Source of the DNA: Streptomonospora nanhaiensis
GTDB lineage: Bacteria > Actinomycetota > Actinomycetes > Streptosporangiales > Streptosporangiaceae
Length of the DNA stretch: 64,000 bases
NCBI RefSeq assembly: GCF_013410565.1
Contig: NZ_JACCFO010000001.1
Coordinates: forward strand, 5,580,001-5,644,000
Direction: 5' to 3'
The notes below the pieces were generated by a model. It had not been told where the DNA came from. It worked only from the letters and a program-made list of their open reading frames with translations, and ran no database searches. Position 1 is the first letter of the stretch. Every line of letters starts with the position of its first letter. Shown here piece after piece: positions 1-64,000 of the stretch. The position numbers and the translations under genes are program-made.

Positions 1-353
1 CGCTGCCCGTGGCGCTGCGCATGCACAACCGCCAGCTCGCCCGCTACTTCCTCACCGGCGAGACCTTCGACGCCGCCACCGCCGCCGCGGCGGGGCTGGT
101 CACCGCCGCCGTGCCGCGTGCCGACCTCGACACCGCCACGGAGTCCGTCCTGGACGGCCTGCGCGCCGCCGCGCCCCGGGCGCTGCGCGCCACCAAGGAG
201 CTTCTCGCCGGGATCGGCGCGGTGCCCCCCGATGAGCGCGCGGCCGAGCTCGCGCGGCTGGCCGGGGTGTCGGCGGAGTACTTCGCGAGCGCCGACGCGG
301 CCGAAGGCAGGGCCGCCTTCCTGCGGAAGCGCACACCGAAGTGGGTGCTGTAA
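1..353 (+). CDS. Enoyl-CoA hydratase/isomerase family protein, C-terminal part
   Basis: Only the last ~117 codons are present; the reading frame is open to the window edge, so the start lies outside. The sequence has the C-terminal pattern of crotonases: a segment like RYFLTGETFDAATAAAAGLV, which follows the active-site core and marks the transition to the C-terminal helices, then the helical region with APRALRATKELL that closes the trimer interface. The catalytic oxyanion-hole loops lie in the missing part, so hydratase cannot be told from isomerase. Its TAA stop overlaps by one base the ATG of the following metallo-beta-lactamase fold gene, so the two are probably translated together. Family assignment is firm; substrate is unknown. 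Confidence 0.85.
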   Translation, partial: LPVALRMHNRQLARYFLTGETFDAATAAAAGLVTAAVPRADLDTATESVLDGLRAAAPRALRATKELLAGIGAVPPDERAAELARLAGVSAEYFASADAAEGRAAFLRKRTPKWVL

Positions 354-1012
354 TGGACGACGTGACTTACTCAGGCGATACGCGGGTCGGCGGACCCGCC
401 GACGTACGCGAACTGCCCGGCCTGCGCATCAGCAAGCTGGCGGTCGGGCCGATGGACAACAACGCCTACCTGCTGCGGTGCCGCCGCACCGGCGAGGGCG
501 TGCTCATCGACGCCGCCGACGCCTACCGCATCCTGGAGCTGATCGGCGACCAGGGCCTGGCCCGCGTCGTCACGACCCACCGCCACCCCGACCACTGGGG
601 CGCCCTGGCCGAGGTCGTGGGCACCACGGGCGCGCGCACGGTGGCCCACCCCGCCGACAGCGCGGACCTGCCCGTGTCGGTGGACGAGCCGGTCGAGCAC
701 GGCGCGCACATCGCCGTGGGGGAGTCCCGGCTGGAGGTCGTCCACCTGCGCGGGCACACGCCCGGCTCCATCGCGCTGCGCTACGACGACCCCGCCGGGC
801 ACACCCACCTGTTCACCGGCGACAGCCTGTTCCCGGGCGGGGTCGGCAAGACCCACAGCCCCGCCGACTTCGCCTCGCTGATCGACGACGTCGAGCAGCG
901 GGTGTTCGCGGCGATGGACGACGACACCTGGGTCTACCCCGGCCACGGCCGCGACACCACGCTGGGCGCCGAGCGCCCGCACCTGGGGGAGTGGCGCGCC
1001 CGGGGCTGGTAG
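353..1012 (+). CDS. MBL-fold metallo-hydrolase (glyoxalase II-like)
   Basis: A 219-residue protein starting at the ATG that overlaps the previous stop (TAATG). The zinc-binding motif THRHPDH is at residues 75-81 (H76, H78, D80, H81), with further metal ligands at H135 (RGHTPGS), D157 (TGDSLF) and H198 (YPGHG). Together these are the full two-metal site of glyoxalase II-like thioesterases. There is no signal peptide, so it should be cytoplasmic. Coupling to a crotonase-family gene suggests thioester or acyl-CoA metabolism, which is inference. An in-frame GTG 12 bases upstream is less likely because it lies inside the previous gene. A GC-rich hairpin-forming stretch follows at about 1015-1095. 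Confidence 0.9.
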   Translation: MDDVTYSGDTRVGGPADVRELPGLRISKLAVGPMDNNAYLLRCRRTGEGVLIDAADAYRILELIGDQGLARVVTTHRHPDHWGALAEVVGTTGARTVAHPADSADLPVSVDEPVEHGAHIAVGESRLEVVHLRGHTPGSIALRYDDPAGHTHLFTGDSLFPGGVGKTHSPADFASLIDDVEQRVFAAMDDDTWVYPGHGRDTTLGAERPHLGEWRARGW

Positions 1013-1127
1013 CGCGGGCCCTCGGGCCCCGCGGGGGCGCCCCGGGCGCGGCCGCGCCGAAGGGGGCGGCGCCCGCCGGCGCGGCCGCGCGGGGTCCGTG
1101 GCCGGGTGCCGGGCCGGATCGGGGGCG

Positions 1128-1562
1128 TCAGGGGAGGTCGGACTCCTCCTCCTCGCGCACGGCGGCCTCCTCGGCGCTGTAGGCCGCCCGGTCCACCCCG
1201 GCCTCGCGCGCCACCATGGTGTCCTCGCTGTCCTCGCGCACGCCCTCGTCGGACTCCACGAGGCGCACGCCCTCGGGGTCCTCCTCGGGGCCGCGGTTGG
1301 GCAGCTGGTCGGCCGGCTGCGCCGTGCTGCCCAGTGCGCCCGGAACGTCGGGCTCGTCGCGGGCCAGCGCCTCGTCCAGGGGTTCCCCGGCCTCCTTCTC
1401 CGTCCCGGTCGATCCCACCTCGTCCATCGCCACGGGCTCCTCGGCGGGCAGGATCAGGTCCTCGGTGCTGTCCTCCTGCGCGGGCAGCCCGGCCTCCTCC
1501 CAGTCAGCGGCGTCCTCGTTGATGGGGTCGGCCGGGTGCTCCTCCGGGTGGTTCTCAGTCAT
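1128..1562 (-). CDS. DUF5709 domain protein
   Basis: A highly acidic 144-residue protein rich in Glu, Asp and Pro, without membrane segments. The C-terminal two thirds match what I know of DUF5709: an acidic tract ending DEPDVPGALGSTAQPADQLP, then a GVRLVESDEGVREDSEDT segment and a final Ala/Glu helix. The family is found in actinobacteria and has no established function; the composition suggests a largely disordered protein. The ATG at 1562 has no clear Shine-Dalgarno sequence, and a perfect palindrome lies just upstream, so the gene may be leaderless and repressor-controlled. It is encoded opposite to the upstream metabolic pair. Confidence 0.8.
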   Translation of the reverse strand: MTENHPEEHPADPINEDAADWEEAGLPAQEDSTEDLILPAEEPVAMDEVGSTGTEKEAGEPLDEALARDEPDVPGALGSTAQPADQLPNRGPEEDPEGVRLVESDEGVREDSEDTMVAREAGVDRAAYSAEEAAVREEEESDLP

Positions 1563-1572
1563 GCCCCGTCAC

Positions 1573-1593
1573 TATCCGCTGAGGCAGCGGATA
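1573..1593. promoter_or_regulatory. Palindromic operator candidate upstream of the DUF5709 gene
   Basis: Two perfect 9-base arms, TATCCGCTG and CAGCGGATA, flank AGG and end only 11 bases before the ATG of the DUF5709 gene. This is where the -10 region of a leaderless or short-leader promoter would lie. A protein binding here would block transcription. The cognate regulator is not identifiable. Confidence 0.5.
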
Positions 1594-1673
1594 ATCACGG
1601 GCGCGGGGCGGGCGGCCCGCGCCGGGTGGGGTTTGCGGCGCGCGGGAGCGACGGGCGCGGGGTGGGAGGGGGC

Positions 1674-2105
1674 CTAGAAGGGGAAGGTGTCCCGCGGCAG
1701 CGGGCGGCGGCCCACGAACCCCAGGTCGGTGCGGTGGTACCAGGCGAGTTCGGACTCGCCCTCCAGCCAGCACAGCCGCACCGACACCCCGTCCAGCAGC
1801 GCGGGGAAGTCGATCAGCAGGGGCGCGACCCCCTTCAGTTCGATGCCCTGGTCCAGGAACCAGTTCCGCAGTTCGCCGATGCGGGCCTCGGCGGCCTTCA
1901 GCTCCGCGCGGCCGCCCAGGGCCGAGCCTCCGGCGGAGCCGAGGTCGGCGGCCATCTCGGCGAGGTCGGCCCGCAGCGTCACCAGTTCGGCGGCGTGCCG
2001 GTGCACCTCGGGCATCAGGTCGCGCGCCTGGGCCGGCGTGAACACGCGGGGCTCGGGGTAGCCGTCGGCGAACGGGTCGGCGGGCGGGGGTGCGGCGTCG
2101 TCCAT
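1674..2105 (-). CDS. DUF2203 domain protein
   Basis: A 143-residue soluble protein. It shows the DUF2203 layout: an N-terminal FTPAQARDLMPEVHRHAAEL helix, a central coiled helix, the GIELKGVAPLLIDFPAL segment, then LCWLEGESELAWYHRTDLGF and a GRRPLP tail. These last elements (LCW, GE, WYH, GF.GR) are the most conserved in the family. The family is widespread in bacteria but has no assigned reaction. The gene is divergent from the MFS transporter that follows, with about 125 bases between them. The start is the ATG at 2105; no strong ribosome-binding site is obvious. Confidence 0.85.
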   Translation of the reverse strand: MDDAAPPPADPFADGYPEPRVFTPAQARDLMPEVHRHAAELVTLRADLAEMAADLGSAGGSALGGRAELKAAEARIGELRNWFLDQGIELKGVAPLLIDFPALLDGVSVRLCWLEGESELAWYHRTDLGFVGRRPLPRDTFPF

Positions 2106-2217
2106 ACCGGCACGCTAGACCATCGCGCGCGGGCGCCGGTGCGGGGCGGCGCCGCCGGGAGGGCGGGGCGGCCGCGGGCGGCCGGGAAAAGCGCTGTCGC
2201 CGCCGCGCGAGGGCGGC

Positions 2218-2248
2218 TAGAGTCGCGTCCATGACGTGGCGATGTTGA
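2218..2248 (+). other. Leaderless promoter and five-codon ORF (MTWRC) ending in an in-frame TGA
   Basis: A -10-like TAGAGT at 2218-2223 is followed seven bases later by ATG at 2231, the spacing of leaderless transcripts elsewhere in this window. The ATG is in the same frame as the MFS transporter, but its frame stops at TGA 2246-2248 after M-T-W-R-C. The frame then runs without a stop into the transporter. This is either a short upstream ORF or the true transporter start broken by a nonsense change or a sequence error. Confidence 0.5.
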
Positions 2249-2308
2249 CCCTCAGCTGAATCCCCGATCGCGCGCCGGCTCTACGCCTACGCGTTCCTCG
2301 ACGACTTC

Positions 2309-3532
2309 GTGCCGCTCTACCCGGTCTACGCGCTGCTGTTCGCCGACACCGGGCTGAGCACCGCCCAGATCGCCGGCCTGTTCGCGCTGTGGTCGGCCAC
2401 CGGCATCGTGCTTGAGGTGCCCTCGGGCGTGCTCGCCGACATGGTCTCGCGGCGCCGCATGCTCACGGTGGCGCCGCTGCTCACCGGCGCCGGGTTCGCC
2501 CTGTGGACCCTCGCGCCCGGCTACCCGGCCTTCGCGCTGGGCTTCGTGCTCTGGGGCGTGGGCGGCGCGCTGCACTCGGGCACCCTCCAGGCGCTGGTCT
2601 ACACCGAGCTCACCCGCGTCGACCCCTCCCGCGCGGGCGCCGCCCCGCCGCCCGGCGCGCCCGCGGGCGCCTCCGGCGATGCGCCCGCGGAGCCGTCGGA
2701 GTGGGTGTCCACCACCTACGCCCGGCTGATCGGGCGCTCCCGTGCGGCGTCGGCCGTGGCGATCCTGCTCGCCACGGCCCTGGCCGCGCCGGTCACGGCG
2801 CTCGGCGGCTACGCGGCCGCGGGCGCGCTGAGCGTCCTGGCGGCCGCGGCCTGCGCGCTGGTGGGCCGTACGTTCCCCGAGCACGACCGGCCGGCCGGGA
2901 GCGGTGCCGGGCGCGGGAGCGGGGTCCGCGCCGTCCTCGCCGAAGTGCGCCGGGCCGCCGGCGCGGCGCGCGGGGTGCTCGTTGAGGGCTTGGGCGAGGT
3001 CGGCCGCTCGGCGGCGCTGCGCCGCGCCCTCCTCCTGCTGTCGGTGCTGCTGGCGGCCCTGTCCCTGGACGAGTTCGTCCCGCTGCTGGTGCGCGGCACG
3101 GGCGTGCCCACCGACCTGGTGCCGCTGTACCTGCTGCCCTTCACGGCGGCCTCGGTGGCGGGCGGCTGGCTGGCCGGGCGCGGCGGGCGGTGGACGCTGC
3201 CGGTGCTGGCCGCGACCGCGGCCTGCCAGATCGCCGGCGCGCTGAGCGGGCACCCCGCCGGGCTGCTGCTGGTGGCCGCCGCCTTCGGCGCGGCCGAGTG
3301 GGCCGTGGCCTCCGCCGAGTCCCGGCTGCAGGACGGAATCGGCGACCGCGCCCGCGCGACGGTGACCTCGCTGTCGGGGTTCGGCGGCGAGACCGCCACC
3401 GTGGGCGTGTTCGCCGCCTACGGGCTGGGGTCGGTGTGGCTGGGGGCGGGACCGCTGTTCGCGCTGGCGGCGCTGCCCTACCTGGCCGTGGCGCTGACCC
3501 TGCGGAGGCGGCCTGTCGGACCCGGGCGGTAG
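2309..3532 (+). CDS. MFS transporter, start region anomalous
   Basis: Major facilitator superfamily permease of about 12 helices. The first helix (FLDDFVPLYPVYALLFADTG) and the cytoplasmic loop after helix 2 (SGVLADMVSRRRML, the MFS motif A region) are clear. The coordinates use the first canonical start, GTG 2309, but this falls inside helix 1: the frame is open upstream to 2249 and encodes the RRLYAYAFLDDF expected at the N terminus, with no ATG, GTG or TTG before the TGA at 2246. The real protein probably begins earlier, so a noncanonical start, stop read-through or a broken gene must be considered. Homologous permeases export small molecules; the substrate is unknown. Confidence 0.75.
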   Translation: MPLYPVYALLFADTGLSTAQIAGLFALWSATGIVLEVPSGVLADMVSRRRMLTVAPLLTGAGFALWTLAPGYPAFALGFVLWGVGGALHSGTLQALVYTELTRVDPSRAGAAPPPGAPAGASGDAPAEPSEWVSTTYARLIGRSRAASAVAILLATALAAPVTALGGYAAAGALSVLAAAACALVGRTFPEHDRPAGSGAGRGSGVRAVLAEVRRAAGAARGVLVEGLGEVGRSAALRRALLLLSVLLAALSLDEFVPLLVRGTGVPTDLVPLYLLPFTAASVAGGWLAGRGGRWTLPVLAATAACQIAGALSGHPAGLLLVAAAFGAAEWAVASAESRLQDGIGDRARATVTSLSGFGGETATVGVFAAYGLGSVWLGAGPLFALAALPYLAVALTLRRRPVGPGR

Positions 3533-3725
3533 AAACGAGGAGCAACAGGAACTACGGGTGCATAGGCGGCGCCGCGGAGCGCCGGGTGCCACCCGTCACC
3601 GGCCCCGCCGGGCCCCGGCGGGCGGCACCGGCCGGGACGCGCGGCGCGGAATGGTCGGCGCCGGCCCGGCGCTGTGGTGGGATGGGCGTCCGCGCGGGCG
3701 CCCGCGGAGCGAAAGGAGGGCCGTC

Positions 3726-4448
3726 GTGTCGGCCTCAACCGACATCCAACGCGCGCTGGTGGTCATGGCGCACCCCGACGACGTCGACTTCGGCTGTGCG
3801 GGCACGGTCGCGGTCTGGACCCGGGCCGGTGTGGAGGTCACCTACCTGCTGGTCACCGCCGGCGAGGCGGGCGGCGACACCCGCACCCTCGACTCCGACG
3901 CCATGGCCGAACTCCGCCGCGCCGAGCAGCGCAAGGCCGCGGCCGCCGTGGGGGTGGACGATGTCCGCTTCCTCACCGGCTACGCCGACGGCCGGGTCGT
4001 GCCCAGCCTGGAGCTGCGGCGCGACATCGCCCGCGTCATCCGCCAGGTGCGGCCCGACCGCGTGCTGATCCCCAGTCCCGAACGCGACTGGAAGCGCATC
4101 CCCCCCAGCCACCCCGACCACCTCGCCACGGGCGAGGCCGCCATCAACGCCGTCTACCCCGACGCCCGCAACCCCCACGCCCATCCCGAGCTGCTGCGCG
4201 ACGAAGGGCTGGAGCCCTGGACCGTCCCCGAGGTCTGGCTGGTGCACGGCCCCGACTGCGACGTCTACGTCGACATCACCGACGTGTTCGACCGCAAGAT
4301 GGCGGCGCTGGCCTGCCACGCCAGCCAGATCGAGGACCCCGACTCCCTGGCCGACGCCCTGCGGCCGTGGCTCACCGCCAACGCCGAGGCCGGCGGGCTG
4401 CCCGAGGGCCGGCTGGCGGAGTCCTTCCAAACCGTCGACACGCGTTAG
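3726..4448 (+). CDS. PIG-L family deacetylase
   Basis: A 240-residue zinc-dependent N-deacetylase of the PIG-L/MshB/LmbE family. The diagnostic AHPDD motif is at residues 15-19 near the N terminus, and the second metal/catalytic motif SHPDH at 128-132. The family removes acetyl groups from GlcNAc-type substrates, for example in mycothiol biosynthesis, but the exact substrate cannot be read from sequence. The GTG start is chosen because an AAGGAGGG Shine-Dalgarno lies at the right distance; the longer open frame upstream lacks one. The protein has no signal peptide. The next gene is 84 bases downstream with its own ribosome-binding site. Confidence 0.9.
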   Translation: MSASTDIQRALVVMAHPDDVDFGCAGTVAVWTRAGVEVTYLLVTAGEAGGDTRTLDSDAMAELRRAEQRKAAAAVGVDDVRFLTGYADGRVVPSLELRRDIARVIRQVRPDRVLIPSPERDWKRIPPSHPDHLATGEAAINAVYPDARNPHAHPELLRDEGLEPWTVPEVWLVHGPDCDVYVDITDVFDRKMAALACHASQIEDPDSLADALRPWLTANAEAGGLPEGRLAESFQTVDTR

Positions 4449-4532
4449 CGTCCCGGGCCCGCAGACGATATTCGTGGGGTAGAGGAGGCCGGGGAGACCC
4501 CCGCGCCGGTTACGACGTCAACAGGAGGACCC

Positions 4533-5069
4533 GTGGCACAGCCGCCATCCCCGTACGAGTTCCTGCCCGCCCTTCCGTCCTTCAGCCTGCGCAGCGACGA
4601 CGTCGCCGACGGCCAGACCCTGCCCACGCCGCAGGTCAGCGGCATCATGGGCGCCGGCGGCGAGGACGTGTCGCCGCACCTGGCCTGGAGCGGGTTCCCC
4701 GAGGACACCCGGAGCTTCGCCGTGACCTGCTTCGACCCCGACGCGCCCACGGCCAGCGGGTTCTGGCACTGGGCGGTGTGCGACATCCCCGTGTCGGTCA
4801 CCGAGCTGCCGGCGGGCGCGGGCGGGGAGTCGGGCCAGGGCCTGCCCTCCGGTGCCGTCACGCTGCGCAACGACGCCGGGGGCAGGCGCTACGTCGGCGC
4901 CGCCCCGCCGCCCGGGCACGGGCCGCACCGCTACATGTTCGCCGTGCACGCCGTCGGCGTGGATTCGCTGGGCATCGACGAGACCGCAACGCCCGCCTTC
5001 CTGGGGTTCAACCTGTTCTCCCACGCCGTCGGGCGGGCGGTCGTCGCGCCGGTCTACGAGCAGAAGTAG
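4533..5069 (+). CDS. YbhB/YbcL family Raf kinase inhibitor-like protein (PEBP)
   Basis: A 178-residue protein of the phosphatidylethanolamine-binding protein fold. Visible family features are the N-terminal [11 protein letters not shown], the [26 protein letters not shown] segment (the ligand-pocket DPDxP motif), [10 protein letters not shown] with its pocket residues, and the [17 protein letters not shown] strand. There is no export signal. In bacteria the physiological role of this family is largely unknown; ligand or kinase/protease-inhibitor roles are proposed. The GTG start is supported by AGGAGG eight bases upstream. The gene is on the same strand as the PIG-L deacetylase and the HAD phosphatase and could form an operon with them. 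Confidence 0.9.
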
Positions 5070-5167
5070 AGTCCCGGTGCCCGGCGGGGGCCGGTACCCC
5101 GCCGGGCACGCGTTTCGATCCGGTGCCGCGCGGTCGGGCGGCGCCGCAGGCCCCGAACGGAGAGTGA

Positions 5168-5800
5168 GTGCCCATGGCAGCCGCCGGACACGGTGTCGAG
5201 GCGGTCGTCTTCGACTACGGCGAGGTCATCTCCCTGCCGCCTTCGGCCGAGGACCGCACCGCGCTGGAGCGGCTGGCCGGCGGGTCCGCCGAGGAGTTCT
5301 GGTCGGCCTACTGGGCGGAGCGGCGCGCCTACGACGCCGGGATCAGCGGCGACGAGTACTGGCGGCGGGTCGCCGACCGCCTCGGCGCCGCCTGGGACTC
5401 CGCGGCCCGGCAGGCCCTGTGGGCGGTGGACGTGGGGTCCTGGCTGCACGTGCGGCCCGAGAGCACCGCCCTGCTGGAGCGGCTGGCCGACCGCGGCGTG
5501 CGGCTGGCCCTGCTGTCCAACGCCCCCTTCGACATCGCCGGCGCGCTGCGGCACTCACCGGTGCTGGCGCGGTTCGAGGAGCTGTTCTTCAGCGCCGACC
5601 TCGGCCGGTGCAAACCCGACCCCCAGGTGTACCGGCACATCCTCGACCGGCTGGGCACCCCGCCCGAGCGCACGGCGTTCGTGGACGACCGCGAGGAGAA
5701 CATCCTGGCGGCCAAGGAGCTGGGGATCGTGGCGCACCACTACGCGGGCACGGCCGACCTGGAGGCGTTCCTGGCCGACCTCGTCGGCTCGCCCGCCTAG
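5168..5800 (+). CDS. HAD superfamily hydrolase (subfamily IA)
   Basis: A 210-residue haloacid dehalogenase-type phosphatase. Motif I is VFDYGEV near residue 18, with the nucleophile Asp followed by Y-G rather than the usual x-D; motif II is LLSNAP; motif III is the Lys in GRCKPDPQVY; motif IV is FVDDREENILAA. A helical cap lies between motifs I and II. Lack of the second motif-I Asp also occurs in other hydrolases of the 'FDYGGV' type, so it may not imply inactivity. The start is GTG 5168 with GGAG five bases before; ATG 5174 in frame is an alternative. Substrate unknown. Confidence 0.88.
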   Translation: MPMAAAGHGVEAVVFDYGEVISLPPSAEDRTALERLAGGSAEEFWSAYWAERRAYDAGISGDEYWRRVADRLGAAWDSAARQALWAVDVGSWLHVRPESTALLERLADRGVRLALLSNAPFDIAGALRHSPVLARFEELFFSADLGRCKPDPQVYRHILDRLGTPPERTAFVDDREENILAAKELGIVAHHYAGTADLEAFLADLVGSPA

Positions 5801-5816
5801 CGGGAGCGGCGGGGGC

Positions 5817-5842
5817 GCCGCGACCGGGCGGCCGGTCGCGGC
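5817..5842 (+). terminator. Hairpin terminator candidate after the HAD gene
   Basis: Perfect 11-base arms GCCGCGACCGG and CCGGTCGCGGC with a four-base loop, 16 bases after the stop codon. There is no T-tract, which is common for actinomycete hairpins. Confidence 0.5.
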
Positions 5843-5985
5843 CACCGCCGGCGTCCGGTTGTCCGGGCAACCGCAACCGGCCACCGGCGTCCCGTACGTC
5901 ACAGCCGGGTCTAGGCTCGCATCAACGAGAGCGGCTCCGGACCCCCGCGGGCCGCCCCGGCCGGCCGCGACGAAGAAGGTGCCCC

Positions 5986-7026
5986 GTGTCCGCTGCGCAG
6001 CCCTCCGCCCCGCCCACCGTCGTGGTCACCACGGCGGGCTCGGCCCCCACCGCCGGAACCGTCCAGCACCTGCGCGGGCTGGGCTACCGCGTCGTCGCCA
6101 CCGACATCGACCCCAGCGCCCCCGGGCTCTACCTGGCCGACCGCGCCTACCTGGTGCCGCCCGGCGGCAGCGAGGCGTTCGTGCCGGAGATCCGCGGCAT
6201 CTGCCTCAAGGAGGACGCGGTGGCGGTGGTGCCGCTGGTGGACGAGGAGCTGGCGCCGGTCGCCGCGCTCGCCGACGACGGGATCGCCGTGCTGCTGCCG
6301 CGCCCGGAGTTCGTGGCGGTCTGCCTGGACAAGTTCGCGCTCATGCGCCGGCTGGCGGCCGCCGGGCTGCCGGTGCCGCGCACCGCGCTGGCCGCCCAGT
6401 GGTCGGGCGATCCCCGGCCGCCGCTGGTCGTCAAGCCGCGCACCGGGCGGGGCAGCCGCGGGGTCACCCTGTCGGCCTCCGCTGAGGAGCTGAACCGGCT
6501 GCTGGCCACCGGCGCCGGCGCGGGCGACCGGCTCGTGGTGCAGGAGCGGATCCCCGGCCCGGAGTACACGGTCTCGGTGGTGGTGTGGCGCGACGGCGAG
6601 GTGCAGGCGGTGGTGCCCAAGGAGGTCATCCTCAAGCAGGGCGTGACCCGGTTCGCCGTCACCCGCCGCCACGAGCGGATCGCCGAGGTCTGCCGCGCGG
6701 TGCAGCGGGAGCTGCGCGCCGACGGTCCGTTCAACGTGCAGCTGGCCCTGGACGATCGGGGGGAGCCGCGCATCTTCGAGATCAACCCGCGCTTCTCCTC
6801 CACCGCGCCGCTGACCGCGGCCGCCGGGGTGGACGAGATCGGCGGGCTGCTGCGCCAGGCCGTGGCGGGCGGCCCGCGCCTGACCGACGACTGGCGTGCG
6901 GGCGTGGTGATGGTCCGGCGCACGGCCGACGAGTTCCTGGAGGAGTCCCGCTTCGCCGAGTACGGCCTGGACCCGGCCGCGGGGATCCCCGGGGCCGGCC
7001 CGGCCCTTGGGGCGGGCCGCCGGTGA
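5986..7026 (+). CDS. ATP-grasp domain protein
   Basis: A 346-residue ATP-dependent carboxylate-amine/thiol ligase-type protein. The N-terminal pre-ATP-grasp Rossmann domain starts VVVTTAGSAPTAGTVQHLRGLGYRVVATDIDP, as in CarB- and PylC-like proteins. The ATP-grasp core follows, with DKFALMRRLAAAGLPVP, the ATP-binding VVKPRTGRGSRGV lysine loop, the E-x-x-x-G segment QERIPGPEYTV and the metal-binding IFEINPRFSS. Start GTG 5986 has AAGAAGG in front. Its stop overlaps the start of the next gene by four bases (GTGA), so the two are translationally coupled. A TAGGCT -10 candidate lies at 5912-5917. The product that is ligated is unknown. Confidence 0.88.
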   Translation: MSAAQPSAPPTVVVTTAGSAPTAGTVQHLRGLGYRVVATDIDPSAPGLYLADRAYLVPPGGSEAFVPEIRGICLKEDAVAVVPLVDEELAPVAALADDGIAVLLPRPEFVAVCLDKFALMRRLAAAGLPVPRTALAAQWSGDPRPPLVVKPRTGRGSRGVTLSASAEELNRLLATGAGAGDRLVVQERIPGPEYTVSVVVWRDGEVQAVVPKEVILKQGVTRFAVTRRHERIAEVCRAVQRELRADGPFNVQLALDDRGEPRIFEINPRFSSTAPLTAAAGVDEIGGLLRQAVAGGPRLTDDWRAGVVMVRRTADEFLEESRFAEYGLDPAAGIPGAGPALGAGRR

Positions 7027-7901
7027 GCGGCACCGGCACGCGGCCGCCCGCGCCCGAGGAGGCGGCGGCGGGTGCCGCCGGGGCAGCCGAGGCACGGGAG
7101 TGGGCCGCCCTGCTGCCCGGCGCCGCCGGCGCCGTGGGCGAGGTCGGCGCGCTGCTGCGGGCGTGGCGGGCCGACACCCGCGCCACCTCCGGCCGCTGGG
7201 AGGGCGCCCAGTTCAAGGCGCGGGCCGACGCCATGGCGCACGAGGCGCTGGCCGCCCGGCTGCGGCGCGTCGCCCCCGGGGTGCCCGTGCTCAGCGAGGA
7301 GGACCCCGCCGGGCTGCGCGGGCCCCGCCCCAACCTGTACTGGCTCATCGACCCGATCGACGGCACCGCCAGCTACGCGCACGGATACCCCGGCTACGTC
7401 ACCCAGGCCGCGCTGGTGGCGGCCGCCCGCCCGGTCCTGGCCGCCGTGTGCGCGCCCGAGTGGAAGGTCCGCTTCACCGCCCTGCGCGGTCGCGGCGCCT
7501 TCGCCGAAGGCGGCGCCGCGGGCGCCCGCGCGCGGCTGGCCGCCGCGCCGCACCCCGGCCCCGGGGCGGGCGTGCTCACCGACAACACGCCGCGGCCGAC
7601 CGGTATCGCGCGCGCCGCCTACAACCGCTTCGGCTGCTCGGGCTACCTGGAGTCGGGCAGCCTGGCGCTCAAGCTGTGCCGGATCGCCGAGGGGCGGGCG
7701 CACCTGTTCGTCAAGGACGTGCCTGTCCGCGACTGGGACGTCGCCGCGCCGGGCCTCGTGCTGGAGGAGGCGGGCGGAGCGCTGCGCCGGCTCGACGGCA
7801 CCTTGTTCAACTTCACCGGCTCCTTCGAGCACACCGGGCTGATCGGCGCCGCCGACCCCGGCCTGTGCGCCGCCGTCGCGGAGTGGCACCGGCCCGGGTG
7901 A
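7023..7901 (+). CDS. Inositol monophosphatase family protein
   Basis: A 292-residue member of the Mg-dependent IMPase/FBPase superfamily. The metal-binding motifs are present: EED near residue 95, DPIDGT in YWLIDPIDGTASYAHGYPGY, and the C-terminal WD motif in VRDWDVAAPGLVLEEAGG. Substrates in this family include inositol phosphate, histidinol phosphate and PAPS; I cannot choose between them. Translation starts at GTG 7023 inside the stop region of the ATP-grasp gene (four-base GTGA overlap). This tight coupling suggests that ligase and phosphatase act on the same molecule, for example removing a phosphate from a product or intermediate; that is inference. Confidence 0.88.
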   Translation: MSGTGTRPPAPEEAAAGAAGAAEAREWAALLPGAAGAVGEVGALLRAWRADTRATSGRWEGAQFKARADAMAHEALAARLRRVAPGVPVLSEEDPAGLRGPRPNLYWLIDPIDGTASYAHGYPGYVTQAALVAAARPVLAAVCAPEWKVRFTALRGRGAFAEGGAAGARARLAAAPHPGPGAGVLTDNTPRPTGIARAAYNRFGCSGYLESGSLALKLCRIAEGRAHLFVKDVPVRDWDVAAPGLVLEEAGGALRRLDGTLFNFTGSFEHTGLIGAADPGLCAAVAEWHRPG

Positions 7902-8058
7902 CCCCGCCGCGCGTCGGCGCGCGCACCGCGGGCCGCGCCGGCCGCCCACCAGGGCGGGCGTAGTCCAAAAGTCGTACACCACACACGCCCGGGGAGGGAT
8001 CCGCCGGCGGGGGCACGGCGTCTAACCTCGGAAAAGCCGCACTGATGAGGAGGGGCCG

Positions 8059-8526
8059 TTGAGTGCCGACCTGACACCGCACAGCGGGCTCCGCGCGTCG
8101 GACGCCGACCGGGACCGGGTCGCTCAGCACCTCGCGACCGCGCTCTCCGAGGGCCGCCTGGACCTCGCGGAGTACGAGCAGCGACTGGACACCGCCATGG
8201 GCGCGGTCACCATCGGCGACCTCGTCCCGCTCACCGCCGACCTGCCCGCGCCCCAGGACCCCGCCGGGACGCCCGCGTCCGACGACGGCCCCGTGGACCT
8301 CGCCGAGACCGGCGCCAAGGCCGCCCGCGGCCGCAGGCGCGGCAAGGGCGGCAAGGGCATGGTCGAGGAGTGGCGCTCCTGGGGCGGCGGTGCGGTGATC
8401 ATGACCGGCATCTGGCTCGTCACCAGCATCGCCTCGGGCGAGATGCAGCCGTACTGGCCGCTGATCCCGCTCGGCATCTGGGCGGCGGTCCTGGTGGCCT
8501 CGCTGATCTTCCCCGAGAAGGACTGA
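8059..8526 (+). CDS. DUF1707 domain membrane protein (first of three)
   Basis: A 155-residue protein with an N-terminal DUF1707 (SHOCT-like) domain, residues ~8-55: LRASDADRDRVAQHLATALSEGRLDLAEYEQRL. A charged linker follows, then two predicted membrane helices (GGGAVIMTGIWLVTSIASG and YWPLIPLGIWAAVLVASLIF). The N-terminal domain should be cytoplasmic. DUF1707 is typical of actinobacteria and often sits in front of membrane or adhesin-like regions; no biochemical function is established. Start is TTG 8059, supported by GAGGAGGGG at proper distance; a TAACCT -10 candidate is at 8023-8028. Two paralogues follow on the same strand. Confidence 0.88.
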   Translation: MSADLTPHSGLRASDADRDRVAQHLATALSEGRLDLAEYEQRLDTAMGAVTIGDLVPLTADLPAPQDPAGTPASDDGPVDLAETGAKAARGRRRGKGGKGMVEEWRSWGGGAVIMTGIWLVTSIASGEMQPYWPLIPLGIWAAVLVASLIFPEKD

Positions 8527-8554
8527 TCCTCTTCCCCGAGACGGACCGGCCCGC

Positions 8555-8574
8555 CGGCGGCGGCCCCGCCGCCG
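8555..8574 (+). terminator. GC-rich hairpin after the first DUF1707 gene
   Basis: Self-complementary CGGCGGCGG and CCGCCGCCG arms lie 29 bases after the stop codon. With so short a loop, the outer eight pairs would form. No T-tract follows, and the region is rich in CGG repeats, so the call is weak. Confidence 0.3.
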
Positions 8575-8751
8575 CGCCGGACCGCCCCGCTCGGCGCCCC
8601 GCCGCCCTCCCGCGCCGACCCCGCTGACCTCCCACAACACAGGTCCGCGCCCGTGCGCGCCGCCTCGCGGCGGGGCCCGCCGGGCCGCTTTTCTCCCGCG
8701 CCCGCGCGGCGTATCGTGAAATCCCCATCATCGTGCGGCAGGGGGTGGGCG

Positions 8752-9204
8752 TTGGACGACGAACGCGTCCCGGAGAGCAGAATGCGTGCTTCGGACGCTG
8801 ACCGGGATGCCTGCGCCGAACGCCTCGCCACCGCTCTGTCGGAGGGCCGCCTGGACCTCGCCGAGTACGAGCGCCGCCTGGACGAGGCGATGAACGCGGT
8901 GTTCATCGGCCAGTTGCGCGCGCTGACGGCCGACCTCCCCGCGCCCGCGCCGCCCGCCGAACGCGACGACTTCGCGCCGGCCGCGTCGTCCCGCTCCGCC
9001 CTGGCATCGCCGTGGAAGGACTGGGTAGACGAATGGCGGTGGTGGCTGGGCGGCGCGGTCATCATGACCGGCATCTGGGGTGTCACCAGCATCATGGGGG
9101 GCGACCTGCTGCCCTACTGGCCGCTGGTGCCGCTGGGTATCTGGGCGGCGATCCTGGTCGCCGCCGCCATCTGGCCCGACGAAAGCTCCGGCTCCCGCAG
9201 GTGA
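8752..9204 (+). CDS. DUF1707 domain membrane protein (second of three)
   Basis: A 150-residue paralogue of the preceding protein. It has the same order: DUF1707 domain (MRASDADRDACAERLATALSEGRLDLAEYERRLDEAM), a linker, then two membrane helices (GGAVIMTGIWGVTSIMGG and YWPLVPLGIWAAILVAAAIW). The start TTG 8752 gives MDDERVPESRMRASDAD, which matches the MDDQKLPPDRMRASDAD start of the third copy, so I prefer it over the GTG further upstream and over the internal ATG of MRASD. G-rich sequence in front may serve as a weak ribosome-binding site. It lies 34 bases before the third copy and is probably co-transcribed with it. Confidence 0.85.
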   Translation: MDDERVPESRMRASDADRDACAERLATALSEGRLDLAEYERRLDEAMNAVFIGQLRALTADLPAPAPPAERDDFAPAASSRSALASPWKDWVDEWRWWLGGAVIMTGIWGVTSIMGGDLLPYWPLVPLGIWAAILVAAAIWPDESSGSRR

Positions 9205-9238
9205 GCGTCACCACTCCTCGTGGAGGGACCGACGACCA

Positions 9239-9706
9239 ATGGACGACCAGAAGCTGCCCCCGGACCGGATGCGGGCGTCCGACGCCGACCGCGACGCCTG
9301 CGCCGAGCGCCTGGCCCGCGGCCTCCAAGAGGGCCGGCTGGACCTCGCGGAGTACCAGGAGCGCCTCGGCCTGGCCATGCGCGCCAAGGTCATGGGGGAC
9401 CTGTGGCCGCTGACCGCCGACCTTCCCGAACCGCCCGCCGTGCCCGAGCCCGCGGCGGAGATCCCCCCGGCCCCCGGCGCCCGAGCGGGCCAGCCCGAGT
9501 GGCGCGACCGCCTGGAGCCGTGGCGCGGCCTGGCCGCGATCTCGGTGATCCTGATCGGCATCTGGGGAGTCACCAGCATCATCGCGGCCGAGCCGCTGCT
9601 GTTCTGGCCGATGATCCCGATCGGCTTCATGTTCCTGTTCACCCTGGCCGGGGCGATCGCCGGCACCCCCACCGACCGCCCCGGCGGCGACAGCCGCGGC
9701 CCCTAG
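9239..9706 (+). CDS. DUF1707 domain membrane protein (third of three)
   Basis: A 155-residue third paralogue starting at ATG 9239, with GGAGGGA about 11 bases upstream. DUF1707 domain at residues ~11-50, then a Pro/Ala-rich linker and two hydrophobic helices. The second helix region (LLFWPMIPIGFMFLFTLAGAIAG) has diverged from the conserved YWPLxPLGIWAA of the other two copies, and the first retains the IGIWGVTSI core. Tandem triplication of one family with divergence mainly in the linker and second helix suggests that the copies form a heteromeric complex or respond to different signals; this is inference. Confidence 0.85.
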   Translation: MDDQKLPPDRMRASDADRDACAERLARGLQEGRLDLAEYQERLGLAMRAKVMGDLWPLTADLPEPPAVPEPAAEIPPAPGARAGQPEWRDRLEPWRGLAAISVILIGIWGVTSIIAAEPLLFWPMIPIGFMFLFTLAGAIAGTPTDRPGGDSRGP

Positions 9707-9935
9707 GCCGCCGACGAGCGGTTCCCGAACCTGCCGCGCCCATGGCCATGGGCGCCGCGGACCAGTGGGGACGACCGCGCCGACACCCCCCCTGTGCGCG
9801 CGCCACGTCCCACCGGGTCCTCCTGGACCGCGGCTGTCCCGGGCGGCGCCACGGCACGCGGCGTGGGCGTGCGGGCGGCGCCGCGCACGTCCGCAGGCCG
9901 CGCGGCGGGTGGGCGCGCCCGCGGCCGAGGGTGTG

Positions 9936-12587
9936 TCAGCCGGCGCCGTAGCACAGGAACCCGGCCCCGGCGAGGTGGTCGGCGACCGCGCGGGCCGGGG
10001 TGGCGCCGCCCGCGAGGGCGGAGTGGAAGCCGACCATGGCCTCGGCCACTCCGCGGTCGCTGATCGGCAGCACCGAGGCCACCACCACCGCGCCCCCGCG
10101 CGACAGCAGCGACGCCGCCATGCCCAGCGGCGTGCCCCACGGCGCGGGCACCGAGCCGCCGACCCAGCACGCCGACAGGACCGTGGTCCGCGGCACGTGG
10201 TGCAGGCACTCCAGGTCGTAGGCGAAGAGCGAGGCGTCCTCCAGCACCAGCCCGGAGAGCATCGGGGCCTGCGCGCACGCCAGGCCGTGCGCGGCCAGGT
10301 GCGCGAGGTCGGCGCCGTCGAGTTCGGCCAGCACCGTGCCGACGTCGGCCCGCGCGCCGGTGACCTGGAGGGCGTGCGGGTACAGCCGCCCCAGTGCCCG
10401 GACCTCGGTGGCCGCGCCCTCGGGATCGCGTCCGGCGGCCAGCAGCACCCGCGCCGTGCCCGGCGGCCCGCCGGGCCGCCGCACCGTGCCGCCGGCCGGA
10501 CCGGGCGGGCCCGACCGCGCGGTGTCCCGGGCGGCGAGCCACGCGCGCCCGGAGGGGACCACGCTGACCTCGCGGCCGCGCAGCCCGGGCAGCAGCCCCC
10601 ACGGCAGCGCCTGCATGGCGGGCGCCGGGGCGACCACCATCGGGCGGTCGCCCACCGTGTCGGCGACGGGAGCGAACAGCAGCCGGTCGACGCGGGCCGC
10701 CGCCGTGGCGACCTCGGCGCCGCCGAGGACGCCGGGGGCCTCGGCGGCGCCGTCGACCAGGCGCGGCGCCGCCCCCGGCGGCGCGCCGAGGAGTCGCGCG
10801 CGGGCGGCGGCGACGAGACCGGCGACCGCGGCCTCGATCTCGCCCGCGGGCGCGAGGGGATGGAGGCGGGCGCGGCCGTCGACCACGGTGATCGCGGCGT
10901 CGAACCCGGGGGCCGGCGCGTAGCAGACGAACGCCCGCGCCCCCAGCCGCTCGGCGAGTTCGGCGGCGGCCGGGCCGTGCCGGGGGAGGGTGTGGCCGTG
11001 CGGGGCGGCGCACCCGGGGTGCCACTGCGCCGTGGTGAGGCGGGCGGCGAGGTCGGCGAACCGCTGCCGGGCGTCGGGGTCGCCCCGCAGGGCGCGGGCG
11101 TGGGCCAGCCGGCAGCGGTCGAGCAGCCGCAGCCAGGCGGTGTCGCGGCACGGGCCCGGCGCGCGGTCGAGGGCGTGCCGGTGCTCGATCCAGTCCAGGG
11201 CCAGGGCGGCGTCGCCGCCGCGCAGGGCCACGCGCGCCCCGGCGGCGGCGGCCTCGCGGTGGTGGGAGCGGTGGTGGGCCAGAAGTTCCAGGTGGCGCAG
11301 GCCCGGGGAGGGCGCGCCGCCGGTGCGGCCGAGGAGCGCGCGGCGGGCGCGCGTGTGGTCGCCGTCGGCCAGGGCGCGCAGCGCCGCCGAGGGGAGCGGG
11401 GCGGGCAGGGACAGGGACAGCGGACCCAGCGGGGTGGTGGGCACGCACCGGGCGAGGGCGCCCGCGGTCTCGTCGGTGCCGGCGGGCAGCCCGGCGGCCC
11501 AGTCGGGCAGCGCCGCCAGGGCGGAGCCGGGGAGGTCGGGGAAGGACGGGGTGCGCTGCCCGGCGCGCGGCCCCGGACGCGCCGGCCGCCCGGACCGCCC
11601 CGCGGTCGGCCCGGGGGTGGCGGCGCACCGGGCGGACCACTCGATCAGGGCCGCCAGCCGGGCCCACAGCGAGGTGCGCGCGGCCGCGCGGCGCACCCGC
11701 CGGGCCTGCCGGTAGGCGGAGTCGTGGTCGCCGCGCCCCAGCAGGACCTTGGCGGCCAGCAGCCGGGCGATGGCGATATCGGCCTCGGCGCGGTCGGGGC
11801 CCTCGGGATCGGCCAGTTCGGCGAGCAGGCGGCCCGCCTCGGCCGACATGCCGCCCGCCAGCAGGGCGTCGACGTGGTCGAGCCGCAGGGCCGGGCGCCG
11901 CGCCGCGGGCACCAGGCGGTCGGCCGCGGCGAAGTGGGCGGCCGCAGCGGCGAAGTCGCCGCGCCGGAACTCCACGCAGCCGAGGTTCTGCAGGGCGACG
12001 CCGCGCAGGCAGGCCATGCCCGCGCCCTGGGTGCGGCGCAGGGCGGAGTGGAGGTCGGCGGCCGCGTCGTCGAGCCGCCCGGTGTACATCAGCGCCAGAC
12101 CCCGGTTGCTCAGCATGCCGGGCAGCAGGTGGCGATCGAGATCGGAGTCGGCGCGGGCGAGGGCGGAGTCGAAGGCGGCGACGGCGGACTCGAACCGCCC
12201 CTGCTGGGCGGCGCCGACACCCTGGTGCGCCAGCACGAGGGCCCGGGCCGAAGGGGCGGCGCCGGCCAGGCGGCCCAGCGCGCCACCGACCGCGCCGGGG
12301 CCGTCGCGCATCATGAGCAGACCCAGGCGCGAGGCGCGGGCGTGCGCCGCGGACTCGTCCAGGCCCGCGCGCGCCGCCACGGCCGCCGCCTGGGTGAGCA
12401 GCCGCCGGGCACTGCGCCACCGCCCGAGTTCGCGGTGGGCCATGCCCAGCAGGCGCAGGGCGGTCGAGCGCTCCAGGGGCTCGGGCGCGGTGTCGAGGAC
12501 CTCCTCGCCGCGCCTAAGCGCGGCGACGGGGTCGCGGGCAACGAGGGTGACCGGGGTGCGGACGTCGTCAAGCCGCCCTGGGGCCAT
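9936..12587 (-). CDS. TPR-CHAT domain protein, caspase-like peptidase
   Basis: An 883-residue soluble protein. Residues ~25-300 are helical TPR-like repeats (for example LRLLGMAHRELGRWRSARRLL and LSNRGLALMYTGRLDDAAADLHSAL). A mixed middle follows, and the C-terminal third (~600-883) is a CHAT domain of the caspase-like clan. The catalytic dyad is visible: His767 in LAAHG and Cys807 in TTVLSACWVGG. The fold is thus expected to be an active cysteine peptidase gated by its TPR part. The gene lies downstream of a sigma factor and a small unknown protein on the same strand, about 1.06 kb away. ATG 12587 has GAAAGG before it. Some actinobacterial CHAT proteins have unknown targets, so cleavage of the neighbour is a hypothesis. 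Confidence 0.88.
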   Translation of the reverse strand: MAPGRLDDVRTPVTLVARDPVAALRRGEEVLDTAPEPLERSTALRLLGMAHRELGRWRSARRLLTQAAAVAARAGLDESAAHARASRLGLLMMRDGPGAVGGALGRLAGAAPSARALVLAHQGVGAAQQGRFESAVAAFDSALARADSDLDRHLLPGMLSNRGLALMYTGRLDDAAADLHSALRRTQGAGMACLRGVALQNLGCVEFRRGDFAAAAAHFAAADRLVPAARRPALRLDHVDALLAGGMSAEAGRLLAELADPEGPDRAEADIAIARLLAAKVLLGRGDHDSAYRQARRVRRAAARTSLWARLAALIEWSARCAATPGPTAGRSGRPARPGPRAGQRTPSFPDLPGSALAALPDWAAGLPAGTDETAGALARCVPTTPLGPLSLSLPAPLPSAALRALADGDHTRARRALLGRTGGAPSPGLRHLELLAHHRSHHREAAAAGARVALRGGDAALALDWIEHRHALDRAPGPCRDTAWLRLLDRCRLAHARALRGDPDARQRFADLAARLTTAQWHPGCAAPHGHTLPRHGPAAAELAERLGARAFVCYAPAPGFDAAITVVDGRARLHPLAPAGEIEAAVAGLVAAARARLLGAPPGAAPRLVDGAAEAPGVLGGAEVATAAARVDRLLFAPVADTVGDRPMVVAPAPAMQALPWGLLPGLRGREVSVVPSGRAWLAARDTARSGPPGPAGGTVRRPGGPPGTARVLLAAGRDPEGAATEVRALGRLYPHALQVTGARADVGTVLAELDGADLAHLAAHGLACAQAPMLSGLVLEDASLFAYDLECLHHVPRTTVLSACWVGGSVPAPWGTPLGMAASLLSRGGAVVVASVLPISDRGVAEAMVGFHSALAGGATPARAVADHLAGAGFLCYGAG

Positions 12588-12709
12588 GGCGAGGGCCTTT
12601 CGCGATCGGTGCGTGCGAGGGGTGTCGGGGATGCCCGGGATGCCGGGTTACGCACTCGGCGCGGCGGAGGGGTTTCGGCTGCGCACGGACCTCCGCCGCG
12701 CGGTCACGC

Positions 12710-12715
12710 AAAGTA
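12710..12715 (-). promoter_or_regulatory. Possible -10 box of the TPR-CHAT gene
   Basis: TACTTT on the minus strand, in an unusually AT-rich patch (GTTATTACTTTGCG) within a very GC-rich region, about 120 bases before the CHAT start. No convincing -35 box is seen, so recognition by the neighbouring alternative sigma factor is possible but not shown. Confidence 0.35.
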
Positions 12716-12720
12716 ATAAC

Positions 12721-13649
12721 ACCTGACCTCGGGGCAAGGGGACCCCCGGTTTCGCGCCTGTGGACAACCGGATTCCCCAGGACCCGGACAAAGGCCGCCG
12801 ACGGGGCGGCCGGGCGCGGCCCGGCGCCGCGCGCCGCGGCGGCGGCCCGGACGGCGGGGCGGTCGTGCCGCCGGCGGCCGCCGTCGGAAGCGCATCACCG
12901 CCGCGCAGGCTCCGACGTGCGCGAACGCGCGGGCCGCTGCAGACCGCCGCCCGGACCGGCCGCGCGTGCGCGTGCGCGGGCCCCGCCGACCGCCTCGGTT
13001 GGGTGACGAATCAGCGGCGAAGCGAACCTGGAATACCAGGAATCGGTGACGCGCCGGCAGCCGCCACCGCCGGCGCGCACGCCGCCGGCCGGTGCGCGCC
13101 CACAGCCCCTCGGCGGTGCGGGAGCGTGGCGCTCCAGGCCGAGCCGGTTCGCCAGTGCCCCAGGCGACCGCCTCGACGCGCCCGCGCAGCCATCCGGCGC
13201 GCACACCGGGGCCGGGCTCATCGGCGCGGCCGGGCGGACCAGCACATCGCCCGCTCCCCAGGTGTGGACGGGTGCAGGCCCTCGGCGTTCGCCCGGTTCC
13301 TTGGGCGGCCAGGCTGAACGCGGTCACGGCCTCTCGGAGGTGGTGGCCGGGCATGAGCCCGGCGCTTCGGCGAAGGCGGGGCGGGGGTGTCCATGTCCCC
13401 GTCCCCGCCGGCGGTCCCGCCCGGTCCGGAGCGGTGGACGGTGGTGTGCGACGCCCCGCGCCGGGCGCGCGTGCCGTCCATCGGCCGCGCTGCCACCGTG
13501 CCGGGTCGGGGCCGCGCCGGGCAGCCGCATCGCCGCGGCGAACATTGGCCGGGCCAGGACGCGCGGCGGCGGACGTCCTCGGACCGGCCGGGCGGGCGGG
13601 GGAGCAGGTGCGCGATCCCGGCCTCGGTGGACGCTTTGTGGAAGGCGTT
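12721..13649. other. Long intergenic stretch between the CHAT and small-protein genes
   Basis: I see no convincing gene here on either strand: the open frames are Arg/Pro/Gly-rich GC artefacts without start signals. The only structure is a patch of lower GC around 13000-13055 containing the interrupted palindrome CCTGG-AATA-CCAGG at 13027-13040. The gap is large for this compact genome and separates the CHAT gene from the sigma-small protein pair. Confidence 0.5.
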
Positions 13650-14168
13650 CTAGACGGAGAGCCAGTCGGTGGCGACCGGGGGGTCCTCGGGCCGGTGGAG
13701 GACCAGGCTGATGGGGCCGCGCGGCACGTCGCGGGCGATGAACGTGCCGTAGGCGTCGACGGTGTGGCCGGTGGTCGCGCGCAGGTGGCGGACCTGCACG
13801 GTGGTGGGGCCCGGCGGCGCCACTCTGCCCACCACGTCGCAGCGCTCGGCGCGCGGGGTGATCTCCAGGTCGATGGTCACGCCCTCGGCGTGGAAGGTGA
13901 CGTAGCGGGGGGCCTCGTCCAGGAGGGCGGCGGCGCGGATGCCCGTGGCCGGGGTCTCGACGGAGTCGGCGCTGACACCGGCGACCACGGCGGGGTCCAC
14001 GCGCATCGCGTAGGCCGCCCGCGCCGCGGCGCGCATCCGCGGGCTCATCTCGTAGGCGGAACCGCCGTCCGGCGCGGTGCCGGACCCGCGGTGCGCCCCG
14101 GTGTCCCCGGGCCGCGCGTCGGGGAGGGGGCGGCCGGGCCGGGGGCCGGGCGAGTCGTCACGGGTCAT
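13650..14168 (-). CDS. Unknown protein coupled to a sigma factor and upstream of TPR-CHAT
   Basis: A 172-residue protein that I do not recognise as a named family. Residues 1-42 are Pro/Gly/Asp-rich and probably disordered; 43-65 form a helix (SPRMRAAARAAYAMRV); the remainder, from ~85, reads as alternating beta-strands (RYVTFHAEGVTIDLEITP, CDVVGRVAPPGPTTVQVRH, AYGTFIARDVPRGPISLVLHRP) like a small beta-sandwich of the carboxypeptidase-regulatory type. There is no membrane segment. Its ATG lies inside the end of the sigma factor gene (11-base overlap), so the two are coupled. Position and size suit an anti-sigma factor, an adaptor or a peptidase substrate; none is shown. Confidence 0.75.
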   Translation of the reverse strand: MTRDDSPGPRPGRPLPDARPGDTGAHRGSGTAPDGGSAYEMSPRMRAAARAAYAMRVDPAVVAGVSADSVETPATGIRAAALLDEAPRYVTFHAEGVTIDLEITPRAERCDVVGRVAPPGPTTVQVRHLRATTGHTVDAYGTFIARDVPRGPISLVLHRPEDPPVATDWLSV

Positions 14169-14742
14169 GCTGCGGGCCTTTCTCCTCGTTGGCTTCGCCG
14201 AGCAGGCGCTGCAGGCGCCGCCGCACGCGGCGGCGGGCCGCCGGGACCTCCTCGGGGCGCAGCCCCGTGCGCGCGGCCACCGTGCGGGCCGGCGAGCGCG
14301 GCTCCTCCAGTTCCAGGTAGGCGATCGTGCGGTCGGGCTCGCGCAGCGCCGCGATCGCCTGCCGCACCATGTCGCCGCGTTCGGCCGCGAGGTGGATCGC
14401 CTCGGGGCTGCGCGGGTCGGCGAGGTCCAGCAGAGCGGGGTCGCGGGGCGCCGTGCGCCGGGCGATCCGGTGCTGGCGGCGGCACGCGTTGTGCGCGGAG
14501 GTGGCCAGCCACGCGCCCACGCGCTCGGGTGTGTGGAGGGTGGACAGGTGCTGGGCCAGGTTGAACCACACGGTCTGCTCGGCGTCCTGGGCGTCGTGCA
14601 CGGACAGCCCGTAGCCGCGCACGATAGAGCCGACGAGGCCGCCGAAGCGGTCGAGGAGCGCCTCCCACGCGGCGGGGTCGTCGCCCCGGGCGAGCGCCAC
14701 CAGCTCGCTCGTCGAGACCTCCGCATAGGGCTGGTCAGCCAC
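14158..14742 (-). CDS. Sigma-70 family RNA polymerase sigma factor (ECF-like)
   Basis: A 194-residue two-domain sigma factor. Region 2 spans residues ~15-85: an AWEALLDRFGGLVGSIVRGYGL helix, then DAQDAEQTVWFNLAQHL and GAWLATSAHNACRRQHR for -10 recognition. Region 4 spans ~125-180, with REPDRTIAYLELEEPRSPARTVAARTGLRPEEVPAARRRVRRRLQRLL as the -35 binding helix-turn-helix. The GTG start at 14742 is the only canonical one placing the first helix correctly. The next gene overlaps its stop. No typical membrane anti-sigma factor is adjacent; instead a soluble unknown protein and a TPR-CHAT peptidase follow. Target promoters are unknown. Confidence 0.9.
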   Translation of the reverse strand: MADQPYAEVSTSELVALARGDDPAAWEALLDRFGGLVGSIVRGYGLSVHDAQDAEQTVWFNLAQHLSTLHTPERVGAWLATSAHNACRRQHRIARRTAPRDPALLDLADPRSPEAIHLAAERGDMVRQAIAALREPDRTIAYLELEEPRSPARTVAARTGLRPEEVPAARRRVRRRLQRLLGEANEEKGPQHDP

Positions 14743-14960
14743 TCCTACCCCCAGTAGACTCACAGCTCCCGCCTCGCGCGCAGGATCACAGTAGCCGCTC
14801 GCCCGAGGGGAAGCGGGGAAACGCCGGATCCGGCCGCGGTGAAGACCTGGTGCCGATGGTGCACATGGGGCACAATGGGGCGAGGAAAAACCGGGACGGA
14901 CAGCTCCTCTTCGGGTACGAGGGCGTCGGGGAAGCGCACTCGTTCGTATCAGGAGGTTCG

Positions 14961-15458
14961 GTGTCCGCACGTGGCGTCTTGTACGTCCACTCCGCGCCCG
15001 CGGCGCTGTGCCCACACGTCGAGTGGGCGGTCGCGGGTGTGGTTGGCGTGCCTGTGAAACTCGACTGGGGTGCCCAGCCCGCGGCTCCCGGCGCTCATCG
15101 CGCCGAGCTGAACTGGCAGGGCGCGCCGGGCACTTCCGGTGCCATCGCATCGGCGCTCAACGGCTGGCAGCGGCTGCGCTTCGAGGTCACCGAGGAGCCC
15201 ACCCCCGGTTGCGACGGCGTGCGCTACAGCTACACGCCCACACTCGGCATCTTCACCGCGGTCACCAGCGCCTCCGGCGAGGTGCTGGTCTCCGAGGCCC
15301 GGCTGCGCAACGCCGTGGAGCGCGCCGCCGCCCAGGAGGACATCGACCTCGCGGCCGAGCTGGACCGCCTCACCGGGCGCGAGTGGGACGAGGAGCTGGA
15401 GCCCTTCCGCTACGCCGGCGACGGCGCCCCCGTCCGCTGGCTGCACGCGGCCGGGTAG
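14961..15458 (+). CDS. DUF3145 domain protein
   Basis: A 165-residue soluble protein that matches the actinobacterial DUF3145 family over its whole length: MSARGVLYVHSAPAALCPHV at the start, then HRAELNWQGAPGT, the GWQRLRFEVTEEPT strand, YSYTPTLGIFTAVT, and a C-terminal acidic helix. The family is conserved in actinobacteria and of unknown function. GTG 14961 is chosen because AGGAGG lies five bases before it; the longer frame upstream is not supported. The gene is divergent from the sigma factor, with 218 bases between them. Confidence 0.9.
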   Translation: MSARGVLYVHSAPAALCPHVEWAVAGVVGVPVKLDWGAQPAAPGAHRAELNWQGAPGTSGAIASALNGWQRLRFEVTEEPTPGCDGVRYSYTPTLGIFTAVTSASGEVLVSEARLRNAVERAAAQEDIDLAAELDRLTGREWDEELEPFRYAGDGAPVRWLHAAG

Positions 15459-15792
15459 CCGCCGCCACCCGCTTTCCCGCGCGCGGGCCGCGCCCGCGGC
15501 GGCGCTCCGGCCCCGGGCGCCGCGGAGGCCGGGGACCGCCCGTGCGCTCCGGCTCCCGTCACCGCGCCGCGCCCCGGCGCGTTCCGAGCCGGCCCGGCCG
15601 CCGGTCGCCGACGTGCGCCGCGCCACCTGACACGGGCCTCCGCCGCGCCGCGGCGGGAAACCGGGGGCGGCACGATACGGTAAAGAGCCGACTTTGCGCG
15701 CGCCCCGCACCGGTCATCAGCGCCGTCCCGGGAAGGGACCGATGCACCCGGCGACTCTGGCCCTGGGCAGCTTAGGACTGGAGACGAACAAC
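15459..15792. other. Intergenic region with a candidate promoter for the phospholipase D gene
   Basis: No gene seen. A GC-rich segment with hairpin potential follows the DUF3145 stop. A TACGGT -10 candidate at 15676-15681 precedes the phospholipase gene. An in-frame ATG at 15742 with GGAAGGG four bases before it is an alternative start for that gene. Confidence 0.4.
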
Positions 15793-17034
15793 ATGTCGCG
15801 ACGACGCTCCGTGGTCACCAAGATCCTGCTGCGGGTGCTGCTGGGCTTCTTCGCCGCCCAGCTCGCGGTGATCCTCGGACTCATCGGCATCAACCAGTGG
15901 CGCAAGCGCGTCCGCCCCCACCACGCCGGGTTCCCGCGGACCCCGCCCACCTCGGTGCGGGTGGCCGAGTCCGACATCACCACCTACACCTACGGCGAGG
16001 ACCTCTACCGCGACATGCTGGAGGCGATCCGCGGCGCTCGCCACCGGATCATGTTCGAGTCCTACATCGTCAAGGGCGACGCCACCGGCCACGAGTTCAA
16101 GCGCGCGCTGATCGAGGCGGCGCGCCGCGGGGTCGAGGTCTACGTCGTCTACGACGCCTTCGCCAACCTCGTCGTCCCGCGCAGCTTCTTCCGGTTCCCG
16201 CCGGAGGTCAACGTCATCGAGTACCCCCTGCTGCGCCCCGGCCTGCTCCTGCTGGACATCCGCAAGTCCGGCCGCGACCACCGCAAGATCCTCACCGTCG
16301 ACGGCGAGGTCGGGTTCATCGGCGGCTACAACGTGGGCTCGGTCTACGCCACCCAGTGGCGCGACACCCACCTGCGGATCAGCGGCCCCTCGGTGTGGGA
16401 GCTGGAGAACGCGTTCCGCGACTTCTGGAACATGCTGCGCACTGACGACCAGCCCGAGATCGCCGACACCGGCACCCACGAGTGGACACCCAGCATCCGC
16501 GCCCACCGCAACGTGCCCGAGCAGCTGGTCTACCCCATCCGGGGCATGTATTTGGAGGCCATCGACCGGGCGCACACCCACATCTACATCACCCAGGCGT
16601 ACTTCATCCCCGACCGGGAGATCCTGGCCGCGCTGGTCCGGGCCGCCCAGCGCGGCGTGGACGTGCGGATCCTCATCCCCGAGCGCTCCAACCACATCGT
16701 GGCCGACTGGATCTCGCGCGGCTTCTACTCCGAGCTGCTGCGCGGCGGCGTGCGCCTGTGCCTGTACCAGGACGCCATGGTGCACGCCAAGACCGCCACC
16801 ATCGACGGCCGCTGGTCCACCGTGGGCACCGCCAACGTCGACCGGCTCAGCCTCACCGGCAACTACGAGATCAACGTCGAGATCTTCGACGAGGGCCTGG
16901 CCTACCACCTGGAGCAGGTCTTCGCCAAGGACTGCACCAACGTCCGGGTCCTCACCGCGGAGGAGTGGAGCCGCCGCCCCGTGGTGGCCAAGCTGTGCGA
17001 GACCCTGCTGGTGCCGCTGCGCCCGCTGCTGTGA
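15793..17034 (+). CDS. Phospholipase D family protein, cardiolipin synthase-like
   Basis: A 413-residue membrane-anchored enzyme. One N-terminal helix (residues ~10-32, ILLRVLLGFFAAQLAVILGLIGI) is followed by two PLD domains with HKD motifs: DHRKILTVDGEVGFIGGYNVGS (an H-R-K variant of H-x-K-x4-D) and VHAKTATIDGRWSTVGTANVDRLS. The two motifs in tandem are the hallmark of bacterial cardiolipin synthases, which condense two phosphatidylglycerols; an alternative phospholipase or nuclease activity cannot be excluded. ATG 15793 has GGAG at nine bases; ATG 15742 in frame would add 17 residues. It lies just before the first kinase-regulator-exporter module, but on its own promoter. Confidence 0.88.
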   Translation: MSRRRSVVTKILLRVLLGFFAAQLAVILGLIGINQWRKRVRPHHAGFPRTPPTSVRVAESDITTYTYGEDLYRDMLEAIRGARHRIMFESYIVKGDATGHEFKRALIEAARRGVEVYVVYDAFANLVVPRSFFRFPPEVNVIEYPLLRPGLLLLDIRKSGRDHRKILTVDGEVGFIGGYNVGSVYATQWRDTHLRISGPSVWELENAFRDFWNMLRTDDQPEIADTGTHEWTPSIRAHRNVPEQLVYPIRGMYLEAIDRAHTHIYITQAYFIPDREILAALVRAAQRGVDVRILIPERSNHIVADWISRGFYSELLRGGVRLCLYQDAMVHAKTATIDGRWSTVGTANVDRLSLTGNYEINVEIFDEGLAYHLEQVFAKDCTNVRVLTAEEWSRRPVVAKLCETLLVPLRPLL

Positions 17035-17060
17035 GGCGCGCCGCCCCGCCGTCGCGCGTT

Positions 17061-17105
17061 CCCCACTTTCGGCAGTGCCGCCGCAGGTCGCGGTGCAGGT
17101 AGCGT
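17061..17105 (+). promoter_or_regulatory. Leaderless promoter of kinase 1 with a shared 15-base motif
   Basis: A TAGCGT -10 box (17100-17105) sits seven bases before ATG 17113. The 15-mer CCCCACTTTCGGCAG (17061-17075) lies just upstream of the -35 position. The identical 15-mer recurs at 21480-21494, upstream of the ABC exporter operon of the same module, so it is a likely binding site for response regulator 1. Confidence 0.6.
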
Positions 17106-17112
17106 TCCTGGC

Positions 17113-18765
17113 ATGAGGAAGCTGGGTGCGGCCGCCGCGCGGGCGGGCGGCGAACTCCTGCGGCCGCTCTCCGGCCGGCCCACCGCCGGGAGCCTGGCGG
17201 GCGACGCGCTGCTGTGGGCGGCGCTGTGCGTGCCGGCGGTCATGCCGCTGGTGGTCGCCGCCGACACCGGCGGCAGCGGCGCGATCACCCCCCTGCAGGC
17301 GGTCCTGGCGTGCACGCTGCTGGCCGCCGCCGTCGCCCTGGGCCGCCCCTACCCGGTGGCCGCCGGCGTGCTGGGGGTCGGGGTGGTGGCGGTCAACCCG
17401 GCGGGGGCACCGGCGCTGATCGTGCTGTCCTACCTGGCGGGCCGGCGCGACCCCCGCGTGTGGCCGGCCGCCGCCGCGCTCGGCGCCGTCGCGCTGGGCG
17501 CGGTGGTGTTCTCGCTCGGCAGCGCCGAGCAGCTGTTCGCCCTGCCCGGTTTGTACATCACCATCGTGTTCGTCATCGTGCTGCCGTGGATGGTCGGGGT
17601 GTTCCGGCGCCAGCGCCGCCGCCTGGCGGACTCCGGGTGGGAGCTGGCCCGTCGGCTCGAACGCGAGCAGGAGATCGCCGCCGACCAGGCGCGGCTGCGC
17701 GAGCGCGCCCGCATCGCCCAGGACATGCACGACTCCCTGGGCCACGAGCTGAGCCTCATCGCCCTGCGCGCGGGCGCCTTGGAGCTCGCGCCCGACCTGG
17801 CCGAGCATCACCGCGCGGCGGCGGCCGGGGTGCGCGAGCGCGCCACGGCCGCCACCGACCGGCTGCGGGAGATCGTGGGCGTGCTGCGGGAGGCCGACGC
17901 CGCCGCGCCCACGGCGCCCGCCGACGAGGAGATCGCCGCCGTGGTCGAGCGGGCGCGGGAGGCGGGCGTGCAGGTGGTGCTGGAGCGCCGCGGCACCTGG
18001 GAGGGCCTGCCCCCGATGGTGGACCGGGCCGCCTACCGCGTCGTGCAGGAGGGGCTGACCAACGCCACCCGGCACGCCCCCGGTGCGCCGGTGCGGGTGC
18101 TGCTGGAGCGCGGGCCGGCGGGGACCGTCGCGGCGGTGCGCAACGCGGCGCCGCCCCGGGGCGCGGTGCCCTCGCGCGGTGCTCCGGGCGGGCGCGCGGG
18201 TGGCCACCCGGCCCCGGGCGGCCACGGGCTGATCGGGCTGGCCGAGCGGGTGCGCCTGGCGGGCGGCGTGCTGGAGGCGGGCGAGGACGGCGGCGGGTTC
18301 GCCGTCACGGCCCGCTTCCCGGCGAAGGGCGCCGCCCCCGCGTCCGCGCCTGCGGCGTCGCCGACGTCGGCCGCCGACCGGCACCTGCGCGCGGAGCACC
18401 GGCGGCTGCGCTGGCGCACGGCCCGCATGGTGCTGGCGGCGGGCGCCCTGGCGGTGGTCGGGATGGCGCTGGGCGTGGCCGGCACGTTCGTGCGGATGGA
18501 CTCCGCCACGCTGGACCCCGCCGACTACCGCGCGCTGCGGGTGGGCGCCCCGGCCGAGGAGGTCGCCGCCGAACTGCCCTGGCAGGAGTACGACAGCGCC
18601 GCGGCCGACGACGGCAGCGCCCTCGCCCGGCGGCTGGACTGCCGCTACTACCGCTCCCACCACGGCTTCCTCAGCGGCGGGTTCACCGTCTACCGGCTGT
18701 GCTTCGACGACGGCGTGCTCGCGGCCAAGGACGCGCTTCCCGAGCTGGGCGAGCCGCCCGCGTGA
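17113..18765 (+). CDS. NarL-type sensor histidine kinase with C-terminal extracytoplasmic domain (module 1)
   Basis: A 550-residue kinase. The N terminus has four to five membrane helices (residues ~30-165). The HisKA_3 dimerisation helix carries the phosphoacceptor His206 in RIAQDMHDSLGHE; the ATPase domain has the N box at ~317 (LTNATRHAPG) and G box at ~368-375 (GGHGLIGL). Unusually, the protein continues: a membrane helix at 437-460 and then ~90 residues that should lie outside the cell, with DYRALRVG, CRYY (Cys510), YRLCF (Cys530) and DGVLAAKD. This tail resembles BamE/SmpA-type repeats in pattern only. The response regulator follows 106 bases downstream. Likely role: sensing an envelope or peptide stress for the exporter. 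Confidence 0.88.
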   Translation: MRKLGAAAARAGGELLRPLSGRPTAGSLAGDALLWAALCVPAVMPLVVAADTGGSGAITPLQAVLACTLLAAAVALGRPYPVAAGVLGVGVVAVNPAGAPALIVLSYLAGRRDPRVWPAAAALGAVALGAVVFSLGSAEQLFALPGLYITIVFVIVLPWMVGVFRRQRRRLADSGWELARRLEREQEIAADQARLRERARIAQDMHDSLGHELSLIALRAGALELAPDLAEHHRAAAAGVRERATAATDRLREIVGVLREADAAAPTAPADEEIAAVVERAREAGVQVVLERRGTWEGLPPMVDRAAYRVVQEGLTNATRHAPGAPVRVLLERGPAGTVAAVRNAAPPRGAVPSRGAPGGRAGGHPAPGGHGLIGLAERVRLAGGVLEAGEDGGGFAVTARFPAKGAAPASAPAASPTSAADRHLRAEHRRLRWRTARMVLAAGALAVVGMALGVAGTFVRMDSATLDPADYRALRVGAPAEEVAAELPWQEYDSAAADDGSALARRLDCRYYRSHHGFLSGGFTVYRLCFDDGVLAAKDALPELGEPPA

Positions 18766-18871
18766 CACCGCGCCGCGCGGGCGGCGGGGCACCGGCGGCG
18801 CCCGCAGGCGGCCCCGACCGCGCCCGACTCCCCGACCACACCCCACGACCCGACAAGGAAGGTGCCCAGCG

Positions 18872-19531
18872 GTGATCCGGACCCTGCTGGCCGACGACGA
18901 GGCCATGATCCGCGCCGGAGTGCGGGCCATCCTGGAGACCGACGGCGGAATCGAGGTCGTGGCCGAGGCCGCCGACGGCCGCCAGGCGGTCGAGCTGGCC
19001 CGCGCCTACCGACCCGACGTCGCCCTGCTCGACATCCGCATGCCACGCCTGGACGGCCTCAGCGCCGCCGCCGAGATCCGCCGGGAGGTGCCCGCCACGG
19101 CCGTGGTCATCCTGACCACCTTCGGCGAGGACGCCTACATCGCGCGCGCCCTCAGCGAGGGCGCCGGCGGCTTCCTGCTCAAGGCGGGCGACCCCCGCGA
19201 GCTGGTGGCGGGGGTGCGCGCCGTGGCCGACGGCGCCGCCTACCTGTCGCCGCGCGTGGCCCGCCACGTCATCGACGAGCTGAGCGGGGGCCGCATGAGC
19301 CGGGAGGCCGAGGCGCGCGCCCGGGTGGCCGAGCTGACGGCCCGCGAACGCGACGTCCTGGCGCTGGTGGGCGCGGGCCTGTCCAACGCGGAGATCGCCG
19401 CCCGCCTCTACCTGGTCGAGGGCACGGTCAAGAGCTACGTCAGCGCCATCCTCGGCCGCCTGGACCTGCGCAACCGCGTCCAGGCCGCCATCCTCGCCCA
19501 CGAGGCGGGCCTGGTCGGCGGCGACGCCTGA
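18872..19531 (+). CDS. LuxR/NarL-family response regulator (module 1)
   Basis: A 219-residue regulator. The receiver domain has the acidic pair near residue 8 (LLADDEAMIRAG) and the phosphorylation site Asp54 (ALLDIRMP), with the conserved Thr in VVILTTF and Lys in FLLKAGDP. The C-terminal helix-turn-helix (residues ~150-215) reads LTARERDVLALVGAGLSNAEIAARLYLVEGTVKSYV. The GTG start is backed by AAGGAAGG. It is paired with the kinase upstream, and most closely resembles the regulator of module 3. A strong hairpin terminator follows before the convergent exporter genes. It probably binds the shared 15-mer seen before the kinase and exporter. Confidence 0.92.
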   Translation: MIRTLLADDEAMIRAGVRAILETDGGIEVVAEAADGRQAVELARAYRPDVALLDIRMPRLDGLSAAAEIRREVPATAVVILTTFGEDAYIARALSEGAGGFLLKAGDPRELVAGVRAVADGAAYLSPRVARHVIDELSGGRMSREAEARARVAELTARERDVLALVGAGLSNAEIAARLYLVEGTVKSYVSAILGRLDLRNRVQAAILAHEAGLVGGDA

Positions 19532-19584
19532 GCGCGGCGCCGGGGCGGCGCCGCGCCGCCGCGGACCGGGGCCCGCACGCCGAC

Positions 19585-19611
19585 GGCGGCGCCCTCGCCG
19601 AGGGCGCCGCC
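19585..19611. terminator. Bidirectional hairpin terminator between convergent operons
   Basis: Perfect 12-base arms GGCGGCGCCCTC and GAGGGCGCCGCC around GCC, between the end of response regulator 1 (plus) and the end of the ABC permease (minus). It can serve both strands. Confidence 0.65.
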
Positions 19612-19628
19612 GGGGGAGGAGGCGGGGG

Positions 19629-20444
19629 TCAGGCGTCGCGGGTGCGCAGGAGGGCGTAGCCGGCGGCCAGGGCCAGCGCGGCCCAGGCGCCCAGCAGGGC
19701 GGCGCCCGCCGCCCACCCGTAGGGGTCGGTGATACCGGTCATCAGCGGGAGCCCGGCGTCGGCGGGCAGGTAGCTCGCGACCTCCTCGACCGTCTCGTTG
19801 CCCAGCATGCTGGCGAACATCGGCACGCCGATCAGGACGCCCACGGCGGCGGTGATGGTGCCGGCCGTGCTCCGCAGGGCCGTGCCCAGGCCCAGCGCGA
19901 ACAGCGACACCGCTGTGAGGTAGCCGGCGGTGCCCAGCACGGCGTGGGCCACGTGGTCGGCCTCGAAGATCATCGCGTCGCCGAACACCGCCGTCGAGAC
20001 CCCGATCGAGACGCCGCCCAGCGCGCAGCCGACCGGGAACACGACCGTGGCCAGGACCAGGGCCTTGGCGGCGAGCACCCGCCCCCGCACCGGGACGGCG
20101 GTCAGGGTGGTGCGCATCGCCCCGGTGGCGTACTCGCCGGTGACGATCAGCGAGGCCACGGCCACCAGCGCGAACTGCGAGAGCATGACGACGGTGGGCA
20201 GCATGCCGTGCGCCGTCATGTTCTGGACCTGGTCGCCGGCCTCCAGCGCGGTGGCGCCCAGGGCGCTGGGCCCGGCGGTCAGCAGCACCGCCATCGCCAG
20301 GCAGGTCCAGGTGGAGCGCAGGCCCCACAGCTTGGTCCACTCCGCCGCGACGGCCTGGGCGAACCCGCTGCCGCCCCGCCGGCCCGCCGGGGCGGGGGTT
20401 CCTTCGGCGCCGGCCACCGGTGCGGCCGCGTTCGTCGTCGCCAT
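19629..20444 (-). CDS. ABC-2 type exporter permease (module 1)
   Basis: A 271-residue integral membrane protein with about six helices. An N-terminal cytoplasmic stretch is followed by AVAAEWTKLWGLRSTWTCL, the entry motif of DrrB-like drug and peptide exporter permeases, then EYATGAMRTTLTAVPVRGRVLAAK, a conserved coupling segment, and the final YALLRTRDA tail. It should pair with the ATPase encoded just upstream. The start ATG 20444 follows a GTG at 20453 that overlaps the ATPase stop; either gives tight coupling. The tail and the EYxxGAMRTTL segment are also seen in the permeases of modules 2 and 3. Confidence 0.88.
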   Translation of the reverse strand: MATTNAAAPVAGAEGTPAPAGRRGGSGFAQAVAAEWTKLWGLRSTWTCLAMAVLLTAGPSALGATALEAGDQVQNMTAHGMLPTVVMLSQFALVAVASLIVTGEYATGAMRTTLTAVPVRGRVLAAKALVLATVVFPVGCALGGVSIGVSTAVFGDAMIFEADHVAHAVLGTAGYLTAVSLFALGLGTALRSTAGTITAAVGVLIGVPMFASMLGNETVEEVASYLPADAGLPLMTGITDPYGWAAGAALLGAWAALALAAGYALLRTRDA

Positions 20445-20449
20445 CGTCC

Positions 20450-21391
20450 TCACACTCCCGCCTTCTCGCCGCGGCCGGCGGCCGCGGGCGTCGGCGCCGC
20501 GTACTCCACGGCGGACGCGGTCAGCTCCATGTAGGCCTCCTCCAGGGAGGCCGCGCGCGGGCTCAGCTCGTGCAGACACACCCCGGCCTCGTGCGCCGCC
20601 GCGCCGACGCGCTCCAGCGTGCCGCCGGTGACCAGCAGCTCCTCGCCGCCCGGCCGCTCGACCCGCATGCCCGCGGCCAGCAGGCGGCGCTCCAGCTCCG
20701 CGGGCTGGGGCGTGCGCACCCGCACGGCCGTCAGCGAGCTGCGCTCGATCACCTCGGCGACGGGCGCGTCGGCGATCAGCCGGCCCCGGCCGATGACCAC
20801 GAGCTGGTCGGCGGTGGCCTGCATCTCGCTCATCAGGTGGCTGGAGACGAACACCGTGCGGCCCTCGGCGGCCAGCGACCGCATCAGGTCGCGGATCCAG
20901 CGGACGCCGTCGGGGTCGAGCCCGTTCACCGGCTCGTCGAACATCAGGACCGCCGGATCGCCCAGCAGCGCCCCGGCGATCCCCAGCCGCTGGCCCATGC
21001 CCAGCGAGAACTTGCCGGAGCGGCGGTCGGCGACCCCGGTGAGCCCGACCGTCTCCAGCACCTCGTCCACGCGCCGCACCGGGATGCCGTTGCTGCGCGC
21101 CATCGCCCGCAGGTGGTTGCGCGGGGTGAGGCCGGGGTGCACGGCCTTGGCGTCCAGCAGGGCGCCGACCCGGCGCAGCGGGTGGCGCAGCTCGGCGTAG
21201 GGCCGGCCGTCGATCAGGGCCTGCCCGGCCGAGGGCCGGTCCAGGCCCAGGACCATCCGCATGGTGGTCGACTTCCCCGCCCCGTTGGGGCCGAGGAATC
21301 CGGTCACCCGGCCCGGCGCGATCTCCACGGTGAGGCCGTCGACCACCGTCCTGTCCCCGTAGCGCTTGGTGAGGTTTCGCAGGCTTATCAC
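20450..21391 (-). CDS. ABC transporter ATP-binding protein, DrrA-like (module 1)
   Basis: A 313-residue ATPase. Walker A is GPNGAGKST near residue 37; the signature is FSLGMGQRLGIAGALLG; Walker B is AVLMFDEPVNGLD with the following switch histidine in VSSHLMSEM. The C-terminal region ending SLEEAYMELTASAVEY is typical of the DrrA/bacitracin-exporter group. With the permease it would form a homodimeric or heteromeric exporter at the membrane. Start GTG 21391 has GGGAGAG in front. A TAGCGT -10 box and the shared 15-mer lie upstream, suggesting control by the module's regulator. The substrate may be an antibiotic, peptide or lipid; sequence alone does not say. Confidence 0.92.
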   Translation of the reverse strand: MISLRNLTKRYGDRTVVDGLTVEIAPGRVTGFLGPNGAGKSTTMRMVLGLDRPSAGQALIDGRPYAELRHPLRRVGALLDAKAVHPGLTPRNHLRAMARSNGIPVRRVDEVLETVGLTGVADRRSGKFSLGMGQRLGIAGALLGDPAVLMFDEPVNGLDPDGVRWIRDLMRSLAAEGRTVFVSSHLMSEMQATADQLVVIGRGRLIADAPVAEVIERSSLTAVRVRTPQPAELERRLLAAGMRVERPGGEELLVTGGTLERVGAAAHEAGVCLHELSPRAASLEEAYMELTASAVEYAAPTPAAAGRGEKAGV

Positions 21392-21427
21392 GCGCTCTCC
21401 CGTTCGTCGTCGCTGTTCACGGCACTG

Positions 21428-21494
21428 ACGCTACGGACGTGCGGCGGGCGGGCGCAGTGCGCGAACGGCAGCGGCCGGCCCCCACTTTCGGCAG
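21428..21494 (-). promoter_or_regulatory. Promoter of exporter 1 with the shared 15-base motif
   Basis: On the minus strand TAGCGT (21433-21428) is the -10 box of the exporter operon. The 15-mer seen before kinase 1 is present at 21480-21494, reading CTGCCGAAAGTGGGG in the transcribed direction, about 46 bases upstream of the -10 box. Confidence 0.6.
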
Positions 21495-21559
21495 GGGCGG
21501 GGCCGCCGCGGGCACCGCCGAAGGGGGTGCGCGCGAGGGCGGGGCGCGGGCGGCGGCGC

Positions 21560-22285
21560 TCAGGTGCGGCGCGGCGCGGGGGTGACCAGGCCCGTCTCGT
21601 AGGCGGCGATGACCAGCTGGGCCCGGTCGCGCGCGGGCACCTTGGCGAGCAGCCGGCCCACGTGCGTCTTGACCGTGGCCAGGCTGAGGTGGAGGTGGTC
21701 GGCGATCTCGGTGTTGGACAGGCCGCGCGCGATGAGCACCAGGACCTCCCGCTCGCGCTGGGTCACGCCGTCGAGGCCGCCGGGGCTCCGGGCGGGCTCG
21801 GGCCGGCGGACGAACTCGGCGATGAGCCGGCGGGTGACGGCCGGGGACAGCAGCGCGTCGCCGGCGGCCACCACCCGTACGGCCGCCAGCAGGTCGGCGG
21901 GCGGGGTGTCCTTGAGCAGGAACCCGCTGGCGCCCGCGCGCAGCGCCGCGTAGACGTAGGAGTCCAGGTCGAAGGTGGTGAGGATGAGGACCCGCGTGCC
22001 GGCGGTGGCGGGGGAGGAGCAGATGCGGCGGGTGGCCTCGATGCCGTCCATGCCGGGCATGCGCACGTCCATGAGCACGACGTCGGCCCGCTCGGCCGCC
22101 GCCAGCTCCACCGCCGAGGCGCCGTCGCCGGCCTCGCCGACCGCGACCAGGCCGGGCGCGGTGTCGACCAGCATCCGGAAGCTGCCGCGCAGCAGCGCCT
22201 GGTCGTCCACGACCAGCACGCGGACGGGGCCGCCAGCGCCTTCGCCGGGCCCGCCCGGCGGCGTACCGGGTCCGCGCGGCGTCAC
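21560..22285 (-). CDS. LuxR/NarL-family response regulator (module 2)
   Basis: A 241-residue regulator whose GTG start overlaps the kinase stop by four bases (GTGA). About 20 Gly/Pro residues precede the receiver domain (RVLVVDDQALLRGSF), whose phospho-Asp is ~73 (VLMDVRMPG); a GTG closer to the domain could also serve. The C-terminal helix-turn-helix is VTQREREVLVLIARGLSNTEIADHLHLSLATVKTHVGRLL. It differs from regulators 1 and 3 in receiver details (LILTTFDLDSYVYAAL) and belongs to the more common group with this LDxYVY motif. It probably binds the GTCATACC palindrome in the kinase 2-exporter 2 divergent region. Confidence 0.92.
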   Translation of the reverse strand: MTPRGPGTPPGGPGEGAGGPVRVLVVDDQALLRGSFRMLVDTAPGLVAVGEAGDGASAVELAAAERADVVLMDVRMPGMDGIEATRRICSSPATAGTRVLILTTFDLDSYVYAALRAGASGFLLKDTPPADLLAAVRVVAAGDALLSPAVTRRLIAEFVRRPEPARSPGGLDGVTQREREVLVLIARGLSNTEIADHLHLSLATVKTHVGRLLAKVPARDRAQLVIAAYETGLVTPAPRRT

Positions 22286-23535
22286 GCGTCGGCCGCCGCT
22301 CGCTCCGGGGCGGCGGCGCCCGGCCGCGCCTCGGGCAGGGGGAACTCCGCCGCGACGCGGAATCCGCCCTCGGGGCGGGGCCCGGCGGCGAACGTGCCGC
22401 CGTAGACCGCGACCCGCTCCCGCATGCCGATGAGGCCGTGGCCGCCCTCCGCCGCGGCGGGCAGCACCCGCGCGCCCGGGCCGTCGTCGGTGACCTCGAC
22501 GCGCACCCGGCCCCGCGCCGCCTCCACCCGCACCGCGCACCGCGCGGGCGCGGCGTGCTTGACCACGTTGGTCACCGACTCCTGCACGATGCGGTACACC
22601 GCCGCGCCGACCTGCTCCGACAGCGCCTCGGCCCCGCGCACCGCCAGGTCCACCCGCACCCCCGCCATGGCCGCGCGCTCCACCAGGGCGGGCAGCGCGT
22701 CGGTACCGGGCAGCGGCGCGAGCGCGGCCGGGGCGGCGCCGGGCGGACCGCCGCCCGCCTCCCCGCTCCGGGGGTCCTCGTCGGCGGCGCGCAGCACGCC
22801 CAGCACCTGGCGCATCTCGCCCAGCGCGTCGCGGCTGGTGGCCTCGATGACGCGCAGCGCCGCGCGCGCCTCCTCCGGGCGCGACTCCGCGACGTGGTTG
22901 GCGATCCCCGCCTTGACCGCGATGACGCTCATGCTGTGCGCGACCGAGTCGTGCAGTTCGCGGGCGATGCGCAGCCGCTCCTCGGCCACCGCCCGCTCGG
23001 CCAGTTCGGCCGCCCAGCGCGCCGCGGCCGTGCGCCGCTCCCGCATCACCCGGGCCAGGGCCCACGTGCCCACCAGCGCCGGAACGCCCAGCAGCAGCAC
23101 CGAGGGCAGCGGCCCGCAGCAGGCGGGGGTGCCGGTGGCCGTGGCCAGCACGATCACGACCATGCCGGCCGCGCCGACCGTGGGCGTGGGCTCGAAGCGC
23201 CGCCGCCGCGCCTTCAGCGCCACCGGGTACAGGGCGAAGGCCACCGCCGCGAAGGGCAGCACCCCGCCGCCCGCGAGAACGGCCGCCGCCGCGCCCGCAG
23301 CGACCACCGCCAGGACCGGCACCGGCCACACCCGGCGCAGCGCCAGCGGCGGGCCCACCGCCGCCATCAGCGGCGCGGCCCACCCTGCGGCGCCCAGCGG
23401 CGACGGGGCGGCGAGGGCGGCCAGCAGATAGGCCGCGGCGGCCAGCGCGTCGAGGGCGACCAGGTCGCGGCGGCGCGGCTCCCCGGCCCAGGGGCGGCCG
23501 TGCGGCGGCGCGGGATGCGGATCGGCGTCGGGCAC
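22282..23535 (-). CDS. NarL-type sensor histidine kinase (module 2)
   Basis: A 417-residue kinase. Four to five N-terminal membrane helices (residues ~28-165) carry little extracytoplasmic sequence, as in intramembrane-sensing kinases. The dimerisation helix has His195 in RIARELHDSVAHSMSV, followed by a HATPase_c domain with the N box VTNVVKHA and G boxes DDGPG and GGHGLIGMRERV. In contrast to kinases 1 and 3 it ends right after the ATPase domain. Start GTG 23535 is leaderless: TACCGT is the -10 box with six bases before it. The gene is divergent from exporter 2. Its stop overlaps the start of response regulator 2. Confidence 0.9.
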   Translation of the reverse strand: MPDADPHPAPPHGRPWAGEPRRRDLVALDALAAAAYLLAALAAPSPLGAAGWAAPLMAAVGPPLALRRVWPVPVLAVVAAGAAAAVLAGGGVLPFAAVAFALYPVALKARRRRFEPTPTVGAAGMVVIVLATATGTPACCGPLPSVLLLGVPALVGTWALARVMRERRTAAARWAAELAERAVAEERLRIARELHDSVAHSMSVIAVKAGIANHVAESRPEEARAALRVIEATSRDALGEMRQVLGVLRAADEDPRSGEAGGGPPGAAPAALAPLPGTDALPALVERAAMAGVRVDLAVRGAEALSEQVGAAVYRIVQESVTNVVKHAAPARCAVRVEAARGRVRVEVTDDGPGARVLPAAAEGGHGLIGMRERVAVYGGTFAAGPRPEGGFRVAAEFPLPEARPGAAAPERAAADA

Positions 23536-23541
23536 GCCTCG

Positions 23542-23547
23542 ACGGTA
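23542..23547 (-). promoter_or_regulatory. -10 box of the leaderless kinase 2 gene
   Basis: TACCGT on the minus strand, six bases before GTG 23535. It matches the TANNNT pattern and leaderless spacing seen at several genes in this window. Confidence 0.5.
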
Positions 23548-23583
23548 GCGCGCCGGGCGGTGCGGCGCCTCGGTCCCGGGGCC

Positions 23584-23601
23584 GTCATACCGGGGTATGA
23601 C
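23584..23601. promoter_or_regulatory. 18-base perfect palindrome between kinase 2 and exporter 2
   Basis: GTCATACC, GG, GGTATGAC: eight-base perfect arms, in the 168-base region between the divergent kinase and exporter genes. Position and symmetry fit the binding site of the dimeric LuxR-type response regulator 2, controlling both directions. Confidence 0.65.
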
Positions 23602-23703
23602 CCCGGGGCGCCGATCCGGTCCGGGCTCCGCCGAGGGCACGAAGCACGGATTCGGGCCGCCGGCCGATGCGCCGCCCGCCGCCGGCGCGAAAGCGTGGGC
23701 GGC

Positions 23704-24621
23704 ATGATCGAGATACGCCAACTCACCAAGCGCTACGGGCGGACGGTGGCCGTGGACGGCCTGTCCTTCCGGGTCGAGCCGGGCCGCGTGACCGGCTTCC
23801 TGGGCCCCAACGGCGCCGGGAAGTCCACGACGATGCGGATGGTGCTGGGCCTGGACGCGCCCACCTCCGGCGCGGCCCTGGTCAACGGCCGCCCCTACCG
23901 GAGCATCCGCCGCCCCCTGCGGGAGGTGGGCGCGCTGCTGGACGCGGGCGCGGTCGACGGCGGCCGCAGCGCCGTCAACCACCTGCGCTGGCTGGCGCGC
24001 AGCAACGGCATCGACGCACGGCGCGTCCCCGAGGTGCTGGAGCGGGTCGGGCTGTCCGGCGCCGCGCGCACGCGGGTGCGCGCGTTCTCGCTGGGCATGC
24101 GCCAGCGGCTGGGCATCGCGGCGGCGCTGCTGGGCGACCCGGCCGTGCTGCTGTTCGACGAGCCGGTCAACGGGCTGGACATGGACGGCGTGCGGTGGAT
24201 CCGCGTGCTCATGCGGTCGCTGGCCGAGGAGGGCCGGACCGTGCTGCTGTCCAGCCACCTGATGAGCGAGATGTCGCTGATCGCCGACCGCCTGGTGGTC
24301 ATCGGGCAGGGGCGGCTCATCGCCGACACCACCTTGAGCGAGCTGGAGCGGCGCTTCGACCGGGGAACCGACGTGCGCTCGCCGAGGGCGGCGGAGCTGG
24401 CCGAGGCCCTGCGCGGCGCGGGCGCCGAGGTCGCCGCCGCCGAGGGCGGGGCGCTGACCGTGCGCGGCCTGGAGCCGGCCGAGATCGGCGTCATCGCCTC
24501 CCGGCGCGGTCTGCCCGTGCACGAGGTGGTGCGGCGCGGCGCGTCGCTGGAGGACGCCTACCTGCACCTGACCGGGGGCAGCGTGGAGTACCGGGCGGCC
24601 GCGGCGGGGGTGGAGCGCTGA
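23704..24621 (+). CDS. ABC transporter ATP-binding protein, DrrA-like (module 2)
   Basis: A 305-residue ATPase. It begins IEIRQLTKRYGRTVAVDGLSF, with Walker A GPNGAGKST, the signature FSLGMRQRLGIAAALLG, Walker B AVLLFDEPVNGLD, the H-loop LSSHLMSEM and a C-terminal RRGASLEDAYLHLTGGSVEY. It is very close in design to the ATPases of modules 1 and 3. The ATG at 23704 is chosen because the start of helix-strand 1 fits; GTG 23695 in frame is possible. Its stop overlaps the next gene by one base (TGATG). It forms an operon with two permeases, and is divergent from its kinase-regulator pair. Confidence 0.92.
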   Translation: MIEIRQLTKRYGRTVAVDGLSFRVEPGRVTGFLGPNGAGKSTTMRMVLGLDAPTSGAALVNGRPYRSIRRPLREVGALLDAGAVDGGRSAVNHLRWLARSNGIDARRVPEVLERVGLSGAARTRVRAFSLGMRQRLGIAAALLGDPAVLLFDEPVNGLDMDGVRWIRVLMRSLAEEGRTVLLSSHLMSEMSLIADRLVVIGQGRLIADTTLSELERRFDRGTDVRSPRAAELAEALRGAGAEVAAAEGGALTVRGLEPAEIGVIASRRGLPVHEVVRRGASLEDAYLHLTGGSVEYRAAAAGVER

Positions 24622-25391
24622 TGGCGGTCCTCGCGGCGGAGTTCGTCAAGCTGCGCAGCGCCCGCTCCACCTTCGTGGTGCTGGGCCTGGTGGCGGTGGT
24701 CGCGGCCCTGGGCCTGCTGATGGCGGTCAACGGCGCGAACGCCTGGGACGAGGCGGGCAGCGCGGCGGACCGGCGCCGGTGGGAGGCGGCCGGCGCGATC
24801 GAGCAGGTCTTCCTGCTGCCGTTCTGGCAGCTGTGCCTGGCCGTGCTGGGCGCCCTGGCCATCACGCCGGAGTACGGCACCGGCATGATCCGCACGACGC
24901 TGGCGGCGGTGCCCCGGCGCGGCGCCGTGCTCGCCGCCAAGGCCGGGGCGGTGGGCGCGCTGACGCTGGCGGCCGGGGCGGCCGCGGTCGCGGGCACGCA
25001 CTTCGCGGTGCGGTCGGTGCTGGGCGACCGGCCGTTCGACGCCTACACGGCCCCGATGGCCGAGACGCTGCCGCTGCTGGCGGCGCTGGCCGCCTCGGCG
25101 GCGGCGGCCGGGCTGGTGGGGCTGGGCGCGGGCGTGCTGCTGCGCTCGACCGCCGGGGCGATCGTCACGGCCGTGGCGCTGGTCTACGCACTGCCGATGG
25201 TCGCGCGGTTCCTGCCCGACCCCTGGGCGGAGCGGGTGTCGGCGGTGACACTGACCGGTCTGCCCGCCGAGGTCGCGGGCACCGCGCCCGACCCCGTACT
25301 GGAGCCTGCGGCGGCGGGCGCGGTGCTCGCCGCCTACGCGCTGGCCGCGCTGGCCGCCGGCGCGGTCGCGCTGGTGAGGAGGGACGCGTGA
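24621..25391 (+). CDS. ABC-2 type exporter permease A (module 2)
   Basis: A 256-residue permease with about six membrane helices. The entry motif LAAEFVKLRSARSTFVVLG and the conserved EYGTGMIRTTLAAVPRRGAVLAAKAG segment match the DrrB-like family, and the protein ends ALVRRDA. The ATG overlaps the ATPase stop by one base and GGAG lies before it. A second, related permease follows with a four-base overlap, so this exporter is probably a heterodimer of two permeases with an ATPase homodimer, whereas modules 1 and 3 have a single permease each. Confidence 0.9.
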   Translation: MAVLAAEFVKLRSARSTFVVLGLVAVVAALGLLMAVNGANAWDEAGSAADRRRWEAAGAIEQVFLLPFWQLCLAVLGALAITPEYGTGMIRTTLAAVPRRGAVLAAKAGAVGALTLAAGAAAVAGTHFAVRSVLGDRPFDAYTAPMAETLPLLAALAASAAAAGLVGLGAGVLLRSTAGAIVTAVALVYALPMVARFLPDPWAERVSAVTLTGLPAEVAGTAPDPVLEPAAAGAVLAAYALAALAAGAVALVRRDA

Positions 25392-26209
25392 ACGCGGAAC
25401 GCGTGCGGCCGGTCGGAGTGCTGGAGCCGCTGGCCGGAGCGGTCGCGGCGGAGTGGGTCAAGGCCCGCACCGCCAGATCCACCCGCGCCGCCCTGCTCGG
25501 GGCCGTGGTGGCGGTGGCCGCCGTCGTGCTGGTGGCGGTGGCGGCGGTCAACACCTGGGAGGGGCTGCCGGCCGAGCGCCAGGACGACATGACCGTCGCC
25601 CCGCTGGACCGGGTGGTGGTGCTGCCGCTGAGCATCGCCCTGGGCGTGCTGGCGGTGCTGGCCATCACCCGCGAGTACACCACCGGCATGATCCGCGTGA
25701 CCCTCGCGGCGGTGCCCCACCGGGGCACCGTGCTCGCGGCCAAGGCGCTGGTGGTGGCGGCGGTCACCCTGGCGGCGGGGCTGGCGGGGGTGGCGGCGAC
25801 GTTCTTCCTGGGCCGGTGGATCGCGGGCGACCGCCCGCTGGGGTTCAACTCCCTGCCGCTGGAGGACGAGCTGCCGGTGGTGCTGGCGCAGGGGGTCTCG
25901 GTGATGGTGGTCGCCCTGGCCGTGCTGGGTGTTGCCACGCTACTGCGCTCGACGGCGGTCTCGATCGTGGTCCTGGTGGTGCTGGTCTACCTGGCCCCGA
26001 TGATCGCGATGAACCTGCCCGCGCCGTGGTCGCACCGCCTGTCGTCGGTGCTGCCGAGCAACCTGCCCTACCAGGTGGTAGGGGGCGTCGACACCGGGCC
26101 CGCGTTCGAGGCCGTGCTCTCGCCCTTGGAGGCGGTGGCGCTGATGGCCTGCTACGCGGTCCTGCCCCTGCTGGCCGGAGCCGCGGCCCTGCACCGCCGC
26201 GACGCCTGA
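25388..26209 (+). CDS. ABC-2 type exporter permease B (module 2)
   Basis: A 273-residue permease, paralogue of the preceding gene. It has the entry motif VAAEWVKARTARSTRAALL, six helices, the EYTTGMIRVTLAAVPHRGTVLAAKALV segment and the terminal ALHRRDA. Start GTG 25388 overlaps the stop of permease A by four bases, so the two are produced together. Codon usage and GC match the neighbours. It is followed by 177 bases without a gene before the leaderless kinase of module 3. No clear terminator is seen after it. Confidence 0.9.
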   Translation: MNAERVRPVGVLEPLAGAVAAEWVKARTARSTRAALLGAVVAVAAVVLVAVAAVNTWEGLPAERQDDMTVAPLDRVVVLPLSIALGVLAVLAITREYTTGMIRVTLAAVPHRGTVLAAKALVVAAVTLAAGLAGVAATFFLGRWIAGDRPLGFNSLPLEDELPVVLAQGVSVMVVALAVLGVATLLRSTAVSIVVLVVLVYLAPMIAMNLPAPWSHRLSSVLPSNLPYQVVGGVDTGPAFEAVLSPLEAVALMACYAVLPLLAGAAALHRRDA

Positions 26210-26373
26210 CGCCCAGGGACCCGCGCGGTCCGGCTTCGCGGCGCCGGGCCGCGCCGCCACGCGCCAGGGACGCGGCACGCTGCGGGCGGACCGCGCCGCG
26301 GGCCGCGCGCGGCTCACCGCCGCAGCGGCGGCGACGGAGGCGAACCGGCCCCGTCCTCCGCGCCGGGCGGCGG

Positions 26374-26379
26374 TAGCCT
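26374..26379 (+). promoter_or_regulatory. -10 box of the leaderless kinase 3 gene
   Basis: TAGCCT, seven bases before ATG 26387. There is no Shine-Dalgarno sequence, supporting a leaderless transcript. Confidence 0.5.
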
Positions 26380-26386
26380 CGGCGCC

Positions 26387-28168
26387 ATGGGTCTGGGCGG
26401 GGTGGAACGGCACAGCCGCGACCGGGGCGTCTGGCGGGCACGGGTCGCGGACGCGCTGCTGTGGGCGGCGCTGACCGGCGTGCTCGCGGCGGAGCTGGGC
26501 GGCGTCCGCGCGCGGCCCCTGCCCGAGATCGCCGCCATGGCCGCCCTGCTCGCGGCGGCGGTGGGGATCCGCCGGGCGCGGCCCTTCACCGCGCTCGGGC
26601 TCGCCGTGGGCGCCGCTGTCGCGCACACCGCCTACCTCGCGCTCACCCCCGCCGACCTCTTCCTGGTCTCCTACCTGCTGCCCGGCGCCGCCCTCGCCTT
26701 CCTCGCCGGGCGGCGCTCCGACCGCACCACCCCCGTCGCCGCCCTCACCGCAGGCGCGGCCGCGGTCCTCCTGGCCGCCAAGGCCCTCACCTGGCTGCGG
26801 CTCCGAGACCTCCGGGAGACGCTCACCGGCCTCACCGACTGGTTCGGCGCCGTCGGCGTCCTGGTCGGCGCGGTCATCGCGCCGTGGCTGCTGGGCCGGT
26901 ACTGGCGGCGGCACACCGAGCTGCGCACCGCCGGCTGGGAGATCGCCCACCGCATGGAGCGCGCCCGCGACGTCGACGCCGAGCGCGCCCGGCTGCGCGA
27001 ACGCGCCCGCATCGCCGGGGAGATGCACGACTCGCTGGGCCACGACCTCGCCCTGATCGCCGTGCGCGCCGCCGCCCTGGAGATGGCCGCCCAGGACGAG
27101 GCGGCGCGCGGTGCGGCGGCCGAACTGCGGGTCGCGGCGCACGACGCCAACCTGCGGCTGCGCGACATCATCGGCGTGCTGCGCGAGGACGCCGAGGCGC
27201 CCGGCGGCGGACCGGCCGATGAGGACGTCGCCACCCTGGTGGCGCGCGCCGCCGGCGCCGGGCTGCCGGTGCGCCTCATCCGGGAGGGCCCCGACGTCGA
27301 CCCGGCGACCCCGGCCGGGCGCGCCGTCCACCGGGTGGTGCAGGAGGCGCTGACCAACGCCGCCCGGCACGCGCCGGGCGCGCGGGTGACCGTGCGCGTG
27401 GTGCGGGAGGACGGCGCGACGGCGGTGCGGGTGTCCGACACCGGTTCGCCCGCGCCGGGGGCGGCCGCCGGGACCGGCAACGGCTCCGGCCTGGCGGGAC
27501 TGCGCTCCCTGGTGGCGGGCCTGGGCGGCACCCTGACCGCCGGACCGGCCGACGCGGCGGCCGCGCCGGGGGAGGGGGCCGCGGGCCGGCACGACCACGG
27601 CGGAACCGGCGGGGAACCGCGTACCGAAGCGGGCGGCGGCCGGGCGGAGGGGCGGACCGGGGCGGAGCCGGCGGCCGCCGACGGAGCCGGGTTCGTGGTC
27701 GCGGCGCGCATCCCCGACACCGCCGAGGCCCCCGGCACCGCCGCGCCCGACGACGCCACCGAGACCGCGCGGCGGCTCCGACTCGTCCGCCGCAGCGCGC
27801 GGCGGCGGCTGGCCGCCGCACTCGCGGTGCCGGCGGGCCTGACCGCCTCCGTCGTGGCCGTCGCGTTCCTGGTGCTCTGGTATGTCGGCGTCAACTCGGT
27901 GCTGCCGCCCGAGGACTACGCGCGCCTGCGGGTCGGTCAGGAGCAGGCCGCCGTCGAGGCCCGGCTGCCCCGGTTCGACTACGAGCCGGGGCGGATGGTC
28001 GATCCGCCGCCCCCGCCGCCGGGCGCGTCGTGCCGCTACTACCTGGTCGAGTGGGCCAACGGCCTGCCCCCGGTGTACCGCCTGTGCTTCGCCGACGGCG
28101 TGCTGGCGGCCAAGGACCGCATCGAGCGCACCGACGCCCCGGCGACGGACGCGACCCCGCCCGGCTGA
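26387..28168 (+). CDS. NarL-type sensor histidine kinase with C-terminal extracytoplasmic domain (module 3)
   Basis: A 593-residue kinase with the same unusual plan as kinase 1. N-terminal membrane helices span ~23-170; the phosphoacceptor is His214 in RIAGEMHDSLGHD; the N box is at ~324 (LTNAARHAPG) and the ATPase G region at ~365-372. The linker 380-435 is Gly/Ala-rich and longer than in kinase 1. A membrane helix at ~477-500 and an outside tail follow, with EDYARLRVG, CRYY (Cys549), YRLCF (Cys567) and DGVLAAKD. The conserved Cys pair suggests a disulfide or metal/redox role outside the cell. Its response regulator is 475 bases downstream, with its own promoter. Confidence 0.88.
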   Translation: MGLGGVERHSRDRGVWRARVADALLWAALTGVLAAELGGVRARPLPEIAAMAALLAAAVGIRRARPFTALGLAVGAAVAHTAYLALTPADLFLVSYLLPGAALAFLAGRRSDRTTPVAALTAGAAAVLLAAKALTWLRLRDLRETLTGLTDWFGAVGVLVGAVIAPWLLGRYWRRHTELRTAGWEIAHRMERARDVDAERARLRERARIAGEMHDSLGHDLALIAVRAAALEMAAQDEAARGAAAELRVAAHDANLRLRDIIGVLREDAEAPGGGPADEDVATLVARAAGAGLPVRLIREGPDVDPATPAGRAVHRVVQEALTNAARHAPGARVTVRVVREDGATAVRVSDTGSPAPGAAAGTGNGSGLAGLRSLVAGLGGTLTAGPADAAAAPGEGAAGRHDHGGTGGEPRTEAGGGRAEGRTGAEPAAADGAGFVVAARIPDTAEAPGTAAPDDATETARRLRLVRRSARRRLAAALAVPAGLTASVVAVAFLVLWYVGVNSVLPPEDYARLRVGQEQAAVEARLPRFDYEPGRMVDPPPPPPGASCRYYLVEWANGLPPVYRLCFADGVLAAKDRIERTDAPATDATPPG

Positions 28169-28643
28169 CCGCGCCCGGGGAGGGCTCTTTCTTTCCCGGA
28201 GCGGACGGTCGTCCCGGGTGGAGGGTGGAGCTCCGCATTCGGCCCGGTGGTGGCCGGAGTCGGTGAACCGGGTCGGGCGGCCCTTCCGGAGGGCTCTGGT
28301 GGCGTGGTCGGCCGTCGCCGCTGCTGGGAGGGGGTGAGTGCCGCGTCCGGGCCCGTGGCCGATACGGAACGGGTGAGGCGGGGCGGGGGCCGGGGTGCCC
28401 CTCGGCCGCGGTGCGGGCACCGTGGCCCCAGGGCCGCCCCTGCGGCGCTATCGGTCACAAAACCGGCGTAGTCGCAAGTAGACCCGTCTGCGGCGGGTGC
28501 GGGGCGCGCGGTACCGCCGGCGCGGCCGCCTGCCCGCGGGGCGGTGGACGGCCGTCGTCCCCGGTGCGGCGGGCGTGCCCGTCCCCGTCCGCGGCACGCT
28601 CCCTCCGTGCCGGGGCACGGCCGCCCGCCGATAGGCTGCTGCG
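28169..28643. other. Intergenic region between kinase 3 and response regulator 3
   Basis: No gene is supported on either strand. A G-rich stretch follows the kinase stop; a short AT-richer patch is at ~28450-28485. The TAGGCT -10 box of the leaderless regulator gene is at 28632-28637, six bases before its GTG. The gap breaks the usual kinase-regulator operon seen in modules 1 and 2. Confidence 0.45.
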
Positions 28644-29381
28644 GTGGGTTCACCAGCGACATCGGGCGGCGGTTCCGGCGCGGCCCCCGGCGCGCGGCTG
28701 CGCGTGGTCCTCGCCGACGACGAGCGGATGATCCGCGCGGGCATGCGCGCCATCCTGACCGCCGATCCCGGGATCGACGTGGTCGGCGAGGCCGCCGACG
28801 GAGCCGAGGCCGTGGCCCTCGTGGCCGAGCACCGGCCCGACATCGCCCTGCTGGACGTGCAGATGCCCGGCACCGACGGCCTCGCGGCCACCGAGGCCAT
28901 CACCGCGCACCACCCCGGCACCGCCGTGGTCATCCTGACGACGTTCTCCGAGGACGCCTACATCGCCCGCGCCCTCAGCGGCGGCGCGAGCGGGTTCGTG
29001 CTCAAGACGGGCGACCCCCGCGACCTCGTCGCCGGACTGCGCGCCGTGGCCCAGGGCGGGGCCTACCTCTCGCCCGAGGTGGCCCGCCGCCTCATCGCCG
29101 AACTGGGCGCCACGGGCACCGGCGGCCGCATGTCGCGGGGCGCCGCCGCGCGCGAGCGCACCGGCCGCCTGTCCGCGCGGGAGCGCGACGTCCTGGCCCT
29201 CATCGGCGAGGGCCTGTCCAACGAGGAGATCGCGGGCCGCCTGGGGATCGTGCCGGGCACGGCCAAGGTGCACGTCGGCTCGATCCTGGCCAAGCTGGAC
29301 GTGCGCAACCGGGTGCAGGCGGCGATCCTGGCCTACGAGGCCGGGCTGGTGGCCGACGGCCCCTTCCCCCGGCACCGCTGA
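28644..29381 (+). CDS. LuxR/NarL-family response regulator (module 3)
   Basis: A 245-residue regulator. A Gly/Ser/Ala-rich leader of ~18 residues is followed by a receiver domain (RLRVVLADDERMIRAGMRAIL), phospho-Asp71 (ALLDVQMPGTDG), VVILTTFSEDAYIARAL and FVLKTGDP. The C-terminal helix-turn-helix is LSARERDVLALIGEGLSNEEIAGRLGIVPGTAKVHVGSIL. It is most like regulator 1 (both have the SEDAYIARALS/GEDAYIARALS stretch). GTG 28644 is leaderless. It has its own promoter, so kinase and regulator of this module are separately expressed. Convergent with the exporter 3 operon. Confidence 0.92.
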   Translation: MGSPATSGGGSGAAPGARLRVVLADDERMIRAGMRAILTADPGIDVVGEAADGAEAVALVAEHRPDIALLDVQMPGTDGLAATEAITAHHPGTAVVILTTFSEDAYIARALSGGASGFVLKTGDPRDLVAGLRAVAQGGAYLSPEVARRLIAELGATGTGGRMSRGAAARERTGRLSARERDVLALIGEGLSNEEIAGRLGIVPGTAKVHVGSILAKLDVRNRVQAAILAYEAGLVADGPFPRHR

Positions 29382-29400
29382 CCGCCCACCCAAGACGGCG

Positions 29401-29428
29401 GCCGGGCGCCCCAGGAGGGACGCCCGGC
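29401..29428. terminator. Hairpin terminator between regulator 3 and exporter 3
   Basis: Eight-base arms GCCGGGCG and CGCCCGGC, extended by inner pairs around CCAGGAGGG, between convergent genes. Confidence 0.5.
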
Positions 29429-29450
29429 ACGGGGCCCGCGGCTGCCGTGG

Positions 29451-30302
29451 TCAGACGTCGCGCAGGCGCAGCTCGGTCCAGCCGACGATCATCGCCGCCG
29501 CGGCCCAGCCCACGACGACCGCGAGGTTGATCGGCCCGTCGTGCGGCGCGGTGTAGAACCCCACGTCACCGGCCGCGTAGAACTCGATCCCGGCGATCCC
29601 GGGGAAGTAGGCGGCCATGTCGTTGAGCGCCTGCACACCGCTGAGCTGCAGCACCAGCGGCACGCCGAGCAGCAGCAGGAACCCCAGCCCGATCGTGCCG
29701 GCGGTGCCGCGCAGGGCGGTGCCCAGCCCGACGAACAGCACGGCGAACAGCGCCATGCACAGGCCCGACCCGCCGACCGTGCCCAGCGCGTACCCGGCCC
29801 GCAGCGGCGCGTGCGCGCCGATGACCGTCCACACCGCGCCGATCCCCAGCGCCGTGGTCACCGCGCCCGCCACGAAGCCGAGCCCGGCCGTGACCAGGGC
29901 GCGCGCCGCCAGGACCCGGCCGCGCTGCGGCACCGCCAGCAGGGTCGTGGTGATGCCGCGGTTGGCGTACTCGTTGGTGGCCGCGAGCGCGCTCAGGATC
30001 AGCACGATGAACTGCACCAGGTAGAACACGCCCTGGGAGGTGACCTGGGAGTAGGAGAACGTCCCGGCCGATGCGGGGTCGTCGGCGATCCGGTCGGCCG
30101 CGGAGAACCCCATGAGCAGGCCGAACGCGATCATGACGGCGAACCCCAGGCCCAGGCACCACCACGTGGTGCGCACGGACGCCAGCTTGGTCCACTCCAT
30201 CGCCACGGCGCGCCCGAAGGCGCGGGTCCGCGGCGGCGGCGCGGGCGCCGGGGCGGTCGGGCGCCCGGCGGCGGTGCGGGCGGGGGCGGCGGATTCGGTC
30301 AC
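29451..30302 (-). CDS. ABC-2 type exporter permease (module 3)
   Basis: A 283-residue permease. A Pro/Ala-rich cytoplasmic N terminus precedes GRAVAMEWTKLASVRTTWWCLG, the DrrB-like entry motif. About six helices follow, with TNEYANRGITTTLLAVPQRGRVLAARALV as the coupling segment, and the protein ends TELRLRDV. Start GTG 30302 has AAAGGAG eight bases upstream. Unlike module 2 there is a single permease, as in module 1. The ATPase is encoded upstream with a 160-base gap between the genes that holds no further frame of note. Confidence 0.88.
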   Translation of the reverse strand: MTESAAPARTAAGRPTAPAPAPPPRTRAFGRAVAMEWTKLASVRTTWWCLGLGFAVMIAFGLLMGFSAADRIADDPASAGTFSYSQVTSQGVFYLVQFIVLILSALAATNEYANRGITTTLLAVPQRGRVLAARALVTAGLGFVAGAVTTALGIGAVWTVIGAHAPLRAGYALGTVGGSGLCMALFAVLFVGLGTALRGTAGTIGLGFLLLLGVPLVLQLSGVQALNDMAAYFPGIAGIEFYAAGDVGFYTAPHDGPINLAVVVGWAAAAMIVGWTELRLRDV

Positions 30303-30462
30303 GGGTGGTGCTCCTTTCGGGGGCGACCGGAACCGGGGCGCGGAGCGGTCGCGGTGGGGACGGACGGGTGCCGGTGGCGCGGCCCGGGCCCGCGCCGCGC
30401 GGGCCCGGTGCCGAGGGCGGGGACCGGGGCCCCCGCCGCGCGGACGCGGGCGGGACGGGCGG

Positions 30463-31458
30463 TCACCGGCGGCGCCCCCGGCGCGGCGCGGGGGCGCCGG
30501 GCGCTCCCGGCCCCGGCGCGGCACCGGTGTCCGCCCGGCGTCCGGCCGCGTAGTGGACCGCCGACTCGGTGAGCTCCAGGTAGGCCTGCTCCAGGGACGT
30601 CTCCTCCCGGTAGAGGGAGTGAATCCGGGCCCCCGCCGCGTGGGCGATGTCGCCGACCGCCTCGGGGGCAAGGCCCCGCACCCGCAGTTCGCCGGGCGCC
30701 TCGGCCGCCACCTCCACCGGTTCGCCGCCCTCGGCGCGGGCGGCGCGCAGGCGCGCGGCCAGGTCGGCGGCGTCGGGGCTGCGCACCACCACGTGGGTGC
30801 GCGACCACGCCGCGATCAGCTCCGCCATCGGGGCGTCGGCGACCAGGCGGCCGCCGCCGACCACCACCAGGTGGTCGGCCACCAGTTGCAGTTCGCCCAT
30901 CAGGTGGCTGGAGACGAACACGGTGCGGCCCTCGTCGGCGAGCCGGCGCACCAGGCCGCGCACCCACAGCACGCCGTCGAGGTCGAGCCCGTTGACCGGT
31001 TCGTCGAAGATGACGGTCGCGGGGTCGCCCAGCAGCGCGGCGGCGATGCCCAGCCGCTGGCGCATGCCCAGGGAGAACGCGCCGATGCGGCGGCGCGCCG
31101 CCGAGGCCAGGCCCACGGTCTCCAGCACCTCGCCGACCCGCGCGGCCGCGACACCGGTGCCCCGCGCCAGCGCCAGCAGGTGCGCGCGGGCGGTGCGGCC
31201 GGGGTGCCCGGCCGAGGCGTCCAGGAGCGCGCCCACCTCGCGCGCGGGCGCGGCGAGGTCGGCGTAGGGGCGGCCGTTGACCAGCGCCGTGCCCGACGTG
31301 GGGCGGTCCAGGCCGAGCAGCAGCCGCATCGTCGTCGACTTCCCCGCCCCGTTGGGGCCCAGGAAGCCGGTCACCCGCCCGGGTGCGACCTCGAAGGTCA
31401 GGCCGTCCACGGCGGTGGTCTCGCCGTAGCGCTTGGTCAGATCCCGTACTTTCAGCAC
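30463..31458 (-). CDS. ABC transporter ATP-binding protein, DrrA-like (module 3)
   Basis: A 331-residue ATPase with Walker A GPNGAGKST, signature FSLGMRQRLGIAAALLG, Walker B TVIFDEPVNGLD and H-loop VSSHLMGEL. The C terminus has the family's TSLEQAYLELTESAVHY segment, then a Pro/Gly/Arg tail. It is a close paralogue of ATPases 1 and 2. Start GTG 31458 has AAAGGA upstream. The operon has a TAGCGT -10 box at 31506-31501 on this strand and an 11-base-arm inverted repeat just upstream, which may be the operator of regulator 3. Confidence 0.92.
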   Translation of the reverse strand: MLKVRDLTKRYGETTAVDGLTFEVAPGRVTGFLGPNGAGKSTTMRLLLGLDRPTSGTALVNGRPYADLAAPAREVGALLDASAGHPGRTARAHLLALARGTGVAAARVGEVLETVGLASAARRRIGAFSLGMRQRLGIAAALLGDPATVIFDEPVNGLDLDGVLWVRGLVRRLADEGRTVFVSSHLMGELQLVADHLVVVGGGRLVADAPMAELIAAWSRTHVVVRSPDAADLAARLRAARAEGGEPVEVAAEAPGELRVRGLAPEAVGDIAHAAGARIHSLYREETSLEQAYLELTESAVHYAAGRRADTGAAPGPGAPGAPAPRRGRRR

Positions 31459-31500
31459 CGCTGCGCCGTCCTTTTCACGGATGTCCGTTGACAGGACCCG

Positions 31501-31506
31501 ACGCTA
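31501..31506 (-). promoter_or_regulatory. -10 box of the exporter 3 operon
   Basis: TAGCGT on the minus strand, about 43 bases before GTG 31458. It is identical to the -10 box of the exporter 1 operon and kinase 1. Confidence 0.5.
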
Positions 31507-31545
31507 CGAGCGCGGGGCGCGCGGCACATCGGTGCTTCGTCGCGA

Positions 31546-31573
31546 GGCGGCTATGCCCAAGTGCATAGCCGCC
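31546..31573. promoter_or_regulatory. Perfect 11-base-arm inverted repeat, operator or terminator
   Basis: GGCGGCTATGC and GCATAGCCGCC around CCAAGT. It lies 36 bases after the stop of the GH15 gene, where a terminator would be, and also just upstream of the -35 position of exporter 3, where an activating response regulator would bind. It has no T-tract. Either role, or both, is possible. Confidence 0.55.
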
Positions 31574-31609
31574 GCGCCCGCCGCGCCGACCGCGCCGGCG
31601 GCGCCCGCG

Positions 31610-33640
31610 CTAGCCGTGTTCGCGCGGGCGGCCGGGAACGGGCTCCTCGGCGGGCGCGGCCGGGTCGCCGGCACCGGAGCCGCCCGTACCGGAGGCGCCG
31701 GCGGGTGCGGCCTCCCGCGCGGGGGCGCAGGCGGCGGAATCGGGCCCGTGCCCGTTCGCGCTCCGCCGAGGCTCCGGACGGGAGCCGGCGGCCAGCGCGC
31801 TGGGCTCGTTGGCCGACGCGTGGCCCCGCCCGGAGCGGCCGGCCGCGGCGCGCTGCTCGATGGGGCCGCGGTCGCCCCGCAGGTGGAAGGCCGTGTTGAC
31901 CAGGGCGATGTGCGACAGCGCCTGCGGGAAGTTGCCCACCTGCCGCCCCGCGGCCGGGTCGTACTCCTCGGCCAGCAGCCCGACGTCGTTGCACAGCCCC
32001 AGCAGCCGCTCGAACAGTTCGCGGCCCTCCTCCACCCGGCCCTGCATGATCAGGTTGTCGGCCAGCCAGAAGGTGCACGGCAGGAACGCGCCCTCGCCCG
32101 GCGGCAGGGCGTCGACCTCTGCGGTGTGCTCGTCCATGGTGTAGCGCAGCACGAACCCGTCGCTCATCAGGTCCCGCCGGACGGCCTCCACCGTGCCCTT
32201 CATGCGGGGGTCGTCGGCGGGCAGGAACCCCACGGCGCTGAGCAGCAGCAGCGAGCCGTCCAGCGCCTTGGAGCCGTAGAACTGGGTGAACGTGTTGCGC
32301 TCGGGGTCGAAGCCGTTGCGGCAGACGTCCTCGAAGATCTCCGAGCGCAGCCGCCGCCACCGCTCCACCGGGCCCTCCAGCCCGAACTCCTCGACCGCCT
32401 TGACCGCCCGGTCGGCCGCGATCCAGGCCATCACCTTGGAGTGGGTGAAGTCGCGCCGGGGGCCGCGCATCTCCCAGATGCCGTTGTCGGGGTCGCGCCA
32501 GTGCTCCTCCAGGAACTCCATGAGCGCGCACTGGAGGTCCCAGGCCGGGTCGTCCGGCGGGATGCCGCGCACCCGGGTCTGGTGCAGAGCGTCCATCAGT
32601 TCGCCGTAGACGTCGAGCTGCCAGTGCAGGTACGCCTCGTTGCCCACCCGCACCGGCTGGGAGCCGGCGTATCCGGCCAGCCACTCCAGTTCGACCTCGG
32701 GCAGCCGGCGCTCGCCCTGGATGCCGTACATGATCCGCATCTGGGCGGGCTCCCCGGCCACCGCGCGCAGCAGCCACTGCCGCCAGGCCACCGCCTCGTC
32801 GTCGTAGCCGGAGTTGAGCAGGGCCAGCAGGGTGAAGGTGGCGTCGCGGATCCAGCAGAAGCGGTAGTCCCAGTTGCGCACGCCGCCCAGCTGCTCGGGC
32901 AGGGAGGTGGTGGGGGCGGCCACGATTCCGCCGCTGGGGGAGTAGGTCAGCGCCTTCAGGGTGATCAGCGACCGCACGACCGCGTCGCGGTACTCGCCGT
33001 CGTAGCCGCACCGCCCGGCCCAGTCGCGCCACCACCGCTCGGTGCGCTCGATGGCGGCGCCCACGTCGACCCGCGCGGGCGCCGGGGCCTGCGGCGCCAC
33101 CCAGGCCAGGCGGAAGTCCACGACCTCGCCCGCCTCAACGGTGAACTCCGCTGTCGGGCACCCGGCCTCGCCCAGGTCGAAGGGCAGGTCGGAGGCCAGG
33201 TAGAGGGTGTCGGGCCCGGCGACGAAGCTGAGCCGGCCCCCGTCCTTGCGGGTCCAGGGCACGATGGCGCCGTAGTCGGGCCGGACCGCGATCTCGGTGC
33301 GCACCCGCACCCGCCCGCGCACGCCCTCGACCCGGCGCACCAGGTCGGGGTGCTCGTCGCGGACGGGCATGCAGTCGGTGACCCGCACGACGCCGTCCTC
33401 GGCGGCGAACTCGGTCTCCAGCACCAGGGAGTCGGGCCGGTAGCGCCGCCCCAGCAGGCGGTGCCCGCCGGCCGGGGCGACGCGCCAGTAGCCGTTGCCG
33501 CCGTCGCCGAGGAGGGCGGCGAAGCAGGCGCCGGAGTCGAAGCGGGGCAGGCACAGCCAGTCGATACTGCCGTCGGTTCCCACCAGGGCGGCGGTCTGGG
33601 TGTCTCCGATGAGGGCGTAGTCCTCGATGCGCAGTGGCAA
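31610..33640 (-). CDS. Glycoside hydrolase family 15 protein
   Basis: A 676-residue enzyme. The N-terminal beta-sandwich begins LRIEDYALIGDTQTAALVGTDGSIDWLCLPRFDS, the signature of the bacterial GH15 group. The (alpha/alpha)6 catalytic domain has NWDYRFCWIRDATFTLLALLNSGY and the region LLAEEYDPAAGRQVGNFPQALSH containing the expected catalytic Glu. A disordered Ala/Gly/Pro tail ends the protein. In mycobacteria related proteins are trehalases; in others glucoamylase-like or glucodextranase activity is found, so the substrate is open. TTG 33640 is the start, with GAGGAGGA before it. It is cytoplasmic by sequence. The stop is followed by the inverted repeat described separately. Confidence 0.9.
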   Translation of the reverse strand: MPLRIEDYALIGDTQTAALVGTDGSIDWLCLPRFDSGACFAALLGDGGNGYWRVAPAGGHRLLGRRYRPDSLVLETEFAAEDGVVRVTDCMPVRDEHPDLVRRVEGVRGRVRVRTEIAVRPDYGAIVPWTRKDGGRLSFVAGPDTLYLASDLPFDLGEAGCPTAEFTVEAGEVVDFRLAWVAPQAPAPARVDVGAAIERTERWWRDWAGRCGYDGEYRDAVVRSLITLKALTYSPSGGIVAAPTTSLPEQLGGVRNWDYRFCWIRDATFTLLALLNSGYDDEAVAWRQWLLRAVAGEPAQMRIMYGIQGERRLPEVELEWLAGYAGSQPVRVGNEAYLHWQLDVYGELMDALHQTRVRGIPPDDPAWDLQCALMEFLEEHWRDPDNGIWEMRGPRRDFTHSKVMAWIAADRAVKAVEEFGLEGPVERWRRLRSEIFEDVCRNGFDPERNTFTQFYGSKALDGSLLLLSAVGFLPADDPRMKGTVEAVRRDLMSDGFVLRYTMDEHTAEVDALPPGEGAFLPCTFWLADNLIMQGRVEEGRELFERLLGLCNDVGLLAEEYDPAAGRQVGNFPQALSHIALVNTAFHLRGDRGPIEQRAAAGRSGRGHASANEPSALAAGSRPEPRRSANGHGPDSAACAPAREAAPAGASGTGGSGAGDPAAPAEEPVPGRPREHG

Positions 33641-33706
33641 CCGGGTCCTCCTCGCGGCCGGGGGTCGGGCACGGTCGTTACCAGCCTTCCCCGAGATCGG
33701 CCGCGA

Positions 33707-34732
33707 TCACCGGCCGGCGCGGCGCAGCATCCGCCAGGCGAGGTACCCGGCCGCCGCCGCGGTGCCGGCGCCGGCCGCGGCGAGCCGGCCGGTGCGGCGG
33801 GACGCCCACTGCTGGGCGCTGGAGCCCTTGCTGCGGTCGTCGAAGGAGCCGTGCGCGCCGTAGTCGCGGCGGCCGGCGGCGTCGGCGGGCTCCCACAGGT
33901 TGGCGGGCTGGTCGGGGTCGCGGGGCTCGCCGGTCTGCTGGGCGGAGTAGCCGCCGCGCGCCAGGTAGCGGTCGAGCAGCCCGGGCGCGATCCGGTTGCC
34001 CAGAATGGTCTGCACGGTGGAGGCGCCGTCCCAGTACTCCCGCCGCCGCGGGTGGTCGGCGGCGCGCAGGATCGCGCGGGCGGCGACCTCGGGCTGGTAG
34101 ATGGGCGGTACGGGCTGGGCCTGCCGGGGCAGGCGCGAGCGCACCCAGTCGAACTGCGGGGTGTTCATGGCGGGCAGGTGCACCATGGTGGCGGCCACGC
34201 CCGAGCCGTCGTGCAGCAGTTCGCAGCGCAGCGACTCGTGGAAGCCCTGGACGGCGTGCTTGGCGGCGCAGTAGGCCGACTGGAGGGGGACGCCCCGGTG
34301 CGCCAGGGCGGAGCCGACCTGCACGACCGCGCCGCGGTCGCGCGGCAGCATGCGGGCCAGGGCGGCCTTGGTGCCGTGCACGTAGCCGAGGTAGGTGACC
34401 TCGGTGACGCGGCGGAACTCCGCGGGCTCGATCTCGCTGACCGGCGCGAAGACCCCGGTGAAGGCGACGTTGACCCACACGTCGATCGGGCCGAGTTCGG
34501 CCTCGGCGCGCTCGGCGGCGTGCTCGACCTGCGCGGAGTCGGCGACGTCGGTGGGGATCTCCAGCGGGGTGCCCCCCGCGGCGCGGACGTCCTCGGCGGC
34601 GCCGGCGAGGCCTTCGGCGCCGCGCGCCAGCAGGGCCACGCGGTCGCCTCGCCCGCCGAACGCCCGGGCGGCGGCCCTGCCGACACCGCCGCTGGCGCCG
34701 GTGACGACGACGGTTCTGGGCTGGTGGGCCAT
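33707..34732 (-). CDS. SDR family oxidoreductase with C-terminal extension
   Basis: A 341-residue short-chain dehydrogenase. The NAD(P) motif TGASGGVGRAAA is at residues 11-22; the NxAG-equivalent is VNVAFTG; the active site Ser and Y-x-x-x-K are in VVQVGSALAHRGVPLQSAYCAAKHAVQGF, followed by PAMNTP. After the Rossmann core (~residue 240) comes an extra ~100 residues with a YRLARG-like helix, a polar segment, then a short hydrophobic stretch (RLAAAGAGTAAAAGYLAWRML) that may associate with the membrane. The product belongs to a common actinobacterial group of unknown substrate. It is in the same direction as the next SDR but separated by 94 bases. Confidence 0.88.
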   Translation of the reverse strand: MAHQPRTVVVTGASGGVGRAAARAFGGRGDRVALLARGAEGLAGAAEDVRAAGGTPLEIPTDVADSAQVEHAAERAEAELGPIDVWVNVAFTGVFAPVSEIEPAEFRRVTEVTYLGYVHGTKAALARMLPRDRGAVVQVGSALAHRGVPLQSAYCAAKHAVQGFHESLRCELLHDGSGVAATMVHLPAMNTPQFDWVRSRLPRQAQPVPPIYQPEVAARAILRAADHPRRREYWDGASTVQTILGNRIAPGLLDRYLARGGYSAQQTGEPRDPDQPANLWEPADAAGRRDYGAHGSFDDRSKGSSAQQWASRRTGRLAAAGAGTAAAAGYLAWRMLRRAGR

Positions 34733-34826
34733 GGCGGACCTCCCGGTCGGTCGGCGGCGCGGGAGGCGGGAGGCCCGCGCCGGGCGGCTCGCGTGCGCCG
34801 CCGCCGCTACCCGGCGCGCGGCGCGG

Positions 34827-35669
34827 TTACACCCGTCTGCGCGGGTCGGCCAGGAGGGTGTCGGTGACCTCGCGCAGCCGCGCCGCGGCGGCGGGGTCGA
34901 AGTCGGGGCCGGTCATCGGCACCGGCCGGCGCCGGAAGAAGGCGGCGGCCGGCTCCGGCGGCGGGGAGTCCAGGAGTTCCCGGACGCGTGCGGCGGCCGC
35001 GGCGGCGGGCTGGGCCAGGAGCAGGGCGAGCGCCTTGGTGGCGGCGCGCGCGGGCAGGGGCAGGGGGTCGGCCATGGCGGTGCGCACGAAGCCGGGGTTG
35101 TAGAGCACGTAGCGGGTGCGGGCCCCGGGGTGGCGGGCGGGGAAGTCGGCGCCCAGCAGGTCGTTGCAGCGCGACCCCTGCATGGCCGCCCGCCGGCCGG
35201 AGTAGCGCCGGCGGAGTTGGAGGTCGTCCCAGGCGACGGTGCCGGGCAGGCCGCCGGGCCCGGCGAGGTTGGCGATCACCGGGCGCTCGGCGCGCTCCAG
35301 CAGCGGCAGCAGGCCCTCGCCGAGGACCGCGCGGCTGAGGTAGGCGAGCGCGAACGTGAACTCCAGGCCGTCGGCGGTCTCCACGCGGGTGGTCTGGAAG
35401 CGCTGCGCCCCGAACACGGCGCCGTCGAGGGCGCCGGCCAGGCCCGCGACCCGCTCGACGGCGCGGCGCATGCCGGCGAGGGTGCTGAGGTCGGCCTGGA
35501 CGAAGTGCGCCCGGGCGCCCGCGTCCAGGTCGGCCGCCTCGGCGAGGAACGCGGCGCCCTTGGCGGCGCCGCTGCCCAGGGCGATGACGCGGTCGCCCCG
35601 GCCGAGCAGGAGGCGGCCCAGGGCGCGCCCGATTCCGTCGGTGCCGCCGGTGATCGCGTAGGTGCGCAT
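34827..35669 (-). CDS. SDR family protein lacking the catalytic Tyr-Lys motif
   Basis: A 280-residue protein of the retinol-dehydrogenase-like SDR type. The cofactor motif TGGTDGIGRALG is at residues 8-19, and the following Rossmann strands and NLAGP are present. Where the active Y-x-x-x-K is expected the sequence is AAMQGSRCNDLLG, with Met and Arg at the Tyr and Lys positions; the related S-x-x-N pattern is kept. So it may bind NAD(P) but is unlikely to reduce by the classical mechanism. The start ATG 35669 has a GGGAG-like site. It is transcribed away from a TetR regulator, with two similar operators in the shared region. Confidence 0.82.
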   Translation of the reverse strand: MRTYAITGGTDGIGRALGRLLLGRGDRVIALGSGAAKGAAFLAEAADLDAGARAHFVQADLSTLAGMRRAVERVAGLAGALDGAVFGAQRFQTTRVETADGLEFTFALAYLSRAVLGEGLLPLLERAERPVIANLAGPGGLPGTVAWDDLQLRRRYSGRRAAMQGSRCNDLLGADFPARHPGARTRYVLYNPGFVRTAMADPLPLPARAATKALALLLAQPAAAAAARVRELLDSPPPEPAAAFFRRRPVPMTGPDFDPAAAARLREVTDTLLADPRRRV

Positions 35670-35690
35670 GGTCTCCCGCGCCTCTCTGAA

Positions 35691-35756
35691 GTCATCGAGT
35701 GATGACTGAACGGTAGGCGGAGTAGAGAGATAAGTCAACGATTGACGACTTATGCT
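35691..35756. promoter_or_regulatory. Two matching 16-base TetR operators between the SDR and TetR genes
   Basis: GTCATCGAGTGATGAC (35691-35706) and GTCAACGATTGACGAC (35734-35749) agree at 13 of 16 positions, are palindromic, and lie 43 bases apart, about four helical turns. The second overlaps the -10 box TATGCT (35751-35756) of the leaderless TetR gene. The first is close to the start of the SDR gene. They are the probable sites for the adjacent TetR repressor acting on both genes. Confidence 0.75.
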
Positions 35757-35762
35757 GACTCC

Positions 35763-36407
35763 ATGGACGCCACCGCACCCGGGCCCCGGCCCGGACCCCA
35801 GTCCCAGTCCCAGCCGGAGCCGGAGCCGAGGCCGCGCCGCCGCGACAGGGCGGCCACCCGCGCGGCCCTGCTCGACGCCGCCCGCCTGCGCTTCGGCCGC
35901 CACGGCTACGACGGCACCGGCGTGCGCGACATCGCCGCCGACGCCGGGGTCGACCCCGCCCTGGTGTTCCGCTACTTCGGCTCCAAGGAGCGCCTCTACG
36001 CCGAGGCGGTGCGGGCCGAGGTGCCGGCCGGACTCGCCGCCGACCGGCGGCGCCCGCTGGAGGCGATCACCGCCGACCTGCTGCACGACGTCGTCTTCGC
36101 AGACTGGTCGGCCTACGACGGAGAGCACCCGCTGCTGGTCATGCTGCGGTCGTCGGGGCGCGACCACGTGCGCGAGCAGTTGCGCACCCGCGTCTGCGAG
36201 GACTACCTGGGGGAGTTCACCCGGCGCCTTGAGGGCCCCGACGCGCACCTGCGGGCCGAACTCCTGGGCGCCCTGCTGCTGGGGATGGGCGTCATGCGCT
36301 CGCTGGTGGGCAGCCCGGCGCTGGGCGAGGCGTCCTTCGGCCAGGCCCGGCCGCTGGTCGACCGCGTGGTGGCCGCCCTCGCCCGGAACGAGGAGGGCGA
36401 CCGGTGA
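35763..36407 (+). CDS. TetR family transcriptional regulator
   Basis: A 214-residue repressor. The N-terminal 23 residues are Pro/Gln/Glu-rich. The helix-turn-helix (~25-75) reads ATRAALLDAARLRFGRHGYDGTGVRDIAADAGVDPALVFRYFGSKERLYAEAV, the standard TetR layout. The C-terminal ligand-binding domain is all-helical and ends with a TetR_C-like LLLGMGVMRSLVG. ATG 35763 is leaderless (TATGCT with six bases before it); the in-frame TTG 35742 is not supported. It is divergent from the SDR gene and probably represses both, the inducer being unknown. Confidence 0.92.
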   Translation: MDATAPGPRPGPQSQSQPEPEPRPRRRDRAATRAALLDAARLRFGRHGYDGTGVRDIAADAGVDPALVFRYFGSKERLYAEAVRAEVPAGLAADRRRPLEAITADLLHDVVFADWSAYDGEHPLLVMLRSSGRDHVREQLRTRVCEDYLGEFTRRLEGPDAHLRAELLGALLLGMGVMRSLVGSPALGEASFGQARPLVDRVVAALARNEEGDR

Positions 36408-36459
36408 GGACGCCCCCGGCCGCGTGCGGGGCCGTCCTCCGCGGCGCCGGGCCGCCGGG

Positions 36460-36828
36460 TCAGCCGATCCGCCCCGCGAAGTAGGCCAGCGCCGCGACGG
36501 CCAGGCCGAGGAACGCCGCCGGGAACGCGATGTTGTGGAACACCCGCGCGCGGACGTGGGCGGCCACCGCGCCGACGAAGAACAGCACCAGCCCCGCGGC
36601 CGCCGCCAGGCCGACGAGCGGCAGGCCGAGCAGGCCCAGCACCAGCCCGGCCGTACCGGCCCCCTCCAGGAGCGCCAGGTAGGGGATCCAGGCGTGGTCC
36701 ACGCCGACCTCGGCGGCGTTGCGCAGCATGAACCGCGCCCGGACGGCCTTGGCGGCGACCTCGGCGGCGTTGGCGAGGACGCAGAGCAGGGTCGCGGCGA
36801 ACAGCGCGCCGCCGACGCCCCCGGTCAC
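36460..36828 (-). CDS. DoxX family membrane protein
   Basis: A 122-residue integral membrane protein with four predicted helices (ALFAATLLCVLANAAEVAAKAV, WIPYLALLEGAGTAGLVLGLL, LVGLAAAAGLVLFFVGAVAAHV and NIAFPAAFLGLAVAALAYF). The RARFMLRNAAEVGVD and HVRARVFHNIAFP segments match DoxX/DoxD-like proteins, which are found with redox or sulfur-related modules. The GTG 36828 start sits inside the stop of a 34-codon reading frame (GTGA overlap). It is divergent from an ECF41-type sigma factor; DoxX proteins beside such sigma factors occur elsewhere and may be part of the target regulon. Confidence 0.8.
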   Translation of the reverse strand: MTGGVGGALFAATLLCVLANAAEVAAKAVRARFMLRNAAEVGVDHAWIPYLALLEGAGTAGLVLGLLGLPLVGLAAAAGLVLFFVGAVAAHVRARVFHNIAFPAAFLGLAVAALAYFAGRIG

Positions 36829-36929
36829 CGGGGGCACCGCCCGGGCGCGGCGGCGGGGCGTGGAAGGGCCGGCGCCCCGGCCTGCGGGCGCGCCGGGGCG
36901 GCGCCGGACCGGGCGATGACTATGCTCAT
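36825..36929 (-). CDS. Possible 34-residue leader ORF coupled to the DoxX gene
   Basis: ATG 36929, with GAGAGGA in front, encodes a short Arg/Pro/Ala-rich peptide beginning MSIVIARSG, ending in a TGA that overlaps the DoxX start by four bases. The ribosome-binding site is better than that of DoxX itself. It may couple translation of DoxX, or be the real N terminus of DoxX broken by a frameshift. No family is recognisable. Confidence 0.35.
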   Translation of the reverse strand: MSIVIARSGAAPARPQAGAPALPRPAAAPGRCPR

Positions 36930-37011
36930 GGGTGTCGTCCTCTCGTGCGTGTCGGGTCGGGCCCACTCGCCGCTCCTGACGCCGAGCACGCGTGAAAGGT
37001 GACCCCCTCCC

Positions 37012-37884
37012 GTGGAAAACGTCGAACTTTTCGAGTCGGCACGGCCCCGGCTGGTCTCCCTGGCCCACCGGATCGTCGGCTCCCGCCACGACGCCGAGGA
37101 CGCCGTCCAGACCGCCTGGCTGCGCCTGAGCGCGGCCGACCCCGCAGAGGTCGCCAACCCCGAGGGCTGGCTCACCACGGTGACCGCGCGGGTGTGCCTC
37201 GACCTGCTCCGCGCCCGCCGGCGGCGCGGCGAACTCCCGCTGCTGTCCGAGGACCTGCCCGTCGAGGCGGTCCGCGCCGACGAGGCGTTCCTCCGCCGCG
37301 AGGACGTCTCCCGGGCGCTGCTCGTGCTCCTGGGCGAACTGTCGCCCCGCCAGCGGGTGGCCTACGTCCTGCACGACCTCTTCGCGGTCCCGTTCGACGG
37401 GGTCGCCGCCGTGCTCGGCACCAGCACCGACGCGGCGAAGAAGCTGGCCAGCCGCGCCCGGGTACGGCTGCGCGGCGCCCGGCCGGGCGAAGGCGGCGGG
37501 GAGCACGCCGGACACGCCGACATCGTGGAGGCGTTCCTGGCGGCGGCACGCGGCGGCGACATCGCCCGCCTGGTGGACCTGCTGGCCCCCGACGCCGTCC
37601 GCCGGGCCGACCCCCGGCTGCTCCCGGCGGGCGCGCCGGTCGAGGTGCGCGGCGCCGCGGCGATCGCCGAGGAGACCACGGCCTTCCGCGACCGGATCGC
37701 GGCCGCCGCACCCGTGCTGGTCGGCGGGTGTCCCGGCGCGGTCATCGCGCCCGGCGGGCACCCCTACGCGCTCATCCGGTTCGCCGTCGGCGCCGGACGC
37801 GTCGCCGCGATCGACATCACCCCCTACACGCCCGGGGCGGTGGGGCCGGCGGCCGCGCCCGGCACCGCGCGGGCCGGGCGCTGA
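37012..37884 (+). CDS. ECF41-type RNA polymerase sigma factor with SnoaL-like C-terminal domain
   Basis: A 290-residue sigma factor. Region 2 (~10-75) contains SARPRLVSLAHRIVGSRHDAEDAVQTAWLRL; region 4 (~110-165) contains LSPRQRVAYVLHDLFAVPFDGVAAVLGTSTDAAKKLASRARVRL with a -35 binding helix. The C-terminal ~100 residues (HADIVEAFLAAARGGDIARLVDLLAPDAVRRAD...) form a SnoaL-like fold, as in SigJ/ECF41 factors, where this domain regulates activity intramolecularly without an anti-sigma factor. Start GTG 37012 has GAAAGG upstream. DoxX is divergently encoded, so regulation of that gene or an unknown promoter is likely. Confidence 0.92.
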   Translation: MENVELFESARPRLVSLAHRIVGSRHDAEDAVQTAWLRLSAADPAEVANPEGWLTTVTARVCLDLLRARRRRGELPLLSEDLPVEAVRADEAFLRREDVSRALLVLLGELSPRQRVAYVLHDLFAVPFDGVAAVLGTSTDAAKKLASRARVRLRGARPGEGGGEHAGHADIVEAFLAAARGGDIARLVDLLAPDAVRRADPRLLPAGAPVEVRGAAAIAEETTAFRDRIAAAAPVLVGGCPGAVIAPGGHPYALIRFAVGAGRVAAIDITPYTPGAVGPAAAPGTARAGR

Positions 37885-37972
37885 CCAAGCGCCGCCGGGG
37901 TGCGGCCGGAGGCGGACCGGACGGCGCGGGTGCGCGCGGCCGGCCGCGCCCGGCGGGCCGGGCGGCGGCCCG

Positions 37973-38272
37973 TCAGACGCCCACGCCGCCCTGGACGCGG
38001 ACCTCCTGGCTGGTGAACTCCCCGGCGAGCATGGGCATCGCGGCGCTGATCGCCTCCTGCGTCTCCGGGAGTTGGAGCGAGGCGGCGTGGTGCTCGCGCG
38101 ACTCCCACACCTCGCTGACCCACACCGTGACGTCGTCGTCGGCGGCCGTGCCCACCACGTAGAGGTGGCAGCCGGCGGCGCGCAGGCCCTCGGCGCCGCT
38201 GAGGAGGATCGCCACCACCTCGTCGCGCCGCCCCGGCTTGGTCTTCATGGAGTTGATGGTGCCGTAGGTCAT
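37973..38272 (-). CDS. Antibiotic biosynthesis monooxygenase (ABM)-like protein
   Basis: A 99-residue dimeric alpha/beta-barrel-type protein. The N-terminal GTINSMKTKPGRRDEVVAIL, central LYVVGTAADDDVTVWVSEVWESREHHAASLQLPE and C-terminal AMPMLAGEFTSQEV match the ABM group of small quinol or haem-interacting enzymes and domains. Single-domain members have no certain catalysis. ATG 38272 has a GGGGG site. It lies alone between the sigma factor (opposite strand) and the pyruvyl transferase-like gene. Function uncertain. Confidence 0.82.
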   Translation of the reverse strand: MTYGTINSMKTKPGRRDEVVAILLSGAEGLRAAGCHLYVVGTAADDDVTVWVSEVWESREHHAASLQLPETQEAISAAMPMLAGEFTSQEVRVQGGVGV

Positions 38273-38417
38273 GGTCCCCCCAGGGTCGGAATGGGCGCGG
38301 GTCGTGTGCGCTGCGGCATCGTCGCACGCGGTGCCGACAACCCGGGCGGCGCCCGTGCCGGGGGCGGCCCGGGCACGCGGCTGCGGCGGATGCGGTGCGC
38401 CCGTGCGGAGCGCGCGG

Positions 38418-39389
38418 TCAGGCGCCCTGGAGGGTGTCGGCGTCGGGACCGGGCCGGGGCTCGGCGCCGGCGGCCTCGGCGGGGCGGGGCAGGCGGTGGG
38501 CGACCAGCGCGGCGAGCAGGTCGGCGACCAGCGGGGAGCGGTCGCGGGCGGTGGCCGCCGCCCACCCCGCGCGGGCGCGCGCGGCGGGCGACAGGCACCA
38601 GTCCCACAGCCCGTCCAGGCGTTCGCGGCCCAGCGGCTCACCGGGCTCGCGCACGGCGACGGCGGGCCAGCCCAGGGCGCGCGCCTGCGCGCTGACCTTG
38701 GCGCCGCCCAGCACCGGGTCGACCGCGATAGCCGGGACGCCGTTGCGCAGCGCGAACACCAGGCCGTGCAGCCGGGTGGACACCACCAGGTCCACCCGGC
38801 GGACGAGGGCGTCGAACGCGCTGTAGGACGCGCAGTGCCGCCAGTCGGCGGCGTCGAGGCGGGTGTCCAGGGGCACCCGCGCGCAGTCCTTGGCGGTCAG
38901 CCAGGCCGCGAGTTCGGCGTGCACGTCGTCGTGGCCGCCGCTTGCGCCGTACTCGGGCTGGTGCGGCGCCGCCACCACCCCCACCACGGGGACGGCGGGC
39001 CGGTCGGGCGCGGCGGCGGCCAGGTCGGGCCGGGGCGCCGCATCGGGGGCGTCGCGGGGGAGGACGGAGTCGAAGCCGCGCACGGCGGGGTCGCCGGGGT
39101 CGATGACCGACACCCCGACCGCGATGCGGCGGCAGTGCGCGAACCGGGTGTGCAGGTCGCGGACCTGCCGTCCGTGCGCGGGGCCGCACACGAAGAGCAG
39201 CAGGTCGTAGTCGGTGGGGTCGAGATCGTCCAGGACAGGGGCGTCCAGGCGCACGTTGGGACTGCGCCCGAGGTCGTGGGGAATCCCGGCCTCGCGCAGC
39301 GCGGCGGCGACGGTGAGGGCCGCGCCCACGTCGCCGGCCGTGGCCTCGCCGTGCAGGAACCCGAACCATCCGGTGATCAGTGCTCGCAT
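38418..39389 (-). CDS. Polysaccharide pyruvyl transferase family protein
   Basis: A 323-residue protein of the CsaB/WcaK-type pyruvyl transferase family. It starts RALITGWFGFLHGEATAGDVGAALTVAAALREAG, a Rossmann-like half, and has the family's C-terminal key segment LVVSTRLHGLVFALRNGVPAIAVDP (the RLHG histidine). A polar DAADWRHCASYSAFDAL helix lies between. These enzymes transfer pyruvate from PEP to sugar hydroxyls of cell-wall or exopolysaccharide chains; others have lost activity and act as sulfur- or sugar-binding proteins. It is isolated here with no glycosyltransferases around it, so the target cannot be inferred. ATG 39389 lacks a strong Shine-Dalgarno sequence. Confidence 0.82.
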   Translation of the reverse strand: MRALITGWFGFLHGEATAGDVGAALTVAAALREAGIPHDLGRSPNVRLDAPVLDDLDPTDYDLLLFVCGPAHGRQVRDLHTRFAHCRRIAVGVSVIDPGDPAVRGFDSVLPRDAPDAAPRPDLAAAAPDRPAVPVVGVVAAPHQPEYGASGGHDDVHAELAAWLTAKDCARVPLDTRLDAADWRHCASYSAFDALVRRVDLVVSTRLHGLVFALRNGVPAIAVDPVLGGAKVSAQARALGWPAVAVREPGEPLGRERLDGLWDWCLSPAARARAGWAAATARDRSPLVADLLAALVAHRLPRPAEAAGAEPRPGPDADTLQGA

Positions 39390-39516
39390 GCGCGCCCCGC
39401 TACCCACAAGAGCGGCGCCATGACGCACGGGATCGGGCGCGCGGGCCGCCGGGGAGCGGGCCGGGCGGGGCGGGCGGGGCCCGGCCACCCCGCCGGGCCG
39501 GGAGCGCGGGCGGAGC

Positions 39517-40110
39517 CTACTGCTTGGCCGGGCGGTAGGTGCAGACCAGCACGCCGGTGGAGGTGGTCGCGGTGGACACCAGCTCCAGCGGCCGGGCGCG
39601 GCCGTCGTCGGGGAATCCGCGCTTGCCGCCGCCCAGGGTGATGGGCTCGATCATCACCCGGTACTCGTCGACCAGGTCGCGGGAGACGAGCTGGCGGGAG
39701 AGGTTGGAGCTGCCCATGATGTGGAGGTCGCCGCCGTCCTCGTCGCGCAGCCGCCCGATGGCGCCGAACACGTCGTCGGCGGGCAGGAGGGTGGTGTTCC
39801 ACCGCATGTCGTCGGGGGTGAGGGTGGTCGAGGCGACGTACTTGGGCACCGCGTTCATGTGGTCGGCGAACGGGTCGGCGCCGGCGCGGTCGGGCCAGGC
39901 GTCGGCCATGACCTGCCAAGTGCGGCGGCCGAACAGCAGCGCCTGGGTGGTGGCGATGGCCTCGCCGATGAACTCGCCCATGACCTTCTCGTCGAAGTAG
40001 GGCATGGACCACCCCCCGTGCGCGAACCCGCCGTCGGTGTCCTCCTCACGCCCACCCGGCGCCTGCACCACGCCGTCGAGGCTCATGAAGTAGCTCAGTA
40101 CGATCCGCAT
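39517..40110 (-). CDS. Dihydrofolate reductase family protein (RibD C-terminal-like)
   Basis: A 197-residue protein with the DHFR fold of the RibD C-terminal group. It begins MRIVLSYFMSLDGVVQAPGG, then LLFGRRTWQVMADAWPDR, a hallmark NADPH-binding loop, and DGGDLHIMGSSNLSRQLVSRDLVDEYRVMIEPITLGGGKR. Actinomycete members of this group are annotated as reductases with unknown pteridine or other substrate, distinct from folate-producing DHFR. ATG 40110 has AAGGAG eight bases upstream. It is the last gene before the CRISPR remnant. Confidence 0.9.
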   Translation of the reverse strand: MRIVLSYFMSLDGVVQAPGGREEDTDGGFAHGGWSMPYFDEKVMGEFIGEAIATTQALLFGRRTWQVMADAWPDRAGADPFADHMNAVPKYVASTTLTPDDMRWNTTLLPADDVFGAIGRLRDEDGGDLHIMGSSNLSRQLVSRDLVDEYRVMIEPITLGGGKRGFPDDGRARPLELVSTATTSTGVLVCTYRPAKQ

Positions 40111-40295
40111 GTCCGCGCTCCTTGTACGCCGTTGCAGTGTGGTCTGAACGGTAGACGCGGGTACCGACGAAAACTCATCGCCGGGCACGTGATTGGCGGG
40201 TCCTTTTCACCGCGCTGACCAGCATCGGTAAGAGAACGGGCAACCAGAGGAAGACGGCGGCCGGGGCCGCCGCCGAGAAAGTGGACGAGACGGGG

Positions 40296-40309
40296 ATACC
40301 GGCCGGTAT
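40296..40309. promoter_or_regulatory. 14-base perfect palindrome, ATACCGG-CCGGTAT
   Basis: Seven-base perfect arms, 18 bases before the first CRISPR repeat, in the 393-base stretch between the reductase and the NrfD gene. It may be an operator for a regulator of the reductase gene or a hairpin; nothing distinguishes these. Confidence 0.35.
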
Positions 40310-40327
40310 GCTCCCGCGTCAGCAAGA

Positions 40328-40416
40328 GCGCTCCCCGCACGCGCGGGGATGGTCCCCCCAGGGCGGCGGCCAGGTCCTCGGAGTGGATGTGCTCCCCGCG
40401 CGCGGGGATGGTTTCC
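40328..40416 (+). CRISPR. Two-repeat type I-E-like CRISPR remnant
   Basis: Repeat 1 (40328-40356, 29 bases) begins GCGCTCCCCGC and ends GCGGGGATGGTCCC. A 32-base spacer (40357-40388) follows, then a second, 27-28-base repeat that has lost two bases in the loop (GTGCTCCCCGC...GCGGGGATGG) and a diverged TTTCC end. The 29+32 spacing and the CTCCCCGC/GCGGGGATG hairpin arms are typical of actinobacterial type I-E repeats. The surrounding 40111-40503 stretch has no gene, no further repeat, and no cas gene is present in the window. It appears to be a decayed or orphan array. Confidence 0.7.
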
Positions 40417-40503
40417 CGTTGCCTACTGCGGAGTGGGCATCCATCCCTGATTTGGGTGGGATGTCCGAAATCTACTTTGTAAAGGTGTGGCTGCCGAGTT
40501 GCA

Positions 40504-41595
40504 TCAGGAGTCGGCGGAGCCCTCTGCCTCCTGTGCGGCTGACGACGCCGCCGCCTGGGCCGACTCGTTGGCCTCTGCGGCCTTGCGTTCTTCCAACCGC
40601 CTGCGCTGCGGCACCACCGTGTACTTGGGGTCGGCCGCCGACGCCACCCCCGCGTGGAATACGCCGAAGCGGGTGCAGGCCGATCCCGCCAGCAGGGCGG
40701 CGCCCGCCACCGCCGACACCCTCCGGCTGCGGGCGCCCAGCAGGGCACCTACCGCTCCGCCGACCGTGAGGGCCTTGGCGGCGCGCATCAAGAGGCCGCT
40801 GCGGCCGGTCCGGTACGGCTCGGCGACCATGCCCATGCGGCGTTCCATCCGCCACAGGGCCGCCGTCTCCAGGGCCGAGCCCAGGACCGCCGCCCGCCGT
40901 GCCGGGCCCGCCTGGGACACCGGGGCCGTGGCCATGCCCATGCCCCCGGCAGCCGCCGCTGCCGAGCCCACGAACACGAACGGCATCTCGCGGAAGCCCT
41001 CGTGCCAGGCCGGTACGGCGGTGTCGCAGATCAGCGGGGCCGTGTAGGCGGCGACCGCCGGACCCACCGCGCCCGCGCCCAGGGCCGCCGCGCGGCCCAG
41101 GCCCGGCAGGATGCCGGTGGCCTGCGAGACCGCCGCCGCGCCCGCCAGGGGGCCGTAGGCCATCAGAATCCAGGAGCCCACGCTCATCGGCGAGGTCCAC
41201 TTCAGCACCCGCAGCATGTTCACGAACCGCGCCGGGCGTCCGAGGTCGTTGACCAGGGCGGCCACCGAGCCGGTGATCGCGCCCAGCGCCGTGTACTTCA
41301 GCGGCCGGGCCAGGCCGGGGCGGCCCGTCAGGTCCGCTCCGGCGGCCAGGACCGACGACGCGCCCGCCAGGCCGCCCAGGAACAGGTACCCGGCGATGTC
41401 GCGCGGCTCCCACACGATCTGGTTGAGCACCGGCTTGTCGTAGTAGCTGCGGAACTCCGGCTCGCCCCGCCGGATCCGGCGGCCGCGCGGGTGCTCCCGG
41501 CGGTGGCCGTCCAGGGTGCTCACCGCGCCCGTCAGGGCCTCGCGGCCCGGGTGGGCGCCCCGGATGCCCTCGCGCGTCACGTCCGATGTGCTCAA
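40504..41595 (-). CDS. NrfD/PsrC-type membrane subunit of formate dehydrogenase
   Basis: A 363-residue integral membrane protein with about eight to nine hydrophobic segments. A charged N terminus (REHPRGRRIRRGEPEFRSYYDKPVLNQIVWEPRDIAGYLFLGGLAGASS) is followed by the NrfD-type core. TAPLICDTAVPAWHEGFREMPFVFVGSAAAAAGG is the most conserved part, where quinone binding or proton transfer may occur. It would pass electrons from the Fe-S subunit to the quinone pool. Start TTG 41595 overlaps the stop of the upstream Fe-S gene by four bases. No haem ligands are obvious, consistent with the NrfD family. Confidence 0.88.
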   Translation of the reverse strand: MSTSDVTREGIRGAHPGREALTGAVSTLDGHRREHPRGRRIRRGEPEFRSYYDKPVLNQIVWEPRDIAGYLFLGGLAGASSVLAAGADLTGRPGLARPLKYTALGAITGSVAALVNDLGRPARFVNMLRVLKWTSPMSVGSWILMAYGPLAGAAAVSQATGILPGLGRAAALGAGAVGPAVAAYTAPLICDTAVPAWHEGFREMPFVFVGSAAAAAGGMGMATAPVSQAGPARRAAVLGSALETAALWRMERRMGMVAEPYRTGRSGLLMRAAKALTVGGAVGALLGARSRRVSAVAGAALLAGSACTRFGVFHAGVASAADPKYTVVPQRRRLEERKAAEANESAQAAASSAAQEAEGSADS

Positions 41596-42536
41596 CGCCG
41601 CCTCCCCAGGAACGTCGCGGTGATACCGGCCAGCAGCACGGCGGCGGCCGCGCCCGCGTGCCGCCACATCGACGGCAGGTCGCGCGTGGTCACCACCGGG
41701 TCCGGCGGCAGCCCGTAAACCTCCGGCTCGTCCAGGAGCAGGAAGAACGCGCCGTCGCCGCCCACACCGTCATCCGGGTCGCGGCCGTAGAGCCGCGCGG
41801 ACTCGATGCCGGCCTCGTGCAGGTGGCGCACCCGATCGTCGGCGCGGGCGCGGAGTTCGTCCAGTTCGCCGAACTGGATGGAGTCGGTGGGGCACGCCTT
41901 GGCGCACGCGGGCTCCAGGCCGTCGCCCAGCCGGTCGTAGCATAGGGTGCACTTCCACACCCGGCCGTCGTCCTCGCGCTTGTCGATCACGCCGTAGGGG
42001 CAGGCGGGCACGCAGTAGCCGCACCCGTTGCAGATGTCCTCCTGCACCACCACCGTGCCGAACTCGGTGCGGAACAGCGCGCCGGTGGGGCAGACGTCCA
42101 GGCAGGCGGCGTGCGTGCAGTGCTTGCAGACGTCGGAGGACATCAGCCAGCGGAACTCGCCGCGCTCGTCGGCGCCGGCGGAGTCGCCCGGCTTCTCAAA
42201 GGCGGGCATGCCCAGGTCCACCGGTGCGGACGCGCCGTCGGGGCGGCCCACGCCGCTCTCCTGCACGCCCACCGACGCCCGCTGCTCGATGAACGCCACG
42301 TGCCGCCAGGTGTCGGCGCCCAGTCCGCCGCTGTTGTCGAAGGACATGGCGGTGAAGTTCAGCCCGTCCTCGGGCACCGCGTTCCACTCCTTGCAGGCGA
42401 CCTCGCACGCCTTGCACCCGATGCACACGCTGGTGTCGGTGAAGAACCCCATGCGCGGCCGGTCGCCGGCGGTCATGCCGTCGGCCGGGCCGGCGGTGTC
42501 GGCGGGGGCGTCGGCGCGCCGCTCGTCCAGGGCCAT
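41592..42536 (-). CDS. 4Fe-4S dicluster subunit of formate dehydrogenase (beta)
   Basis: A 314-residue electron-transfer subunit. The first ferredoxin-type motif is CIGCKACEVACKEWN (C38, C41, C44, C48). Further motifs are CKHCTHAACLDVCP, CNGCGYCVPACPYG and CTLCYDRLGDGLEPACAKACP, so four 4Fe-4S clusters are expected, as in FdnH/HybA-like proteins. One C-terminal membrane helix (~MWRHAGAAAAVLLAGITATFLGRRR, residues 290-311) would anchor it. It lies between the catalytic and membrane subunit genes and overlaps the latter, so the three form one operon and complex. The N terminus has no export signal. Confidence 0.92.
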   Translation of the reverse strand: MALDERRADAPADTAGPADGMTAGDRPRMGFFTDTSVCIGCKACEVACKEWNAVPEDGLNFTAMSFDNSGGLGADTWRHVAFIEQRASVGVQESGVGRPDGASAPVDLGMPAFEKPGDSAGADERGEFRWLMSSDVCKHCTHAACLDVCPTGALFRTEFGTVVVQEDICNGCGYCVPACPYGVIDKREDDGRVWKCTLCYDRLGDGLEPACAKACPTDSIQFGELDELRARADDRVRHLHEAGIESARLYGRDPDDGVGGDGAFFLLLDEPEVYGLPPDPVVTTRDLPSMWRHAGAAAAVLLAGITATFLGRRR

Positions 42537-42539
42537 GGC

Positions 42540-45500
42540 TCACACCTCCGTTCCGGTGCGCGCGGTGATCCCGGCGCGCTCGTGGTACTCGCGGACCAGG
42601 GCCAGGCGGTCGGGGCCGCGCGGTCGGCGGCCCGGGCGGATGTCGGCGGTGAGCGCCTTGACCTCCTGGATGTGCACGTTGGAGTCGAGCGCGATCGCCG
42701 ACAGCTCGTTGAACGCGTCGCCGGTGCTGTAGCCGTTGGGGCCCCAGTGGTAGGGCATGCCGATGGTGTGCACGGTGCGGCCGCGTACGCGCAGCGGCGC
42801 CATGCGGTCGGTCACCAGCACCCGCGCCTCGATGGCGTTGCGGGCGGTGACCACGGTGGCCCAGCCGCCGTGGGTCAGCCCGCGTTCGGCGGCCAGTTCG
42901 GGGGAGACCTCGCAGAAGAACTCCGGTTGCAGCTCGGCAAGATAGGGGGTCCAGCGGCTCATGCCGCCGGCGGTGAAGTGCTCGGTGAGCCGGTAGGTGG
43001 TGACGACGTAGGGGAACACGTCCGCGCCGGGCTCGCCGGGCCCGGGGTGGTAGCGGTTGACGTCGTGCGGGTAGACCAGGCGGACCGGGTTGCGGTCCTG
43101 GCCGTAGAGCAGGTTGCCGAACGGGGAGTCCTGCGGTTCGTAGTGGGTGGGCAGCGGGCCGTCGGTGAGCCCGGCCGGGGCGTACAGCCAGCCCTTGCCG
43201 TCGCCCTGCATGATGAACGCGTCGGTGCCGCTGAGCGCGGCCACCCCCCTGGCACCCTCGGGCGGGCGGTAGTCGGGCGCCTTGTCGGCCTCGAAGTCGG
43301 GGATGTCGTGGCCGGTCCAGCGCCGGGATTGGGCGTCCCACCACACCAGCGCCTTGCGCTCGCTCCAGGGCCGGCCCTGGGGGTCGGCCGAGGCGCGGTT
43401 GTAGAGGACCCGCCGGTTGGCCGGCCAGGCCCACGCCCACTCGGCGGCGATCCAGTCCTGCTCGGTGTGGGGCTTGCGGCGCGCGGCCTGGTTGACGCCG
43501 TCGGCGTAGACGCCGCAGTAGATCCAGCAGCCGCAGCTGGTGGAGCCGTCGTCGCGAAGCTGGGTGTAGGCGCCCAGGTGGGCGCCGTCGGGGCCGTAGC
43601 CGTTGATCTCGGCCAGGACGGCGGCGGCGTCGGGCTCCTCGCCCTCTTCGAGCGGGTAGTCCCAGGTGAGGTGGAGCAGGGGGAGGTCGCGCGGGTCGGT
43701 GGAGTCCGCCAGCTTCTCGCGGATGATGCGGCCCAGGTGGTACATGAACCACAGGTCGCTGCGCGCGTCGCCCTCGGGCAGCACGGCGCGGTCGTGCCAC
43801 TGCAGGGTGCGGTTGGTGTTGGTGAAGGTGCCCGACTTCTCGGTGTGGGCGGCGGCCGGGAAGAAGAACACCTCGGTGGCGATGTCCTCGGTGCGCAGCT
43901 CGCCCGACTCGATCTCGGGGCCGTCCTTCCACCAGGTGGCGCTCTCGATCAGCGAGAAGTCGCGCACCACCAGCCAGTCGAGGTTGGCCATGCCCAGCCG
44001 CTGGGCGCGGGCGTTGGCCGAGCCCACCGCCGGGTTCTCGCCCATGAGGAAGTAGCCCTTGCACTCACCGCGCAGCTGGGCCATGACGGTGTCGTAGGTG
44101 CTGTGGGAGCCGGTGATGCGCGGCAGGTAGTCGAAGGCGAAGTCGTTGTCGGCGGTGGCGTGGTCGCCCCACCACGCCTTGAGCAGGCTGACCAGGTAGG
44201 ACCGCATCTCGGCCCAGAAGCCGTTGAGGGCGGCGTCGGCGGTGACGAAGTCGTCGAGGTCCTGGTTGGCGTGGGCGTGGGGCATGGGGATGTAGCCCGG
44301 CAGCAGGTTGAACAGGGTGGGCACGTCGCTGGAGCCCTGGATGCTGGCGTGGCCGCGCAGCGCCTGGATGCCGCCGCCGGGGCGGCCGATGTTGCCCAGC
44401 AGCAGCTGCAGCACGCAGGCCGCGCGGATGTACTGGGCGCCCACGGTGTGCTGGGTCCAGCCCACCGCGTAGCAGAACGCCGAGGTGCGGTCGCGGCCGG
44501 AGTTGTCGGTCAGGTGGCGGTAGACCCGGTCGAACAGGTCGCGCGGAATGCCGCAGATCTCCTCGACGGCCTCGGGGGTGTAGCGGGAGTAGTGCCGCTT
44601 GAGGATCTGGAACACGCACCGGGGGTGGGTGAGGGTGGGGTCGGTCTCGGGCGCGCCGCCCACCGCCGCGCCGCCCGAGCCCTGCTGCTCGGGGCGGCCG
44701 GCCTCGGCGGTCTCCTGCGGGCCTCCGGAGCGTTCGGCGTACTGGGCGTCGCGGTCGCTGGAGGCCGGGGCGATGTCCACGCCGGAGTAGCGCCAGGTGC
44801 GCAGGTCGTAGGCGCGGTTGTCGGGGTCGAAGCCGGAGAACAGGCCGTCGAGGTCCTCGGTGTCCTGGAACTCCTCGGTGACGATGGTGGCGGCGTTGGT
44901 GTAGGCGAGCAGGTAGTCGCGGAAGTACGCCCCCTCGGACAGGACGCGGTTGATGAGCCCGCCGAGGAAGGCGATGTCGGTGCCGGCGCGGATGGGCACG
45001 TGGAGGTCGGCCAGCGCGCTGGTGCGGCTGAAGCGGGGGTCGACGTGGATGACCACCGCGCCGCGCGCCTTGGCCTCCATGACCCACTGGAAGCCCACGG
45101 GGTGGGCCTCGGCGTAGTTGGAGCCCTCGATGACGATGCAGTCGGAGTTCTGGAGGTCCTGCATGAAGGTGGTGGCGCCGCCCCGCCCGAAGGAAGTGCC
45201 CAGCCCGGCGACGGTGGAGCTGTGGCAGACCCGCGCCTGGTTCTCGATCTGCACCACGCCCAGCGCCGTGAGCAGCTTCTTGATGAGGTAGTTCTCCTCG
45301 TTGTCGAGGGTGGCCCCGCCCAGACTGGCGATCCCCATGGTGCGGGCCACCCGCAGGCCCTCGTGTTCGTCCTGCCAGCCCTCGCGGCGGGCCTTGATGA
45401 CGCGGTCGGCGACCATGTCCATGGCCGTCCACAGGTCGATCTCCTGGAAGTCGGGGGCGTGCGGCGGCCGGTAGAGCACGGTGTGCCGGCGCGAGGAGCC

Positions 45501-45791
45501 GGTGGTGAGCTGGAGGCTGGCCGAGCCCTTGGGGCACAGCCGGCCGCGGCTGATGGGGGAGTCGGGGTCGCCCTCGATCTGGATGACCTTGTTGTCGCGG
45601 ACGTAGACGTTCTGCCCGCAGCCCACGGCGCAGTAGGGGCAGACCGACTTCACGACGCGGTCGGCCCGGGCGGTGCGCGGGGTGAGGCGGCGGCTGGCGG
45701 CCGACTGGGCCGCCGCGCCGCGCCCCGAGGGGTCGCCGCCGGTGAACTGCCGGTAGACCGGCCACGACTGGATCAGCCTGCGCACACCCAT
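42540..45791 (-). CDS. Formate dehydrogenase, molybdopterin catalytic subunit
   Basis: A 1083-residue molybdopterin oxidoreductase. The N-terminal 4Fe-4S motif is C51-x2-C54-x3-C58...C86 (CPYCAVGCG, CPKGS). The active site is in NQARVCHSSTVAGLGTSFGRGG: a Cys at 189 and His at 190 take the place of the selenocysteine and His of E. coli FdnG, so this is a Cys-type formate dehydrogenase. Molybdopterin-binding regions (for example SNYAEAHPVGFQWVMEAK and NPAVGSANARAQRLG) follow, and the FdhF-type C-terminal domain. There is no twin-arginine leader, so a cytoplasmic orientation is expected. Start ATG 45791; a TACGTT -10 candidate is at 45940-45935. Confidence 0.92.
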   Translation of the reverse strand: MGVRRLIQSWPVYRQFTGGDPSGRGAAAQSAASRRLTPRTARADRVVKSVCPYCAVGCGQNVYVRDNKVIQIEGDPDSPISRGRLCPKGSASLQLTTGSSRRHTVLYRPPHAPDFQEIDLWTAMDMVADRVIKARREGWQDEHEGLRVARTMGIASLGGATLDNEENYLIKKLLTALGVVQIENQARVCHSSTVAGLGTSFGRGGATTFMQDLQNSDCIVIEGSNYAEAHPVGFQWVMEAKARGAVVIHVDPRFSRTSALADLHVPIRAGTDIAFLGGLINRVLSEGAYFRDYLLAYTNAATIVTEEFQDTEDLDGLFSGFDPDNRAYDLRTWRYSGVDIAPASSDRDAQYAERSGGPQETAEAGRPEQQGSGGAAVGGAPETDPTLTHPRCVFQILKRHYSRYTPEAVEEICGIPRDLFDRVYRHLTDNSGRDRTSAFCYAVGWTQHTVGAQYIRAACVLQLLLGNIGRPGGGIQALRGHASIQGSSDVPTLFNLLPGYIPMPHAHANQDLDDFVTADAALNGFWAEMRSYLVSLLKAWWGDHATADNDFAFDYLPRITGSHSTYDTVMAQLRGECKGYFLMGENPAVGSANARAQRLGMANLDWLVVRDFSLIESATWWKDGPEIESGELRTEDIATEVFFFPAAAHTEKSGTFTNTNRTLQWHDRAVLPEGDARSDLWFMYHLGRIIREKLADSTDPRDLPLLHLTWDYPLEEGEEPDAAAVLAEINGYGPDGAHLGAYTQLRDDGSTSCGCWIYCGVYADGVNQAARRKPHTEQDWIAAEWAWAWPANRRVLYNRASADPQGRPWSERKALVWWDAQSRRWTGHDIPDFEADKAPDYRPPEGARGVAALSGTDAFIMQGDGKGWLYAPAGLTDGPLPTHYEPQDSPFGNLLYGQDRNPVRLVYPHDVNRYHPGPGEPGADVFPYVVTTYRLTEHFTAGGMSRWTPYLAELQPEFFCEVSPELAAERGLTHGGWATVVTARNAIEARVLVTDRMAPLRVRGRTVHTIGMPYHWGPNGYSTGDAFNELSAIALDSNVHIQEVKALTADIRPGRRPRGPDRLALVREYHERAGITARTGTEV

Positions 45792-46010
45792 GTCTCTCCT
45801 CCGCCGTAGACTGCTCGGCCCGGTGCGGACACACCCGGTGACCAGGGGTGGCCGCCCGCTACCCGGCCGCTGATCCGCGAAACCCGGACCCGAGGGCGGC
45901 CCAGGGCCGCCCGGCGCACACGGCGGATGGAGTAAACGTAACCCAGGGTGATCGTGGCTGCCGGCGGCCGTGCCGGGCCTGTGGACAACGCGGCCCGGCC
46001 GGGGGCCACC

Positions 46011-46475
46011 TCAGTCGTCGCCGGCGGCGGTGCGGCGGGCCAGGGCGTCGCCGGAGGGCAGGCCGCTGACGAAGGACCGCAGGAACGCGGCGACCTCCTC
46101 GACCGGGCGGCCCCGCGCCGCGGCGTCGATGCGCCCGTACAGCTCCTCCTCGATGCCGGCGATGTGCTCGGCGATCCGCCGCCCCTCGGCGCTGAGCGTG
46201 AGGGTGACCTGCCGGCGGTCGTGGTCGGGCACCCGGCGCTCGATGAGCCCGGCGGCGTGGAGGCGGTCGACCAGCCGGCTCGGGCTGCCTCCGCTCTCGC
46301 ACACCAGGAGTTCCCCGATGCCCTTGAGGGTGAGCGGCTCGCGGTCGTGGAGCAGCCGCAGGACCTCGGCCTGGGAGGGGGTGACGCCCAGGGGCTGGAG
46401 CCGGCGCGCGAGCATCCGGTTGCCCTCGCGCTGGGCGGCCAGGATCAGGTAGCGCAGTTCCTCAGCGGGTCGCAC
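46011..46475 (-). CDS. MarR family transcriptional regulator
   Basis: A 154-residue repressor. The winged helix reads LGVTPSQAEVLRLLHDREPLTLKGIGELLVCESGGSPSRLVDRLHAAGLIERRVPDHDRRQVTLTLSAEG; the DRR wing motif is standard. Start GTG 46475 lies within the end of the hydrolase gene (14-base overlap), with GGGAGG before it, so the hydrolase and regulator form one transcript. The palindrome in the hydrolase promoter is its probable binding site, giving feedback control. Ligand unknown. Confidence 0.92.
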   Translation of the reverse strand: MRPAEELRYLILAAQREGNRMLARRLQPLGVTPSQAEVLRLLHDREPLTLKGIGELLVCESGGSPSRLVDRLHAAGLIERRVPDHDRRQVTLTLSAEGRRIAEHIAGIEEELYGRIDAAARGRPVEEVAAFLRSFVSGLPSGDALARRTAAGDD

Positions 46476-47277
46476 GGCCGGCCGCCTCCCGATCGGGGCC
46501 CGGCGCCGCCGCGGCGACGGGGTCGACGCGCTCGGCCAGGAACTCCTCGACGGCGCGCCCGTAGGTGTCGGGGTGGGAGAAGCGGAACATGTGCCCGGTC
46601 CGGGGCAGCACCACCTCGCGGGCGTCGGGAATGCCCTCGCGCAGGATCCGGGCGGCGTCGGGGCCGATCAGGACGTCGTGGGCGGGGGTGAGGACGAGGG
46701 TGGGCACCCGCACCCGCGCGAGCCGGCCGGTGTAGTCGGCCGCGAACGCGGCGGCCAGGCGGGCGCCGTAGGAGGCGGCGGGGGTGTGGTCGAGGAAGAG
46801 GCGGCGGCTGTCGGCCGTGCTCCAGCCTACCTCGCCGGCGAAGTCGTGGGGGGAGGCCAGGGTGCGGGCGTGGGCGCGCAGGGCGACACCGCGGTACAGC
46901 GGGCCGCGCATCCGGCCCAGCGCCTGGAGTGCGCGTCTGCGCAGGGGAGAGGTGACGGGATTGGCGGCGAAGCCGCCGGACAGGACCAGGCCGCGCAGCC
47001 CGCTCGGCCGGCGGACGGCGAGCGCCAGGGCGACGTTGGCCCCGAAGGAGTCGCCCACCAGGACGTAGCCGCCGGGGTCCCCGGCGGTGCCGGGGCGGTC
47101 GAGGTCGGCGAGGGAGGCGGCGACGTGGTCGGCGTAGCGCTCGACGTCGTCGACCCCGTCGGGCAGGGCCGGGGTGCGCACGGGCCGGTGCCGGTAGGGG
47201 GCCAGTTGCCGCGGGGTCCAGGGCGCTCCGGACAGGCAGGGGAGGAAGACGAGGGTGGTGGCTCTCGGATCGGTCAT
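46462..47277 (-). CDS. Alpha/beta hydrolase
   Basis: A 271-residue hydrolase. The nucleophile elbow is GDSFGANVALAL (Ser ~81), the acidic residue is in LTPAHDVLIGP, and the His is in LPRTGHMFRFSHPD. A helical cap is present between. The N terminus LVFLPCLSGAPWTPRQ carries the oxyanion loop. There is no signal peptide. Esterase, lipase or dienelactone-type activity are all possible. The ATG is leaderless, 6 bases after a -10 box, and the promoter contains a perfect palindrome, so strong regulated expression is likely. The MarR gene overlaps its 3' end. Confidence 0.92.
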   Translation of the reverse strand: MTDPRATTLVFLPCLSGAPWTPRQLAPYRHRPVRTPALPDGVDDVERYADHVAASLADLDRPGTAGDPGGYVLVGDSFGANVALALAVRRPSGLRGLVLSGGFAANPVTSPLRRRALQALGRMRGPLYRGVALRAHARTLASPHDFAGEVGWSTADSRRLFLDHTPAASYGARLAAAFAADYTGRLARVRVPTLVLTPAHDVLIGPDAARILREGIPDAREVVLPRTGHMFRFSHPDTYGRAVEEFLAERVDPVAAAAPGPDREAAGRATR

Positions 47278-47283
47278 GAAATT

Positions 47284-47311
47284 AGATTACACGACATAGA
47301 TGTCGTGTCAA
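47284..47311 (-). promoter_or_regulatory. Promoter of the hydrolase-MarR operon with embedded palindromic operator
   Basis: On the minus strand TTGACA (47311-47306) and TAATCT (47289-47284) are spaced by 16 bases, and the ATG is 6 bases after the -10 box, so the transcript is leaderless. The 20-base palindrome ACACGACAT-AG-ATGTCGTGT (47289-47308) fills the spacer between the two boxes. This fits steric repression by a dimeric MarR protein. Confidence 0.8.
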
Positions 47312-47399
47312 CAATTTGCCCCGGGTGCGCCGCCCGCCGCCGGAAAGGGCAGCGGCCGCCCGCGCCGGGTGGCGCGGGCGGCCGCTGCCGCGGGACGGG

Positions 47400-47657
47400 C
47401 TACTTCTCGGTGTCGGAGGGCACCTTCAGCGGGCGGATCAGGGCCCAGCCGCCCATCAGGATCGCGAAGACGAGCATGCCCAGGCCCGACCACAGGTTCA
47501 TGTTGACCCCGGCGCTCTGCTCGACGTGCTCGGCGGAGCCGAAGGCCCCCATGACCGTGAGGACGATCCCGTAGATCGCGAACAGCAGGGCGATGACCAT
47601 CCGGATGTCGAACGCCCGCGACGGGCTGGTGCGGGGCTCGGGCGCGTTGGCGCTCAT
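47400..47657 (-). CDS. Small two-helix membrane protein, symporter partner
   Basis: An 85-residue protein with two membrane helices: VIALLFAIYGIVLTVMGAF and WSGLGMLVFAILMGGWALI. A short acidic and polar loop with SAEHVEQSAGVNMNL connects them. Its ATG is 46 bases after the stop of the sodium/solute symporter and is preceded by AAGGAGG. No family name is certain. Small two-helix proteins encoded right after SSS symporters are known in several bacteria (for example DUF485 next to acetate permease), so a regulatory or stabilising subunit is a reasonable guess. Confidence 0.72.
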   Translation of the reverse strand: MSANAPEPRTSPSRAFDIRMVIALLFAIYGIVLTVMGAFGSAEHVEQSAGVNMNLWSGLGMLVFAILMGGWALIRPLKVPSDTEK

Positions 47658-47703
47658 CGGGCTGCCTCCTTGCGCGTGTTCATTGGTGCCGCCTTTCGGG
47701 CCG

Positions 47704-49386
47704 TCAGAAGAAGATGATGTTGAGCGCCACGACGATGACGCCGGCGATCAGCGCCAGCACCCAGGGGCGGCGGTACCAGCCGGCGTCCTCGCCGGTGGTC
47801 TCGGCGCGCCGGGACTCGCGCGGGGTCAGGGAGTGCACCAGGCCGACCAGTTCGGAGTCGGGCTTGGGCCGGGTGAACAGGGTGACCACCACGCTGACGA
47901 GGATGTCGACGACGAACGCCGCGCCCGCGCCCACGAAGCTGGCGCCCTGGCCCGACAGTTCGATCACCCCGAGGTTGTTGGCGAGGAACACCAGGACGGC
48001 CGCCAGGGTGCCGCTGACCAGGCCGCTCCAGCCGGCGGCCGGGGTCATGCGCTTCCAGTACATGCCCAGGATGAACGTGGCGAACAGCGGCGCGTTGAAG
48101 AACGAGAACAGCTGCTGCAGGTAGTCCATCAGGTTGGAGTAGCCCGAGGCGATGAACGCCGTGCCCACCGCGCCGAGGGTGGCGCCGACGGTGACCCACC
48201 GGCCCATGTTCAGGTAGTAGGAGTCCGGCCGGTCCTTCACGATGTAGGACTGCCAGATGTCGTAGGTGAACACGGTGTTGAACGAGCTGAGGTTGGCCGC
48301 CATGCCCGCCATGAACGACGCCAGCAGGCCGGCCAGGGCCACGCCCAGCAGGCCGTTGGGCAGCAGGTCGCGCATCAGCAGCAGGATGGCGTCGTTGTAG
48401 TCGACACCCGACTGCTCGCCGGCCTTGAGCGCCACCATCTCCGACACGCTGACACCGGCGATCATGCCGGGCACCACGACGAGGAAGGGGATGAACAGCT
48501 TGGGGAAGGCGCCGATGATGGGGGTGCGCATGGCCGCCGACATGCTCTTGGACGCCATGGCGCGCTGGACCTCGACGAAGTTGGTGGTCCAGTAGCCGAA
48601 GGCGAGCACGAAGCCCAGGCCGAAGACGATCCCCAGGACGCTCAGGAAGCTGTTGCCGAACCCGGTGAGCGCGTTGCCCGGCCAGGCCGACAGCTGCTCG
48701 GCGCCGCCGGGGCTGTGGGTGATCTCGTCCACCAGGCCCGACCACCCGCCGACGCGGTGCAGGCCCACGATGGTCAGCGGCAGCAGCGCCGCCACGATCA
48801 CGAAGAACTGCAGCACCTCGTTGTAGATCGCCGCCGAGAGGCCGCCCAGCGCGGTGTAGCTGAGGACGATGGCCGCGGCCACCAGCAGCGACACCCACAG
48901 CGGCCAGCCCAGCAGGGCGTCCACGATGGTGGCCAGCAGGAACAGGTTGACGCCCGCGATGAGGATCTGGGCGAGGGCGAAGCTGATGCCGTTGACCAGG
49001 TGGGCGGCGCGGCCGAACCGGCGCAGCATGAACTCCGGCACGCTGCGGACCTTGGAGCCGTAGTAGAACGGCATCATGACCAGGCCCAGGAACAGCATCG
49101 CCGGGACGGCGCCGATCCAGAAGTAGTGCATGGTCGGCATGCCGTACATGGCCCCGTTGGCCGACATGCCGATGATCTCGATGGCGCCGAGGTTGGCCGC
49201 GATGAAGGCCAGGCCGGTCACCCAGGCGGGCAGGGCGCGCCCGGACAGGAAGAAGTCCAGGCTGGAGGAGATCGACCGGCGGGCGAGGAAGCCGATTCCC
49301 AACACGAACGCGAAGTACACCGCGAGCAGGACGTAGTCGATGACCGATGCGTCCAGCCGCAGCGGCTCCTGTGCTAGCGCGATCAC
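47704..49386 (-). CDS. Sodium/solute symporter (SSS family)
   Basis: A 560-residue transporter with about 13-14 membrane helices. Visible family features are the N-terminal VIDYVLLAVYFAFVLGIGFLARR, the LAFIAANLGAIEIIGMSANGAMYG ion-binding region, ALGGLSAAIYNEVLQFFVIV, and YWTTNFVEVQRAMASKSM. These resemble sugar-type SSS members (SGLT-like) more than acetate or proline permeases, so sodium-coupled sugar uptake is likely. GTG 49386 has GAGAGGA about 10 bases upstream; its transcript has a leader of about 260 bases. It is divergent from a DeoR-type sugar-responsive regulator. The small membrane protein follows. Confidence 0.9.
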   Translation of the reverse strand: MIALAQEPLRLDASVIDYVLLAVYFAFVLGIGFLARRSISSSLDFFLSGRALPAWVTGLAFIAANLGAIEIIGMSANGAMYGMPTMHYFWIGAVPAMLFLGLVMMPFYYGSKVRSVPEFMLRRFGRAAHLVNGISFALAQILIAGVNLFLLATIVDALLGWPLWVSLLVAAAIVLSYTALGGLSAAIYNEVLQFFVIVAALLPLTIVGLHRVGGWSGLVDEITHSPGGAEQLSAWPGNALTGFGNSFLSVLGIVFGLGFVLAFGYWTTNFVEVQRAMASKSMSAAMRTPIIGAFPKLFIPFLVVVPGMIAGVSVSEMVALKAGEQSGVDYNDAILLLMRDLLPNGLLGVALAGLLASFMAGMAANLSSFNTVFTYDIWQSYIVKDRPDSYYLNMGRWVTVGATLGAVGTAFIASGYSNLMDYLQQLFSFFNAPLFATFILGMYWKRMTPAAGWSGLVSGTLAAVLVFLANNLGVIELSGQGASFVGAGAAFVVDILVSVVVTLFTRPKPDSELVGLVHSLTPRESRRAETTGEDAGWYRRPWVLALIAGVIVVALNIIFF

Positions 49387-49655
49387 GACGGCTGGTCCTC
49401 TCTGAACACGATGGTCCTCCCAATGGGGGTTGTGGCCCGGGGCGGTTCCCGCGGCCGGGTGCCGACCCGGTCGGTGCAGGCGACCGGCTCGGCGGCACCG
49501 GCCGCGGCGGGTGCCGCGGGTCCGGACGGGGTGGATGTGCCGTTCCGTGCGGTGGTGTGTGGTTACCCCCTCCGGAACGGTTACACCTGGGGCGTGCGGT
49601 GCATCCCCGTTCATGAGGCAACGAAAACGCACAAGACCGCACATTCGGTGCAACT

Positions 49656-49681
49656 TTGTGGCACAACCGCCGGTGTGTCAA
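49656..49681 (-). promoter_or_regulatory. Symporter promoter with a TTGTGGCACAA palindrome
   Basis: On the minus strand TTGACA (49681-49676) is the -35 box; a -10 candidate (CAAAGT) overlaps 49653-49658. An 11-base palindrome TTGTG-G-CACAA (49656-49666) sits between and over the -10 region. It is a likely operator for the divergent DeoR regulator. Confidence 0.5.
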
Positions 49682-49822
49682 GCGTCGCAGAACGCATGCC
49701 GCTTCACAGGGTTGACACGCGCTGGACCAGCCGTTAGCCGCGCCCGCCACGCGGAAAGGGCCGTGCCGCCGGGACTGCGGCGGCGCCGGCGGGCGGACGG
49801 GGACCGGGCGCGTGGGAAGGTC

Positions 49823-49850
49823 TTGACACCGATGCGCAGGATGTCACAAT
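49823..49850 (+). promoter_or_regulatory. Promoter of the DeoR gene
   Basis: TTGACA (49823-49828), 16 bases, CACAAT (49845-49850). A TSS about 105 bases before the ATG is expected. Confidence 0.5.
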
Positions 49851-49961
49851 TCATCCAACAATTTTCAACACGGTCGCGCGCCCGGCGGGCGCCGCCGGTT
49901 CCGCGCGGGCCGGACCCGCCGCGAGGGCGCGGCCGGAGCGGTCGATCGCGGGGGGACACCG

Positions 49962-50771
49962 ATGCTGGCTGCGCAGCGGCAGGCGCTCATCCTGGAGCGG
50001 CTCCGGGACTCGGGCGCGGTCCGGGTGACCGAACTCGTCGAGAGCCTGGACGTGTCCGACATGACCGTCCGGCGCGACCTCGACGCCCTGGAGGCGCGCG
50101 GCCTGCTGCGCAAGGTCCACGGCGGTGCGGTGGCCCCCCATCGGCGCAGCACCGAGGAGCCCGGGTTCGAGGTCAACTCCACCCGCCAGGAGCGCGAGAA
50201 GCGGGCGATCGCGCGGGCCGCGGCCCGCCTGGTGGAGCCGCACAGCGCCGTGGGCCTGTCGGCGGGCACCACCACCTGCGCGGTCGCCGAGCACTTGCGC
50301 GACATCCCGGGGCTGACCGTGGTGACCAACTGCCTGCGCGTGGCCGACGTGTTCTACCGCGCGCCGCGCCCGGACCAGACCGTGGTGCTCACCGGCGGGT
50401 TCCGCACCCCCTCCGACGCCCTGGTGGGGCCGCTGGCCGTGGCGGCGGTGCGCAGCCTGCACCTGGACCTGCTGCTGCTGGGCGTGCACGGCATGCACGA
50501 GAGCGCCGGGCTGACCACGCCCAACCTCATGGAGGGCGAGACCGACCAGGCGCTGGTGGCCGCCGCCCGCAAGCTCGTGGTGGTCGCCGACCACACCAAG
50601 TGGGGCACGGTGGGCCTGTGCACCATCGCGCCCCTGGAGCGCTGCGACGTCCTCGTCAGCGACGCCGGCCTGGAGCCGCCCGCGCGCGCGGTGCTGGCCG
50701 ACCACGTCGGGGGCCTGCTGATCGCCGAGGACGACGAGGGCGCCGAGGGCCCCGCCCCGGGGATGGCGTGA
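49962..50771 (+). CDS. DeoR/GlpR family transcriptional regulator
   Basis: A 269-residue regulator. The N-terminal helix-turn-helix is QRQALILERLRDSGAVRVTELVESLDVSDMTVRRDLDALEARGLLRKVHGGAV, the DeoR signature. The C-terminal sugar-phosphate-binding domain has VGLSAGTTTCAVAEHL and VVTNCLRVADVFYR, as in GlpR/FruR/SugR-type proteins, which respond to phosphorylated sugars. ATG 49962 has GGGGGGA in front. It is divergent from the sodium-coupled symporter and is the probable controller of that sugar uptake locus; the effector sugar phosphate is unknown. Confidence 0.92.
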   Translation: MLAAQRQALILERLRDSGAVRVTELVESLDVSDMTVRRDLDALEARGLLRKVHGGAVAPHRRSTEEPGFEVNSTRQEREKRAIARAAARLVEPHSAVGLSAGTTTCAVAEHLRDIPGLTVVTNCLRVADVFYRAPRPDQTVVLTGGFRTPSDALVGPLAVAAVRSLHLDLLLLGVHGMHESAGLTTPNLMEGETDQALVAAARKLVVVADHTKWGTVGLCTIAPLERCDVLVSDAGLEPPARAVLADHVGGLLIAEDDEGAEGPAPGMA

Positions 50772-50814
50772 GGCGGGGTCCAGGGCGCCGGTCCGCGCGG
50801 CCGCGGGGCGGGGC

Positions 50815-52245
50815 TCAGGCGGCGGGCTCCTTGGCGCGGCCGGGCAGCCGCAGGGCGGCCAGCAGGCCGAGCAGCATCCCGCCGGCGACCGTGTAGAGGG
50901 CGGTGCGCATGCCCTCGGCCGCGGCGGCGGCCGAGGCGGCGGCGCCCGCCGCCGCAGCGGAGCCGGGGGAGGACACGGTCACCAGGACCGCCAGCCCGGC
51001 GGCCAGGCCCACCTGCACGGCGGTGGAGGCCACTCCCGAGGCCAGGCCCTGGTCGGCGTCGGGCACGCCGGTGCCCGCCGCCACCCACATCGCCTCGAAG
51101 ACCAGCCCCATGGCCAGGCCGACCAGCAGCACGCCGGGCAGCAGGGCGGCGAACCCGGCGCCGGGCACCATGCCCAGGCCCAGCGCCACGGCGCCGGCGG
51201 CGCCCAGCGCGAACCCGATGAGCAGCACCGCGCGCACCCCCACCCGGTGGATCATCCGCTCGCACACGAAGTTGCCCAGCGTGATGGCCAGCGTGGGGGC
51301 GAGGAAGGCCAGGCCGCTCTCCAGGGCGCCGAACCCCAGCACCTCCTGGAGGAACAGCGTCAGGAAGTAGGGCACGTTCTGCGCGGTGAGGCCGAAGACC
51401 AGGATGACCAGCACGGCGGCCACCAGCGACGGGTTGCGGAACAGCCGCAGCGGCATCAGCGGCTCGGCCGAGCGCGCCTCGATCGCGACGAAGGCCGCCA
51501 GCAGCACCGGCGCCAGGACGCCGGCGGTCAGCACCAGCGGGTCGGTCCAGCCCAGTTCGCCGCCCTGGGCGACCGCGAAGATCAGCAGGGTGACCCCGGC
51601 CGTGCCGGTCAGCGTGCCGGGGGCGTCGAACCGGCCGCGCGCCACCGGCCCGTCGGCGGCCAGCAGCACCAGCCCGCCGGCCACCACCGCCAGCACGATC
51701 GGCACGTTGACGAAGAACACCGCCTCCCAGCCGAACGCCTGGGTGAGCAGGCCGCCCGCCAGCGCGCCGATGCTCAGCCCGCCCGCGCCGGCCAGCGCCC
51801 ACACGGTCAGCGCGCGGTTGCGCTCGGGCCCCTCGGCGAACCCGGTGTTGACCAGCGACAGGACGGCGGGGAACAGCACGGCCCCGCCCAGGCCCTGGAG
51901 CACGCGGGCGGCCAGCAGCGGCGCCGGGTCGGCGGCCAGCCCGCCCAGCAGCGAGGCGAGGCCGTAGAGGACGGCGCCCACCAGGAACATCCGGCGCCGC
52001 CCGACGAGGTCGGACAGCCGCCCGCCCAGCAGCAGGAAGCCGCCGTAGGAGATCGCGTAGGCGCTGACCACCCACTGCAGGCCGTGCTGGGTGAAGCCGA
52101 CGTCGCGCGCGATGGCGGGCAGCGCGACGAAGATGATCGTGAAGTCCAGTGAGATGATGAGGTGCCCGACGGACAGCAGCGCAAGGCGCGCCCCCGTCCG
52201 GCGGGCGCGGGCCGGGGACAGTTCCGGCGCCGACAACTCTGACAT
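50815..52245 (-). CDS. MFS drug exporter, EmrB/QacA (DHA2) type
   Basis: A 476-residue transporter with 14 helices expected. The start LALLSVGHLIISLDFTIIFVALPAIARDVGF and motif LGGRLSDLVGRRRMFLVGAVLY (motif A) match the DHA2 family. It is named drug resistance by homology only. ATG 52245 is selected because GGGAG lies six bases before it. It is divergent from the LAL-type regulator, and two CCTACG repeats lie between, suggesting that it is the regulator's target. The function could be export of a toxic secondary metabolite. Confidence 0.9.
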   Translation of the reverse strand: MSELSAPELSPARARRTGARLALLSVGHLIISLDFTIIFVALPAIARDVGFTQHGLQWVVSAYAISYGGFLLLGGRLSDLVGRRRMFLVGAVLYGLASLLGGLAADPAPLLAARVLQGLGGAVLFPAVLSLVNTGFAEGPERNRALTVWALAGAGGLSIGALAGGLLTQAFGWEAVFFVNVPIVLAVVAGGLVLLAADGPVARGRFDAPGTLTGTAGVTLLIFAVAQGGELGWTDPLVLTAGVLAPVLLAAFVAIEARSAEPLMPLRLFRNPSLVAAVLVILVFGLTAQNVPYFLTLFLQEVLGFGALESGLAFLAPTLAITLGNFVCERMIHRVGVRAVLLIGFALGAAGAVALGLGMVPGAGFAALLPGVLLVGLAMGLVFEAMWVAAGTGVPDADQGLASGVASTAVQVGLAAGLAVLVTVSSPGSAAAAGAAASAAAAAEGMRTALYTVAGGMLLGLLAALRLPGRAKEPAA

Positions 52246-52403
52246 GGCCACTCCCAGGTGACAGGCACGGATCGAGAACGGTGGGGCGCGGGCGGCCACG
52301 GGTGCGCGCGGCCGGACGCGGCCGGGTCGGCGGTCGCCGACCGGGACACGGGAAACGTACTTTTCGGGCGCCTGGCCGCGAATCAGTAACGTTGCGGAAT
52401 TGG

Positions 52404-52435
52404 CCTACGTAAGTCGCGGTTCACACCTACGCAAG
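52404..52435. repeat. Direct repeat CCTACGYAAG in the LAL-MFS divergent promoter
   Basis: CCTACGTAAG (52404-52413) and CCTACGCAAG (52426-52435), 22 bases centre to centre, about two helical turns. The pair lies 18 bases before the LAL start and is a candidate site for that LuxR-type protein. Confidence 0.5.
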
Positions 52436-52452
52436 GAGCGGAGGACGCGCGG

Positions 52453-55113
52453 GTGCTGCGGGGCAGGACAACCGAGCTGGCGGCGTTGACGCGCCTGCTG
52501 GAGTCGGCGGAGGCCGGCGCCGGCGGGGCCGTCGTCCTGCGCGGCGAGGCCGGGATCGGCAAGACCGCCCTCCTGGACCGCGCCCTCCACGACGCCGCCG
52601 GGCGCGGCATGCGGGTCCTGCGCCTGACCGGTGTGGAGGCCGAGGCCGCGCTGGGCTTCGCCGGCCTGGTGCAGCTGCTGTGGCCGCTGCAGGACCGCCT
52701 CGACGCCCTGCCCCCGCCCCAGGCCGACGCCCTGCGCGCCGTCCTGGGCGCCGCCGCGCCCCGCACCCCCGACCGCTTCCTGACCGGCCTGGCCGTGCTC
52801 ACCCTGCTGGCCGAACTGGCCGAGGAGGCGCCGGTGCTGGTGGCCGCCGACGACGCCCACTGGCTGGACCCGGCCAGCGCCGAGGCGCTGCTGTTCGCCG
52901 CCCGCCGCCTGGCCGCCGAGCGGGTCGCCGTGGTGTTCGCCGCCCGCGACGGCTTCGCCGCCGCCGGGGTGCCCGAGATCCCCCTGCACCGCCTGGGACC
53001 CCGCGACGCCGAGCGGGTGCTGGCGGGCCGGGGCCTGGCCCCGGCCGCGCTCGCCCGCATCCGCGACGAGGCCCAGGGCAACCCGCTGGCGCTCGTGGAG
53101 TTCGCCGCCGCGCACGACCGCGGCGTCGTGGTGGGCGACTGCGTACCGCCGCTGCCCGTCACCGAACGGGTGCTCGCCGGGTTCCGCGAGCGCGTCGACG
53201 CGCTGCCCGCCGGCACGCGCACCCTGCTGCTGGTGGCCGCCGCCGACGGCCGCCGCGACTTCGCCCGCGTGCTGGCGGCCAGCCGCGCCCTGGGCGCCGG
53301 CCCCGACGACCTGGGCCCCGCCGAGCGCGCCGGGCTGGTCGAGGTCAGCGCCGAGCGGGTCGCCTTCCGCCACCCCCTGGTCGCCACCGCCGCCTACCAG
53401 CGGGCCGCCCTGCCCGAGCGCTTCGCCGCCCACCGCGCGCTCGCCGACGCCGCCGACGACCCCGACTGCGCCGCCCTGCACCTGGCCGCGGCCGCCGTGG
53501 ACCCCGACCCCCAGGTCGGCGCCCGCCTCGCGGCGGCGGCCGAGCGGGCCCTGGACCGCGCCGCCTACTCCTCGGCCGCCCACCTGTTCGCCAGCGCCGC
53601 CCGGATCGCCGCGCGCCCCGAGCGCGGCCGGCTGCTGGCCGCCGCGGCCGACGCCGCGCTGCTGGCCGGCGACGTCGGCCAGGCCGCCGACCTGGCCGAC
53701 CGCGCCGATCCCGACGCCGAGGACCCGGCGCGGCGGGCCGCGCTGGCGCGGATCCGCTCGGTGGTGGAGTTCGAGCGCGGCGCGGCCGGTGCCGCCGCGC
53801 GGCTGCTCGTCGACCACACTCCCGCCATCGCCGGAACCGACCCCGGCACCGCCGCCGCCATGCTGCGCACCGCCGCCGGCTACGCCTGGTTCTCCGACGA
53901 CCCCCGCGCCCTGGCCGTGGCCGCCGAGCGGCTGGCGGACATGGGCCGCGCCGACCCCGGGGTGCGCGGCATGGCCGCCGCGATCGAGGGCGACCACGAG
54001 CGCGGGCTGCCGCTGATGGCCGCCCACATCGAGGAGGTGCTGGCCGCCCAGGGCGGCGCGCCCGGCGCCGACGAGCGGCGCATGTCCGCGCTGTACTGCG
54101 CCGTCATCATCGGCGACGACGACGCCGCGCTGGCGCTGGCCGAGGCCGAGATCGCGGCCTGCCGCGCCGCCGGGCTCGTCGGCCGGCTGCCCAAGGTCCT
54201 CCAGGCGCACGCCCAGGCGCTGTTCCGCGCCGGGCGCCACCGCGAGGCCGAGGCGTCCGTCGCCGAGGCCGCCGCCATCGCCCGCGACACCGGGCTGCGC
54301 CGCCGCGGCGCCGAACTCGACGTCGTGCTGGCGTTCATCGCCGCCGTGGAGGGCGACACCGAGCGCTGTGCGGCCCTGGCCGACGGCGCCACGGAGTCCA
54401 ACCGGGCCGCCGCCGACGCCGCTCTCGTCCTGTGCGACGTGGGGCACGGGCGCCACGCCGAGGCACTGGAGCGGCTGGCGGCCGCCCGGCAGCGGGGCGG
54501 GCACCACACGGCCGTGCTGATGGCGGCCACCGCCGACCAGGTCGAGGCCGCCGCGCGGCTGGCCGAGCCCGAGCGCGCCGCCGCCGACCTCGACCGGTTC
54601 GAGGTCTGGGCGCGCAGCGGCGGCCAGCCCTGGGCGCAGGCGGTGGCGGCCCGCTGCCGGGCGCTGCTGGGCGGGGGCGAGGACCACTTCGCGCGGGCGC
54701 TGGCCCTGCACGACAAGGGCGGGCGGCCCTTCGAGCGGGCGCGCAGCCTGCTGGCCTACGGCGAGTGGCTGCGCCGCGCCCGCCGTCCCGGCGACGCCCG
54801 CTCCCCGCTGCGCGCGGCCCTGGCCGACTTCGACCGGCTGCGCGCCGCGCCCTGGGCCGAGCGCGCCCGCGCCGAACTTCGCGCGGTGGGCGCTCCGGCC
54901 TCGGCGGTCGACACCGCCGCCCACCCCGTCGACCGGCTCACCCCCCAGGAACTGCAGGTGGTGCGGCTGGCCGCCGAGGGGCACAGCAGTGCCGAGATCG
55001 GCGCGCGGCTGTTCCTCAGCCGGCGCACCGTGGAGCACCACCTGTACAAGGCCTATCCCAAACTCGGCGTGCGCTCGCGGCGCGAACTGGCGCGCCTGGA
55101 CCTCGCGCGCTGA
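52453..55113 (+). CDS. LAL-type (large ATP-binding LuxR) transcriptional regulator
   Basis: An 886-residue regulator. The N-terminal P-loop is VVLRGEAGIGKTALLDRAL (Walker A, Lys37) and Walker B is VLVAADDAHWLD (~130-145). A long helical middle domain of TPR/SMC-like repeats follows, and the C terminus is a LuxR helix-turn-helix (~825-885): LTPQELQVVRLAAEGHSSAEIGARLFLSRRTVEHHLYKAY. LAL proteins respond to ATP and to ligands, often activating pathway genes. GTG 52453 has GGAGGA upstream. It is divergent from a DHA2 exporter. Confidence 0.92.
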   Translation: MLRGRTTELAALTRLLESAEAGAGGAVVLRGEAGIGKTALLDRALHDAAGRGMRVLRLTGVEAEAALGFAGLVQLLWPLQDRLDALPPPQADALRAVLGAAAPRTPDRFLTGLAVLTLLAELAEEAPVLVAADDAHWLDPASAEALLFAARRLAAERVAVVFAARDGFAAAGVPEIPLHRLGPRDAERVLAGRGLAPAALARIRDEAQGNPLALVEFAAAHDRGVVVGDCVPPLPVTERVLAGFRERVDALPAGTRTLLLVAAADGRRDFARVLAASRALGAGPDDLGPAERAGLVEVSAERVAFRHPLVATAAYQRAALPERFAAHRALADAADDPDCAALHLAAAAVDPDPQVGARLAAAAERALDRAAYSSAAHLFASAARIAARPERGRLLAAAADAALLAGDVGQAADLADRADPDAEDPARRAALARIRSVVEFERGAAGAAARLLVDHTPAIAGTDPGTAAAMLRTAAGYAWFSDDPRALAVAAERLADMGRADPGVRGMAAAIEGDHERGLPLMAAHIEEVLAAQGGAPGADERRMSALYCAVIIGDDDAALALAEAEIAACRAAGLVGRLPKVLQAHAQALFRAGRHREAEASVAEAAAIARDTGLRRRGAELDVVLAFIAAVEGDTERCAALADGATESNRAAADAALVLCDVGHGRHAEALERLAAARQRGGHHTAVLMAATADQVEAAARLAEPERAAADLDRFEVWARSGGQPWAQAVAARCRALLGGGEDHFARALALHDKGGRPFERARSLLAYGEWLRRARRPGDARSPLRAALADFDRLRAAPWAERARAELRAVGAPASAVDTAAHPVDRLTPQELQVVRLAAEGHSSAEIGARLFLSRRTVEHHLYKAYPKLGVRSRRELARLDLAR

Positions 55114-55144
55114 AACGCGAACGTGAAACGCGAAAGGTGAAAGG
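55111..55144 (+). repeat. Short tandem repeat at the LAL stop codon
   Basis: TGAAACGCGAA occurs at 55111-55121 and again at 55124-55134, then TGAAAGG and TGAA follow. The first copy begins with the LAL stop codon. Possibly a slippage product or a target of a transcription factor for the next gene. Confidence 0.45.
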
Positions 55145-55219
55145 TGAATTCGGGCGGCGGAAACCGTCCGCGGAAAAACCGGTGGCCATAATGGCGGCGC
55201 GGCTGCTAGTTTTCCCGTC

Positions 55220-55888
55220 GTGAACATGACCGTTGGCGACGCCTTCAATCGGCGTAAGAAACTCGCGGCGGACCTGCAGAGCTGGATCAACCGCCTCAAG
55301 CTCGCCGGGGCCGAGCGGCGCACCTACCGGACCGCGGCCCTGGACGGCGACGGCGCCTACCGTCCGGCCCCCGGCACCGAGAAGACCACCACGCGCAGCT
55401 ACACCGTGCAGGAGTGCCGGGAGCGCATCGCGGCCGTCCTCGCCGAGGATGAGCGGCTGGCGCTGCGGATCTCGCGCACCAACCAGCGCGCCCGCGCCGA
55501 GATCGAGGACCTCGACGGCACCGTGCGCGAGCTGTCCATCCCCGAGCTGCTCGTGCTCAAGGACGACGTCATCCCCAAGCTGGAGGCGGCGGCCCGCGCG
55601 GTGCCGCTGCGCGCCGACGACGTCGGCGTGGTCGACAGCGGCCCCGACTGGATCCGCTACCGCACGGTCAAGCGGGTCGAGCGCAAGCGGGAGTCCTTCA
55701 GCGACAAGGGCCTGAAGGTCGAGGAGGTCGTCCTGGAGGGCTACGACGTCGTGGAGGTCACCGACTACGGCCTCCAGCGGCGCGCCCAGTGGGACGAGAT
55801 CGACCGCATCGGCGAGTTCGCCCAGCGCGTCAAGCAGGCCGTCAACCGGGCCAACAAGACCGAACTCATCGAACTGGACGAGGGCTGA
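55220..55888 (+). CDS. Coiled-coil protein of unknown function
   Basis: A 222-residue soluble protein, rich in charged residues. Two long helices, AFNRRKKLAADLQSWINRLKLAGAERR and ECRERIAAVLAEDERLALRISRTNQRARAEI, look like coiled coils; the middle has a proline-containing PELLVLKDDVIPKLEAAARAVP stretch; the C-terminal half contains beta-strands and GLKVEEVVLEGYDVVEVTDYGL. The TNxxxRxEIxDLDG part resembles DIP1984-type (septicolysin-like) proteins, but the match is weak. GTG 55220 is leaderless after TAGTTT (55207-55212). Confidence 0.75.
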   Translation: MNMTVGDAFNRRKKLAADLQSWINRLKLAGAERRTYRTAALDGDGAYRPAPGTEKTTTRSYTVQECRERIAAVLAEDERLALRISRTNQRARAEIEDLDGTVRELSIPELLVLKDDVIPKLEAAARAVPLRADDVGVVDSGPDWIRYRTVKRVERKRESFSDKGLKVEEVVLEGYDVVEVTDYGLQRRAQWDEIDRIGEFAQRVKQAVNRANKTELIELDEG

Positions 55889-55953
55889 GGCCCTTTTCCC
55901 CACCGACCGCATGGCTGGAGCACCGAAGTGTCGGTTCGTAAAAGGTAGCGGCG

Positions 55954-55978
55954 TATTCGCGTCTATCCGCATATCCGC
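55954..55978 (+). repeat. Three TATYCGC iterations in the gap after the coiled-coil gene
   Basis: TATTCGC (55954), TATCCGC (55964) and TATCCGC (55972) at 10- and 8-base steps. The gap 55889-56139 is otherwise without a gene; a 7-base-arm hairpin is at 56020-56040. The region is AT-rich compared with the neighbourhood. Confidence 0.4.
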
Positions 55979-56139
55979 CTACCACTCACTCAGCAGGTGT
56001 GTTCGTTGCATACAGGTAGGCGCGGACTCCACATCCGCGCGGGTATTTCGGTAATTCAGTCGCGGGTCACCTGCAGCCGGTAAAAACCACCCGAGGGACT
56101 CCACACTCCCTGGCCAGCTCCAGCCATGCCCATTCCCCG

Positions 56140-56171
56140 GCGGCCGGCCCCTCCAGCGAGGGGCTGGCCGC
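56140..56171. terminator. Hairpin terminator between convergent genes
   Basis: A 14-base stem, GCGGCCGGCCCCTC with GAGGGGCTGGCCGC, broken only by one G-T pair, with a four-base loop and a TTT tail on the plus strand. It lies 36 bases after the stop of the minus-strand PLP gene at 56208 and is a good terminator for both sides. Confidence 0.65.
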
Positions 56172-56207
56172 TTTCACGCGCGCGGCGGGCCGCGCACCGC
56201 GCACCGA

Positions 56208-57545
56208 TCAGAACAGCGTGCGCACGGCGTCGACCACGCGGCCGCCGGAGTCCACCACCGGGATCAGCGGCCACTTGTCGAAGACCGTGCACGGGTGCGA
56301 CAGCCCCAGCTCCACCACGTCGCCCGCGTCGGGGACCGGCGCGCCGGGGTCGGCGTCGAGGAAGGCGTGGTGGTCGTTCAGCTCCACCACCCGCAGGCCC
56401 GAGTCGACGGGCGTGCGGCGACCGCCGGCGCCCCCGCCCAGCACGGCGCGCACCACGGGCAGGTCGATGTCGAAGGACACGTCCCGCTTGCCCGCGCCCA
56501 GCAGCACCCGGCCGGGCTCGGGGCGGGACAGCACGCGCGCGTAGCAGGTCAGCGCGGGCCGCAGCGGGTCGGGGTCGGCGCCCGAGCGCAGCGGCGAGGC
56601 GCGCTCCATCAGCAGGTCGTCGTGGGTGAGGTAGCAGCCGGAGCGGACGACGCGGCGCACCGGGCGCGACAGCCGCGGCAGGTCGGCGAACGCCTCGGCG
56701 GCGAGGTCGGGGAAGGAGCTGCCGCCGGCCGTGACGACCACCTCCTCGGCGCGCGCGAACAGGCCCTCGGCGTCGGCGCGGCGCACGAACTCCGCGAAGC
56801 CGGCCAGCCAGGCTCGGGCCCGCGCAGCGGAGTCGTCGTCGCGGCGCTGCGGGAACACCCCCTCGAATCCCTCGACCCCGATCAGCACCAGCTCCCGCGC
56901 CGCGGCGGCGGCCCGCGCCGTCTCCAGCGCCGCGTCCAGGCCGCGCGCCCCGGCGCGCCGTCCGGCGACCCCCAGCTCCACCAGCACCGGCAGCGGGCGC
57001 GGCGCGCCGGACAGGCCGGCCGCCGTTCGGGCCGCGCCCTCAGGAGAGTCGACCAGGACCACCGGCTGGAACGCGCCGTCGGCCAGTTCGCGCGCCAGCC
57101 AGGCCAGCTGAGCGGGATCGGCGACCTCGTTGGCGATGATCACCCGGTGCGCGCCGAAGCGGCGCATCACCCGCGCCTGGGCGACGGTGGCGGCCGTCAG
57201 CCCCCAGGCGCCGCGGTCGAGCTGGGCCGACCACAGCAGCGGCGCCATGGTGGTCTTGCCGTGCGGGGCGAGGTCGGTGCCGTGCTCGGCGCACCAGCGG
57301 GCGAACCGGTCGAGGTTGTGCCGCAGCGCCTCCTCGTGCAGCACCACGGCGGGCAGCCACAGGTCGGCAAGGGTCAGTCCGGCGGCGCGCACACGCGCGG
57401 GGCTGGTGGGGCTTTCGGGCAGGGAGCGCGCCTCGACGGGTTCGGCGTCGAGGGCGGCGAGCGGGTGCGCGGGCAGCCCGCTTCCGGCCAGGGCCGAGGC
57501 GGGCGCGGTCGGGGACGCGGGACCGGGGCTGTGGGAACTGGTCAT
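56208..57545 (-). CDS. D-serine dehydratase-like PLP amino acid deaminase
   Basis: A 445-residue PLP enzyme of the alanine-racemase-fold D-threonine aldolase/DSD1 group. PLP lysine is Lys97 in LAPHGKTTMAPLL; a zinc site is formed by His417 and Cys419 in GLSHPCTVFDKWPLIPVVDS, as in eukaryotic D-serine dehydratase. The first ~45 residues are Pro/Ala-rich and disordered. Expected reaction: deamination of a D-hydroxy-amino acid such as D-serine or D-threonine; the exact substrate is inference. It is co-directional with the metallohydrolase upstream and separated from it by 106 bases. Start ATG 57545. Confidence 0.88.
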   Translation of the reverse strand: MTSSHSPGPASPTAPASALAGSGLPAHPLAALDAEPVEARSLPESPTSPARVRAAGLTLADLWLPAVVLHEEALRHNLDRFARWCAEHGTDLAPHGKTTMAPLLWSAQLDRGAWGLTAATVAQARVMRRFGAHRVIIANEVADPAQLAWLARELADGAFQPVVLVDSPEGAARTAAGLSGAPRPLPVLVELGVAGRRAGARGLDAALETARAAAAARELVLIGVEGFEGVFPQRRDDDSAARARAWLAGFAEFVRRADAEGLFARAEEVVVTAGGSSFPDLAAEAFADLPRLSRPVRRVVRSGCYLTHDDLLMERASPLRSGADPDPLRPALTCYARVLSRPEPGRVLLGAGKRDVSFDIDLPVVRAVLGGGAGGRRTPVDSGLRVVELNDHHAFLDADPGAPVPDAGDVVELGLSHPCTVFDKWPLIPVVDSGGRVVDAVRTLF

Positions 57546-57651
57546 CGGGCGCGCGGCCCGCCCGCCGGCCCGGCGGCGCGGAGGGCGGCACCGCTTCCCT
57601 CCCTCCGTGGGCGGTGGCGGACTGCGGGTGCGTGCGGTGCGGAAAGCGGGG

Positions 57652-58947
57652 TCACGGCCGGGCCGGCGAACGCGGGAACGGCTCCTCGAAGTCCTCGGGG
57701 CGGGTCAGGTGGCGCACCGCCGCGCGGGTGCGCTCTCGGCGTTCGGCCTCGGCGGCGCGCTGGGCGGCGCTGAGGGGGATCCAGGGCGCGGGCGGCTCGG
57801 CCGCGCAGGGCGGCAGCAGTCGGCCCGCCACGTAGGTGGCGGTGTTGGTCAGCCGCACCGGCGCGTGGCGCACCCCGCCGTGCACGTCCAGCACCGGGAA
57901 TCGGCCCTCGGCGAGGTCGAAGACGGCGATGTCGGCGGGCGCGCCGGGGGCCAGCGTGCCGATACCGGGGTCGAGTCCGAGCGCGCGGGCCGGACGCACG
58001 GTGGCGGCGGCGACGGCCTCGGCCAGGTCCACCCCGGCGGCCGTGAGCTTGGCCAGCACGGTGGGCAGGTCGAAGGCGGGCCCGTGCACCGAGCGGGCGT
58101 GCAGGTCGGTGGAGGCCACCGGGCGCACGCCCGCCGCCAGTTCGGCCTCCAGCACGTCGAAGGCCAGCGCGCCCGACCCGTGGCCCAGGTCGAACACCAC
58201 GCCCAGGTCCAGGGCGCGCCGCGTGGCGTCGGTAAGGCGGCCCCCGGACACCAGGTCGGCGGGGCAGCCCGAGGCGCAGTGGGTGATGATGTCGCCGGGC
58301 GCCAGGTGCGGCACGATGTCGGCGATGTCGGGCGGGCCGTAGCCCACGTGCACCATCAGCGGGCGCTCCAGGCGGCGTGCGAGCGCGGCGGCGCGGAGCA
58401 GGGGCTCCAGGCCGTGGCGGCCCACGGTGCGGGAGTCGATCCGGGCCTTGACGCCGCGCACGAAGCCGCCGTGGCGGGCGGCGACCGCCGCGGCGGTGTC
58501 CACGTCGAGGTTGGCGAGGTCGTGGTGCTCGCCGGTCTCGGCGACCAGGCCCAGGCCCGAGACGTTGATCAGCGCCAGCACCCGCACCCGCGCGGGCTCG
58601 GCCGCGAAGCGGCGCAGCCCGGCCAGGCCGTAGGCCCCGGCCGACCCCGCGTCCACCCACGTGGTCACGCCGGTGCGCCAGGCCACGGGGTCGGGGTCGA
58701 TGCCCCAGTAGGTGGCGCCGTGCCAGACGTGGGTGTGCAGGTCGACCAGGCCGGGGGTGACCAGGGCGCCGTGGAGGTCGACGACCTCGGCCGCCTGCGG
58801 GGGCTGCGCCGGATCGGGGGCGCCGCCGCCCGGCGGGCGGGGCCGAACCTCGGCGACGCGCCCGCCGCGCACCGCGACGTCGGCGGGGCCGTCCAGGCCC
58901 GAGGCCGGATCGATGACCCGGCCGCCGCGCAGCAGCAGATCCCACAT
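57652..58947 (-). CDS. Amidohydrolase/deacetylase family metallohydrolase
   Basis: A 431-residue amidohydrolase. The N-terminal LLLRGGRVIDPASGLDG and VVDLHGALVTPGLVDLHTHVW form the beta-strand entry with metal ligands His71 and His73. The Lys in RGVKARID may be a carbamylated metal ligand; later ligands are in MVHVGYG, THCASG and STDLHARSVHGPA. This group contains D-glucosaminate/N-acyl-type and dihydroorotase-like deacetylases. In a D-amino acid deaminase context, removal of an N-acyl group from an amino acid is a likely role. Start ATG 58947 has a GGGG-rich site. A pair of IclR-type operators lies just upstream. Confidence 0.85.
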   Translation of the reverse strand: MWDLLLRGGRVIDPASGLDGPADVAVRGGRVAEVRPRPPGGGAPDPAQPPQAAEVVDLHGALVTPGLVDLHTHVWHGATYWGIDPDPVAWRTGVTTWVDAGSAGAYGLAGLRRFAAEPARVRVLALINVSGLGLVAETGEHHDLANLDVDTAAAVAARHGGFVRGVKARIDSRTVGRHGLEPLLRAAALARRLERPLMVHVGYGPPDIADIVPHLAPGDIITHCASGCPADLVSGGRLTDATRRALDLGVVFDLGHGSGALAFDVLEAELAAGVRPVASTDLHARSVHGPAFDLPTVLAKLTAAGVDLAEAVAAATVRPARALGLDPGIGTLAPGAPADIAVFDLAEGRFPVLDVHGGVRHAPVRLTNTATYVAGRLLPPCAAEPPAPWIPLSAAQRAAEAERRERTRAAVRHLTRPEDFEEPFPRSPARP

Positions 58948-58985
58948 GCCCGCCCACCCCTTGCTCCGCGCTGGTGCCGACCGCC

Positions 58986-59038
58986 GTGCTGCGCAGGGCG
59001 CAGCACTGTTGCGCATGTCTCAGCACCGTGAATAGCAT
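58986..59038. promoter_or_regulatory. Two tandem 19-base operators and -10 box in the IclR-controlled divergon
   Basis: TGCTGCGCAGGGCGCAGCA (58987-59005, within perfect 9-base arms GTGCTGCGC/GCGCAGCAC at 58986-59006) and TGTTGCGCATGTCTCAGCA (59007-59025) agree at 15 of 19 positions and lie directly side by side. The kinase -10 box TAGCAT (59033-59038) follows and its -35 position falls in the second site. These are the probable binding sites of the IclR protein encoded at 60155, controlling both directions. Confidence 0.75.
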
Positions 59039-59120
59039 TCCGCCGGAACGCGGGTCAACACCCGGTGCGGCGGCGCGCCCGCGCCGCGCACCGGCATCGG
59101 CGAGAAGGGGCGCTGAGCGC

Positions 59121-60071
59121 ATGGACCACCAGCGGCACACGGACCTTTGGCCCGGGGAGCAGGACCCGCCGGCGCCCGCCGGGGGAGCCGGGCTCGACGC
59201 CGTGTGCGTCGGCGAGACCATGGCGCTGCTGGTGCCCGACCCGGCCGGTACCGACGGCCGCCGCTCCTTCCAGCTGGAGATCGGCGGTGCGGAGTCCAAC
59301 GTCGCGATCCACCTGGCCCGCACCGGGCTGAGGGTGGCCTGGTACAGCGCGCTGGGCGACGACGACCTCGGCCGCCACGTGCGCGGCCGCGTCGCCGCCG
59401 AGGGCGTGGACTGCCGCGTGCGCACCGACCCCGACCGCCCCACCGGGCTCTACCTCAAGGAGTTCGACGGCACCGGCCGCACCCGGGTGCGCTACTACCG
59501 CCGGGGCTCGGCGGCCTTGGCCCTCGGCGCCGCCGACGCCGCCCGCGTGCGCGCCGAGGCGCCCCGCCTGGTGCACACCACCGGCATCACCCCCGCCCTG
59601 TCGGAGGGCTGCCGCGCCCTGGTCGACGCGCTGTTCACCGAGGCCGCGCCGGGCACGCTGCGCTCCTTCGACGTCAACTACCGGCCCGCCCTGCACGGTC
59701 CCGACGAGGCGCGGGTGCTGCGCGAGACCGCGCGCCGCGCCGACGTCGTCTTCTGCGGGCTGGACGAGGCCGAGTCGCTGTGGGGCGCCGCCACCCTGGA
59801 CGACGTGCGGGAGTTGCTGGAGGGCCCCGACCTGCTGGTGGTCAAGCAGGGGGCCGAGGGCGCCACGGCCTTCCGGGGCGGGCGGAGCTGGTTCGCGCCC
59901 GCACCCGAGGTGGAGGTGGTCGAGCCCGTGGGCGCGGGCGACGCCTTCGCGGCCGGGGTGCTGCACGGCCTGCTCACCGGCGCCGACGTCGCCGCGTCGC
60001 TGGCCGAGGGCGCCCGCCTGGCGGGCACGGCGCTGGGCGTGCGGGGCGACATCCCGCCCCGCCCGAGCTGA
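59121..60071 (+). CDS. PfkB family carbohydrate kinase
   Basis: A 316-residue kinase. The N-terminal VCVGETMALLVPD, then the GGAESNVAIHLARTGL segment typical of PfkB sugar kinases, and the C-terminal PfkB signature VEPVGAGDAFAAGVLHGLL with catalytic Asp274. It is nearest to 2-keto-3-deoxygluconate-type kinases, with the YLKEFDGTGRTRVRYYRRGSAA region. Start ATG 59121 with AAGGGG upstream. It probably phosphorylates a sugar acid or keto-deoxy sugar. It is divergent from the deacetylase-deaminase pair and probably co-regulated with it by IclR. Confidence 0.9.
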   Translation: MDHQRHTDLWPGEQDPPAPAGGAGLDAVCVGETMALLVPDPAGTDGRRSFQLEIGGAESNVAIHLARTGLRVAWYSALGDDDLGRHVRGRVAAEGVDCRVRTDPDRPTGLYLKEFDGTGRTRVRYYRRGSAALALGAADAARVRAEAPRLVHTTGITPALSEGCRALVDALFTEAAPGTLRSFDVNYRPALHGPDEARVLRETARRADVVFCGLDEAESLWGAATLDDVRELLEGPDLLVVKQGAEGATAFRGGRSWFAPAPEVEVVEPVGAGDAFAAGVLHGLLTGADVAASLAEGARLAGTALGVRGDIPPRPS

Positions 60072-60154
60072 CCCGGGGGCACGCGCGCGCCGCCACAATG
60101 GGAACGCCGGGTAACGCATCGCAGCCAAGGGTGTCGGGGAGGGAGGGCCGAGCG

Positions 60155-60997
60155 GTGTCCAGCAGTGTCGAGCGCGCGCTGCGCATCCTGGTGGAACTGG
60201 CCGGAGGCCCGGCCACCATCAGTGAGATCGGGCGGCGGCTGGACGTGCACCGCACCACCTCGCTGCGGCTGCTGCGCACCCTGGAGGAGGAGCGGTTCGT
60301 CCGCCGCATGGCCGACGGCCGCTACCGGATCGGGCCGCGCATGACCACCCTGGCGCAGGCGGCGCTGGAGGGCCTGGACGTCCGCGCGGCGGCGGCCGGC
60401 CACCTGCGCGCCCTGGGCGACGCCTGCGGGCACACGGTGCACCTGGCGGCGCTGGAGGGCGACGGCGTGGTCTACCTGGACAAGGTGGAGTCGCGGCACG
60501 CGGTGCGGATGTACTCCCGGGTGGGCGCCTCGGCGCCGCTGCACGCCACGGCGGTGGGCAAGGTGATCCTGGCGGACATGGCCCCCGCCGAGCGCGACAA
60601 CGTCCTCGGCCCGCCGCCGTTCCGCCGCTGCACCCCCAACACCCGCACCGGTCGCGCGGAGCTGGACGCCGACCTCGCCGCGGTCGCCCGGCAGGGCTGG
60701 GCGGTGGACGACTTCGAGCACGAGGAGTTCATCCACTGCGTGGCGGCCCCCGTCCGCGACGCGTCGGGCGCGGTGGCGGCGGCGGTGTCGGTGTCGGCGC
60801 CCCGCGTGGTGGTCGACCGCCCCGACCTGCTGGCCCTCGTCCCGCGGCTCACCGCCGCGGCGGCGGCCATCAGCGAGGAACTGGGCTGGCCTCCAGCGGG
60901 CCGGGGCGCTTCCGAACCACCGGCACCCGCGCCGACCCCGGCCGCTATGCCCGCCGCGCCCGCTGAGGATCAGACGAGCCGCCCTGAATCCGGGTGA
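60155..60997 (+). CDS. IclR family transcriptional regulator
   Basis: A 280-residue regulator. The winged helix reads SVERALRILVELAGGPATISEIGRRLDVHRTTSLRLLRTLEEERFVRR, standard for IclR. The C-terminal effector domain has GHTVHLAALEGDGVVYLDKVE and HATAVGKVILAD, and a Pro/Ala tail ends the protein. GTG 60155 has GGAGGG before it. It follows the PfkB gene by 83 bases and most likely represses the divergon through the two operators at 58986-59025. The effector should be an early intermediate of the catabolic route. Confidence 0.92.
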   Translation: MSSSVERALRILVELAGGPATISEIGRRLDVHRTTSLRLLRTLEEERFVRRMADGRYRIGPRMTTLAQAALEGLDVRAAAAGHLRALGDACGHTVHLAALEGDGVVYLDKVESRHAVRMYSRVGASAPLHATAVGKVILADMAPAERDNVLGPPPFRRCTPNTRTGRAELDADLAAVARQGWAVDDFEHEEFIHCVAAPVRDASGAVAAAVSVSAPRVVVDRPDLLALVPRLTAAAAAISEELGWPPAGRGASEPPAPAPTPAAMPAAPAEDQTSRPESG

Positions 60998-61116
60998 CCC
61001 CCCTGTCCGCTGAACCCGAACCCGGGGCCGCGACCGTCGCCGCTGTTGGCGGTTGGTCGGGGTGGCGACGGGGCGGCGAGGGTCGGGGCGGGTGCCCGCC
61101 CGCGCGGCGAGGCCGC

Positions 61117-61340
61117 ATGGCTTGGTTCTGCTCCGAGTGCGACGACGGTCGAGGCGGACGAGCAAAAAGCCGAATGTCGATTGTATGCAAGGCGGAGCTT
61201 TGGGGAACACTGCACCATTTGTCCCCGCTGCGAGTGACTGTGGGGGCGCTTGCGAGGACATGTCGAGCGCTCAATGTTCACATGGTGAGACGATCGCGGT
61301 GTATGGCGTGCCCTTTTGTCTGAAGTGCCCGTTTTCTTGA
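61117..61340 (+). pseudogene. Possible frameshifted remnant of a Cys-rich (zinc-ribbon-like) protein
   Basis: Three frames each contain a piece with C-x2-C motifs in order: frame a (from ATG 61117) MAWFCSECDD; frame b, ending at 61237, EHCTICPRCE; frame c, ending at 61340, CSHG and FCLKCPFS. No single frame joins them. Two shifts would give one ~75-residue protein with three zinc knuckles. The low GC supports a foreign origin. It could also be a small gene in frame a alone (68 codons) or chance. Confidence 0.3.
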
Positions 61341-61580
61341 GCGACGAAAGTGCTCTCCTCGTCAGAACGGTGACTCGTAGGCATAGGTCGTCGTGAAAGG
61401 GAGCATTTTCGTCTTACTATGTGAAATTTTGGAGGGTGGGCGCCCTATTTGTGCCGATATGAGGATGAGCCGGTCGCGCTCGGGGCGCACACCCAGGGAG
61501 TCCAGGGAGAGAGGCGGCAAAAACCTCCGAGCCCCGGCCGCCGCACCGCCCCCGGCGCCTCGTTGCCCACCTTGACCATC

Positions 61581-61692
61581 CGCCCTGCGAGGCGATGACC
61601 GCTTGGCCTGGCCGTCCGCTGCTGTCGCCGCCATCGTCGCTGCCTCAGCCACTCGCCCCGCGAGGCGATGGCCGCTCACCTCGGCCGTCCGC
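61581..61692 (+). repeat. 39-base imperfect direct repeat upstream of the HD gene
   Basis: 61581-61619 and 61654-61692 match at 32 of 39 positions, 73 bases apart. Both contain GCGAGGCGATG and GGCCGTCCGC. The function is unknown; an operator array or slippage product are possible. Confidence 0.45.
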
Positions 61693-61794
61693 CGGCTTCG
61701 GCGCCCCGTCGCCGCCGTCGTCGCCACCCCGGGTACCCGCCTGCGATGCGGTGAGGGGGAGCCCTGGCCGTGCAAACGGTCTAAAGTCGGGGCG

Positions 61795-62406
61795 GTGTCC
61801 ACCGACCACCGTGCCCTCGCAGGCGACGCAGCGCTGGAGCGCGCGCTGACCGGTCCCGCGGACCCGCCGCTGCGCGCCCTGCCCGCCGACGCCGCCGCGC
61901 TGCTGCGCGACCTGGCCGCGCCGCCCCGGCTCGGTGCGCATCTGCGCGTCGTGCACCACGCCGCCTGGGAGGTGACCGAGGCGCTGGGCGGCGGCGTCGA
62001 GCCCGTCTTCGACCGTTCGGCCGTGCTGTTCGGGGCCGCCACGCACGACATCGGCAAGGTTCGGCACCCCGACGAACTGCTCGGGCCGGGGTCGCGGCAC
62101 GAGGAGGCCGGGCACCGCCTGCTGCGGGAGCGCGGCGTGGAGGAGCGGCTGGCGCGGTTCGCCCGCACCCACGCCGCTTGGCGCACGGAGCCGGTGGAGT
62201 TGGAGGACCTGCTGGTCAGCCTCGCCGACAAGGTGTGGAAGGGCAGGCGCGAGGCCGACCTGGAGGAGATGCTGGCCGCGCGGCTGGCGGAGTGCGCGGG
62301 AGGGCGGGCGTGGGAGTGGTTCCTGCGGCTGGACGACGCCGTCGCCCCGGTGACCGCCACCGCTGACGCCCGGCTGGCCTACCAGAGCGGCCACGCGGCC
62401 CGCTGA
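61795..62406 (+). CDS. HD domain phosphohydrolase
   Basis: A 203-residue protein of the HD superfamily. The metal/catalytic residues appear as LRVVHHAAW (His), AATHDIGK (the HD pair at 84-85 with Lys), HEEAGHRLL and a later SLADKVWKG Asp. The family cleaves phosphate esters, nucleotides or cyclic dinucleotides; no further domain points to a substrate. GTG 61795 is leaderless, seven bases after TAAAGT (61782-61787). Upstream in-frame starts belong to non-coding GC-rich sequence. Confidence 0.88.
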   Translation: MSTDHRALAGDAALERALTGPADPPLRALPADAAALLRDLAAPPRLGAHLRVVHHAAWEVTEALGGGVEPVFDRSAVLFGAATHDIGKVRHPDELLGPGSRHEEAGHRLLRERGVEERLARFARTHAAWRTEPVELEDLLVSLADKVWKGRREADLEEMLAARLAECAGGRAWEWFLRLDDAVAPVTATADARLAYQSGHAAR

Positions 62407-62669
62407 TCCGGACGACCGGCCCACCGGTGCCCACCGACCCACTGGCACCCACCGCACCGGCGCCCACCGGCCCGACGCCCATCCGGCGCTCCGGTGCCCG
62501 CCCCGCCGACCGCGCCAGCCGCCGGCAACCGTGCCCCCGGCTCTCCCCGCCGCCCCGGCCGACCGTGCCCCGGCCCTCCGCGCCCCTCGACCACCCCCCT
62601 GTCCTCCCGCCCGCCCAGCCGACCGCGCCCCGCCCTCCCGTTGCCCGCCCCGCCGCTCCCGCCGCCGCC
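62407..62669. other. Pyrimidine-rich low-complexity intergenic stretch
   Basis: No gene. The plus strand is dominated by repeats of CCCACCG, CCGGCCC and related C-runs, so the minus strand has many G-runs that could form G-quadruplexes. It lies between the convergent ends of the HD gene and the histidine kinase. Confidence 0.5.
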
Positions 62670-64000
62670 TCAGTCCGGCTCGGCGGTCGGCTCGGTGCCG
62701 CCGCGGGGTAGGCGCAGGGTGAACACCGCGCCCTCGCCCGGTGCGCTGGCGACCGCCACCGTCCCCCCGTGCAGCTCCACGAGGTTGCGCACGATGGCCA
62801 GCCCCAGCCCGCTGCCGCCCGTCTGGCGGCTGCGGGACTTGTCGGCGCGCCAGAACCGGTCGAACACGTTGGGCAGGTGCTCCGGGCTGATCCCGGTACC
62901 GGTGTCGGCGACCTCGATGACCGCCGAGTCGTCCTCGGCCCGCGCCCGCACCGTCACCCGCCCTCCGGCCGGTGTGTGCCGCACCGCGTTGCCCAGCAGG
63001 TTGCCCAGCACCTGGAGCATGCGCACCCGGTCGGCCACCAGCACGACCTCGTCGGCCGGGGCGGCGGCGACCAGTTCCACCTCGGCCGAGGCGGCGGCCA
63101 GGCGGTGCCCGGCCACCGCCTGCTCCACCAGGTCCCGGGCGTCCAGCGGCTCGGGCACCAGCGTCAGCTTGCCCGCCTCCGCCAGCGCCAGGTCCTGCAG
63201 GTCGTCGATGATGCGCTGGAGCAGGATCGTCTGCTCCACCAGCAGCGCGGTCCGCTCCGGCTCCAGCTCCGCCACCCCGTCCTGGGCCGCCTCCAGCCAG
63301 CCGCGCAGGTTGCTCAGCGGCGTGCGCAGCTCGTGGGAGACGTCGCTGACCATGGCGCGGCGCTGGGCCTCCAGCCGCTCCAGGTGCTCCGACATCTCGT
63401 TGAACGCCTCGGCCAGCCGCCCGATCTCCCCGGAGTCGCGCACCGGCACCCGCGGCGAGCCCGCGCCGGCGCGCATGCGCCGCACCGCGTCGGTGAGGTC
63501 GCGCACCGGGCGCACCAGCCGCGCGGCCACCGCGGCGCTGACGCCCACCGTCAGCAGCAGCACCAGCAGCACCACCCCCGTCACCCGCAGGAGGCCCTCG
63601 CGCGACAGCTCCAGCCCGCCCTCGGCCCGGGGCTCGGGGTCGCCGATGAACAGCAGCGCCGCCGGAGCGGTGTAGGGGTCCAGTTGGCGGCGCCGGCCCG
63701 AGTCGAAGCAGTCGGCCGCGCGCGGGTCCAGCTCCGCCGCCGAGCCGTAGGGCTGGGCCGCCGGGTCGGCGGAGCGCTCCGGCGTCTCCTCGGGCACCGG
63801 GGTGGCGACGGGCGCCGCGCCGTCGGCCTCCGGCGGCTCGGGAGTGGCCGCGGTGTCCTCCTGCGGCGCGCCCGGGTCGCTCATCCCCGGCCAGGGGTAC
63901 TCCTCGACGGGCTCGGGGGCGGAGGAGGGGGCGCCGGGCGGGGCGGAAGGGTCGTCGCCCGGAGGCGAGTCCGCCACCTCGGGCGGCCGCGCCTCGTCGG
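62670..64000 (-). CDS. Sensor histidine kinase, N terminus cut by window edge
   Basis: The visible part is ~443 residues. Its extracytoplasmic region is long and very Pro/Glu/Asp-rich (DDPSAPPGAPSSAPEPVEEYPWPGM...), then a membrane helix (~RVTGVVLLVLLLTVGVSAAVAARLV), a HAMP domain (RPVRDLTDAVRRMRAGAGSPRVPVRDSGEIGRLAEAFNEMSEHLERLE), the HisKA domain with the phospho-His in MVSDVSHELRTPLSN, and HATPase_c with N box LGNLLGNAVRHTP and G boxes DTGTGI and GGSGLGLAIVR. It belongs to the OmpR-linked classic group, unlike the NarL-type kinases of 17-28 kb. Start lies beyond the window; no response regulator is visible. Confidence 0.92.
   Translation of the reverse strand, partial: DEARPPEVADSPPGDDPSAPPGAPSSAPEPVEEYPWPGMSDPGAPQEDTAATPEPPEADGAAPVATPVPEETPERSADPAAQPYGSAAELDPRAADCFDSGRRRQLDPYTAPAALLFIGDPEPRAEGGLELSREGLLRVTGVVLLVLLLTVGVSAAVAARLVRPVRDLTDAVRRMRAGAGSPRVPVRDSGEIGRLAEAFNEMSEHLERLEAQRRAMVSDVSHELRTPLSNLRGWLEAAQDGVAELEPERTALLVEQTILLQRIIDDLQDLALAEAGKLTLVPEPLDARDLVEQAVAGHRLAAASAEVELVAAAPADEVVLVADRVRMLQVLGNLLGNAVRHTPAGGRVTVRARAEDDSAVIEVADTGTGISPEHLPNVFDRFWRADKSRSRQTGGSGLGLAIVRNLVELHGGTVAVASAPGEGAVFTLRLPRGGTEPTAEPD

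Follow-up and report, generated by a model that had tools for sequence, protein, structure and literature searches.

A conserved TPR-CHAT peptidase, small partner protein and sigma factor in Streptomonospora nanhaiensis and its relatives as a possible ECF54-type proteolytic signalling module

The stretch of Streptomonospora nanhaiensis DNA that we analysed, called the window here, is 64,000 nucleotides long. The original prediction had placed a sigma factor gene, an overlapping gene for a 172-residue protein and a gene for a TPR-CHAT protein on one strand of it, and all three were confirmed, on the minus strand at the coordinates in Table 1. The sigma factor gene and the small gene overlap by 11 bases (14158-14168), and 1,062 bp lie between the small gene and the CHAT gene. 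A search against Rfam at gathering scores over positions 9000-16000, spacer included, gave no match, and a scan of positions 9600-15200 for sigma-70 promoters and terminators found none, the spacer being free of any terminator-like site.

Table 1. Features of the sigma factor, small protein and TPR-CHAT locus in the window
Feature	Position	Strand	Basis or remark
Sigma factor, ECF-type, 194 aa	14158..14742	-	GTG start at 14742
Small partner protein, 172 aa	13650..14168	-	ORF without a Pfam match of its own
Spacer between small gene and CHAT gene	12588..13649	.	Poorly conserved even in the genus (alignment, 6 members including the window)
TPR-CHAT caspase-like peptidase, 883 aa	9936..12587	-	PF12770 and TPR models
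TPR solenoid, N-terminal part (residues about 42-228 in Pfam)	11904..12464	-	Pfam, AlphaFold2
CHAT peptidase domain, residues 630-869	9981..10700	-	PF12770
Catalytic His767	10287..10289	-	Invariant in alignments
Catalytic Cys807	10167..10169	-	Invariant in alignments
Arg78 of small protein, candidate cleavage or contact residue	13935..13937	-	Conservation in alignments
DUF3145 gene, divergent neighbour	14850..15458	+	PF11343, 8.3e-72

The sigma factor of the window matched the Pfam model Sigma70_r2 (1.8e-8), with region 2 at residues 30-96, and TIGR02937 (9e-12) over residues 25-180, a match that spans regions 2 and 4. The window protein has the two regions that mark an ECF-type sigma factor. 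Region 2 was found in all 23 aligned members of the family. The Pfam models of region 4 matched just two to three of the 23 at E up to 0.01, which marks region 4 as divergent. By gene context, ECF54 is the best fit for this sigma factor.

The 883-residue protein carries a CHAT domain (PF12770, score 74.8 bits, cut-off 24) and TPR repeats, seen as four stretches of PF07719. Its AlphaFold2 model (pLDDT 84.6, pTM 0.86) is helical up to about residue 520. The His767/Cys807 dyad had been predicted to be retained; it is intact in the window and invariant wherever it is covered. Both residues are present in 52/52 aligned CHAT domains, window counted, and in a wider set of 87 rows His767 is kept in 83 of the 83 covering rows and Cys807 in 82 of 82. 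These alignments show the peptidase dyad to be strictly constrained.

Searching the PDB with the CHAT profile recovered the Craspase TPR-CHAT protein (2.3e-7) and Csx29 (2.2e-5), and the match to the separase sequence was not significant (E 0.04 at best). When the predicted structure was compared with solved ones, it matched Craspase TPR-CHAT (8eey) with a Z of 24.9 and an rmsd of 12.0 over 531, and the separase protease domain (5fc3) with a Z of 22.4 and an rmsd of 3.5 over 307. The whole-chain Z is not specific, because unrelated TPR proteins match the score of Craspase, as does 8jal (CRL2-APPBP2) with a Z of 26.1. The architecture is also that of separase (peptidase family C50), in which a clan CD peptidase likewise comes after a solenoid of helices. 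Separase is eukaryotic, however, and has its Arg-binding Asp 41 residues beyond the catalytic Cys (D2070 and C2029 in the human protein, according to excerpts of PMC12609080 and PMC10317155), whereas the invariant Asp844 lies 37 residues after Cys807. Given this difference in spacing, a separase-like Arg pocket at Asp844 is unsupported. For the nearest solved CHAT protein, 8rot/8rw5, a literature search gave no paper on its identity. PDLC03831, the model of the PADLOC candidate defence family BovA, matched 14 of the 24 members of alignment A2 with E values of 0.001 or lower (7.8e-10 for the best), but the window protein itself, at 0.0056, falls short of that threshold and the setting looks like core genome.

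The small protein of the window had no match in Pfam, NCBIfam or PADLOC at E up to 1. PF13620 (CarboxypepD_reg) matched 16 of 38 aligned members of its family at E up to 0.1, the best at 1.9e-5, and the window member was not among them. The AlphaFold2 model (pLDDT 84.9) has a short helix at residues 43-54 and a CarboxypepD_reg-like beta-sandwich at about residues 88-172, and its best fold match by VIA-align has a Z of 8.7 and an rmsd of 2.3 over 87. As modelled, the protein folds as a CarboxypepD_reg-like beta-sandwich and is not a peptidase; a function as carboxypeptidase was rejected, the regulatory-like beta-sandwich alone being seen. The protein had been described as soluble with a disordered N terminus; a simple Kyte-Doolittle scan found no strongly hydrophobic stretch, and residues 1-40 are predicted with low confidence (pLDDT 53-73). 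The position of Arg78 is Arg in 38/38 rows of the small-protein alignment A3 and in 85 of 95 filled rows when the set was widened, hence it is not universal. Arg78 sits in the linker that precedes the beta-sandwich (mean pLDDT 70 for residues 71-80) and its conservation makes it a candidate cleavage or contact residue.

Zinc-binding anti-sigma (ZAS) proteins are defined by an HxxxCxxC motif. This motif is absent from the 172-residue sequence, which holds one Cys and therefore cannot form it. No anti-sigma structure was among the matches listed in the fold look-ups of the small protein. The A3 profile, compared by sequence alone with all PDB chains up to E 10, gave three unrelated rows (E 0.46-1), and this search lent no support to the small protein as a relative of Csx30. 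A tblastn search for plasmid homologues, with the small protein of a relative as query, gave no match.

Conserved synteny of the three families had been set beforehand as the key test of the prediction, and it was borne out very strongly in a sample of 101 genomes of the order (3.4-11.5 Mb). The small protein was found in 101/101 genomes (E up to 1e-5), and the CHAT protein (E up to 1e-30) and the sigma factor (1e-25) were each found in 100. Within 10 kb of the 133 family TPR-CHAT genes, a small gene occurs in 127 cases, and a small gene together with a sigma factor gene in 121. With 127/133 in genomes of this size, a chance neighbourhood is excluded. The CHAT gene is co-oriented and downstream of 101 of 136 small genes, and 14 of 139 sigma matches lack a small gene at 0.8 kb or less. 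These counts cover 136 of 141 small-gene rows (five second pieces were dropped), all 133 CHAT rows and all 139 sigma rows. Six CHAT rows have no small gene nearby: two are fragments at the edges of contigs (G029), two are weak matches (E 2.4e-33 and 3.1e-31), one (in G036) has its small gene near the end of another contig, and one (G073:C68) is not accounted for by a contig edge or a weak match.

The arrangement was examined in 60 order loci, picked from the small-protein matches (best first, then for genus diversity), and in 32 loci from a search of the class. The sigma factor gene adjoins the small gene in 59/60 order loci, and the CHAT gene is co-oriented downstream in 52/60, one CHAT gene of the 52 being cut by a contig end. 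The gap between small gene and CHAT gene, measured between profile matches, is below 100 bp in 16 of these 52. In the class loci the sigma factor gene is adjacent in 31/32 and a CHAT gene lies within the stretch in 28/32 (21 downstream, 5 divergent, 1 upstream and 1 convergent). The order loci L221-L224 and L226 were met again from the other side and counted once in the tree and in the Arg78 count. The module is real and strictly conserved, a caspase-like protease tied to a sigma factor and a small partner.

The proposed triad proved to consist of real and linked genes, but as a unit it is incomplete, many relatives adding an S8 subtilase as a further part. In full, the unit comprises an S8 subtilase, the sigma factor, the small protein and TPR-CHAT. 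An S8 gene lies beside 29 of the 60 order loci (the match of L143 being weak and partial, 3e-8) and in 28 of the 32 class stretches, and 66 of 67 family S8 genes have a small gene no more than 5 kb away. PF00082 was found in both candidate S8 ORFs when four ORFs were scanned, and in all four candidates of five ORFs scanned from the sigma-less loci among L229-L235. Residues D148, H188 and S358, which we take to be the S8 catalytic Asp/His/Ser triad, are invariant in 16/16 sequences. A Kyte-Doolittle scan found no membrane-like stretch in the sigma factor, the small protein, the CHAT protein or 16 S8 ORFs, and all parts of the module look cytoplasmic. No family S8 gene was found in the 64-kb window or, at E up to 1e-50, in the genome to which it belongs, which is why the original prediction could not see this partner. 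The S8 gene was presumably lost in the lineage of the window.

The association of CHAT with ECF54 is already in print. For ECF54, a sigma factor group of Huang 2015 and Casas-Pastor 2021, the text available from a 2022 review (PMC8999054) gives neighbours of the carboxypeptidase, subtilase and CHAT kinds and possible control by proteolysis, and describes the group as having no anti-sigma factor. The loci studied here resemble that module in the ECF sigma factor, the CHAT neighbour and, in the family of the window, the CarboxypepD_reg-like neighbour. They differ in that the genome of the window has no subtilase and the small protein is no carboxypeptidase. The 'carboxypeptidase' of the review may well be the CarboxypepD_reg-like small protein, a match seen for the family and not for the window member. 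Because the S8 subtilase, a reported part of the ECF54 context that is not known to be obligatory, is absent from its genome, the window holds an ECF54-type, S8-less variant and not a full member. The parts of the review available describe no invariant small partner, sigma-less loci or shared motif for ECF54, which the primary papers may do. Added here are the wider S8-sigma-small-CHAT unit and its lack of S8 in the genome of the window, the fold of the small protein, the sigma-less loci and the order-wide presence.

A second known system is the type III-E CRISPR CASP or Craspase, composed of Csx29, Csx30 and CASP-sigma (excerpts of PMC10028731; see also PMC9729208), in which Csx29 cleaves the sigma inhibitor Csx30 (excerpt of PMC10028731), a precedent for the reading given below. 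The likeness to Csx29/Csx30 suggested earlier holds for the peptidase and not for the small protein. A TPR-CHAT protein with a His/Cys dyad stands beside an ECF-like sigma factor and a third protein in both systems, and the two TPR-CHAT proteins have similar predicted folds and detectable sequence similarity in the CHAT domain. In contrast, the 172-residue protein has no sequence match to a Csx30 chain of the PDB, and the module occurs in almost all genomes sampled from the order. A search for CRISPR-like arrays over positions 1-30000 of the window found two-copy repeat families alone and no regular array.

Collectively, we read the locus as an ECF54-type proteolytic signalling module in its subtilase-less form, in which CHAT would act on the small protein to alter sigma activity. 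We hold this reading tentatively, at a little short of an even chance. The TPR part would sense a protein or peptide signal and thereby unlock the caspase-like CHAT peptidase, which would act on the small CarboxypepD_reg-like protein. The small protein may hold the sigma factor (and the neighbouring S8 subtilase where present) in check, or may deliver it to its target. Its loss or cleavage would free the sigma factor and redirect transcription, in some lineages including that of the module itself. We infer that the small protein is a substrate or regulator of CHAT and that it inhibits the sigma factor. A broader version, which is possible but doubtful, is a cytoplasmic dual-protease switch in which the TPR-CHAT sensor and the subtilase would share the small CarboxypepD_reg-like protein as a gatekeeper that also controls the ECF sigma factor. 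Such a switch would correspond to Craspase but work without CRISPR, at a fixed place in the chromosome and in nearly all members of the order, with sensor, gatekeeper and sigma factor in the lineage of the window and sensor, gatekeeper and subtilase in others, and detached loci might form one regulon through a common promoter.

Six of the 133 CHAT loci retain the small gene with no ECF54-like sigma factor gene within 10 kb, and searching the ORFs of these six and of one further locus with the sigma profile gave no match at E up to 1. In all six the S8 gene is co-oriented and upstream of the small gene. Because the small gene is kept in loci that have no local sigma factor, its product cannot simply be a dedicated anti-sigma factor. 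The description of ECF54 in PMC8999054 as a group with no anti-sigma factor also counts against the preferred reading. These loci would fit a small protein that serves the proteases as adaptor or chaperone and is not a sigma inhibitor, and the CarboxypepD_reg-like beta-sandwich, to our knowledge no known anti-sigma fold, was counted on the same side, as was what is available of the review PMC8999054. We regard an adaptor or chaperone as unlikely, however, since a same-strand sigma factor gene lies within 0.8 kb of 125 of the 136 small genes, the two genes overlap in the window, and such adjacency is the usual layout for a sigma factor and its regulator.

Alternatively, the proteases may be the output. 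The sigma factor, switched in some other way, would then transcribe its own operon (S8, small protein and CHAT) for a proteolytic stress or developmental programme. This accords with a directional motif, GTATCA-N14-17-CTC. Among 24 intergenic regions between divergent S8 and CHAT genes, 15 have it upstream of S8 and none has it facing CHAT (mean 0.04 and maximum 1 in 200 shuffles). All six sigma-less loci in the set carry it, four of them (L231-L234) near-identical in sequence here, as if a sigma factor acted in trans. From these sequences, the sigma factor may read the motif upstream of S8 in some relatives. However, the motif was counted on the very sequences that yielded it, some of which are related, and it has no match in the window. 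A similar motif, TGTATC-N15-18-CTC, is upstream of S8 in just 6 of the 29 S8-bearing order loci and is absent from 27 sigma-upstream and 26 CHAT-upstream regions of S8-less loci, window included. That the proteases are no more than output is, in our judgement, quite unlikely. A search for a promoter common to the S8-less loci yielded none, the upstream signal being the DUF3145 neighbour.

DUF3145 lies within the stretch of 30/31 S8-less and 9/29 S8-bearing order loci and was not found in the class stretches; it marks a fixed chromosomal site and is probably not part of the mechanism. The count in the S8-less loci would fit a linkage due to nothing but vertical inheritance at this conserved site, with no functional interplay of the three genes. 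Such a reading is highly improbable, since the genes stay linked in other families of the class, where their arrangement differs and DUF3145 was not found, and since in the small-protein tree (a quick tree of 130 columns with many open forks) one supported cluster unites eleven divergent loci that carry S8 and come from two families.

Found in nearly all genomes sampled from the order, and beside DUF3145 in its S8-less loci, the module looks like core physiology; the same two observations weaken its reading as a defence island. So wide a distribution suggests that its role is a core one, in stress, development or cell fate, and not phage defence. If the preferred reading of an ECF54-type proteolytic signalling module is true, the coupling of caspase-like peptidase cleavage to a sigma factor would be a standing route in a large bacterial group, beyond one rare CRISPR subtype, and ECF54, for which the available text of PMC8999054 names no anti-sigma factor, would gain a concrete and testable partner.

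The sigma factor, the small protein and the TPR-CHAT protein lie on one strand of the window, and the original observation of this trio was confirmed in its coordinates and strand, with the sigma factor recognised by Pfam and NCBIfam and the TPR and CHAT domains by Pfam. The closest named relative found for the sigma factor was that of Streptomonospora mangrovi, at 94% identity. The gap between the small-protein and CHAT genes is 1,062 bp in the window and about 0.4-1.1 kb across the six genus members compared; the spacer is hardly conserved, with the one exception of a short stretch immediately before the CHAT start. Next to the CHAT gene, just past its 3' end, three genes in tandem that encode DUF1707 (SHOCT-like) domains occupy 8059-9706 on the plus strand. 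The window's genome has a second, weaker CHAT match elsewhere (L002, G000:C1:4595123-4595329; 32.2 bits, above the cut-off), which was absent among the matches of the CHAT subfamily profile.

Positions of the trio and neighbouring features in the window, and of a conserved element in related loci
Feature	Position	Strand	Description
Sigma factor	14158-14742	minus	194 aa, GTG start; Pfam region 2, NCBIfam TIGR02937
Small protein	13650-14168	minus	172 aa; 11-base overlap with sigma gene
TPR-CHAT protein	9936-12587	minus	883 aa; Pfam TPR and CHAT domains
Spacer, small gene to CHAT	12588-13649		
DUF3145 gene	14850-15458		divergent from sigma gene
GAGAGACTACCGTC/CACCAGAG element	~300-340 bases upstream of S8 match		L126, L131, L133, L134, L136, L149, L150, L152, L155, L158

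Synteny of the three genes was the main point on which the prediction stood to fall, and it is conserved: combining the positions from three profile searches of 101 order genomes, both partners were located within 10 kb of 121 of 133 CHAT genes, and the small gene within 10 kb of 127. The small protein was detected in all 101 genomes (172/200 order genomes by single-sequence search) and the CHAT and sigma subfamilies in 100 each; G079, the sole genome lacking both of these matches, still has the small gene. A sigma gene was present on the same strand within 0.8 kb of 125 of 136 small genes. Of these 136, 101 had CHAT downstream and co-oriented and 26 had it divergent; in one case it was upstream and co-oriented, and in eight it was not within 10 kb. 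The 60 fetched order loci had an adjacent sigma gene in 59 cases and a downstream CHAT gene in 52. The other orders of the class contributed 32 fetched loci, of which 31 had an adjacent sigma gene and 28 had CHAT in the stretch (downstream in 21, divergent in 5, upstream in 1 and convergent in 1). In the class sample the small protein was found in 124/394 genomes; by row count, 83 of these lie outside the order. In the phylum sample it was found in 29/296, of which 21, counted in the same way, belong to other classes. Two stretches, L202 (G264) and L146 (G079), contain the small gene with neither a sigma nor a CHAT match; in L202 an S8 gene lies upstream.

The S8 gene encodes a subtilase (PF00082) and stands alongside the trio genes in relatives, its Asp, His and Ser triad being invariant in 16/16 aligned members. 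In 29 of the 60 order loci the S8-family profile matched directly upstream of sigma and in the same orientation, one match being weak and partial; S8 was also present in 28 of the 32 class stretches, in varied arrangements. Across the 101 genomes, 66 of 67 S8-family members had a small gene no more than 5 kb away; such a member was present in 48 genomes, and 53 had a small gene and no S8. A profile search at E up to 1e-50 found no S8-family member in the window's genome. Because S8 is linked to the trio in relatives and was not found in this genome, the module in its wider form reads S8–sigma–small–TPR-CHAT, and the window carries a reduced form of it. Since S8 is spread across the class, we infer that it was lost from the window's lineage rather than never gained.

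The small protein of the window had no match in Pfam, NCBIfam or PADLOC. In an alignment of 38 members the N terminus varies, a short helical segment is conserved, a linker carries Arg78, and the C-terminal beta-sandwich terminates in a conserved T-x-W. A wider set has Arg at position 78 in 85 of its 95 filled rows. With the limit at E 0.1, 16 of the 38 matched CarboxypepD_reg (PF13620), the best of them at 1.9e-5; the window's member was not among the 16. The predicted structure (pLDDT 84.9) has an all-beta domain whose closest structural match was middling (Z 8.7, rmsd 2.3 over 87), as is usual for such beta-sandwiches. In one relative, G121 (L155, minus strand, about 7.7-8.2 kb), a loop of the sandwich holds a very long low-complexity insertion. 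The small protein was also considered as a peptidase, and no peptidase domain was seen. According to a 2022 review (PMC8999054), genes for a carboxypeptidase, a subtilase and a CHAT protein neighbour ECF54 sigma factors, which may be under proteolytic control; we take the small protein to correspond to that 'carboxypeptidase'. ECF54 is the best assignment of the window's sigma by gene neighbourhood, because all three neighbour types match.

At six CHAT loci the small gene is present and no ECF54-like sigma lies within 10 kb. In L229-L235, which comprise these six and one further small-gene locus, the sigma profile matched no ORF at E up to 1, and S8 was co-oriented upstream of the small gene in 7/7 by the S8 profile. 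Pfam confirmed the S8 domain in all four of the proteins scanned, those of L229, L231, L233 and L235. Since the sigma-less loci keep both, the small protein and CHAT are the tightest pair, which argues that the small protein is not only an anti-sigma.

A bipartite search of 24 divergent S8/CHAT intergenic regions recovered TATCA paired with GCTC at a distance of 15-18 bases in 12; in 20 shuffles the best pair reached at most 9 regions. The refined pattern, GTATCA-N14-17-CTC, occurred toward S8 in 15/24 and toward CHAT in 0/24 (shuffle mean 0.04), with discovery and counting on the same, partly related sequences. Its background was 63 matches in 634,691 bp on both strands of all DNA fetched for the sets, ~1 per 10 kb, part of them the S8-upstream sites themselves. 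The motif looks like an ECF promoter, and its presence in all six sigma-less loci of the 24-region set, four of them near-identical, suggests that these detached loci may be driven by a sigma encoded elsewhere in the genome. Several points count against this reading, the shared and partly related sequences used for discovery and counting among them. Only 6 of the 29 S8-bearing order loci have a similar pattern upstream of S8, the S8-less loci checked have none, and the window had zero matches to GTATCA-N14-17-CTC. Distinct from this motif, ten S8-bearing loci share a conserved element starting GAGAGACTACCGTC, with CACCAGAG ~20 bases later; it may serve the module or its neighbour as a promoter or leader.

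In the CHAT peptidase, His767 and Cys807 were invariant in 52 aligned domains; in a wider 87-row set, His was kept in 83/83 and Cys in 82/82 rows covering the position, the remaining 4 and 5 rows being cut before it. Against solved structures, the CHAT-domain profile best matched 8rot (2e-12), a chain named simply as a CHAT domain-containing protein; it also matched Craspase TPR-CHAT (2.3e-7) and Csx29 (2.2e-5), with separases reaching only E 0.04. The TPR-CHAT model (pLDDT 84.6, pTM 0.86) aligned with Craspase TPR-CHAT (8d9g, Z 25.1, rmsd 13.8 over 479; 8eey, Z 24.9, rmsd 12.0 over 531). It also aligned with the protease domain of separase (5fc3, Z 22.4, rmsd 3.5 over 307). The whole-chain score is largely TPR-driven, because the top match was an unrelated TPR protein (8jal, Z 26.1). 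The proposed analogy with Csx29–Csx30–sigma of type III-E CRISPR is fair in the sense of 'works like' and does not hold as membership. Searched against PDB sequences, the small-protein profile gave no Csx30.

The protease–sigma reading is plausible and, with PMC8999054, partly anticipated in print. No other treatment of the module was recognised among the papers listed for CHAT with sigma factors and for ECF54, most subscription papers lying outside the search, and a term search of the conflict-system paper 10.7554/eLife.52696 gave no CHAT. The best mechanism would be a putative CHAT-driven switch operating via the small protein, with candidate cleavage, candidate inhibition and a putative signal. 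DUF3145 was in the fetched stretch of 30/31 S8-less compared with 9/29 S8-bearing order loci. A patchy distribution is expected of a mobile defence cassette. The near-universal presence of the module, together with its DUF3145 neighbour, suggests that the module is inherited vertically at a fixed site and serves a core function.
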